A stretch of DNA of 35,371 bases, taken from positions 1 through 35,371 of the forward strand of contig JAHDSB010000166.1 of NCBI GenBank assembly GCA_018433015.1. Direction: 5' to 3'. Positions within the stretch are counted from its first letter, which is position 1; every line of letters begins with the position of its first letter. Made by a program: the position numbers and the translations under genes. The notes under the pieces are model-generated. The model worked only from the letters and a program-made list of their open reading frames with translations. It had not been told where the DNA came from and did not search any database. Source of the stretch: Clostridia bacterium. GTDB taxonomy: Bacteria > Bacillota > Peptococcia > DRI-13 > SV3-B141. Of the stretch, positions 1 to 35,371 are shown in pieces.

Positions 1-92
1 AAGGCATCGTTAGGAAAATTAATAAAAGTAAAGCTTAATACGAATAATGTAAGTACTGCTAAGGTTAAGAATTTTTTTCCATTGTTTATCAT
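1..92 (-). CDS. N-terminus of an unidentified membrane-anchored or secreted protein (partial)
   Basis: An ATG at 92-90 is preceded by a good ribosome binding site (GTGAGGAG on the minus strand, near 101-108) and opens a frame that runs off the left edge after 30 codons. The visible peptide starts MINNGKKFLTLAVLTLFVLS: a short basic N-terminus followed by a hydrophobic stretch, so a signal peptide or single membrane anchor. It lies downstream of the ABC ATPase on the same strand, 110 bp away, and could be its adaptor or permease partner. That is inference from position only, because the visible part is too short to assign a family. Confidence 0.6.
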   Translation of the reverse strand, partial: MINNGKKFLTLAVLTLFVLSFTFINFPNDA

Positions 93-202
93 CACAAAAC
101 TCCTCACTTCTAATCCTCTGTATAGTTTTCTAACAATTATGTAACACAGATAATACACGAGACTGCTTTTGCATTATGCTGATATTTGCCCTTTAATATT
201 TA

Positions 203-907
203 TCAAACCTCCTCGACCTTTTTGTTGATAGTAGTTTTGACGATTTCACCATCTATCATATGTATAACTCTATCGGCATATTGGGACAACTCCAGTTCGT
301 GGGTTACCATGATAAGGGTTACTCCCTGGTTTTTAACCTTTTCTGTTAAGATGTTCATTATATCTTTTGTTGTCTTGGTATCCAAGTTTCCTGTAGGCTC
401 ATCAGCAAAAATAATCTTAGGATTATTTATCATGGCCCTGGCAATACTTACACGTTGCTGCTGTCCACCACTCATTTCCGTCGGTTTATTCTTCAACCGC
501 TTCTCTAACCCTACTTGAGTTAATAATTCCTTAGATCTTTTTATTCTAGCCTTATTCGGAACTCCATCAAAGATTAGAGGTAAAGCTACGTTCTCCACAG
601 CAGTTAAAGAAGGCAACAAATTATAAGATTGGAACATAAAACCCATAAACTTTCTTCTAAAGCTGGCCATATCCCGTTCTTTCATTTTTGTTAAATTTTT
701 ACCTTTTATTATTACCTGCCCCCGGGTAGGACGTTCTAATCCAGATATTATGTTAAGCAAGGTTGTTTTTCCTGATCCTGATGTTCCCAAGATACACAAA
801 AACTCTCCTTGCGCAATTTCCAGATCAACTTTTTTAATCGCTGTAATAACTTCTTGTCCTAATCTGTACTTCTTAGATAATCCCTTTATTTGGATAAGTC
901 CTGGCAC
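203..907 (-). CDS. ABC transporter ATP-binding protein, MacB/LolD type
   Basis: This is the ATPase subunit of an ABC transporter of the MacB/LolD/FtsE-like class, which usually drives FtsX-type permeases for export or lipoprotein/peptide handling. From the start chosen here, the 234-residue protein has Walker A GTSGSGKT (about 41-48), a Q-loop FQSYN (about 92-96), signature MSGGQ (145-149), Walker B IIFADE (165-170), a D-loop in GNLDTKTT, and the switch histidine in VTHE (about 203). I chose a GTG start at 907 because GGAGG lies 7 nt before it. An upstream in-frame ATG at 949 has no ribosome binding site and would add 14 residues of non-family sequence. Its substrate is unknown. The partial membrane protein downstream at 1-92 may belong to the same system. 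Confidence 0.9.
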   Translation of the reverse strand: MPGLIQIKGLSKKYRLGQEVITAIKKVDLEIAQGEFLCILGTSGSGKTTLLNIISGLERPTRGQVIIKGKNLTKMKERDMASFRRKFMGFMFQSYNLLPSLTAVENVALPLIFDGVPNKARIKRSKELLTQVGLEKRLKNKPTEMSGGQQQRVSIARAMINNPKIIFADEPTGNLDTKTTKDIMNILTEKVKNQGVTLIMVTHELELSQYADRVIHMIDGEIVKTTINKKVEEV

Positions 908-1087
908 ATAAACACCTCCCTCAAAAATATAGTGACGAAATTTTTTCAAAAAAGTTCCCTATCTCCTGAAAATATTTCTATTTTTTATAAAGTTAATTTT
1001 AATATTATAAGAACTTAACTTAACATCTATATAATATACATAACAACAGACATGTTAACTTTTTACATCAGGAGGTATTAACAGCAA

Positions 1088-1177
1088 ATGAGTAAAACAG
1101 GGCTTTGGCTTAAAAAATTTGATCGACAAAATAACCCACTTTTTGAGCTCAAGTCCTTTATTTCTCAACAGCTTTGA
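1088..1177 (+). CDS. possible 29-aa small protein
   Basis: A short frame, ATG to TGA, follows an AGGAGGT sequence about 13 nt upstream (near 1070-1076). The predicted peptide begins MSKTGLWLKKFDRQNNPLFE and has no recognisable domain. The ribosome binding site is excellent but its spacing is longer than ideal, so this may instead be the start of a gene that has since decayed. It lies in an otherwise gene-free spacer between a minus-strand ATPase gene and the plus-strand DUF2157 gene. No function is proposed. Confidence 0.25.
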   Translation: MSKTGLWLKKFDRQNNPLFELKSFISQQL

Positions 1178-1247
1178 TTATAAACTTTTGTCAAAATTTA
1201 AGCAATCTTTATCAGATTCCCAGGGCATATTAATTCAATATCTAGAT

Positions 1248-1285
1248 TTATCAAATTTATACTCTATTGATTATAAATTTGATAA
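1248..1285. repeat. 14-bp perfect inverted repeat with 10-nt loop
   Basis: The arms TTATCAAATTTATA (1248-1261) and TATAAATTTGATAA (1272-1285) are exact reverse complements around a 10-nt loop. No T-run follows on either side, so it does not look like an intrinsic terminator. It could be an operator or simply a stem in an AT-rich spacer. Confidence 0.7.
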
Positions 1286-1299
1286 TATTATGTACTAAA

Positions 1300-1380
1300 T
1301 ACTAGACTTATATTAGAAGTCCTTCACTCCACAGAATCCCCTGTACCAATAATAGGTTAGTAGCCGGAAAGTAAAAAAGT
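1300..1380 (+). pseudogene. decayed T-box leader fragment (candidate)
   Basis: The segment lines up with the 3' half of Stem I and the following linker of the intact Phe T-box at 16530-16863. Shared blocks are TAGACTTAT, then GAAGT followed by a cytosine-rich run, then AGGTTAGTAG, then CCGGAAA and a final AAAAAG. The UUC specifier position of the intact leader is altered (GAAGTCC here, GAAGTTCC there). No GGGTGGTACCGCG antiterminator follows, so it cannot work as a T-box. Homology is inferred by eye. Confidence 0.45.
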
Positions 1381-1463
1381 TTTTTTATGTTGATGCCACA
1401 GTATGAGAATATATTCACAAGTACATTGTAAACATATAGCACTTTAATATCCCCTAATACTCA

Positions 1464-1483
1464 GATATAATTAATATTATATC
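1464..1483. promoter_or_regulatory. inverted repeat upstream of the DUF2157 gene
   Basis: The 8-bp arms GATATAAT and ATTATATC surround a TAAT centre. A second 12-bp palindrome, TAACTATAGTTA, lies at 1506-1517, directly before the AGGAGGT ribosome binding site. Together they could be binding sites for a repressor of the downstream pair of genes, but AT-richness makes chance palindromes likely. Confidence 0.3.
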
Positions 1484-1531
1484 ATCTAGCGATCTGATTG
1501 CCATATAACTATAGTTAATAGGAGGTCTTGT

Positions 1532-2800
1532 ATGTCCTTTAATAATAAGATGCAGCAGGAAATAGACAAGTGGACGAAGGAGGAATTAATATCTGCGGAA
1601 ACTGCTACTACATTGCGTGAACGCTATCCTATAAAAAAACGCAGTATGACACAAACCCTGGCCTTATTAGGAAGTACTCTTTTAGGAGTAGGGGTTATTT
1701 TGTTCTTTGCAGCCAATTGGCAGGTAATTCCTCGCACTATTAAAGTATTATTGGTAATATTGTCTTTTACCTCATCATATATAACGGGTTATTATTTAAA
1801 AGAAGTAAAAAAGACTTATCCGCAAGTGGGATATGCCTTAATTTTTTTAGGATCCATTCTTTATGGTTCTGCCATCTGGCTTATAGCCCAAATATTCCAC
1901 ATTGAAGCAGAAAATGGCCTAGGCTTTTTCCTCTGGTATCTGGGCGTTATCCCCATTGCTTATCTCTTTAAATCATCACTTAATTTGGCCCTGGCTTTAA
2001 TTAACTTAACTATTTGGTTTATAGCCGGGAATCATCCCTTAGGTCTTTCTTATCTTATATTTCCCCTTCTTTTAGGCTGTACAACTCTTCCTTTAGCTTT
2101 ATACAAAAGAGATTTAGGAAACTTAGCTCTGATTATTCCTTCCTTCTATATCTGGTTTATATCTTTAGGTGCTAAACTGGCCCCTTCTCATATCAGCTTC
2201 CATTATGGAATACTTAGCCTACTTCTCTTCAGCTTAATTTTATATTTCTTGGTACCTTTATTAAGGAAAAAGCACTTTTTTGGGGAAAAGGTTCTTTTAG
2301 GATTTTCCCTCAGCGGAATGTTCATTAGTTTAATTCCCTTTACCTTCCACAGCTTTGTAGCAGAATTTGCAAATATATTTACTTTAGATAAATATACTTA
2401 TCTAATTGCAGCAGTATTAATTATTCTTATAGGGATAAAAACTAGAGAAAAAAAGCTATCGCTTCATGACATTCCTTTCATTGTCCTCTATCCCTGCTTA
2501 TTTCTTTATTTTCCGGTATTAAGTCAAAGTTCCTTAGTCTTAGTTCTTAATAATATCTTGTTTTTTCTCCTGATTTTACTGACAATATATTACACATACT
2601 CCTTAAAACAACCTCTACTCTTCAATTTATCTATCGTCATGTTTGCAGTAGCTATTATCCTCAAATATTTTGATCTTTTCTTTGCTCTACTGCCTCGCTC
2701 TGTGTTTTTTATGGCAGGTGGTTTGTTACTAATAATTATCAGTTTCTTCCTGGAAAACAAACGCCGAAACTTGCTTAAAACCATGGAACGAGGTGTGTAA
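1532..2800 (+). CDS. DUF2157 domain integral membrane protein
   Basis: This 422-residue polytopic membrane protein carries the DUF2157 type of N-terminus. There is a soluble head of about 45 residues (MSFNNKMQQEIDKWTKEELI, then a TLRERYP segment), followed by a long series of hydrophobic segments, roughly a dozen, to near the C-terminus. DUF2157 proteins have no established biochemical function. The start follows AGGAGGT about 7 nt upstream. The next gene begins 2 bp after its stop and encodes a GDYXXLXY protein; the two families are commonly found side by side, which supports both calls. They probably form a membrane complex. What it does cannot be told from sequence. Confidence 0.85.
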   Translation: MSFNNKMQQEIDKWTKEELISAETATTLRERYPIKKRSMTQTLALLGSTLLGVGVILFFAANWQVIPRTIKVLLVILSFTSSYITGYYLKEVKKTYPQVGYALIFLGSILYGSAIWLIAQIFHIEAENGLGFFLWYLGVIPIAYLFKSSLNLALALINLTIWFIAGNHPLGLSYLIFPLLLGCTTLPLALYKRDLGNLALIIPSFYIWFISLGAKLAPSHISFHYGILSLLLFSLILYFLVPLLRKKHFFGEKVLLGFSLSGMFISLIPFTFHSFVAEFANIFTLDKYTYLIAAVLIILIGIKTREKKLSLHDIPFIVLYPCLFLYFPVLSQSSLVLVLNNILFFLLILLTIYYTYSLKQPLLFNLSIVMFAVAIILKYFDLFFALLPRSVFFMAGGLLLIIISFFLENKRRNLLKTMERGV

Positions 2801-2802
2801 TC

Positions 2803-3378
2803 ATGCTTAAAACAAGGGTCGTAGATAATAAAAAACTATTCTTCATAATCTTACTTATGCAAATAGCACTTCTCTCCGCTATGATCTTCAGTAATTATCT
2901 AGTTATTTATCAAGGTGAAAAAATAATTTTGCAAGTAGAACCAGTTGACCCTCGCAGTCTTTTTCAAGGAGACTACGTACAGTTGAGTTATGCTTTTAGC
3001 ACTATAGATTTATCCGCCTTCAATAATGATATTAACCAGGACACAATAAAAAGGCAGGATGATATTTACCTAGTATTTGATAAGCAAGACGATCTTTCCA
3101 TACCTGTCTTGGCAACACAGAATAAAGACCTGATAACAAACAAACTTTATATTAAGGGCGAAATACGCTACGTTACCCCTGCTACTTTAACACCTAATAA
3201 ATTCGAAAATCTTCCACCCCAAGGTCCTATACTTCATGTAGATTGGAATATAGAAAAATATTTTGTCCCGGAAGGCAAAGGTATAGAAATTGAAGAGCAA
3301 ATCCGTAAAGGTGTAGCTTATGTTGAAGTAGCTTTATACAAAGGGAAAGCCCGAGTCACTAACCTAATCATCAAATAA
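2803..3378 (+). CDS. GDYXXLXY domain membrane-anchored protein
   Basis: The 191-residue protein has one N-terminal membrane segment (about residues 13-35) and an extracytoplasmic domain containing GDYVQLSY (about 56-63), which is the signature that names the GDYXXLXY family. The family often accompanies DUF2157 proteins, as here: the start codon is 2 bp after the upstream stop, so translation is probably coupled. Length is typical. A bidirectional terminator follows at 3404-3435. Function is unknown. Location outside the membrane is inferred from the topology. Confidence 0.88.
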   Translation: MLKTRVVDNKKLFFIILLMQIALLSAMIFSNYLVIYQGEKIILQVEPVDPRSLFQGDYVQLSYAFSTIDLSAFNNDINQDTIKRQDDIYLVFDKQDDLSIPVLATQNKDLITNKLYIKGEIRYVTPATLTPNKFENLPPQGPILHVDWNIEKYFVPEGKGIEIEEQIRKGVAYVEVALYKGKARVTNLIIK

Positions 3379-3403
3379 AATAAAACTGCTAGTTAATTAG
3401 AAT

Positions 3404-3435
3404 AAAAAACGCATCTCTCAAAGATGCGTTTTTTT
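3404..3435. terminator. bidirectional intrinsic terminator between GDYXXLXY gene and thrC
   Basis: Arms CGCATCT (3410-3416) and AGATGCG (3422-3428) enclose a 5-nt loop, with six A before and seven T after. It can therefore end transcripts from both converging genes. Confidence 0.9.
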
Positions 3436-3475
3436 ATGCCGTCCGGTGAAGGTTATAAGCCTTACAAAAGTTTGT

Positions 3476-4972
3476 TTATAGCTCTAATATATCTTCAATT
3501 TCTTGGCGAATATCCTTTTTATTACACTTTCTTGTATGACGAATTGGTTGTTGGCCAAGATTTTTTAACGCTGGATGTATGGGATTACCCGTAACACTAC
3601 TTAATTCTTTTAGAATATCAAATTCATTTTTCCCCTCTAATACCTCTTGCCCTTGCAGAGCACGTAAAACGCTAGAATTAAATTTAAAGGGACTAGCAGT
3701 AGAATCTATCACAGTTTTTGTTTGATCTTGTGTTGCTTGCACGTACTTATTATATACTTTTACGCCAACAGCTGTATGGGTATCTAGAGTATATCCTGTT
3801 TTCTCAAATATTTCTTTAATTGTCAACAGGGTTTCTTCTTCCTCAGCATAATCAGCAGCTAAAATTTTAGTAATTTCCTCTCTGAACTCAGATTCAATAG
3901 CAAATTTACCTGTAGTATTTAGTTGATTCATCCATTCCCCTATTTTTTCCCCATCATGACCAGTTATTTCAAAAAGAAATCTTTCTAAATTACTTGAAAT
4001 CAGAATATCCATAGAAGGACTCATAGTTTGTTTGAACTCTCGATTGCGGTCATAAATGCCTGTCTTAAAGAAATCTGTTAAAACTTTATTTTCATTGGAA
4101 GCACAGATCAACTTATTAATCGGCAGTCCCATTTTGTACGCATACCAGGCAGCTAAAATATTCCCAAAATTCCCCGTAGGTACGACAAAGTTAACCTTTT
4201 CCCCTTCCTCAATCTCCCCATCGTTCCACAAGTTAAGATAGGCAGAAAAATAGTAAATAATTTGAGGTAATAACCGACCCCAATTAATAGAATTAGCTGA
4301 GGAAAGCTCATAACCTTGGGCATCCAATCTGTTTTTAATTGCTCTATCACCAAATATTTCTTTAACTGCACTTTGACAATCATCAAAGTTACCTTCCACC
4401 GCAACTACATAAGTATTATTTCCACCCGTTGTTTTCATCTGTAACTCTTGAATTTTGCTAACACCCTGCTCAGGATAAAAAACAATAATCTTAATTCCCG
4501 GTACATCCTTAAATCCTTCTAAAGCTGCTTTGCCTGTATCACCCGATGTAGCTACAAGAATAACTGTTTCCTTGTGTGATTCGTTCTTCTTGATAGCTAA
4601 AGATAATAAATGAGGCATTATTTGTAACGCCATATCCTTAAAAGCTGCCGTAGGTCCATGCCACAGCTCCAAGATATATGTATTTTTATTTATCTCCGTT
4701 AATGGTGCCACATCTTGATGTTGGAAATTTTGCATATTATATGCTTTTTCCACACAGCTTTTTATTTCCTCTGGTAAATAATCATGTAAGTAAAGGGAAA
4801 GAACAGTTTCTGCAATCTGTCGATAAGCTGCTCCCTTTAATTCCTTTAGCTTTTGCACCGAAATCCGGGGGATTTCTTCCGGTATAAATAATCCTCCCTC
4901 CGGTACCATTCCTAATTTAATTGCTGTGGCAGCCGCTACTTTTTGATAATTATTTCTGGTACTGATATACAT
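3476..4972 (-). CDS. thrC: threonine synthase
   Basis: This PLP enzyme converts O-phospho-L-homoserine to L-threonine and phosphate in the cytoplasm, the last step of threonine synthesis. At 498 residues it is the long form with the N-terminal threonine-synthase domain (MYISTRNNYQKVAAATAIKL, then GGLFIPEE). The PLP-binding lysine is in HGPTAAFKDMALQ (about K112), and glycine-rich phosphate-binding segments are at ATSGDTGKAA and VPTGNFGNILAA. Start: ATG with AAAGGAG upstream. The gene stands alone, with no thrB or hom beside it. It is bounded by a terminator on its 3' side and by the terminator of the deacetylase gene on its 5' side, so it should be its own transcription unit. Confidence 0.95.
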   Translation of the reverse strand: MYISTRNNYQKVAAATAIKLGMVPEGGLFIPEEIPRISVQKLKELKGAAYRQIAETVLSLYLHDYLPEEIKSCVEKAYNMQNFQHQDVAPLTEINKNTYILELWHGPTAAFKDMALQIMPHLLSLAIKKNESHKETVILVATSGDTGKAALEGFKDVPGIKIIVFYPEQGVSKIQELQMKTTGGNNTYVVAVEGNFDDCQSAVKEIFGDRAIKNRLDAQGYELSSANSINWGRLLPQIIYYFSAYLNLWNDGEIEEGEKVNFVVPTGNFGNILAAWYAYKMGLPINKLICASNENKVLTDFFKTGIYDRNREFKQTMSPSMDILISSNLERFLFEITGHDGEKIGEWMNQLNTTGKFAIESEFREEITKILAADYAEEEETLLTIKEIFEKTGYTLDTHTAVGVKVYNKYVQATQDQTKTVIDSTASPFKFNSSVLRALQGQEVLEGKNEFDILKELSSVTGNPIHPALKNLGQQPIRHTRKCNKKDIRQEIEDILEL

Positions 4973-5057
4973 CTATTTCTTACTCCTTTTCTCTGAAGTA
5001 TACAGCTTTCATTTTATCATAACCCTAACATATAACCAATTCAAAATTTTGCAGCAT

Positions 5058-5088
5058 AAAAAAAGAAAGAACTTAGCTTATGCTAAGT
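5058..5088 (-). terminator. intrinsic terminator of the amj/deacetylase unit
   Basis: The hairpin ACTTAGC-TTAT-GCTAAGT (5071-5088) is followed, reading on the minus strand, by a T-rich tract (complement of the A-run at 5058-5064). Confidence 0.75.
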
Positions 5089-5093
5089 CTTAG

Positions 5094-5954
5094 TTATTTT
5101 TTATATTGTATATCTAAAAGCTCGGGAATCGTCACAAATTTATATCCTTCATCTTTCAAAATAGTAATAACTTCTTCTAAAGCAGCTACTGAACCTGTTA
5201 AATCTTCTTTTTCACTGCCGGAAGAATGTTGCAGTACAATGCTACCCGCTTTAACATTTTCTAAAATATTATATTTCACTTGTTCAGCAGTTAGACTTTT
5301 CCAATCAAGGGAATCTACATTCCAGGCAATTATTTTATAATCTAATTTTTCAACTTCTTTAACTTTCTCAGGGGTTAAAGAACCATAGGGAGAACGAAAC
5401 AGCGCAGTACGATAATTAATTATTTTATATAAAGCCTCTTCTCCTTCTTTAATCTCCTGCTGTGTTTGTGCCTCATTCAGTTTAATTATATTAGGATGAT
5501 TCATGGTATGGTTGCCGATAACATGCCCTTCCTTTTCTATACGCCTTACCACATCAGTGAAAAGCTCAGCTCGGTTACCTATCAAGAAAAAAGTTGCTTT
5601 GATGTTTTCTTTTTTAAGAATATCTAAGATTTGGGGAGTATAGACGGAATCTGGCCCATCATCAAAGGTAAGGGCTATTTTTTTTTCATCCGTAGGACCT
5701 TCCCGATAAAAAAGGCCAGGAAAAAGAGAGGTCAGATCTATTATTTTACGTTGTGGGAATCCTCTATTCTCTCGCTCCGATCCTCCAGCTAATTTGAAAT
5801 CACTTACATTCTCTTGGGGAGAAGGACGAACTGCTCTAGGTTTTAAATCAGGCTCATTAGGCACTAGTTTTAATTCATAATCGTTAAAATAAGCTACAAA
5901 GGCAAAAACAGCAAGAGCTAGAAATGACCACAATGCTAACTTTTTGTTTTTCAT
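5094..5954 (-). CDS. membrane-anchored polysaccharide deacetylase (NodB homology domain)
   Basis: This CE4 deacetylase removes acetyl groups from N-acetylated sugars, most likely in peptidoglycan, outside the membrane. The 286-residue protein has an N-terminal membrane anchor (about 6-23), a linker, and a catalytic domain from about 90. Visible motifs: TFDDGPD with the catalytic and metal aspartates (96-102), the metal-binding H-x3-H in GNHTMNHP (H149, H153), RSPYG (187-191), a DW pair in the SLDWKS segment, and the catalytic His in VLQHSSG (about 243). Start: ATG 5 nt after GAGGTG. The flippase gene upstream is on the same strand 50 bp away, so the two probably form a cell-envelope operon. 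The exact substrate cannot be decided; PdaB-like and PgdA-like roles are both open. Confidence 0.92.
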   Translation of the reverse strand: MKNKKLALWSFLALAVFAFVAYFNDYELKLVPNEPDLKPRAVRPSPQENVSDFKLAGGSERENRGFPQRKIIDLTSLFPGLFYREGPTDEKKIALTFDDGPDSVYTPQILDILKKENIKATFFLIGNRAELFTDVVRRIEKEGHVIGNHTMNHPNIIKLNEAQTQQEIKEGEEALYKIINYRTALFRSPYGSLTPEKVKEVEKLDYKIIAWNVDSLDWKSLTAEQVKYNILENVKAGSIVLQHSSGSEKEDLTGSVAALEEVITILKDEGYKFVTIPELLDIQYKK

Positions 5955-6004
5955 TTTCTCACCTCATCTTTATGTTAGCCAGAGTGGGTACATTCTATTA
6001 CTAT

Positions 6005-6811
6005 TTATCCTATTAAAAGTAAGCGAGTCACAATAACTATGATATGAGCTGCAGGAACCAGCAAAAGCTGGGCCAACAAAGTACCAATAAATTTGCCTAC
6101 TGCTAAAAAACCTATAGCCGACTTAAGCTCATTTTCACTTCTTCTTCCTTTCAAAGTATCATCAAGAATCATAGCTGAAACAGGATCTACTATAGTAACC
6201 AAAAAAATTGTAGCCACTCCATTAATAAGACCCGAAAGCTGACTAGCTGTTAAGCGGTATTCCGGGATAAGAAATCCTGCATAAATTGCTGCTAAAACGC
6301 CTACAGAATAAAAGGCTGTTAATATGGGATTAGAAAAAATAAACGTTCTAGGCAAATTGTCCCATTTTAAAACATTGATATGGCGCCAACGTGTAATAGG
6401 AAGATGCTTCACTTTTTTGAGATTCTTTCTTTTCATTAAGCTAAAGGCAACAACTGGAATAGAGTGGGTCTGCTCCATTTTTATAATACCCCAAGTAAAG
6501 ACTTTAATAGATAAGGGGAGCAAAATAATCCCTAAGATTACTCCCAAAGAATTTGATAAAATTATTAATCTAAAAATCTCCAGCAAAGCTCCCCCATTTC
6601 CCTTTTGTAAATAGAGATCAACTATACTGGCCACCAGGGGCAGCTGAATTAAATTTGCCGTTCGTGAAGATAGCGCCACAATATTAAACAGAGACATGGC
6701 CAGGGAAGGGCTGCGAGTTCTAGCTCCCGCCAACCGCGCTCCATATGCCAAAGTATCCACCATATTAATAAAGGCTACCAAAGCCATTACAATTCCCACA
6801 CGCTCAAACAT
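6005..6811 (-). CDS. amj: Amj (YdaH, DUF2837)-family lipid II flippase
   Basis: The 268-residue polytopic membrane protein matches my knowledge of the Amj/YdaH family, the alternative to MurJ that flips the lipid II cell-wall precursor across the membrane. Characteristic stretches are an N-terminal helix ending DTLAYGARLAGARTRSPSLA, then SLFNIVALSSRTANLIQLPL, and near the C-terminus TIVDPVSAMILDDTLKGRRS followed by another pair of helices. The length equals the usual size. Start: ATG with AAAGGAAA upstream. The polysaccharide deacetylase gene follows on the same strand 50 bp downstream, which fits a wall-synthesis role. The call rests on sequence recognition without a database search. Confidence 0.75.
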   Translation of the reverse strand: MFERVGIVMALVAFINMVDTLAYGARLAGARTRSPSLAMSLFNIVALSSRTANLIQLPLVASIVDLYLQKGNGGALLEIFRLIILSNSLGVILGIILLPLSIKVFTWGIIKMEQTHSIPVVAFSLMKRKNLKKVKHLPITRWRHINVLKWDNLPRTFIFSNPILTAFYSVGVLAAIYAGFLIPEYRLTASQLSGLINGVATIFLVTIVDPVSAMILDDTLKGRRSENELKSAIGFLAVGKFIGTLLAQLLLVPAAHIIVIVTRLLLIG

Positions 6812-6898
6812 AATTTATTTCCTTTCTATTTCTAAACTTGGTTCATTTTTTAATCTCGCTACTTAGCTTATCATCTTTTTCCTTTCAATAATAGATCA

Positions 6899-6928
6899 TT
6901 GACAGAATCCGATTTTTAATGCTATAGT
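6899..6928 (+). promoter_or_regulatory. sigma-A-type promoter of the lar operon
   Basis: TTGACA (6899-6904) and TATAGT (6923-6928) are separated by 18 nt. This predicts a start near 6935 and a leader of about 140 nt before larE. No other plus-strand gene lies between it and larE. Confidence 0.7.
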
Positions 6929-6993
6929 TTTTTCGTAGCCACCATGAAGGTTGCTCCAACTCTAATTTTATTATTTTAATATCTTCAGACTAT

Positions 6994-7040
6994 AAAACCA
7001 TGAAGGTTCCTAAACCCTAGGGATATCTCCATGGTTTTTT
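6994..7040 (+). terminator. leader terminator (attenuator candidate) before larE
   Basis: AAAACCATG (6994-7002) pairs with CATGGTTTT (7030-7038), the helix can extend inward with a wobble pair, and the T-run 7035-7040 completes an intrinsic terminator. It lies downstream of the promoter at 6899-6928 and 33 nt before the larE ATG, with no gene between. Reading into larE therefore requires readthrough or an alternative fold. ACCATGAAGGTT in its 5' arm (6997-7008) also occurs exactly at 6941-6952. Confidence 0.7.
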
Positions 7041-7073
7041 GTATTTCTATCATACTCAAAAGGAAGAGTGATT

Positions 7074-7898
7074 ATGGAAAGTAAATTGCTTAAACTAAAA
7101 AACCGACTTCAAGAATTAAGAAGTGTCCTCGTTGCTTACTCAGGAGGAGTGGACAGTGCCCTGCTGTTGGCTGTAGCCCATAAAGTTCTGGGTGATAAGG
7201 CTATTGCTGTTACCGCCGTTTCAGAATTAATGACGGAGAAGGAAGTAGAGGAAGCCAAATTTTTTACAGCAAACCAGCAGATTCGCCATATGATCCTACC
7301 TGTAAGTGATCTAACTGATCCTGAATTTACTAATAACACTCCTAATCGTTGCTATTACTGTAAAAAAAGACGTTTTATTATGCTCAAAGATCTGGCTCAG
7401 CAGAAGGGTATAGATTGGGTCATAGAAGGTTCCAATCTAGATGACCTTAGTGATTATCGTCCCGGTGCAAGAGCTATCAAAGAATTAAATATCCTTAGTC
7501 CTTTACAGGAAGCAGGATTCACAAAAAAAGATGTCCGCAATTTGGCTCAAGAACTAGGACTTTCTGTATGGAATAAACCGTCTCAACCTTGTTTAGCTAC
7601 CCGTATAGCATACGGTACTACAATTACTAAAGAAGCTTTAAATCGTGTAAAAAAAGCAGAAGAATATCTTACTTCTCTCTTAGGCACTCACACTTTACGG
7701 GTCAGAGATCATAATACTATAGCTCGCTTAGAAATAAATCACGAAGATTTTTCTTTAATAGCTTTACCAGCTAATGCTAAAGCTATCTCTAATAAGTTAA
7801 AAAGTCTTGGTTTTTCTTATGTTACTTTAGATTTACAAGGCTATCGCCAAGGAAGTATGAATGAAATATTACAACCAGGGGAGTTGAAACATAAATGA
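7074..7898 (+). CDS. larE: ATP-dependent sacrificial sulfur transferase LarE
   Basis: LarE adenylates the carboxylates of the dicarboxylated pyridinium mononucleotide made by LarB and converts them to thiocarboxylates for the nickel-pincer nucleotide (NPN) cofactor. The 274-residue protein has a PP-loop SGGVDSA (about 23-29) and an NRCYYCKKRRF segment with a CxxC pair (C93, C96). A third cysteine, C173, in KPSQPCLATR sits where the sulfur-donating cysteine of Lactobacillus plantarum LarE lies. Three cysteines together suggest the cluster-carrying type of LarE that recycles sulfur instead of sacrificing its own cysteine; this is inference from family knowledge. I chose ATG 7074, 7 nt after AGGAAG. 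A GTG at 7068 lies too close to that site. It overlaps larB by 4 nt. Confidence 0.93.
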   Translation: MESKLLKLKNRLQELRSVLVAYSGGVDSALLLAVAHKVLGDKAIAVTAVSELMTEKEVEEAKFFTANQQIRHMILPVSDLTDPEFTNNTPNRCYYCKKRRFIMLKDLAQQKGIDWVIEGSNLDDLSDYRPGARAIKELNILSPLQEAGFTKKDVRNLAQELGLSVWNKPSQPCLATRIAYGTTITKEALNRVKKAEEYLTSLLGTHTLRVRDHNTIARLEINHEDFSLIALPANAKAISNKLKSLGFSYVTLDLQGYRQGSMNEILQPGELKHK

Positions 7899-8659
7899 AA
7901 GAAGATCTTAAGCATATCTTAAAGAGCATTCAAGCAGGAACTCTTTCTGTCGAGGATGGTATGGAGGCCTTAAAAGATCTGCCCTTCAAGGATTTAGGGT
8001 TTGCTAAAATTGATAATCACCGAGAATTACGGCAAAATTATCCCGAAGTTATCTTTTGTCAAAATAAAACCCCTCAACAAGTAAAAGAAATTATAAATTA
8101 CTTAGCTACTCAAAGCGTAAATATCCTGGCTAGCCGTGCTAATGATGAAGTATATCAAGCTGTCAAGGAAGTAATCCCTGAAGCAGAATACCATCCTCTC
8201 CCTCGCATGATAGTAGTAAATAGACACACTATTAACCAAAACAAAGGGAAAATTGTTGTTGTAAGTGCCGGCACAGCCGATTTGCCGGTAGCTGAAGAAG
8301 CAGTTCTCACCGCAGAAATCATGGGAAATAAGGTGGAACGCTTATATGACGTAGGGGTGGCAGGTATCCACCGGTTATTAGCCCATAAAGATATTTTACG
8401 GAAAGCCAATGTTGTTATAGTTGTAGCAGGTATGGAAGGGGCTCTGGCCAGCGTCGTTGGTGGGTTAGTATCCCGCCCGGTCATAGCTGTACCTACCAGT
8501 GTAGGTTATGGTGCTAATTTTAATGGTTTGTCGGCCCTTTTAAGCATGTTAAACAGTTGTGCCGCCGGTGTCGGTGTAGTAAATATTGATAATGGTTTTG
8601 GAGCCGGTCGTCTGGCCGCAATTATAAATGAAGATCAAGAAAATAACGAGGTGAAATAA
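7895..8659 (+). CDS. larB: nickel-pincer cofactor biosynthesis carboxylase/hydrolase LarB
   Basis: LarB carboxylates nicotinic acid adenine dinucleotide at C5 of the pyridinium ring and hydrolyses its phosphoanhydride bond, the first step of NPN synthesis. The 254-residue protein has the PurE-like C-terminal fold: VVVSAGTADLPVAEEA, then VVVAGMEGALASVVGGLV, then AVPTSVGYGANFNGLSALL. An N-terminal segment (about 1-110) is specific to LarB. Its start overlaps the larE stop (ATGA), so translation is coupled, and larC begins 2 bp after its stop. Confidence 0.95.
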   Translation: MKEDLKHILKSIQAGTLSVEDGMEALKDLPFKDLGFAKIDNHRELRQNYPEVIFCQNKTPQQVKEIINYLATQSVNILASRANDEVYQAVKEVIPEAEYHPLPRMIVVNRHTINQNKGKIVVVSAGTADLPVAEEAVLTAEIMGNKVERLYDVGVAGIHRLLAHKDILRKANVVIVVAGMEGALASVVGGLVSRPVIAVPTSVGYGANFNGLSALLSMLNSCAAGVGVVNIDNGFGAGRLAAIINEDQENNEVK

Positions 8660-8661
8660 TC

Positions 8662-9906
8662 ATGAAAACAGCATATTTTGATTGTTTTTCAGGGATCAGC
8701 GGAAATATGGTCATCGGCGCCTTTCTTGATGCCGGTGTTCCCCTGGAAAAGTTAGTACAAGAACTTAAAAAGATTCCTATGGATGATGAATACGAATTTA
8801 TTACAGAAAGAGTCAGCAAATTGGAGATAGGAGCTTATCATTTCGATGTTAAGTTACCTCACCACCACAACCATCATAGTGATCAACAACATCATCAACA
8901 TGGCCATAATCATGGCCACCATCATCACCGCAATTTTAAAGACATTGCTCTCCTCCTGGAACAAAGCAGTTTATCCTCTTCTGTTAAGGATTTAGCCTTA
9001 CATACCTTTAAAAGATTAGGTTTAGCTGAAGCTAAAGTACACCAATGCTCTTTAGAAGATGTACATTTTCATGAAGTTGGAGCAGTTGATACTATTATTG
9101 ATATTGTAGGTGCAGCCTTCTGTTTAGACTATTTAGGCATAGAAAAAGTAATCTCCTCACCCTTGCATGTGGGAAGCGGTATGGTTAATTGTGCCCATGG
9201 CTTAATGCCTATACCTGCCCCTGCCACGGCAGAGCTGTTAAAAGGAGCTGCCTTCTATAGCTCTGATATTCGCGGTGAGCTAGTTACACCAACAGGTGCT
9301 GCTATCATAACAACTCTAACCCAGGAATTTGTTCCCCTTCCTCCTTTACAAATGGATACTGTTGCCTATGGAGCAGGTACTATGGATCTAGAAATCCCTA
9401 ATATTTTACGCCTCTTTATTGGAGATCTAAAAAAAAACTCTTATGATACCGATAAATCCACAGTAATTGAAACAAATATTGACGATATGAATCCGGAAAT
9501 TTGCACACATCTGATGGAAAAACTCTTTAAAGCTGGAGCTGTAGATGTTTTCTTTACCCCTATCTATATGAAAAAAAATCGTCCCGGTATGCTTATATCC
9601 GTCATTAGCAATCTCCCCGATCCCCAACCTTTAATTGACATAGTTTTAACTGAAACTTCTACCCTTGGTGTTCGTACGTATCAAGCTAAGCGCTACAAAC
9701 TAAAAAAAGCTATGGAAACCCTTGATACTATCTACGGTCCTGTACGAATAAAATCAGGATATGCCGGTTCAGAAAGAAAAAATATTGCTCCAGAATTTGA
9801 AGATTGTCGTGTCATAGCAGAAAAAACAGGAAAACCATTAAAAAATATTTACCAGGAAATAATTAATATATATTATGAAAAATATCTGAAGAACAAAACA
9901 AAGTAA
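8662..9906 (+). CDS. larC: nickel insertion protein LarC (CTP-dependent cyclometallase), single frame
   Basis: LarC inserts nickel into the pyridinium-bisthiocarboxylate nucleotide using CTP, completing the NPN cofactor. The 414-residue protein starts MKTAYFDCFSGISGNMVIGA, the usual N-terminus. It has a His-rich loop at about 67-89 with 14 histidines, a probable nickel store or delivery site, and family segments VHFHEVGAVDTIIDIVG, TPTGAAIITTL and ETNIDDMNPE. In Lactobacillus plantarum LarC is made from larC1 and larC2 by a programmed frameshift; here it is one uninterrupted frame. Start: ATG after GAGGTG. A strong terminator follows. No larA (lactate racemase) is in the window, so the enzyme that uses the cofactor must be encoded elsewhere. 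Confidence 0.95.
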   Translation: MKTAYFDCFSGISGNMVIGAFLDAGVPLEKLVQELKKIPMDDEYEFITERVSKLEIGAYHFDVKLPHHHNHHSDQQHHQHGHNHGHHHHRNFKDIALLLEQSSLSSSVKDLALHTFKRLGLAEAKVHQCSLEDVHFHEVGAVDTIIDIVGAAFCLDYLGIEKVISSPLHVGSGMVNCAHGLMPIPAPATAELLKGAAFYSSDIRGELVTPTGAAIITTLTQEFVPLPPLQMDTVAYGAGTMDLEIPNILRLFIGDLKKNSYDTDKSTVIETNIDDMNPEICTHLMEKLFKAGAVDVFFTPIYMKKNRPGMLISVISNLPDPQPLIDIVLTETSTLGVRTYQAKRYKLKKAMETLDTIYGPVRIKSGYAGSERKNIAPEFEDCRVIAEKTGKPLKNIYQEIINIYYEKYLKNKTK

Positions 9907-9910
9907 CAAA

Positions 9911-9965
9911 ATAAAGGAGAGTTGTAAAACTGCTCTAAAAGTAGTTTTACAACTCTCCCTTTATA
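9911..9965. terminator. long hairpin terminator between larC and the first chemoreceptor gene
   Basis: The arms at 9911-9934 and 9941-9965 pair almost perfectly, with one bulged base; GAGAGTTGTAAAACT pairs with AGTTTTACAACTCTC. AT-rich flanks on both sides suit termination of both convergent genes. The helix is unusually long, above 20 bp, for a terminator. Confidence 0.7.
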
Positions 9966-9976
9966 CTCTAATATTG

Positions 9977-10834
9977 TTAGTTTCCTCTATTAACCGTATA
10001 CATATTTTCGGCAAACTTATTTAAGTCATTTGCTGCTGTGGCTAGGCCAGAACTTGACGCTGTTACCTCTTCCATAACGTCAGCTTGTTCTTCCATAGCC
10101 TTTTTTATTATTTCTACCTTATGGGACAATTGAAATATACCGTCCTGTATTTTTTTTAATTCGTCAGTTATTTCTTTAACAGAATCAGAACTTTCCACTG
10201 CTAATTTTCTAATCTCATCGGCTACAACGCCAAAGCCCTTACCCATTTCCCCTACACGAGCCGCTTCAATAGCAGCATTCAAGCCTAAAAGATTAGTTTG
10301 ATCTGCTATTTTTTTAATAAAACTTATCATATTATCCGTATTGGCCACACTAGAATTTAATAATTTCCCCAGCTCATTAAGATCCCGTGCTGTATTCGTT
10401 AATTCTTGAGTGGAAGCAGCTACTTGTTGCATCGATGACGATAAATCTTGAGATGACTGATCCAGGCTTTGGGATACCCCTAAAATATTGTAGTATGTAT
10501 CAACATTTTGGTATGTCACAATGCAACCTAGTACGTACCCATCATTTTCTATAGGAGTAGCACAGCATAAATAAGGAACTCCTATCCTCGATTCATTTTT
10601 ATTCATAATCATAACAAGTTTTTGCCCACTTTTTATACATTGATCAGGTATTGACCCTTCTTGCAAAGCATCCCCTACAGTAATACCCAGGTCTATTGTT
10701 TCGCCAGGTACATATTCTAAACATTTCTCTAGATCATACACGGCAACACTATAATCCTCTTCTGTTATGGGATTAATGAAATTTGCTATATTTACCAACT
10801 GTCCTAATAGCTCTTGTGCAGCTTCTGTTTGCAT
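9977..10834 (-). CDS. soluble methyl-accepting chemotaxis protein, paralog 1
   Basis: This 285-residue cytoplasmic chemoreceptor has no membrane segment. Residues 1-115 form a small sensory domain (segments [18 protein letters not shown] and [19 protein letters not shown]) that I cannot assign to a named family. A coiled-coil MCP signalling domain follows, with the conserved hairpin tip [20 protein letters not shown] and [12 protein letters not shown] (about 172-207). Size and architecture resemble short soluble receptors such as Bacillus subtilis YfmS. The start follows GAGGGA. A close paralog lies 198 bp upstream on the same strand (11033-11884). The paralogs share residue patterns throughout and near-identical DNA over the signalling tip. 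The ligand is unknown. Confidence 0.88.
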
Positions 10835-10977
10835 AGACGTTCCCTCGCATTTCTAAATTTTAAATAAATTATCCAATTTATTATAGTTTATCTAATATTA
10901 GCTAGCCGCACATGGTGCCATAGTCTTATTTTGTATAATAATTTAGTCATATTTTCCTAAAGACGGTCCCTTCCTTT

Positions 10978-11016
10978 AAAAAAATAGCCCTTGGATTTAT
11001 ATTTAATCCAAAGGCT
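10978..11016 (-). terminator. intrinsic terminator of chemoreceptor paralog 2
   Basis: The hairpin AGCC-TTGGATT / AATCCAA-GGCT (10986-11016) is followed on the minus strand by a seven-T tract (complement of 10978-10984). Each chemoreceptor gene is therefore likely a separate transcript. Confidence 0.8.
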
Positions 11017-11032
11017 GTTTTTCTGATATTAG

Positions 11033-11884
11033 TTATTTATTAATCTTATACATATTCTCTGCATAATTGTTCAAGTCATTTGCCGCTGTTGCCAAGCTAG
11101 AGCTTGATACCGTCACTTCTTCAATAACCCCAGATTGCTCTTCCATGGCCTTCTGAATCATATCTACTTTCTGGGACAGCTGAATTATACCCTCTTGTAT
11201 TTTCTTTAATTCGTCAGTTATTCCTTTAACAGAGTCGGAGCTTTCGTTGGCCAGCTTTCTAATTTCATCGGCTACAACGCCAAAACCCTTACCCATTTCT
11301 CCTACACGAGCCGCTTCAATAGCAGCATTCAAGCCTAAAAGGTTAGTTTGATCAGCAATCTTCTTAATAAAACTAATCATATCATCTGTATTAGCAACAT
11401 TTGCATTTAATAATTTCCCCAGTTCATTAAGAGCTCGTGTGGTTTCCGTCAATTCCTCGGTGGAAGCAGCAACTTCCTGCATAGACGCCGATAAATCTTG
11501 AGATGATTGATCTAATCTCTGGGAAACTCCTAAAACATTATAATATGTATCCAAGTTTTGATTTGTGATGATACAGCCTATTATTGTTCCATTATCTTCT
11601 ATCGGTGTTGCACAGCTCAAATAAGGTATTCCTATTCTGGATTCATTTTTGTTCATAATTAACACAAGTCTTTTGCCGCTTTTTATACAACGATCAGGCA
11701 TTGTTCCTTCTTTTAGAGGACTTCCTACCTTAATTCTCAGATTTATTTTTTCGCCAGGCACATATGCTAATAGCTTCTCACGATCATATACAAAAACACC
11801 ATAGTCTTCCTCGGTAATAGGATTAATTATCTCTACAAATTTTGCTAATTGTCCCAATGTCTCTTGTGTACCTTTTATCCTCAT
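11033..11884 (-). CDS. soluble methyl-accepting chemotaxis protein, paralog 2
   Basis: At 283 residues it has the same two-part layout as its neighbour at 9977-10834: an unassigned sensory domain (about 1-115; segments [18 protein letters not shown] and [19 protein letters not shown]) followed by an MCP signalling coiled coil with the tip [20 protein letters not shown]. No membrane segment is present. The cysteine pair in the first copy (YLCCAT) is a single cysteine here (YLSCAT), and charges around the sensory domain differ, so the two may sense different or differently tuned signals. The start follows GTGAGGGAAA. It has its own terminator and an upstream block shared with paralog 1, so the duplication included the control region. 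Confidence 0.88.
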
Positions 11885-12087
11885 ATCTTTCCCTCACATT
11901 CTATAATAATTATAATAATTTATTATAATTATATTTTATCTGACAATGGTCCACGTTGTATAGTACCAGAGTCTTATTTTATAGAATATTTTGTCAAAAA
12001 GCTTATTTATAAATTTTTTTTTAGATAGTTTACTTTTCTATCACAAAATTCTTTTTATATAGTGTAGGAAAACATTTTTATAATAAT

Positions 12088-12119
12088 CAGGGACTAGATG
12101 TAAACACACCTAATCCCTG
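12088..12119 (-). terminator. hairpin downstream of the thiamine-precursor transporter operon
   Basis: CAGGGA...TAG...TGT pairs with ACA...CTA...TCCCTG around an AAAC loop, with two mismatches. The flanks are AT-rich but lack a clean T-run on either strand, so this is a probable rather than certain terminator for the minus-strand operon ending at 12135. Confidence 0.55.
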
Positions 12120-12134
12120 TTTATTATAATTTTC

Positions 12135-12899
12135 TTATGCAAAAAGGGCTTCCAAGAGCTCCTTTTTCATCTTAATAAATTGTTGATCTACCAATATTCT
12201 TCTTTGACGGGGACGAGGAAAATCCACTTTAAGCTCTATTTTAACATCCGCAGGTCTGGAGCTTAAGACATAAATTCTGTCAGAAAGAAATAAAGCCTCC
12301 TCCACATCGTGGGTTATAAACAACACTGTAGGATGATATTTCTGGCAAATTTGCGCTAACCAGTCATGCATTTCACTTTTCGTCAAAGCGTCCAAAGCCC
12401 CAAAAGGTTCATCTAGCAATAAAATCTCTTTATCGGCCAGCATAGTCCGCAAAAACGCCACCCTTTGCCGCATTCCTCCCGATAAATGGGGAGGATAGCT
12501 GGACGCAAATTTTTCCAGATTGAATTCTTGCAACATCTGCATGGCTTTTTTTCGAGCTTCTGCTTTAGCTATCTGACGCAGTTCTAGCCCTAATATGCAG
12601 TTATCCAAGATAGTCCGCCAGGGTAAGAGCAGATCTTTTTGCATCATGTACGAAACATGACCCTTTTCCCCGATGATATCTTGGTCCTGTAAAAGGATCC
12701 TTCCCTGGTCCGGCTGTTCTAAACCACTAATAAGATTAAAAAGCGTACTTTTGCCGCATCCGCTAGGTCCGATTATGCTAACAAATTCCCCTTTACTAAT
12801 TGACAACGAAATATTGTTCAAAGTAGGGAGTAAACTATTTTCTCTATCTTTTCCTCCCCCAGCAATGTATGTTTTAGATACGCCAACAATTTTTAACAT
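12135..12899 (-). CDS. thiZ: ABC transporter ATP-binding protein (ThiZ/SsuB-type)
   Basis: This is the ATPase subunit of the nitrate/sulfonate/taurine/pyrimidine-type importer. The 254-residue protein has Walker A GPSGCGKST (about 43-51), signature LSGGMRQR, Walker B ILLLDEP and switch VLFITHDVEEA. By sequence alone it could serve sulfonates or nitrate. The operon starts with a TPP riboswitch and a thiamine-binding-family protein, so uptake of a thiamine precursor such as formylaminopyrimidine (the ThiXYZ system) is the best reading. It is the last gene of the unit, 14 bp after the binding-protein gene. Confidence 0.85.
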   Translation of the reverse strand: MLKIVGVSKTYIAGGGKDRENSLLPTLNNISLSISKGEFVSIIGPSGCGKSTLFNLISGLEQPDQGRILLQDQDIIGEKGHVSYMMQKDLLLPWRTILDNCILGLELRQIAKAEARKKAMQMLQEFNLEKFASSYPPHLSGGMRQRVAFLRTMLADKEILLLDEPFGALDALTKSEMHDWLAQICQKYHPTVLFITHDVEEALFLSDRIYVLSSRPADVKIELKVDFPRPRQRRILVDQQFIKMKKELLEALFA

Positions 12900-12913
12900 C
12901 TTTTCACTCGTCT

Positions 12914-13912
12914 CTATTTTTTAGGTAAGAACTCATTAGTAAAGGCCTTGTCCACATCAATCATTTCCGGCAGCAACTTATAATCCACCATCCATTTAGC
13001 ATAACGCTCCCAAACTTCTCTCTTCTGCCAACCCCATTGGGCAGCATCAGCCTGATATTGATCACTTAACCATTTTTGGCTGGCTTGAACTAATTTCTCA
13101 TCTAATTCAGGTGCATTTTGCAACAAGATATCTGCAGCTTCTTCGGGATTAGTAATACAATCTTCGTAGCCTTTACTGGTTGCAGCCATAAATTTCTTAA
13201 CTAATTCCGGTTTATCGGCAATGAGCTGTTCATTACAAATAATAACAGGGGTATAGTAGTCCAAAGATTCATCAAAATCTTTCAGCATCATAATATTTAG
13301 GGGTATGTCCTTAAGTTCTGCCTGAATACCATCCCATCCGTAGAATATCCAGGTGAAATCCACATCTCTACCGATTACTGAAAAGAAATTTACATCACCA
13401 ATATCAATGATTTCAACCTTTTCCGCATCAGCTCCATCTTTAGACATCATGGAAGTAATCATGGCTATTTCCGGCTCAGAACCCCAGCCCCCGTATCTCT
13501 TGCCTTCTAAATCTTTGGGTCTGGTAATGTTAGCCTCTTTTAATGAAGCAAAGCCGGAAGTGTTATGCTGAATAACCGCCGCAAGTGACACCAGGGGCAT
13601 ATCACTGGACCGCGCGTTTGTTACACCTTCCTGATAACTGATACCAAAATCAATTTTTCCTGCCGCTACTAGCTGGGCAGGACCTGGTTCTCCACTCTGG
13701 AGAATTTCTACATCTAATCCCTGTTCCTTGTAATAGCCTTTATCTTTGGCTACATAAAGACCGGTATGGTTGGTATTTGTGGTCCAATCCAGCATCACCG
13801 TAACCTTGGTAAGGTCAGCTTGATCATTTTCTTTCTCCGGCTCCTGACCACATCCCGTAAATGTTACCAGTACAAATCCTAACATTAATAACACAGTACA
13901 AAATTTTTTCAT
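12914..13912 (-). CDS. thiY: NMT1/THI5-like substrate-binding lipoprotein (ThiY-type)
   Basis: The 332-residue extracytoplasmic binding protein has a signal peptide with lipobox FTGC (cysteine about 21). The mature part opens with VTVMLDWTTNTNHTGLYVAK, typical of NMT1/THI5-like proteins that bind pyrimidine precursors of thiamine (B. halodurans ThiY binds N-formylaminopyrimidine). Family features include DWTTNTNH, GYYKEQGLDVEI and DFGISYQEGV. It lies between the permease and ATPase genes in a TPP-riboswitch operon, which fits uptake of the HMP moiety. The precise ligand is inferred from family and context, not shown. Confidence 0.88.
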   Translation of the reverse strand: MKKFCTVLLMLGFVLVTFTGCGQEPEKENDQADLTKVTVMLDWTTNTNHTGLYVAKDKGYYKEQGLDVEILQSGEPGPAQLVAAGKIDFGISYQEGVTNARSSDMPLVSLAAVIQHNTSGFASLKEANITRPKDLEGKRYGGWGSEPEIAMITSMMSKDGADAEKVEIIDIGDVNFFSVIGRDVDFTWIFYGWDGIQAELKDIPLNIMMLKDFDESLDYYTPVIICNEQLIADKPELVKKFMAATSKGYEDCITNPEEAADILLQNAPELDEKLVQASQKWLSDQYQADAAQWGWQKREVWERYAKWMVDYKLLPEMIDVDKAFTNEFLPKK

Positions 13913-13957
13913 ATAGATCTACTCCTAATAATATTTTCTTCATCCAACAATTTAACT

Positions 13958-14698
13958 CTATTGATAATACCAGGGCATCAATACTCTGCCGAGAATTTCA
14001 ATCAGGGCAAATAAAATAAGACTCAAGAGAGTAATTACTATAATGGATGCAAATACTTGCTCCGTGAGAAATGATTTCATAGAGCGGGTCATAAAAACCC
14101 CTAATCCTTTAGAAGCCCCTAACCATTCTCCAATCACAGCTCCCATAACGCTATATGTGGCCGAGATCTTCATTCCCGAAAAGAAGGCAGGCATAGCTCC
14201 GGGAAACTTTACTTTTTTAAAAATCTGCCACTGAGAAGCTCCCATGGCCAATAGTAATTTAATCATATCGTTATCAGTATTATCTAACCCCTCTACTAAA
14301 CTTACTGTAATGGGAAAGAAACACACTAAAGCTACAACTATAACCTTGGGCAGCATTCCATAACCAAACCAAATTATTAATAAAGGTGCTATGGCCATAA
14401 TAGGAACTGTTTGGGATATAACTGTTAGAGGATATAAGGTCCTTTTTATGAAAGGTACCAGCCCCATGAGCACTGCCAACAGTATCCCTGCAGCTATAGC
14501 TAAGGAAAATCCTATTAGTGCTTCCGTAATTGTATGCAAACTATGTTTCCCCAGCAATGGCAAGGTTCTATAAATGGTTTTCCCAATAAGGCTGGGGGCA
14601 GGTAAAATAAACGATCTAACCTGGAATGCCCGAACTACTAACTCCCATAAACCTAATAACAGCAGAAAGGTCACAAAGGAAGGTAAATACTTTTTCAT
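13958..14698 (-). CDS. thiX: ABC transporter permease (ThiX-type)
   Basis: This 246-residue inner-membrane permease of the binding-protein-dependent type has about six membrane segments. The EAA-type loop that contacts the ATPase is around GAVIGEWLGASKGLG. It follows the thiamine-binding-protein gene after an 8-bp gap and has little ribosome binding site of its own, so it is probably translated by coupling. It partners the lipoprotein and ATPase encoded next. Substrate assignment (a thiamine pyrimidine precursor) rests on the TPP riboswitch. Confidence 0.87.
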   Translation of the reverse strand: MKKYLPSFVTFLLLLGLWELVVRAFQVRSFILPAPSLIGKTIYRTLPLLGKHSLHTITEALIGFSLAIAAGILLAVLMGLVPFIKRTLYPLTVISQTVPIMAIAPLLIIWFGYGMLPKVIVVALVCFFPITVSLVEGLDNTDNDMIKLLLAMGASQWQIFKKVKFPGAMPAFFSGMKISATYSVMGAVIGEWLGASKGLGVFMTRSMKSFLTEQVFASIIVITLLSLILFALIEILGRVLMPWYYQ

Positions 14699-14706
14699 AG
14701 GGCAAA

Positions 14707-15000
14707 TTAACAGTCCTTATACTTATAGATTTTTTCTTCCATGGTAACTCCCTCAGGTTTGTAATCAATTTTTACCACTGACATCACGCGGGAAGCTCCT
14801 TCTCTTACACAAATCTCCTGAGCTTTTTTAACTATTTCCAATAGAACATCCAGCTCCCCTTCCATAGTAGTTTCCATAGGCCCAACTTTATATTTCACAC
14901 CTGATTTTTGAATAAATTCTATAACCTTATCCACCACTGGATAAGTTTTTTCCTCTGGTACTTTAGGTACAACTTGCAAGCTTACATTAACTGAAGCCAT
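14707..15000 (-). CDS. MTH1187/YkoF-family thiamine-binding protein
   Basis: The 97-residue single-domain protein belongs to the Thiamine_BP (MTH1187, DUF77) family. Family features include the alternating strand/helix pattern, the N-terminal strand MASVNVSLQVVPKVPEEKTY, the central YKVGPMETTMEGELDVLLEI, and a final strand pair. These small proteins bind thiamine or a related compound; they often sit in thiamine operons, though their role is not firmly established. It is the first gene after the TPP riboswitch, with AAAGGAG before the ATG, and precedes the permease by 8 bp. Confidence 0.85.
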   Translation of the reverse strand: MASVNVSLQVVPKVPEEKTYPVVDKVIEFIQKSGVKYKVGPMETTMEGELDVLLEIVKKAQEICVREGASRVMSVVKIDYKPEGVTMEEKIYKYKDC

Positions 15001-15041
15001 ATATATTACTCCTTTCTAATAATTATTATAGTAAAAAAATT

Positions 15042-15070
15042 AAAGCTGCTTCCAAGTAGGAAGCAGCTTT
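15042..15070 (-). terminator. expression-platform terminator of the TPP riboswitch
   Basis: A perfect 12-bp stem, AAAGCTGCTTCC with GGAAGCAGCTTT, encloses a 5-nt loop. It is followed on the minus strand by seven T (complement of the A-run 15034-15040). It lies directly after the riboswitch aptamer and before the first gene, so TPP binding should favour termination. Confidence 0.9.
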
Positions 15071-15086
15071 ACAGCCTGATTATTTA

Positions 15087-15171
15087 TTCCCTACGCTGGC
15101 ATTATCCAGATCAGGTTATGGGTCGGCATCGCCAATGCCCTCTCAGCCGGTTTTCCCAGCTCCCCTGTTAT
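15087..15171 (-). ncRNA. TPP riboswitch (THI element)
   Basis: On the minus strand the RNA carries the conserved TPP aptamer parts in order: GGGGAGCT at the 5' end, GGCTGAGAGGG (the pyrimidine-sensor helix), GACCC, AACCTGATCTGGATAATGCC (pyrophosphate-sensor side) and the closing CAGCGTAGGGAA. A terminator follows at 15042-15070, giving a transcriptional OFF switch. It controls the four-gene thiamine-precursor transport operon. Confidence 0.97.
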
Positions 15172-15192
15172 AGGTAATTGCAAACTAACTAA

Positions 15193-15221
15193 ATAATAGC
15201 GCACCTAGAATTTGTTGTCAA
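15193..15221 (-). promoter_or_regulatory. promoter of the TPP-riboswitch operon
   Basis: On the minus strand TTGACA (15221-15216) and TATTAT (15198-15193) are separated by exactly 17 nt. The riboswitch aptamer starts about 22 nt downstream of the -10 element. Confidence 0.85.
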
Positions 15222-15271
15222 TATAAGTAGTTAGATAATTGTACTATTGCAGCTACCATTACTAACCAGTT

Positions 15272-16396
15272 TTAGCTCTGGTTCGCTTCTTGTATAAGAG
15301 CAAAAATATAGCGAGTAATATTTACTAAATCATTTATGCGAATAAATTCTTCCGTAGTATGAACTTTGCTCATTCCTGTCCCTAAATTTACGGCCTTGAT
15401 CCCATGGGCATTAAAATAATTAGTATCGCTTCCTCCTCCGGAAGAAGCCACTTTAACGGGTAAATTTAATTTACGACCTGCTTCTTTAGCTATCTTTATA
15501 ATAGCTTCATCCTCAGACAAATTAAAAGCCGAATAACTTCTTGTTACATTTAATTCCAAGTGGGCATCCATTTGGGAACATGCCTCCTGTAAGCAATCCA
15601 CCATATGTTGAGTTTGTTTCGCTAACTTATCATCCTTCAGACTTCTGGCTTCACCTTCTAAGGAAACTTTATCACAAACAATATTTGTAGCAACTCCTCC
15701 ACTGATCACTCCAATATTGGCGGTGGTTTCTTCGTCCACCCGCAAAAGTTTCATGTTATTAATGGCCCGAGCCGCAACTTGAATAGCACTAATACCATCT
15801 TCCGGATTAACACCTGCATGGGCCGCTTTTCCTTTGATAATAGCTGTTATGCTATCTTCCGCGGGAGCCTGCTTAATAATTGTCCCCGGTTCCCCACCGC
15901 TATCCAGCACGAAACCTATTTTAGACTTTAGTAAACTGTAATCTAAGAATTTAGAACCCAAAAGACCGATTTCCTCTCCCACAGTGAAAACTACTTCAAT
16001 ATCACCATGGGCTACTTTTTCCTCTTTAATATGACGCAGTACCTCTAATACACCAGCTATGCCCGATTTATCATCAGAACCCAATACAGTATCTCCGCTA
16101 CTATAAATTATATCATGTTTGATCACAGGTTTTATTCCTTCACCGGGAGAAACAGTGTCCATATGGGCAGCAAAAAACAGTGAAGTATTATGTGAGCTAT
16201 TTCCCGGTAGACGTCCTATGATATTTCCTGCATCAGAACCAGCGGCTCGCCCTGCTTCATCATCGATTATTACTTCTAACCCCAAATCCCTCAGCTGCTC
16301 CGCAAGATAAGCAGCAAACTTACCTTCTTTCCTGCTGGGACTTGCTATTTTAGCCATTGTAATAAATTCATTAATTAAACGTTCTTTATTAATCAC
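15272..16396 (-). CDS. M20-family peptidase, peptidase T-like (tripeptidase class)
   Basis: This zinc aminopeptidase-type enzyme of the M20 family is 374 residues long, cytoplasmic, and probably acts on di- or tripeptides. Metal and catalytic residues are visible: AAHMDTV (H78, D80), GSDDKSG (bridging Asp about 108), FTVGEEIGLLGS (E141 catalytic base, E142 metal), VLDSGGE, and a late SGGGSDTNYF / VHTTEEFI histidine segment. A dimerisation insert lies in the middle. The start is GTG at 16396, 6 nt after GGAAGGTG. An ATG 4 nt upstream in another frame stops after three codons. It is divergent from the aroF leader. The exact peptide specificity is unknown. Confidence 0.9.
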   Translation of the reverse strand: MINKERLINEFITMAKIASPSRKEGKFAAYLAEQLRDLGLEVIIDDEAGRAAGSDAGNIIGRLPGNSSHNTSLFFAAHMDTVSPGEGIKPVIKHDIIYSSGDTVLGSDDKSGIAGVLEVLRHIKEEKVAHGDIEVVFTVGEEIGLLGSKFLDYSLLKSKIGFVLDSGGEPGTIIKQAPAEDSITAIIKGKAAHAGVNPEDGISAIQVAARAINNMKLLRVDEETTANIGVISGGVATNIVCDKVSLEGEARSLKDDKLAKQTQHMVDCLQEACSQMDAHLELNVTRSYSAFNLSEDEAIIKIAKEAGRKLNLPVKVASSGGGSDTNYFNAHGIKAVNLGTGMSKVHTTEEFIRINDLVNITRYIFALIQEANQS

Positions 16397-16495
16397 TCAT
16401 AACACCTTCCTTATCTGATACAACTTTAGCACCATTAATAATTATAGCCTAATTTTCTTGATTAAATTTACCACTATTTTTTTATAGATATTATC

Positions 16496-16524
16496 TTGAC
16501 ATATTACATTCTCCTGCATATAAT
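16496..16524 (+). promoter_or_regulatory. consensus promoter of the aroF-pheA operon
   Basis: TTGACA (16496-16501), a 17-nt spacer and TATAAT (16519-16524) form a perfect sigma-A consensus. A promoter this strong fits control by leader termination further downstream. Confidence 0.92.
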
Positions 16525-16529
16525 GTTTA

Positions 16530-16863
16530 TCAAACTAAAAAATATTTAAAAGTGATGCGGAAGAAAAGTATTTTGTGATTAAGTTTTCAGGGAGAGGATG
16601 CCTCGACTGAAATCATCCTTAGACTTATCTCAATTGAAGTTCCCTTCCAAACTGCCGGGTGAGCACCATTAGGTTAGTAGTCCAGGCCGGAAACTTCTAC
16701 CGTTAAAAAGAAGGGGGTATCGGATTATCCTGTACTCTATCTATCAAGTGGAAGTAATGAAAAATTATACGATATTATAATTTATATAGACGTAATTACT
16801 TCAACAAGGGTGGTACCGCGGAAGCAACCTTTCGCCCCTTTAAGGGCGTTAGGTTTTTTTATT
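16530..16863 (+). ncRNA. T-box leader, phenylalanine-specific
   Basis: This tRNA-sensing leader has Stem I closed by GGAAG (16559-16563) with CTTCC (16644-16648) and the loop-E elements AGTA (16567-16570) and GAA (16636-16638). One base later comes the specifier TTC (16640-16642), a Phe codon. Downstream are the Stem II/III segment AGGTTAGTAGTCCAGGCCGG and the antiterminator GGG-TGGTACC-GCG (16808-16820), which pairs with CGCCCC (16833-16838). The bulge reads UGGU, matching an acceptor end with A73, as tRNA-Phe has. The competing terminator (16826-16863) has CGCCC / GGGCG and outer AACCT / AGGTT arms followed by T-run. It controls aroF and pheA. Confidence 0.93.
16826..16863 (+). terminator. 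T-box terminator 1
   Basis: AACCT...CGCCC pairs with GGGCG...AGGTT around a CTTTAA loop and is followed by seven T. It is mutually exclusive with the first antiterminator. Confidence 0.9.
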
Positions 16864-16889
16864 TTCTCCATTTTCATTTACAGATAATC

Positions 16890-17013
16890 CCGTACCCTAT
16901 GAGGGGGTACTAATTTGTTATATTTTTTACTGGCAAATTAGTGCCAATTAGGGTGGTACCGCGAAAATCCACAGTTTCGTCCCTATTTTGGGATACTTAC
17001 TGTGGATTTTTTT
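16890..17013 (+). ncRNA. second, partial T-box module (antiterminator and terminator, no Stem I)
   Basis: After the first T-box terminator comes a hairpin GTACCC / GGGTAC (16892-16910), a TGGC / GCCA stem-loop (about 16931-16946) and then a second GGG-TGGTACC-GCG (16951-16963) pairing with CGTCCC (16978-16983). It competes with terminator 2 (16965-17013: AAATCCACAGT with ACTGTGGATTT, then T-run). The bulge again reads UGGU. Only about 85 nt separate the first terminator from this module, too little for a full Stem I. Confidence 0.88.
16965..17013 (+). terminator. T-box terminator 2
   Basis: The outer 11-bp stem AAATCCACAGT / ACTGTGGATTT with an inner CCC / GGG pair is followed by a T-run. 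It is the last barrier before aroF. Confidence 0.9.
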
Positions 17014-17055
17014 AATTCTAAATTTTATTAAAAAATTATTTTAGGAGGTACTACT

Positions 17056-18075
17056 ATGATTGTTATTATGTCCAAAAGTATGCGAGAAGAAGAATTGCAA
17101 GGTGTTATATCTACTATAGAAAATCACGGGCTTCAAGCCCACATAGTTAGGGGTGCAGAAAAAACCATTGTAGGTGCAGTGGGAGATAAATCGCGTCTAG
17201 TTAAGATTCCCTTCCAAGCTATGCCGGGAGTTGAAGAAGTAATTCCCATTATAACCCCCTACAAATTAGCCAGCAGAGATTTCAAGCCGGAAGATACCAT
17301 AATAAACATTAATGGGGTTACAATTGGGGGCAACACTATTCCGGTAATTGCAGGACCTTGTGCCGTAGAGAGCAAGGAAAAACTCTTAGAGATCGCTTGC
17401 CAGGTAAAAGAAGCCGGAGCACAGCTTCTTAGAGGCGGTGCCTATAAACCTCGTACATCCCCCTACTCCTTTCAGGGTTTAGAAGAAGAAGGATTAAAGC
17501 ACTTAGCTTTGGCCCGAGAAAAAACGGGACTCCCTATTGTTACAGAAGCAGTTGATATGAATAGCTTAGAAAAGGTAGCTTATTATGCCGATGTGATTCA
17601 AATCGGAGCACGTAACATGCAAAATTTTGCCTTATTACGTGCAGCAGCCAAAAGTAATAAGCCTGTTATGCTAAAAAGAGGTCTTTCAGCTACTATTGAG
17701 GAATGGATTTTAGCCGCTGAATATATTATGTCTGCAGGGAACCCTCAGGTAATATTATGCGAGAGAGGAATACGAACCTTTGAAACATATACCCGAAATA
17801 CTTTAGATCTTTCTGCCGTACCCATTATTAAACACCTTTCCCACTTACCAATAATTGTTGATCCCAGTCACGGCACCGGTAAATGGCGCTGGATACAACC
17901 TATGTCCCAGGCTGGAATAGCAGCAGGAGCCGACGGTCTTATGGTAGAAGTTCATCAAAATCCCAGCCAGGCTCTTTCCGATGGTGGTCAATCTCTCACA
18001 CCTGAAAAATTTAAAATTATGATGGATAAAATAAAGGGAGTAGCCTTAGCAGTAGGTAGGGAGATAGCTTTATGA
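17056..18075 (+). CDS. aroF: 3-deoxy-7-phosphoheptulonate (DAHP) synthase, type I-beta
   Basis: It condenses phosphoenolpyruvate and erythrose 4-phosphate, the first step of aromatic amino acid synthesis. At 339 residues it has an N-terminal ferredoxin-like regulatory domain (about 1-70), as in the Thermotoga maritima enzyme, where it gives feedback inhibition. A TIM barrel follows with AGPCAVES (metal cysteine), LRGGAYKPRTSPYSFQG, IGARNMQNF, KRG, and DPSHGTGKW. The start follows AGGAGG by 7 nt. The Phe T-box upstream and pheA overlapping its 3' end by 4 nt mean that starvation for phenylalanine should raise both the entry and the branch steps. Confidence 0.96.
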   Translation: MIVIMSKSMREEELQGVISTIENHGLQAHIVRGAEKTIVGAVGDKSRLVKIPFQAMPGVEEVIPIITPYKLASRDFKPEDTIININGVTIGGNTIPVIAGPCAVESKEKLLEIACQVKEAGAQLLRGGAYKPRTSPYSFQGLEEEGLKHLALAREKTGLPIVTEAVDMNSLEKVAYYADVIQIGARNMQNFALLRAAAKSNKPVMLKRGLSATIEEWILAAEYIMSAGNPQVILCERGIRTFETYTRNTLDLSAVPIIKHLSHLPIIVDPSHGTGKWRWIQPMSQAGIAAGADGLMVEVHQNPSQALSDGGQSLTPEKFKIMMDKIKGVALAVGREIAL

Positions 18076-18950
18076 ACAAACGGCAAACACTTGGATATTT
18101 AGGACCTCACGGTACCTTTTCCCATAAAGCGACCCGCCACTATGCTCTTGATGTTAAAGCCAACAAACCTCAAGAGCTTAAGGGCTTTCCCACCATACCC
18201 CATATCTTATCAGCTGTACAACAGGGAACAGTGGACGTGGGAATTGTTCCAGCAGAAAACTCTATTGAAGGTTGTGTAAACATTACCTTCGACATGCTGG
18301 CCCACGAATACTCACTTTTTATCAATCAGGAAATTATTATTAATATTCATCATCATCTCCTTACCCATGCTAAACGATTAACTGACATTACTACCGTAAT
18401 GTCCCATCCCCAAGCCCTAGGTCAATGCCGTCGCTATTTACAACAATACTTGCCACAGGCTAAAATTCTTGAAACTTCTAGTACGGCCGAGGCCGTTCAA
18501 CAACTATCTTCGGAACATCTTACTTACGCCGCCATCGGTTCTTGGGAAAGCCATCTTGCTTATAAAGTCCCTGTTCTCGCTGCAAATATCAGTGATTATC
18601 CTCATAATCAAACTAGATTTTTAGTTGTTAGTAAAAAAACCTCCACTCCTACCTGCTGTTCCTGCAAAACCTCTCTAGTATTAGCTCTGCCTGATGATAA
18701 GCCCGGTGGATTATATGAGGTTTTAGGAGAATTTGCCCAGGCCAACATAAATTTAAGCAGGATCGAATCTCGCCCTGCTAAAAAAGAACTGGGTAATTAT
18801 ATATTTTTTATAGACTGTGAAATAGACTCTTCCACAGCCATATTTAAAGGTCTTTGGAAGCAACTGGAGCCCAAAACTTCCTTGTTAAAATTCCTGGGCT
18901 CGTACTGTACTTTGAGAATTCCTGATGAGAATATTAGTGAAGTCAGGTAA
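18072..18950 (+). CDS. pheA: prephenate dehydratase
   Basis: It converts prephenate to phenylpyruvate, committing the pathway to phenylalanine. The 292-residue monofunctional form has a dehydratase domain (about 5-190) with YLGPHGTFSHKA, PAENSIEG, SHPQALGQCR and the NQTRFLV motif whose threonine is catalytic. The C-terminal ACT domain (about 205-282) contains ESRPAKKELGNYIFF, the ESRP phenylalanine-binding motif. No chorismate mutase domain is fused, so that step is encoded elsewhere. Start overlaps the aroF stop (ATGA), so translation is coupled. No clear terminator follows; an amino acid permease begins 103 bp later. Confidence 0.96.
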   Translation: MNKRQTLGYLGPHGTFSHKATRHYALDVKANKPQELKGFPTIPHILSAVQQGTVDVGIVPAENSIEGCVNITFDMLAHEYSLFINQEIIINIHHHLLTHAKRLTDITTVMSHPQALGQCRRYLQQYLPQAKILETSSTAEAVQQLSSEHLTYAAIGSWESHLAYKVPVLAANISDYPHNQTRFLVVSKKTSTPTCCSCKTSLVLALPDDKPGGLYEVLGEFAQANINLSRIESRPAKKELGNYIFFIDCEIDSSTAIFKGLWKQLEPKTSLLKFLGSYCTLRIPDENISEVR

Positions 18951-19053
18951 GATTTACTATACAATATAATATTATGGTGATATCATACTTCATAATAACT
19001 AACTAACAATATCTCTAACTCTATATAATTGTATTAGTAAAGGAGTATTAATA

Positions 19054-20331
19054 ATGACTTCACAAAAAAAGCTGCGTAAAACCCTTTCCTGGACTCACGG
19101 TACGGCTATGACTATCGGTGCTGTCTTAGGAACCGGTGTTTTGGTTCTTCCTGCTACAGCTGCTATTATGGCGGGTCCAGCTTCTCTACTAGCCTGGGTT
19201 TTCATGGCTCTGCTTACTTTGCCCCTAGCTTTAACCCTGGGTTATATGGCTATATATTATCCTAATGCCGGTGGCGTTGCCGCTTACGCCCGTCAAGCTT
19301 TCGGCCCCGCCGCCGGTACTATTACAGGTTGGCTCTTCTTAGGAACGGTTCCTGTAGGAGGCCCTATTACAGCTTTAATAGGAGCCAACTATATAGGTGC
19401 TATCTTACAGTTTTCTGATTTAACTATTTACTTTATTGCTGCATTTATTCTGCTTTTAGGCCTTATTCTCAATTATCGAGGTATTGAGATCGCAGGCTGG
19501 GCACAAATGGGAGTAATTGTTGTAATAGCAGCAATGCTTTTAGCTGCCGCCGGGGCCGCTCTTCCTTATGTAAACAAAGCAGCTTTTCAGCCCTTCCTCC
19601 CCCACGGCTGGAAGCCGGTAGGACAGGCCATGGTGGTGCTTTTTTGGGCTTTTGTAGGATGGGAAATGATAGCCCACCTAACGGAGGAATTTGCCAACCC
19701 CAAACGTGATATACCTAAAATGACCTGGTTATCAATCTTTATCATAAACGCCCTTTATCTCCTAGTAGCATTTGTTACGGTAGGTACCAATACTTACCTG
19801 GGAGAAGGAGCTATTGCCCCCCTTTCCATTATGATACAAAAAGGTTGGGGTCCAAATGCTGCCGGCATTACTGCTATCTTAGGATTCCTCGTTTGCTTTG
19901 GTACAAATCACATCTACATAGCGGGGTTTTCCCGCCTTTTATTTGCCCAAGCTAGAGAAGGGGATTTTCCTGCCTTTCTGGCAGCTTTGCATCCCAAATA
20001 TGCTACACCCCATGTGGCTCTTATAACTATGGGAATCGTCAACATGCTGGTTTTAGGGATAGCTTATCTCCTCAAATTAGAGATAGCCCACCTTATGCAA
20101 TTGATTTGTGCAATCTTTATTATGATCTATCTCATAGCTATGGCTTCCGCTATCCGTCTTTTCCATAACAAAAGGATTTTACGTTTACTGGCCTCCTGTT
20201 CTTTTCTCCTCTGTCTATTGATCTATTTATTTACCGGGTGGTCAAGTCTCTTCCCCTTTGCTTTTATCATGATGGGAACAATATTTTACTACCTCAAAAG
20301 AAGAAAACAGCAAACTGACACTTCCTGTTAG
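19054..20331 (+). CDS. APC-superfamily amino acid permease (YjeH-like)
   Basis: This integral membrane transporter has 425 residues and about 12 membrane segments. The family's unwound first helix is at GAVLGTGVLVLPA, and an early PNAGGVAAYARQAFGP segment resembles YjeH-type exporters and exchangers of neutral amino acids. A conserved FVGWEM stretch in helix 6 fits the APC fold. Start: ATG with AAAGGAG. The direction of transport and the substrate cannot be told. Position after the phenylalanine operon hints at aromatic amino acids but is weak evidence. It ends overlapping the convergent FAH gene by 4 bp. Confidence 0.88.
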   Translation: MTSQKKLRKTLSWTHGTAMTIGAVLGTGVLVLPATAAIMAGPASLLAWVFMALLTLPLALTLGYMAIYYPNAGGVAAYARQAFGPAAGTITGWLFLGTVPVGGPITALIGANYIGAILQFSDLTIYFIAAFILLLGLILNYRGIEIAGWAQMGVIVVIAAMLLAAAGAALPYVNKAAFQPFLPHGWKPVGQAMVVLFWAFVGWEMIAHLTEEFANPKRDIPKMTWLSIFIINALYLLVAFVTVGTNTYLGEGAIAPLSIMIQKGWGPNAAGITAILGFLVCFGTNHIYIAGFSRLLFAQAREGDFPAFLAALHPKYATPHVALITMGIVNMLVLGIAYLLKLEIAHLMQLICAIFIMIYLIAMASAIRLFHNKRILRLLASCSFLLCLLIYLFTGWSSLFPFAFIMMGTIFYYLKRRKQQTDTSC

Positions 20332-21203
20332 TTTGTCACTTTTAGGTCTATCACAGGATTAATCAACGGTTCAAAACCCTTAATCCAACACTCTACTACA
20401 TCTCCATCGGTGATATGTACAGCACGAGGTGTTCCCGTAGAAATGATATCACCAGGTAACATCCGCATTACTTGGGAATGAAAGGATACTAAGAAATCAG
20501 GAGGAAAAGTCATATTGGCTACTACATTTTCTGCATGTATTCTTCCATTGATAACAGTGGCTACTTGAAGTTTCATTATATCTTCAATCTCGTCTGGAGT
20601 TACAAGTTGAGGGCCAAAACTAAAGAAGGTATCAAAACTTTTGGCTCTCGTTAAATAACGAGGATTTTTGCGTAAGATATCTTCAGCCGTCATATCGATA
20701 ACGGTAGTGAAACCGGCTACCACATCAAGCCAGTCCTCATGCTTTACATCTTTACATTCTGTGCCTATTATTACTCCTAATTCACTTTCTGCCGTTGTCT
20801 TATGGGACTGCCAAGGTATTTTTATTTTTTCCCCCGGTCCAATAATAGTAGTATCCGGCTTCATAAAACTGGCTGGTTCTTCACTAGGTGCCTTTTCTGC
20901 CAAATCTGCCGCATGATCCACATAGTTCAAACCAATCCCCCATATCTTACGAGGTTTTCTGTAAAGTGGACAAAAAACCGCTTCTTCTTTTGCTATAGCC
21001 GGTATATTTTCTACAAGTTCTTTTCCTTCTATTCTGTACCAATTATTTAATTGTCTAACTTGTCCTAGACTAATAAGTTCCAACATGTCCGTGGCCCAAT
21101 TCTGTCCTAACTTGTCGTTCACTTCTTTTAAGGGCACAATTCCTGTGGAAGTAACAATTGTAGCAGTTTCCTCTCCTTTTACCCTGATTGTAGCTAATCT
21201 CAT
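20328..21203 (-). CDS. fumarylacetoacetate hydrolase (FAH) family enzyme
   Basis: The 291-residue protein has an N-terminal extension (1-80) and a C-terminal FAH-fold catalytic domain with KIWGIGLNYVDHA, the metal-binding glutamates in ESELGVIIG (E139, E141), the metal aspartate in TVIDMTAED (about D170), TRAKSFDTFFSFGP, and GDIISTGTP. Members act on 2-oxo or beta-diketone compounds: acylpyruvate hydrolase, oxaloacetate decarboxylase or tautomerase, ureidoglycolate lyase. Sequence does not decide between these. A LysR gene lies 88 bp upstream on the same strand. It converges with the permease, overlapping it by 4 bp, and no terminator separates them. Confidence 0.9.
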   Translation of the reverse strand: MRLATIRVKGEETATIVTSTGIVPLKEVNDKLGQNWATDMLELISLGQVRQLNNWYRIEGKELVENIPAIAKEEAVFCPLYRKPRKIWGIGLNYVDHAADLAEKAPSEEPASFMKPDTTIIGPGEKIKIPWQSHKTTAESELGVIIGTECKDVKHEDWLDVVAGFTTVIDMTAEDILRKNPRYLTRAKSFDTFFSFGPQLVTPDEIEDIMKLQVATVINGRIHAENVVANMTFPPDFLVSFHSQVMRMLPGDIISTGTPRAVHITDGDVVECWIKGFEPLINPVIDLKVTN

Positions 21204-21291
21204 GTTATCCCTTCCCTTCTCTAATTTTTCCTCCCACCTATATTATAATAATATTTCTGTATTTTTCTCAGTAATTTGTCGCTATATTTTG

Positions 21292-22182
21292 TTATTTTCC
21301 AATATTTCTATTTTTCCAAATGTGTAGCCAAAAGGCCCGAGCTGCATAACTCAAACCATGCTCTTTCAGAATAGCTGCATAGATGACCCTTTTTATGCCT
21401 TTTTTGTTAAGCATACCCTCTTTGATTTTCCCTAAGGCCAGGGCATCTTTGGCTGCCCAGCGTGAAACAACACTAATCCCCAAACCTGCAGCAACACCGT
21501 TGATAATGGCCCTTGTACTACCCAATTCTTTTATATTTATCTTATTTAAACTTTGCCCCCTGCTTTCTAAAAACTTTTCCACTATCTTTCTTGTACCCGA
21601 ACCATATTCCCTCATAATAAAATTTTCTATATTTACTTGCTCCCACTCTTCATAAACGCGTCCCTCAGGAGGAACGATGAGAATAAGCTCATCTTCCATA
21701 TAAGGTTGAATAATACAATTTTGTTCTTGATAAAAGGCCCCTAAAAAAGCTATTTGCACTACTCCTTTTTTTAATGCTGCCAAAACCTGTTTTGTATCTG
21801 ATATTGTTAATTTAATTTCAACAGCAGGATAATCTCTTGTAAAACCGGCAATTAGTGAGGGAACAAGATATTCCCCCGGTAAACTACTGGAACCCAGGAG
21901 TACACGCCCTTTAGTCAAGCCCTTTATTTCATTGATCTTATCTTTTACTAACTCAAGCTTATTTAAAATTATTTCTGCTTCTTGATATAGTATCTCTCCC
22001 GCTTCAGTCATCACAATTTCTCTTTCTTCCCGCAGTAATAATTCAGCTGCAAAAAATTCTTCTAATACTTTTATTTGTTTGCTCAAAGCGGGCTGAGTTT
22101 GATAGAGCTTTTCTGCTGCACGGGTAAAGCTTTTCTCCTCAACAATAGTTTTAAAGGCCTCTAAATGCTTGATTCCTATCAT
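21292..22182 (-). CDS. LysR-family transcriptional regulator
   Basis: The 296-residue DNA-binding regulator has an N-terminal winged helix (about 1-62; SFTRAAEKLYQTQPALSKQIKVLE carries the recognition helix) and a C-terminal ligand-binding domain opening at GRVLLGSSSLPGEYLVPSLI. The style recalls CysL-like and selenium/sulfur-associated LysR regulators, but that is a guess. It is divergent from a TauE/SafE transporter gene across a 164-bp gap with a 9-bp inverted repeat at 22237-22262. This is the usual layout for a LysR protein controlling its neighbour. It could also affect the FAH gene downstream. Confidence 0.9.
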   Translation of the reverse strand: MIGIKHLEAFKTIVEEKSFTRAAEKLYQTQPALSKQIKVLEEFFAAELLLREEREIVMTEAGEILYQEAEIILNKLELVKDKINEIKGLTKGRVLLGSSSLPGEYLVPSLIAGFTRDYPAVEIKLTISDTKQVLAALKKGVVQIAFLGAFYQEQNCIIQPYMEDELILIVPPEGRVYEEWEQVNIENFIMREYGSGTRKIVEKFLESRGQSLNKINIKELGSTRAIINGVAAGLGISVVSRWAAKDALALGKIKEGMLNKKGIKRVIYAAILKEHGLSYAARAFWLHIWKNRNIGK

Positions 22183-22236
22183 TGCAAACGTTCTTCCTAT
22201 TTTTTTATTTTTCTATAATTATACATATGCTGAAAT

Positions 22237-22262
22237 TAAAATATTATCAAGCTAATATTTTA
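22237..22262. promoter_or_regulatory. candidate LysR operator between the regulator and TauE/SafE genes
   Basis: The arms TAAAATATT (22237-22245) and AATATTTTA (22254-22262) are perfect inverted repeats around an 8-nt centre, placed between the two divergent genes. LysR proteins bind interrupted dyads in this position. Confidence 0.5.
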
Positions 22263-22346
22263 GTCCAACTGCTGTACAAATTATGTAAAGGATAATACAA
22301 TTGTTGGAGAAATATTTTTTCATTCTAAATTTAGGTAGGTTTAAAA

Positions 22347-23129
22347 ATGACAACAACAAATATTATCTTAATATTCATCACCGGAATCATTGCGGGTTTC
22401 TTGAATACCCTAGGGGGAGGAGGCTCCCTTTTAACTTTACCTATGTTTATATTTTTAGGGCTTCCTGCCGCCGTTGCTAATGGGACTAACCGCATTGCTC
22501 TAACAGTGCAAAATGCCATTGCAGTTCTTAATTTTAAAAGAAAAGGCTATTTTAACCTAAAGCTAAGTCTTTTATTGGGTATCCCTGCCGTAATTGGTTC
22601 TATCGTGGGAGCCCAGTTAGCTATCAATATACCTGATGAGGTCTTTAACAAAATCTTAGCCGTAGTAATGTTGATAGTTTTAGTCTTAATAGTCAGAAAA
22701 CCTGTAAAAAATAAAACTGAAGAAGAAGCAAGTGACATGGATATAGCTTCTTCTCGTTATGTACCAGCTGCAATAACCTTCTTTTTCATAGGGATATATG
22801 GGGGTTTTGTTCAAGCCGGTGTAGGTTTCATAATTATTGCTGCCTTGTCAGTACTATCCGATATGTCTCTAGTAAAAATTAATAGTATTAAAGTTTTTGT
22901 AGTTTTATTTTATATGTTAAGTGCTTTATTTGTCTTCATCTGGAACGGTAAAATTGATTGGGTCTTAGGCTTAACCCTAGCTTGTGGCAATGGTTTAGGC
23001 GGCTGGTTAGGGAGCTCCTTTGCCGTAGCTAAAGGTGATAAATGGATTCGTCCCATCCTCATTACGGTAGTAAGTATTATGTCCTTAAAATTATTAGGTT
23101 TTTTCAGCTTTTTACAACACTTGATATAA
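22347..23129 (+). CDS. TauE/SafE family sulfite/anion exporter
   Basis: The 260-residue membrane protein has about eight helices in two related halves. The first half carries AGFLNTLGGGGSLLTLPMFI and ANGTNRIALT; the second carries YGGFVQAGVGFIII and INSIKVFVVL, the repeated motifs of the TauE/SafE family. Members move sulfite, sulfoacetate, taurine or other organic anions. The actual substrate is unknown. The gene is divergent from a LysR regulator, which probably controls it. A terminator follows at 23141-23174. Confidence 0.9.
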   Translation: MTTTNIILIFITGIIAGFLNTLGGGGSLLTLPMFIFLGLPAAVANGTNRIALTVQNAIAVLNFKRKGYFNLKLSLLLGIPAVIGSIVGAQLAINIPDEVFNKILAVVMLIVLVLIVRKPVKNKTEEEASDMDIASSRYVPAAITFFFIGIYGGFVQAGVGFIIIAALSVLSDMSLVKINSIKVFVVLFYMLSALFVFIWNGKIDWVLGLTLACGNGLGGWLGSSFAVAKGDKWIRPILITVVSIMSLKLLGFFSFLQHLI

Positions 23130-23140
23130 TTTAAAATCAT

Positions 23141-23174
23141 AAAAAAGATCACTTTTATTATGTGATCTTTTTTT
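23141..23174 (+). terminator. intrinsic terminator after the TauE/SafE gene
   Basis: GATCAC (23147-23152) and GTGATC (23162-23167), flanked by A- and T-runs that pair further, form a terminator with a seven-T tract. The A-run makes it potentially bidirectional. Confidence 0.9.
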
Positions 23175-23219
23175 AATATATAAGTTTTTTATATTGTAAA
23201 TAAAAAGTGAGCACGTAAC

Positions 23220-23660
23220 GATCTACCTTGGACTGATATAGATAACTTCATATCTAACCGTGATCTTTCGACCACGATCAAACATTTCACTACCTATACC
23301 AATCGGTCGTTCGACCATACAAGATACCTGAACGACCCTATACAATCTCTCGACTGCATAGAATCGCAGAATATTGCATGCTTTCAGCACCCTGCATGAT
23401 CTTAGCTCGACCCTATATGACAAGTTGGGTTCATACCACAATCAAATGTGTAATTCGACTGTGATACAAGCTTTCCCCGCCATATAGAATCTTCCCTCCG
23501 GCTGTATGCAAGCCCATAATAGTCAATCAGATTTTTTAATACCCTTCATAACTAGTTACGGACCTGCATACAACCTTTGGCCGACCTATACATACCCCTG
23601 GATAATAGGAGCATGTATAAGTCTGGGCTCAACCGTTACGTACCCGCACTTATAATTTAA
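23220..23660. repeat. array of degenerate ~18-24 bp repeats, no gene
   Basis: A roughly 440-bp stretch is made of related short units. On the minus strand they read approximately GATTGTATAGGGTCGAAA with drift. On the plus strand the recurring core is CGACC-n-TATACAA, for example at 23311 (CGACCATACAAG), 23333 (CGACCCTATACAA), 23350 (CGACTGCATAG), 23408 (CGACCCTATATG), 23455 (CGACTGTGATACAAG) and 23582 (CGACCTATACATA). About a dozen units are recognisable, spaced 18-24 bp, with looser spacing after 23510. A 72-codon minus-strand frame over 23223-23441 merely translates the repeats. Base composition differs from the AT-rich flanks. Function is unknown. Confidence 0.7.
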
Positions 23661-23721
23661 CCCGATTACTCTTTTTATATACACGTTTCTAAAAAACTTT
23701 TAAATTATTTTGCTCTATTGA

Positions 23722-23767
23722 AAATTAGAGAAGGGACGAAGATACCTCATATCTTCATCCCTTCTCT
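23722..23767 (-). terminator. intrinsic terminator of the oligopeptide-binding protein gene
   Basis: AGAGAAGGGA...GAAGAT pairs with ATCTTC...TCCCTTCTCT, a long stem with one mismatch and a 7-nt loop. On the minus strand it is followed by AATTTT. Confidence 0.8.
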
Positions 23768-23781
23768 GTTTTAAACCATGT

Positions 23782-25407
23782 TTATTCAATATAAACCCAT
23801 TTCAGTTCCGCCTCTGGTCCCACAGGCGGTAAGAAAAGTCCTTTTACATAATCTTTAGCAACGTAGTCCCGAGTATAATCAAACACTGGCAATAGGGGCA
23901 TTTCCTCCAGCAGAATTTTTTCTGCATCATGAAGGGCTTGCATTCGCACCTGTTCTTCATTATTGGTAGTGGCCAGCTCGATATTTTTATCAAATTCCTC
24001 GTTGCTCCAGCCTGTATCATTATTAGCATTTCCCCGTACAAAAAATTCCATAAAGGTAAGAGGATCTGCGAAATCTGCATGCCAACCCATTAAGGCTAAA
24101 TCATAATCTCGTTTTTGAGTTCTTGTAATTAGTTCTTCCCACTTTAAAGGAACTATTTTTAGGCTTATGCCTAAATTTTCCTGCCATTCTTTTTTCAGCT
24201 CTTCAGCTACAAATAAGTGAGCTTCCTGATCACTTATAAGTAATTCTAAACTCATCTGCTCTTGATCTTTCCCAAAATTCACTTGTGCCAAAAGCTCTTT
24301 TGCTTTTTTAATATCATTATCCGGTAGTAAATTACCACCTATCTCTCGGAAATCTTTTCCCGAGGCTTTCTCTATACTACCAAAAGGTACAATGCCTTCT
24401 GCGGGCGTTTGACCGCCTCGCAAAATATTATCAACAAGAGTTTTTCTGTTTAAAGCCATGGACAAAGCCTGTCGAACTTCTTTTTTATCTAAAAGTGTTC
24501 GAGCAGTATTTATTTTATAGTAATAATTGGCAAGAAGGGGACTATACTTTATGCCTTTTTCTTTTTCAATGATACTTTGAGGAACATTTACCAGCACATC
24601 AACTTCATTTTTTTCGTACATTTTCCAACCTGCTTCTGCAGAATCTGTAATAAACCAAGTCATACTTTCCAATTTAACATTTTCTTGATCCCAATATTTA
24701 TCATTTTTCTTCAACTCAAGCTTTACGCCTGCTTCATAAGAATTGACAAGATAAGGTCCATTTTTGGGGATATATTTAATATTTTCCAATAATTCATTAT
24801 TATTTTCGATAGCTTTTTTAGGCAAAGGATATAAGGCCGGGTGATTTAGCTTTTTAATAAAAGTAGCACTCCCTTTATTTAGTATAACTTCCAGAGTCTC
24901 TTCATCCAGAGCTTTGATGGCTACGTCGTTTTCTTCAATCTTTTTCCCACCATAGCTTCCATTCTCTGAGCGATAATAGGCTTCTGCATTTTTTACATCA
25001 AACAACATATAAGCATACATACTTTTATTATTTGGATTTAAAAGACGCTTCCAAGCATATGCAAAATCGTAAGCAGTCACTTTCTCTTCATTTGACCACT
25101 GAGTACTTCTCAACTTAAAAATATAGCGAGTGCCATTATCTTCAATTTGCCAACTCTCTGCCATGGCCTTTTCATAAGTACCATCAGGTTTCATTCTGAT
25201 TAGTCCTTCGAAAAGTGAATTTACTACTTGAAAGTCAGCAGCTTGGGAAAACTTACCGGTATCTACTGTAAGGGAATCATTTATTAAACAATAATTAAGA
25301 TGTTGAGCTTGAGGGTGATTCCCCTTATCTGCTGTACAAGCAGATAAAAGAAAAGTAGCTAAAATGATTACCAATAGTGACACTTGATAAAATCTTATTT
25401 TGAACAT
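23782..25407 (-). CDS. oligopeptide-binding lipoprotein (SBP family 5, OppA-like)
   Basis: The 541-residue lipid-anchored extracytoplasmic binding protein of the OppA/DppA class carries lipobox LLSAC near residue 24, followed by a family-5 solute-binding fold with VNSLFEGLIRMKPDGTYEKA, WSNEEKVTAYDFAYAWKRLL, NGPYLV and the late WHADFADPLTFMEFF. I chose ATG 25407 because GGGGAGG lies 10 nt upstream and a normal signal peptide follows. An in-frame ATG at 25443 has no ribosome binding site. No permease or ATPase genes are adjacent, so it must share components encoded elsewhere. A second, distant family member lies 87 bp upstream. Confidence 0.92.
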   Translation of the reverse strand: MFKIRFYQVSLLVIILATFLLSACTADKGNHPQAQHLNYCLINDSLTVDTGKFSQAADFQVVNSLFEGLIRMKPDGTYEKAMAESWQIEDNGTRYIFKLRSTQWSNEEKVTAYDFAYAWKRLLNPNNKSMYAYMLFDVKNAEAYYRSENGSYGGKKIEENDVAIKALDEETLEVILNKGSATFIKKLNHPALYPLPKKAIENNNELLENIKYIPKNGPYLVNSYEAGVKLELKKNDKYWDQENVKLESMTWFITDSAEAGWKMYEKNEVDVLVNVPQSIIEKEKGIKYSPLLANYYYKINTARTLLDKKEVRQALSMALNRKTLVDNILRGGQTPAEGIVPFGSIEKASGKDFREIGGNLLPDNDIKKAKELLAQVNFGKDQEQMSLELLISDQEAHLFVAEELKKEWQENLGISLKIVPLKWEELITRTQKRDYDLALMGWHADFADPLTFMEFFVRGNANNDTGWSNEEFDKNIELATTNNEEQVRMQALHDAEKILLEEMPLLPVFDYTRDYVAKDYVKGLFLPPVGPEAELKWVYIE

Positions 25408-25494
25408 TGCTTTAAATCCTCCCCTGATGTAATACTGTTTCATAATATATGTTTTCTGCCACAGTGTAAACTACAACTTTATCCCAAAAACAAT

Positions 25495-27015
25495 CTACTT
25501 TAACTCTACGAAATGCATTTCTGAAACGAAGATGCGTCCGTCCCCTCGGGGATTCCACTCGATATCCTCAGAAAGTCCATATATATCTTTTACATTTAAT
25601 AAAATGATTCCGTAAGGGTCCTCATATAAAGTTTGAGCCAATTCTTTATATAATGCTTGTCGTCTTCCCGTATTCATTTCTTGTCTGGCTTCAGCAATCT
25701 TTTTATCTATCTCTTTATTGGACATGGCCGCTTGAGAGCCTCCTGTCTGCACCATAGAACTATATACCCGGTCCATATCAAAGAGCTCATTGCTACTGGA
25801 ACTGAACTGAATATCAGGAGCTTTATCAGAACTGAATAAAATATCTAGAAATTCTTCCCATGTAAGGAAACTTATTCTTACGTTAAAACCCGCATCTGTC
25901 AACATAGCTGCCACAGCTTCTGTAACTTCCACATCTTTAAGCCAGCGTCCCCGTTCAGATACTAACTCTATCACTTCTCCGTTATATCCAGCCTCAGCTA
26001 ATAACTGCTGGGCTTTAGCTTTGTTATAGGGATACGGGACCAGCTCGGGGTTGTAGCCAAAATATCCGGGTTTGCCTAATTGACCTCGGGCCGGTACAGC
26101 CTGCCCTAAGAAGAGATTGTCTATCAGAGCCTGCTTATCTATGGCATAATTTGCAGCAAGCCTCATTTCTTTTTTAACCATAGGACCTCGTAATTGATTA
26201 AATCTCATCCAACTTATTTCCAGTCCCATTTCTGTCTTTACTTTTGGTAACTCCTTTACGTATTCGGGGCGCATATTAACAGCAATATTGATTTCATCAT
26301 TTTTTAATGCAGCTAATCGATCGGAAGCCTCCGGCATAAACAAGTATTTTATCTTCTTAATGGACGGCTTTTTACCCCAATAATCATCGAAAATCTCTGC
26401 TTCTATACTCTGACCATACTCCCATTTCGTTACTTTATAGGGTCCTGTACCTACAGGATGAACTCCCGCATCTTCTGGCTCTTCTTCCATATATTTCTTA
26501 CAAACTACCTCTAGCCTTGTTAAGCGACGAGGCAAAATGGGGTCCGGGCCGTCTGTAATTATCTGAATTTTATAATCGTTAACCTTCTGAGCATCTATAA
26601 TGGAAGCAAAATTACTTTTAGTTTGAGACTTAAATTCGGGGCTGATGATTCTTTTTATTGAATAAACTGCATCTTCTGCAGTAAAAGATTCCCCATTATG
26701 AAATTTTACATTATTTTGTAAGGTTAGCTCCCAAGTAGTATCATTTATATTTTCGCACTTCGTCGCTAACCCGGGACGAGGCTGATTTGTTTGAGCATCA
26801 AGTTCCAAAAATCTTTCAAAAACATTATCTGTAACTGCTCTCATATTACCGTCTTCGGCAAATTGGGGATCTAAAGTGAAGGGTTCTCCCTGTAATGCAA
26901 TGACGACACTATCCTGTGCTTTATCCTTACGATTATTGGAACCAAAGTTGTAAAATGTTAGAACGAAAACAAATGCAGCAAGAAAAATTATTAAGGTAAT
27001 CCGTATTTTTTTCAT
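25495..27015 (-). CDS. family-5 peptide/solute-binding protein without lipobox
   Basis: The 506-residue ABC-type binding protein has a hydrophobic N-terminal segment (about 5-22) but no cysteine for lipidation: the sequence after it is NFGSNNRKDK. It is therefore either anchored by an uncleaved helix or secreted. The fold is shown by GEPFTLDPQFAEDGNMRAVT, FHNGESFTAEDAVYSIKRII, VGTGPYKV, AANYAIDKQALID and late family segments. Peptides, nickel and other solutes are handled by this class. Start: ATG downstream of GGAGG. It may be cotranscribed with the lipoprotein gene downstream (87 bp). Confidence 0.9.
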   Translation of the reverse strand: MKKIRITLIIFLAAFVFVLTFYNFGSNNRKDKAQDSVVIALQGEPFTLDPQFAEDGNMRAVTDNVFERFLELDAQTNQPRPGLATKCENINDTTWELTLQNNVKFHNGESFTAEDAVYSIKRIISPEFKSQTKSNFASIIDAQKVNDYKIQIITDGPDPILPRRLTRLEVVCKKYMEEEPEDAGVHPVGTGPYKVTKWEYGQSIEAEIFDDYWGKKPSIKKIKYLFMPEASDRLAALKNDEINIAVNMRPEYVKELPKVKTEMGLEISWMRFNQLRGPMVKKEMRLAANYAIDKQALIDNLFLGQAVPARGQLGKPGYFGYNPELVPYPYNKAKAQQLLAEAGYNGEVIELVSERGRWLKDVEVTEAVAAMLTDAGFNVRISFLTWEEFLDILFSSDKAPDIQFSSSSNELFDMDRVYSSMVQTGGSQAAMSNKEIDKKIAEARQEMNTGRRQALYKELAQTLYEDPYGIILLNVKDIYGLSEDIEWNPRGDGRIFVSEMHFVELK

Positions 27016-27112
27016 TAGTTTTCATTCCTCCATAATTTTTTAATAATTGTGCCTTATGTCACAAATCTAACTTTTAACTTTATTATCTATATTATAGAAT
27101 TAGTTTAATTAA

Positions 27113-27118
27113 GTATAC
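27113..27118. promoter_or_regulatory. second GTATAC element upstream of the citrate operon
   Basis: AAGTATACAATA (27111-27122) repeats the GTATACAAT core of the large palindrome at 27162-27185, 58 bp upstream of it. It could be a secondary regulator site. Confidence 0.35.
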
Positions 27119-27139
27119 AATATTTTTTCAAAAAACATC

Positions 27140-27169
27140 TTGCAATATATCCAACTTTAATTGTATCAT
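27140..27169 (+). promoter_or_regulatory. probable promoter of the citrate/2-oxoglutarate operon
   Basis: TTGCAA (27140-27145) and TATCAT (27164-27169) are separated by 18 nt. The -10 element falls inside the left half of the palindrome at 27162-27185, which suggests repression by occlusion. Confidence 0.5.
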
Positions 27170-27185
27170 TGTATACAATGATACA
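27162..27185. promoter_or_regulatory. perfect 24-bp palindromic operator
   Basis: Each half reads TGTATCATTGTA on its own strand, and the two halves are exact reverse complements with no spacer. The centre TTGTATACAA resembles operators of FadR-type GntR regulators. It ends 24 bp before the ATG of the first gene. Two GntR-family genes lie at the far end of the locus (31390 and 32814), and the first is the natural candidate to bind here. Confidence 0.75.
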
Positions 27186-27209
27186 CAATTTGAATAAGGA
27201 GTGATTGTA

Positions 27210-28349
27210 ATGGCTTCAGCCGTATCTGTAAATGGTGGTAGAAATATTTATTTAGTAGATACTACTTTACGTGATGGTGAACAAACTGCGGGTGTAGTTT
27301 TTGCTAATAGAGAAAAGCTTACTATTGCCCAAATGCTTTCTGACCTAGGGGTGGACCAATTAGAGGTAGGAATTCCTGTTATGGGTGGCGACGAAAAAGA
27401 AACTGTAAAGGCCATCGCCAACCTGGGATTAAAATCAAGTATAATGGCGTGGAACCGCGCTGTAGTAAATGATGTAAAGGCTTCTTTAGACTGCGGCGTA
27501 GATGCTGTAGCCGTATCTATTTCCGTATCGGATATACACATTAAATATAAATTACAAACATCCCGGGAACATGTCCTGGAACAACTGAGATCAGCAGTTG
27601 AATTTGCTAAAAGCAATAACCTTTATGTATCAGCTAACGCTGAAGATGCATCCCGCGCTGATGAAGATTTTTTAGTTCAATTTGCCCAATGTGCTAAGGA
27701 TGCCGGTGCAGATCGCTTACGTTTTTGCGACACTGTAGGAGTTTTAGATCCTTTTACTACCTATGAAAAAATTTGCAGACTACTGGATAAAGTAAATATT
27801 GATATAGAAATGCATACCCATGATGATTTCGGTATGGCTACTGCTAATACTTTAGCAGGAATCAAGGCAGGAGCAAATTATGCTGGGGTAACTGTTAACG
27901 GTTTAGGTGAAAGAGCAGGAAATGCTGCCTTGGAAGAAGTTGCCATGGCCATGAAATATGTTTTAGGCTACGATTTAACAATAAACACCAAAGGTTTCTT
28001 AGAATTATGTCACTATGTAGCCAATGCCTCCAATCGTCCTCTCCCTGTAAATAAAGCTATCGTTGGTAGTAACATGTTTGCTCATGAGTCCGGTATTCAT
28101 GCCGACGGTGCTCTAAAGAACCCTCATACTTACGAAGCATTTAAACCTGAAGAAGTTGGATTAATTCGTCAAATCGTTATCGGAAAACATTCAGGGACTG
28201 CTGCTATCATTAGAAAATTTAAAGAATTTAATATTGAAATTACTTCAGAAGAGGCTAACAAATTATTAGAAGAAATTCGCCAATACGCCATAGAACTCAA
28301 ACGGCCTTTATTTGATAAGGAGATAGTACAACTTTATCGCCATCTATAA
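27210..28349 (+). CDS. NifV-like (homo)citrate synthase; possible Re-citrate synthase
   Basis: This DRE-TIM metallolyase condenses acetyl-CoA with a 2-oxo acid. The 379-residue protein has DTTLRDGEQTAG (about 17-28), SANAEDASRAD, RFCDTVGVLDPF, the metal-binding HTHDDFG and GLGERAGNAALEE, and FAHESGIHADG. By family likeness it is closest to NifV homocitrate synthase, but no nif or lysine genes are near. The genes behind it encode aconitase and an isocitrate-type dehydrogenase. Re-citrate synthase of Clostridium kluyveri is related to homocitrate synthases, so citrate formation is the favoured inference. The start ATG is 8 nt after AAGGAG; a GTG at 27201 overlaps that site. It is first in the operon behind the palindrome. 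Confidence 0.85.
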   Translation: MASAVSVNGGRNIYLVDTTLRDGEQTAGVVFANREKLTIAQMLSDLGVDQLEVGIPVMGGDEKETVKAIANLGLKSSIMAWNRAVVNDVKASLDCGVDAVAVSISVSDIHIKYKLQTSREHVLEQLRSAVEFAKSNNLYVSANAEDASRADEDFLVQFAQCAKDAGADRLRFCDTVGVLDPFTTYEKICRLLDKVNIDIEMHTHDDFGMATANTLAGIKAGANYAGVTVNGLGERAGNAALEEVAMAMKYVLGYDLTINTKGFLELCHYVANASNRPLPVNKAIVGSNMFAHESGIHADGALKNPHTYEAFKPEEVGLIRQIVIGKHSGTAAIIRKFKEFNIEITSEEANKLLEEIRQYAIELKRPLFDKEIVQLYRHL

Positions 28350-28361
28350 GGAGGAGCAGTC

Positions 28362-30284
28362 ATGGGAAAAAATCTTGCAAAAAAAATTATAGAAAAACAT
28401 CTTGTCGACGGCTCCCTTGAGCCGGGGCAAGAAATTTCCATAAAAATAGATCAAACACTGACTCAAGATACAACGGGAACAATGGCCTACCTACAATTTG
28501 AAGCACTAGGTTTTCCACGGGTAAAAACTAAAAGATCTGTGGCCTACGTGGATCATAACATCTTGCAAACCGGCTTTGAAAATGCTGATGATCATCGCTA
28601 CATTCAAACAGTGGCTTCTAAATATGGGATATATTTCTCTCGTCCCGGTAACGGTATCTGCCATCAGGTCCACTTAGAACGGTTTTCTATTCCTGGTCAA
28701 ACCTTGCTAGGTTCTGATAGTCATACTCCTACTAATGGCGGTATGGGAATGTTAGCCATTGGAGCCGGTGGATTAGATGTTGCAGTGGCTATGGGAGGCG
28801 GTGCCTATTACTTGCCCATGCCCCAAGTTGTCAATGTTCAATTGGTTGGTAAGCTCTCACCCTGGGTAACGGCTAAAGACATTATCCTAGAACTACTTAG
28901 AAAATTATCAGTTAAGGGTGGCGTAGGAAAAATCTTCGAATATACCGGTGAAGGTGTAGCCCAATTATCAGTTCCGGAAAGAGCTACTATCACCAATATG
29001 GGTGCTGAACTTGGCGCAACTACCTCTATCTTCCCTAGCGATAAAACCACTTATGAATTTCTCAAAGCTCAGGGGCGGGAAAATGATTGGCAAGAACTTA
29101 TGGCCGACGAAGATGCTCTATACGATGAATATGTTACCATTGATCTTTCTACATTAGAGCCCCTTGTGGCCTGTCCCCACAGTCCCGATAATGTAAAACG
29201 GGCTAAAGATCTTGAACACCTCAAGGTAAACCAAGTTTGTATTGGAAGCTGCACAAATTCATCTTATGCTGATTTAATGAAAGTAGCTGCTATTTTAAAA
29301 GGAAAGAATATTCCTCCCGATGTAAGCCTGGTTATAGCTCCGGGATCCAAACAGGTTCTCACTATGCTATCTAAAAATGGTGCTCTAACAGATTTGATTA
29401 ATGCAGGTGCCCGTATCTTGGAATGTGGGTGTGGCCCCTGTATCGGTATGGGCCAAGCACCAGCCACAGATGCGGTGTCCTTAAGAACCTTCAACCGAAA
29501 TTATCAGGGTAGAAGTGGTACCAAAAGTGCCCAAGTATATCTGTGTAGTCCTGAAGTTGCAGCCGTATCTGCCCTTACGGGAACTATCACAGATCCCCGG
29601 AAATACGAGGCTGTCCAAGTAAATATGCCGGGAGAATTTTTTACTAATGATAATATGATCGTTCCTCCCGCTGAACCTGGCAAAGCAGGAGATGTAATCT
29701 TGGGCCCCAATATCAAACCTTTTCCACAAAACAAACCTTTACCTGCATCCGTATCCGGAGAAGTTTTGTTAACTATGGAGGACAATATCACTACTGACCA
29801 TATTATGCCTTCTCCCGCTACACTTTTACCATTAAGATCCAACATTCCCGCTTTATCATATCACTGTCTCACTCCTATCGATCCGGATTTACCTAAACGG
29901 GCCCGGGAAAAACAAGGCGGCTTCTTAGTTGCCGGTGAAAATTACGGTCAAGGTTCCAGTCGTGAACATGCTGCACTAGTACCTCTTTACTTAGGCGTTA
30001 AAGGAGTTATAGCCCTTTCTTTTGCTCGTATTCATATGGCTAATCTCATAAATTCAGGGATCTTGCCGCTAACTTTTAGCAATCCTGACGACTATCAAAA
30101 ACTAAAACTTGGAGATCAAATAGTAATTAGTAACCTACCTGATCAAATTATGAAGGGCTCTGCTATTACAGCCCTCAATAAGACTCAGGGCTATGAAATG
30201 TCTCTTAAATTAGAACTTTCTCCACGTTTAAAGAAAATCCTCTTATCAGGTGGATTATTAGCTTATACAAAAGCAAATTTGTAA
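28362..30284 (+). CDS. aconitate hydratase (Aquifex-type aconitase)
   Basis: This [4Fe-4S] hydro-lyase interconverts citrate and isocitrate. The 640-residue protein is shorter than AcnA, matching the Aquifex-type form. Cluster cysteines are in IGSCTNS (C297) and CGCGPCIGMG (C357, C360). Active-site segments include LGSDSHTPTNGGMGMLAIG, ITTDHIMP and the swivel-domain GENYGQGSSREHAALVPLYL. The gene begins 12 bp after the synthase stop, with AAGGAGGAG. Homoaconitase activity is the alternative if the operon makes 2-oxoadipate. The size and single-chain form, unlike the split LeuCD-like homoaconitases, favour citrate. Confidence 0.92.
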   Translation: MGKNLAKKIIEKHLVDGSLEPGQEISIKIDQTLTQDTTGTMAYLQFEALGFPRVKTKRSVAYVDHNILQTGFENADDHRYIQTVASKYGIYFSRPGNGICHQVHLERFSIPGQTLLGSDSHTPTNGGMGMLAIGAGGLDVAVAMGGGAYYLPMPQVVNVQLVGKLSPWVTAKDIILELLRKLSVKGGVGKIFEYTGEGVAQLSVPERATITNMGAELGATTSIFPSDKTTYEFLKAQGRENDWQELMADEDALYDEYVTIDLSTLEPLVACPHSPDNVKRAKDLEHLKVNQVCIGSCTNSSYADLMKVAAILKGKNIPPDVSLVIAPGSKQVLTMLSKNGALTDLINAGARILECGCGPCIGMGQAPATDAVSLRTFNRNYQGRSGTKSAQVYLCSPEVAAVSALTGTITDPRKYEAVQVNMPGEFFTNDNMIVPPAEPGKAGDVILGPNIKPFPQNKPLPASVSGEVLLTMEDNITTDHIMPSPATLLPLRSNIPALSYHCLTPIDPDLPKRAREKQGGFLVAGENYGQGSSREHAALVPLYLGVKGVIALSFARIHMANLINSGILPLTFSNPDDYQKLKLGDQIVISNLPDQIMKGSAITALNKTQGYEMSLKLELSPRLKKILLSGGLLAYTKANL

Positions 30285-30311
30285 ATTGTGTCAATTTAAG
30301 GAGGATTAACA

Positions 30312-31313
30312 GTGCATAATGTAACCCTTATACCTGGTGACGGCATAGGACCTGAAATAGCACAAGCAACAGTGGAAGTTATCAAAGCTACCGGTGTCGA
30401 GATTAATTGGCATTCTATAGAGTTGGGACAAAATGCTCTAGCTAAATATAACACACCCCTACCGGAAGAAGCCCTGGAAAAAATAAAAGCAAATAAATAT
30501 GCCTTAAAGGGTCCTATCACTACACCTGTAGCCTGTGGCTTCCGTAGTGTAAACGTAGCTTTACGACAAAATCTTAATTTATATGCTAATCTTAGACCTG
30601 TGAAAAGTTTCCCCGGCTTACCTTCCCCCTTCTCTAATGTAGATTTAGTAGTAGTACGAGAAAATACTGAAGATTTATATGCCGGAATTGAACATATGAT
30701 TGGTGATACTGCCGCTGAAAGTATAAAAATCATTACCAAATCAGCATCAGAAAGAATAGCTAATTTCGCCTGTGAATATGCTCTTAACCATAACAGAAAA
30801 AAAGTTACTGCAGTTCATAAAGCTAATATTATGAAATTAAGTGATGGCCTCTTCTTGAATTCTTGTCGCTCCGTGGCTAAAAATTACCCCGACTTAATAT
30901 TTGATGACTGCATCATTGATGCCCTCTGTATGAATCTTGTCCTCTCACCTAATAAATATGATGTCATGGTTTTACCTAATTTATATGGAGATATTGTTTC
31001 CGATTTATGCGCCGGTTTGATTGGTGGTTTAGGCCTTGCTCCTAGTGCAAATATCGGTGATAGTGCTGCTATTTTCGAAGCAGTGCATGGAAGCGCTCCT
31101 GATATTGCAGGCAAAAATATGGCTAATCCTACGGCTTTAATTCTCTCAGCTGCTATGCTCCTGGATTTCTTGGAAGAACGAGCAGCTGCCCAAAAGATTC
31201 GTAATGGCGTATATCATCTTATCTCCAATAAAATTTCTCTAACACCAGATCTAGGTGGTACAGGAACAACGCAAGAATATACCGAAGCTTTGTGCAAGTA
31301 TATAACTCAATAG
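30312..31313 (+). CDS. NAD-dependent isocitrate dehydrogenase
   Basis: This cytoplasmic oxidative decarboxylase turns isocitrate into 2-oxoglutarate. The 333-residue protein belongs to the isocitrate/isopropylmalate dehydrogenase family. Substrate-binding residues S79 and N81 (FRSVNVALRQ) match the SxN pattern of isocitrate enzymes. LYANLRP and RENTEDLYAGIEH are IDH3-like. HGSAPDIAG has an Asp-Ile pair where NADP enzymes have Lys-Tyr, pointing to NAD. Homoisocitrate dehydrogenase is less likely given the SxN pattern. It follows aconitase by 27 bp (AAGGAGG) and closes the citrate-to-2-oxoglutarate set. A promoter and a GntR gene follow. Confidence 0.9.
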   Translation: MHNVTLIPGDGIGPEIAQATVEVIKATGVEINWHSIELGQNALAKYNTPLPEEALEKIKANKYALKGPITTPVACGFRSVNVALRQNLNLYANLRPVKSFPGLPSPFSNVDLVVVRENTEDLYAGIEHMIGDTAAESIKIITKSASERIANFACEYALNHNRKKVTAVHKANIMKLSDGLFLNSCRSVAKNYPDLIFDDCIIDALCMNLVLSPNKYDVMVLPNLYGDIVSDLCAGLIGGLGLAPSANIGDSAAIFEAVHGSAPDIAGKNMANPTALILSAAMLLDFLEERAAAQKIRNGVYHLISNKISLTPDLGGTGTTQEYTEALCKYITQ

Positions 31314-31321
31314 TTTGCAAC

Positions 31322-31350
31322 TTGTCTTTAATCATTATTTATATTAAAAT
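31322..31350 (+). promoter_or_regulatory. promoter of the GntR regulator gene
   Basis: TTGTCT (31322-31327) and TAAAAT (31345-31350) are separated by 17 nt, 40 bp before the ATG. The regulator can therefore be made independently of the upstream operon. Confidence 0.55.
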
Positions 31351-31389
31351 AGACGTAACTTGTAAGCCACCTTTATAGGAGGTAAAAGA

Positions 31390-32061
31390 ATGGTGAGAGA
31401 AATAGACTTTTCATCAAGTCCAACTACTTCATTGCGAGATAAAGTATTTAAATACATTAAGTCTCAAATTATTAACGGTTCTTATAAATCGGGAGAAAGT
31501 TTAATAGAATCTAAACTTGCTGAAGAATTAGGCGTCAGCAGAACACCTATTAGAGAAGCCATACGATTACTGGAACTAGAAGGGCTGGTTGAAACAACAC
31601 CAAATAAAGGAGCAATTGTTTTAGGTATCTCCCAAAAAGATGTAGAAGATATCTATAGCATTAGGCAGTTAATTGAAGGTCTGGCAGCACGTTGGGCTGC
31701 AGAACGCATGACAGATTCAGAAAAGAAAGAATTACAGAAAATTGTAGATCTAATGGAATTTTATGCACAAAAAGGTGATGTTGAAGAATTAGCTGACCTA
31801 GATAACCAATTTCATCATCTTATCTACGAAGCGTCCGGTAGCAAAATTTTAAACTATACCCTCACTACTCTTCATCAGTTTGTGCAATTAGCCCGTTTAG
31901 AATCTTTGAAGGTTCCCAAACGTCTAGATCGTACCTTGGCTGAGCATCACGCCGTACTAGATAGTTTTTTAGAAGGGGACCCCGATAAGGCCGAAAAAAT
32001 ATTAACCAATCATGTTCAACAAGCTTTTTTAAATATCAAAAATAAAAATAAATCAAAGTAA
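31390..32061 (+). CDS. GntR-family regulator, FadR subgroup (FCD domain)
   Basis: The 223-residue regulator has a winged-helix N-terminal domain (about 15-80) with the signature ESKLAEELGVSRTPIREAIR and the wing PNKGAIV. It is followed by an all-helical FCD ligand domain with DLDNQFHHLIYEASG and a late HHAVLDSF / NHVQQAF histidine pair that may bind metal and an organic acid. Start: ATG 7 nt after AGGAGG. It directly follows the citrate operon (76 bp), so it probably regulates it through the palindrome at 27162-27185, perhaps in response to a C4-C6 carboxylate. That assignment is inference. Confidence 0.9.
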   Translation: MVREIDFSSSPTTSLRDKVFKYIKSQIINGSYKSGESLIESKLAEELGVSRTPIREAIRLLELEGLVETTPNKGAIVLGISQKDVEDIYSIRQLIEGLAARWAAERMTDSEKKELQKIVDLMEFYAQKGDVEELADLDNQFHHLIYEASGSKILNYTLTTLHQFVQLARLESLKVPKRLDRTLAEHHAVLDSFLEGDPDKAEKILTNHVQQAFLNIKNKNKSK

Positions 32062-32080
32062 AGCTGAACAAAACACACAA

Positions 32081-32114
32081 AGCTTCCTTCATCATTTTGA
32101 AGGAAGCTATTTTT
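32081..32114 (+). terminator. intrinsic terminator between two convergent GntR genes
   Basis: AGCTTCCTTC (32081-32090) and GAAGGAAGCT (32099-32108) pair perfectly around an 8-nt loop, followed by ATTTTTAT on the plus strand. The other strand has only a weak T-rich tail. Confidence 0.85.
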
Positions 32115-32133
32115 ATAATAAAATAAAAAAATT

Positions 32134-32814
32134 TTATTTTTGATAACTGATTACTTCTAAAAGAGCATTTTCCGCATTATCTATATGTTCTTTAGCAGCC
32201 TGCTGTGCAGTTTCAACATCTCTAGCAGCAATTGCCGCCAAAATTTTTCTGTGCTCATCTAAAGCAAATTTCATCCTGCCCGGCACTGCTAATGTAGTGG
32301 TTCTAAATCTTTGAACTTGTTCTCTTAATTCTTTAATCATTGTTAACAAGCGGCTGTTTCTGGCAGACGCATAAATCATCTCATGGAATTTTATATCTAT
32401 TTCTATAGTTTTTAAGAGATCACTAGTTTCCCAGAGATGGGCCTCCATTTCCAAATCTTGCTTCATTTCTTCTATTTCTTCTTCCGTTGCACGTTCCGCG
32501 GACAATCCTGCAGCTAAAGCTTCCAAAGTTCCCCTTATTTCAAACACTTCATTAATATCCCTAATTGATAGGCCGGATACATAGGCTCCCTTACGTGGAA
32601 TCATGACTACATATCCTTCTAATTCTAATTTTCTAATAGCCTCCCGTACAGGAGTACGGCTAACCCCTAATTCTTCAGCTAGTTCCGTTTCCATCAGTCT
32701 TTCGCCAGGTTTTAAAGTTTGATTAACAATAGCGTCCCTTAATGATTCATAAACCATTTCTCCCAGTGGTCTAAAGTTATCTATTTTTATTCTGAGAAGT
32801 TCTCTGTCAGCCAT
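32134..32814 (-). CDS. GntR-family regulator, FadR subgroup, second copy
   Basis: The 226-residue protein has the same layout as the convergent GntR: winged helix with ETELAEELGVSRTPVREAIR and wing PRKGAYV, then an FCD domain with IDIKFHEMIYASARN and DEHRKIL. A basic, less conserved N-terminus precedes the helix. It is convergent with the other GntR gene and lies 44 bp downstream of the CBS-domain gene, so it is probably in the uppS-CBS-gntR transcript. Its target is unknown. It could compete with or differ from its neighbour at the palindrome. Confidence 0.9.
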   Translation of the reverse strand: MADRELLRIKIDNFRPLGEMVYESLRDAIVNQTLKPGERLMETELAEELGVSRTPVREAIRKLELEGYVVMIPRKGAYVSGLSIRDINEVFEIRGTLEALAAGLSAERATEEEIEEMKQDLEMEAHLWETSDLLKTIEIDIKFHEMIYASARNSRLLTMIKELREQVQRFRTTTLAVPGRMKFALDEHRKILAAIAARDVETAQQAAKEHIDNAENALLEVISYQK

Positions 32815-32858
32815 ATAAATCCCCCTTTATTATTTAGAAATATCATAATTCTTCTTCT

Positions 32859-33272
32859 TTAGCTGTTGTGGGGTATAATAAGTTTAGCACAATATTCAAT
32901 TATTTCTCTTCTTCTGACAATTCCAATGAATACTCCACTGTCATCAGTAACAGGAACAAAATTTTGGGTAATAACTAATTCTATTAAATCCTCCATTCTA
33001 GCATTAATGGAAACCGCTTTATTCCGTATATGTCTAGCTATTTCCATTAACGGCACCTTATGAGTGCTTTCTAAGGATAAGCCCGGCGTATTCTTTATTT
33101 TCCAGAGCAAATCACCTTCCGTGATTGTCCCCACATATTTACCGGCCTCATCAATCAAGGGAACAGCTGTATAACGATGGTATTCCATTTTTTCCAGGGC
33201 TTGCCGCATAGTAGCGTGACTAGGTAAAAAAACTACTTCTTGTTTTGGTGTTAAAAAGAAAGATATATTCAT
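32859..33272 (-). CDS. CBS-domain pair protein
   Basis: The 137-residue protein consists of two CBS domains (about 5-60 and 78-132), which together form a Bateman module that binds adenine nucleotides. Segments VPLIDEAGKYVGTITEGDLL and VPVTDDSGVFIGIVRRREII are the second-strand signatures of the two halves. No effector domain is fused, so it acts as a separate nucleotide sensor or regulates a partner. I chose ATG 33272, which follows AAAGGA by 10 nt. An in-frame ATG at 33311 would add 13 residues outside the domain. Its neighbours are uppS-like (82 bp upstream) and gntR. Confidence 0.87.
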   Translation of the reverse strand: MNISFFLTPKQEVVFLPSHATMRQALEKMEYHRYTAVPLIDEAGKYVGTITEGDLLWKIKNTPGLSLESTHKVPLMEIARHIRNKAVSINARMEDLIELVITQNFVPVTDDSGVFIGIVRRREIIEYCAKLIIPHNS

Positions 33273-33354
33273 TCTCAAGTGTCCTTTCAAAAATGTCAAA
33301 ATTGCATGCACTACTCTATATTATACCTTGTTTATAGTTTTTTTTAAATTGCAG

Positions 33355-34044
33355 CTAACCACCTAAAGTTATATCCTGCTCCTCATACCAATGTAAAGCA
33401 TCGTATAAATGATCTATACGATAATCAGGCCACATTTCATCAACAACATAAAAATCAGCATAAATTGATTGTACAGGTAAGAAACCACTTAATCTCCGTC
33501 TTCCCCCCCAACGTATTATTAAATCAAGGCGAGAAATATCTCGCGAGGCAATAGTATTTAATAAACCATGCTTGCTGCTGTTATCTTCACCGGTAACCAG
33601 TTTAAAAGCAGTACTAAGATCCCACTGCCATCCATAATTAACTAAAAAATTTATCCTCATTAACCCTCTGCCAAATTTTTTTCTAACAACATAGCTCTTC
33701 AATTCTTTAGGAAAAAGAGGAGATTTATTATTTCCTACAACTAATAGATCTGCATCGCGATCTGCTAGTTTCATTACTGCATCCACACAAGCTTTTTGAA
33801 AGGCTTTTCTCTGTTCCGCAGGTCTTTTCGTGTTATCTTGTGTAAAACCATAAAAGGTCATCTCTTCAATTCCCAGCTCTAAGCAGTGCTCGTATAATTT
33901 AAAACCCGGATCTATGCCATAACTATAGCCTTTTTCTTTAGTAAATCCATTACTAAGGGCCCATCTCCTATTACCATCGGGAATAATTCCAATATGACGG
34001 GGTAACCTTTTAAATATCTTCTTATTATTTAGTGCAAGTTTCAT
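33355..34044 (-). CDS. divergent UppS-family cis-prenyltransferase
   Basis: The 229-residue protein belongs to the undecaprenyl diphosphate synthase family, which extends farnesyl diphosphate to a C55 lipid carrier. It keeps the catalytic DGNRRWA (Asp about 23) and the YGFTQDNTKRP segment. The later motif reads RWGGRRRLSGFLPVQSIYAD where standard enzymes have RTGGEQRLSNFLLWQ. The position of E. coli His43 is a tyrosine, and Glu213 is replaced by Asp in DEMWPDY. These changes suggest a secondary enzyme with different chain length or partner, not the housekeeping UppS. It heads a likely uppS-CBS-gntR unit. Confidence 0.82.
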   Translation of the reverse strand: MKLALNNKKIFKRLPRHIGIIPDGNRRWALSNGFTKEKGYSYGIDPGFKLYEHCLELGIEEMTFYGFTQDNTKRPAEQRKAFQKACVDAVMKLADRDADLLVVGNNKSPLFPKELKSYVVRKKFGRGLMRINFLVNYGWQWDLSTAFKLVTGEDNSSKHGLLNTIASRDISRLDLIIRWGGRRRLSGFLPVQSIYADFYVVDEMWPDYRIDHLYDALHWYEEQDITLGG

Positions 34045-34153
34045 GAGCTCACCTAAATTTTAATAATTTATTCTTAATTTGCCCCCTATTTATGGTAATA
34101 TACATAGGCATCACATAATTTTGTTTATGATTATATACATAAAGGAGCTAACT

Positions 34154-35371
34154 ATGTCAAGTAAAACTCGCGATTTTACTACAGGAAGCATTTCCAAACA
34201 TTTAATTGCTTTTGCTATTCCTATGTTTATGGGAAATTTATTGCAGGCACTCTACAATGTTATTGATAGCATTTGGGTTGGCAGATTTCTAGGTCCCGAC
34301 GCCCTTGCTTCCGTCTCCGTAAGTTTTCCTATTATATTTATCCTGGTATCTTTAGTAATGGGAATAACTATGGGAACTACTACCCTGGTGGGACAATATT
34401 ATGGTGCTAAAAAGCCGGAGCTCATGCATAGAACCATTGGAAACTCCCTTCTCTTGCTAACCCTCTCCGGTGTAGTCATAACAATATTCGGGATCTCTTT
34501 CAGCACTCCTATGCTTCGCTTAATTAATACCCCTCCTGAAATTCTAGCAATGGCTGATGGTTATCTGAGATATTTTATGGCAGGAATATTATGGATGTTT
34601 TGGTACAATTGTATTACCTCTATCTTACGAGGTTTAGGGGACTCTAAAACTCCCTTGAGATTTCTTGTTTATTCCACCCTATTAAATATAATCCTGGATC
34701 CCCTCTTGATTTTTGGTATAGGACCCTTCCCTGTCATGGGTGTAAACGGTGCTGCTTTAGCTACTATTATCTCGCAAGGACTATCAGCAATTATCTCTAT
34801 ACGTTATTTATTTTTCACTTCAGGCCTGGTTAAACTCACTAAGGAACTGTGGGTACCTGATTACAACCTAATAAAAATAATTATAAAAATCGGTCTGCCT
34901 ACAGGAATTCAACAAACCTTAGTTTCTTTTAGTGCTTTGATAGTAAGTTCCTTGATTAATCTTTTTGGTAAAACAGCTGTAGCAGGCTTTGGAGCTGCCG
35001 TAAGGATCGATCATTTTGCCATCATGCCTGCCATGAGCATTGGTCTTGCCGTTACATCTCTAGTAGCACAAAATATTGGGGCCGGTAAAGAACACAGAGT
35101 CAAAGAGTCCGTCTATTGGAGTGCCCTCTTAGCCTCGGCTATTACGGGTATTGTCTTAATAGCGGCCCTTATAATTCCGGAACTCCTGCTCTCTCCCTTT
35201 ACTACTGATACTGCAGTCCTCCAGGCGGGCACTCTGTATCTGCGTTATATTGCCTTTTCCTATATTCCTCTTGCTTTAATGTTCACTTTAGGAGGGGTTT
35301 TCAGAGGGGCGGGCGATACTATGGCTAATATGATAATTACCCTCATCTCTCTCTGGTTAATCAGAGTACCC
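34154..35371 (+). CDS. MATE-family multidrug efflux transporter (partial, 3' end cut)
   Basis: The frame begins at ATG 34154 after AAAGGAG and continues without stop through 406 codons to the window edge. The usual MATE length is about 450, so some 45 residues are missing. The product has about 11 membrane segments in the part seen. Typical features include YNVIDSIWVGRFLGPDALAS near the first helices, GMTLVGQYYGAKK-like GTTTLVGQYYGAKK, LRGLGDSKTPL between helices, and the second-half counterparts VAQNIGAGKEHRV and FRGAGDTM. Such proteins export cationic drugs and metabolites using Na+ or H+ gradients. The substrate is unknown. The gene is divergent from the UppS-like unit. Confidence 0.9.
   Translation, partial: MSSKTRDFTTGSISKHLIAFAIPMFMGNLLQALYNVIDSIWVGRFLGPDALASVSVSFPIIFILVSLVMGITMGTTTLVGQYYGAKKPELMHRTIGNSLLLLTLSGVVITIFGISFSTPMLRLINTPPEILAMADGYLRYFMAGILWMFWYNCITSILRGLGDSKTPLRFLVYSTLLNIILDPLLIFGIGPFPVMGVNGAALATIISQGLSAIISIRYLFFTSGLVKLTKELWVPDYNLIKIIIKIGLPTGIQQTLVSFSALIVSSLINLFGKTAVAGFGAAVRIDHFAIMPAMSIGLAVTSLVAQNIGAGKEHRVKESVYWSALLASAITGIVLIAALIIPELLLSPFTTDTAVLQAGTLYLRYIAFSYIPLALMFTLGGVFRGAGDTMANMIITLISLWLIRVP

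Follow-up and report, generated by a model that had tools for sequence, protein, structure and literature searches.

The lar operon examined here lies in a 35,371-nt stretch of Clostridia bacterium DNA (the window), where a promoter is followed by an intrinsic terminator with no gene in the promoter-to-larE interval. LarE, LarB and LarC all exceed the cut-offs of their curated NCBIfam models. The features of the leader and of the operon are listed in Table 1.

Table 1. The larE leader and the lar operon (positions in the window)
Feature	Position	Strand	Description
Sigma-A-type promoter	6899-6928	+	TTGACA-18-TATAGT, TG ahead of the -10 (extended -10); promoter-like by sequence
H1, upstream hairpin	6937-6955	+	Loop AUGAA at 6944-6948; stem of 3+3 bp with one C.U mismatch
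H2, second hairpin	6996-7008	+	AACC-AUGAA-GGUU; loop 7000-7004; putative antiterminator
Intrinsic terminator	6994-7040	+	Hairpin 6994-7038, 5' arm contains H2; U tract 7035-7040
larE	7074-7898	+	ATP-dependent sacrificial sulfur transferase; TIGR00268, 329 bits vs cut-off 150
larB	7895-8659	+	NF033503, 303 bits vs cut-off 175
larC	8662-9906	+	LarC1 and LarC2 parts in one frame; PF01969, TIGR00299, NF052512

The leader contains two exact copies of ACCATGAAGGTT, at 6941-6952 and 6997-7008, i.e. 56 nt apart. The window holds no other copy and the whole 3.75-Mb assembly only three, with about 0.45 copies per assembly being expected as estimated from simple base counts; the third copy belongs to the leader of another operon whose arrangement is identical in kind. 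Each copy forms its own small hairpin, CC-AUGAA-GG. Folded in isolation, H1 adopts the structure.(((.(((.....))).))). with -5.6 kcal/mol, and it begins at about +3 of the predicted transcript, that is, at the predicted 5' end, while H2 by itself reaches -2.4 kcal/mol. The terminator folds with about -16.8 kcal/mol (z = -2.7; 3 of 200 shuffles were equally good), and it was not listed by a simple terminator scan of the window, presumably because its stem is mismatched and its loop is long. As H2 is located within the 5' arm of the terminator, the two structures are mutually exclusive. The leader thus meets the general criteria for an attenuator, namely a promoter and an exclusive antiterminator/terminator pair ahead of the first gene, which is established here by sequence and folding only; signal-dependent read-through is inferred. 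An earlier note, made from the sequence alone, had claimed this promoter, this terminator without a gene before larE, and the exact duplication of the 12-mer, and all three claims held, the second by folding against shuffles and by gene content. Its claim that the repeats are complementary to the 3' arm of the terminator held as well, since base pairing is possible between ACCATG in copy 1 and CATGGT in that arm, and is refined in that the conserved feature is a tandem of pentaloop hairpins, not a pair of rival partners for one arm.

Tandem hairpins were also found upstream of larE at other loci (L002/L003, L007, L009, L011, L012, L014), with the relatives spanning several families, and a single hairpin copy precedes larE at L005. 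The source genome carries a second element (L140 2309-2450, G000:C52) with a hairpin pair 93 nt apart, followed by genes for an ECF-transporter S component (motif PMHIPVLLGG) and a SAM methyltransferase. This gene pair recurs downstream of the element in other families, and import of a nickel compound or a metallophore is a possible function. Pattern searches within the class revealed the hairpin pair before CbiM/NikM importers, and within the phylum before CbiM, DUF3842-CooT-FmdE and methyltransferase/NikA-like genes. Applied without reference to H1 or gene function, a covariance model built from H2 and the terminator had hits in 161 of 398 phylum genomes at E<=0.05, chance terminators included, and in 18 of the 46 class genomes at E<=0.01. 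Carriers found via other larE loci, with gene names assigned by eye from the translated sequence, include Petroclostridium sp. X23, Clostridium bowmanii and a Thermincola assembly, where the element stands ahead of cbiM, as well as Thermohalobacter berrensis (ahead of fmdE) and Mobilitalea sibirica (ahead of a NikA-like gene). Hits of the DNA pattern that fell within coding sequence, or within CRISPR repeats carrying CCCATGAAGGG, were discarded as false positives. The CRISPR repeats GTTTCAATCCACGCACCCATGAAGGGTGCGAC of four loci (L161, L166, L177, L178) share the core CCATGAAGG by coincidence and confuse pattern searches. Because the tandem hairpins also precede a second operon and nickel-type genes across Bacillota, the element is a widespread family there and not a feature of lar alone.

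The genes putatively controlled by the family were assessed from the first gene after the 46 best model-chosen elements; 43 of these first genes belong to the kinds named below. The tally comprised 10 CbiM, 8 LarE, 6-7 ECF-S, 5 FmdE, 4 methyltransferases, 3 NikA-like binding proteins, 1 related permease, 2 CobN-like proteins, 2 CooT and 2 DUF3842, together with 3 unrelated others. The presence of CooT, LarC and NikA among the targets suggests nickel as the metal; the naming of CbiM and the occurrence of CobN make cobalt, or both metals, possible. Elements were also observed before genes of ZnuABC-type metal ABC transporters (L153, L232), so the regulon may exceed nickel, unless these genes mark further nickel/cobalt importers. 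In addition, element-like terminators precede MvhD/HdrA-type redox genes (L195 1450-1520 on the minus strand, and L194), the true membership of which is uncertain.

All three stems of the leader are supported by covariation. In a set of 21 H1 hairpins, mostly found by sequence pattern, 92.9% of the cells outside the search pattern were paired, compensatory changes were present, and none of 500 shuffles reached the score; H2 (83% paired) and the terminator in relatives (89% paired) likewise scored above every one of their 500 shuffles. Upstream of 50 elements picked by the H2/terminator model, a search for hairpins of five or more contiguous bp capped by an A-N-G-R-A or AGAA loop yielded H1 in 28 cases, as compared to a mean of 1.9 and a maximum of 6 in shuffled upstream sequence. 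In the model-chosen elements the closing pair of H1 varies (C-G, U-A, U-G) and the loop is constant. Variation of the stem arms and the closing pair around a fixed loop favours recognition of an RNA loop and disfavours a DNA operator. About one third to one half of the elements lack a canonical H1, the tetraloop AGAA sometimes replaces the pentaloop, and a leader contains 1-4 hairpins with about 22-125 nt between copies. In one cbiM leader (L164 1420-1760) three tandem AUGAA hairpins are accompanied by a CC-AAGAA-GG hairpin in the terminator. At other loci, 22 of 42 H1-bearing elements have a promoter of the sigma-A type whose end is 2-30 nt (in most cases 10-18 nt) ahead of H1 (shuffles: 4.4), which places H1 near the 5' end of the RNA. 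Across 92 elements the median energy is -5.0 kcal/mol for H2 vs -23.3 kcal/mol for the terminator, so termination is expected by default unless something assists H2. Kissing of the H1 and H2 loops was rejected, as U/C exchanges and AGAA or AAGAA loops occur without a matching change in the partner.

The covariation check with other larE leaders had been suggested in the earlier note, and its result, a leader conserved in relatives with covarying stems, supports the proposed attenuator-like switch operating by competing folds or a repeat-bound protein. The guessed link to nickel is supported by the nickel-uptake genes that follow the element, a response to nickel being inferred and not shown, and the restriction of that proposal to lar is superseded by the wider family.

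We consider it somewhat more likely than not (roughly 0.6) that the leader is a nickel-linked transcription attenuator on which an unidentified factor, probably a protein, binds the loops and favours read-through at nickel shortage; it is inferred that a factor binds, that it is a protein, that nickel is the signal and that shortage is the condition for read-through. According to this model transcription would start just before H1, and H1 and then H2 would emerge, each displaying an A-N-G-R-A pentaloop. Unaided, the terminator would overrun H2 and RNA polymerase would stop before larE. The loops would be bound by a factor acting in trans, for which a non-ANTAR RNA-binding protein is the best candidate, with H1 serving as its loading site and H2 as the antiterminator, and by holding H2 the bound factor would let the polymerase pass into the lar genes. 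Most of the shared targets import nickel or cobalt, which makes nickel scarcity the most plausible condition for read-through, and the variable number (1-4) and spacing of the hairpins suit a bound factor. What the sequence analysis demonstrates is the anatomy, its conservation and covariation, the shared target genes, and that neither ANTAR nor CooT is needed. Several points speak against the protein-factor model or weaken it: no binder has been identified and the nickel response is unmeasured, cobalt-type genes are among the targets, a canonical H1 is missing from many elements, co-regulation of lar with importers at nickel shortage has no obvious logic for lar, and the window's own H1 has a mismatched stem.

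The main alternative, less likely but possible, is a direct riboswitch, in which Ni2+, Co2+ or the nickel-pincer nucleotide would bind the paired A-N-G-R-A loops and tip the competition of H2 with the terminator; such ligand binding is hypothetical. In its favour, no protein family has yet been found that is common to all element genomes (ANTAR is missing from six, CooT from 32 of 108), and the tandem of identical loops recalls the layout of the guanidine-II (mini-ykkC) riboswitch, which consists of two ACGR hairpins. Against it, nothing is conserved outside two small hairpins, the H1-H2 distance is loose, H1 is frequently absent, AGAA can substitute for the pentaloop, and a metal that stabilises H2 would turn importers on at metal plenty. 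Moreover, Rfam riboswitch models do not match the element: a search of the window, and of 15 leaders with E up to 5, against the covariance models of Rfam 15 returned no family for it, in agreement with the earlier statement that no known riboswitch was recognisable. The guanidine-II RNA resembles the element in having two like hairpins and in its A-C-G-R loop, close to the A-Y-G-R-A of the element, but its loops are tetraloops, its targets are unrelated and its Rfam model gives no match. The NiCo (czcD) riboswitch is a multi-stem junction aptamer located before exporters. It shares with the element an RNA-based control tied to nickel/cobalt, but again its Rfam model does not match, and the element precedes importers and cofactor genes.

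Binding of both hairpins by an ANTAR antiterminator protein, as in eut, nas and ami operons, is very unlikely. The architecture corresponds, with two small hairpins, the second reaching into the terminator's 5' arm (PMC3369931, PMC8934654), and an ANTAR gene is present in 34 of 40 element genomes tested. The remaining six, from four families (G005, G374, G138, G412, G216, G191), lack such a gene, however, and two of them, G374 and G191, are single-contig assemblies. ANTAR targets such as those of EutV, NasR and AmiR carry hexanucleotide loops with A1 and G4; the loops of the element share the invariant A at position 1 and a conserved G, but they are five-base A-N-G-R-A loops, sometimes AGAA. 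A restricted linker is likewise not found: the action of EutV is abolished by a 20-nt longer linker (PMC8934654), whereas the spacing in the element varies by 100 nt, between about 22 and 125 nt, and its targets are nickel genes. Thus, among the tests for an ANTAR target, only the hairpin architecture was met, and those for loop type, presence of the protein and linker were not. The two ANTAR genes of the source genome are neighbours of amt/gln and eut genes and have separate hexaloop tandems, C[AANGNN]G, and ANTAR gene neighbourhoods inspected in the element-bearing order contained nitrogen genes (amt, glnK, glnA), eut genes or unrelated genes. ANTAR as a necessary factor was rejected on the grounds of the six genomes and the separate hexaloop targets. 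Hexaloop tandems C[AANGNN]G with terminators were seen beside amt/gln and eut at L210 5376-5575, L211 2256-2330, L212, L215, L216 and L217.

We regard it as similarly improbable that CooT, a nickel-binding protein that Pfam names CO dehydrogenase accessory protein, is the RNA-binding sensor. CooT genes sit in element operons, and CooT and the element co-occur across 398 genomes with an odds ratio of 14, uncorrected for kinship. Against this, CooT was found neither in the source genome nor in most element-carrying genomes of the class, and it is absent from 32 of the 108 genomes with stronger element matches. From these co-occurrences and absences we infer that CooT is likely a target and not the sensor.

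There is also very little to recommend the view that a repressor binds the repeats as DNA operators (inverted repeat AACC-N5-GGTT), with an incidental terminator. Each copy is indeed an imperfect palindrome, but the arms change with compensation around a fixed loop, the distance from the promoter down to H1 is fairly constant, and H2 is part of the terminator stem. LarR is a DNA-binding protein, as is NikR (PMC2667541); both resemble the element in controlling lactate-racemase cofactor or nickel uptake genes, but the element is a transcribed attenuator. Finally, leader-peptide attenuation via short MKV... frames starting in each loop, suggested by ATG AAG GTT in both window copies, is all but excluded, as no ribosome site precedes these frames, the loop ATG is ACG, AAG or absent in many homologues, and the frames are not conserved.

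A bolder reading, which we consider somewhat more likely than not, is that tandem A-N-G-R-A attenuators over nickel import and nickel-cofactor genes form an undescribed nickel-shortage RNA regulon in many anaerobic Bacillota, and that these attenuators are read either by a regulator of a new kind, which binds RNA and responds to nickel, or directly by the metal. The open-access literature we searched, including RNA-motif papers, contained no description of the element; subscription papers were mostly outside this search, and an earlier description is not excluded. The element appears to be an attenuator of the tandem-hairpin kind in which both the loop code and the regulon are new. Nickel is required by the lactate racemases, hydrogenases and carbon monoxide dehydrogenases of anaerobic Bacillota, and for the control that is missing in these organisms the element offers a concrete candidate. 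If the reading is true, the gain would be either a new class of metal regulator that binds RNA or a metal riboswitch of very small size; several genes of poorly understood function (DUF3842, FmdE-like, and the ECF-S component with its methyltransferase) would join the nickel economy, and the ANTAR-type tandem-hairpin design would have a parallel that uses another loop code.

Elsewhere in the window, two very similar soluble chemoreceptor-like proteins are encoded in tandem directly downstream of lar (9977-10834 and 11033-11884, both on the minus strand), an apparent duplication. A T-box leader (Rfam RF00230, 16546-16842, plus strand) scores barely above the gathering score, and a TPP riboswitch (Rfam RF00059, 15071-15176, minus strand) precedes the genes of an ABC transporter with a binding protein that resembles the NMT1-like thiamine-precursor type.
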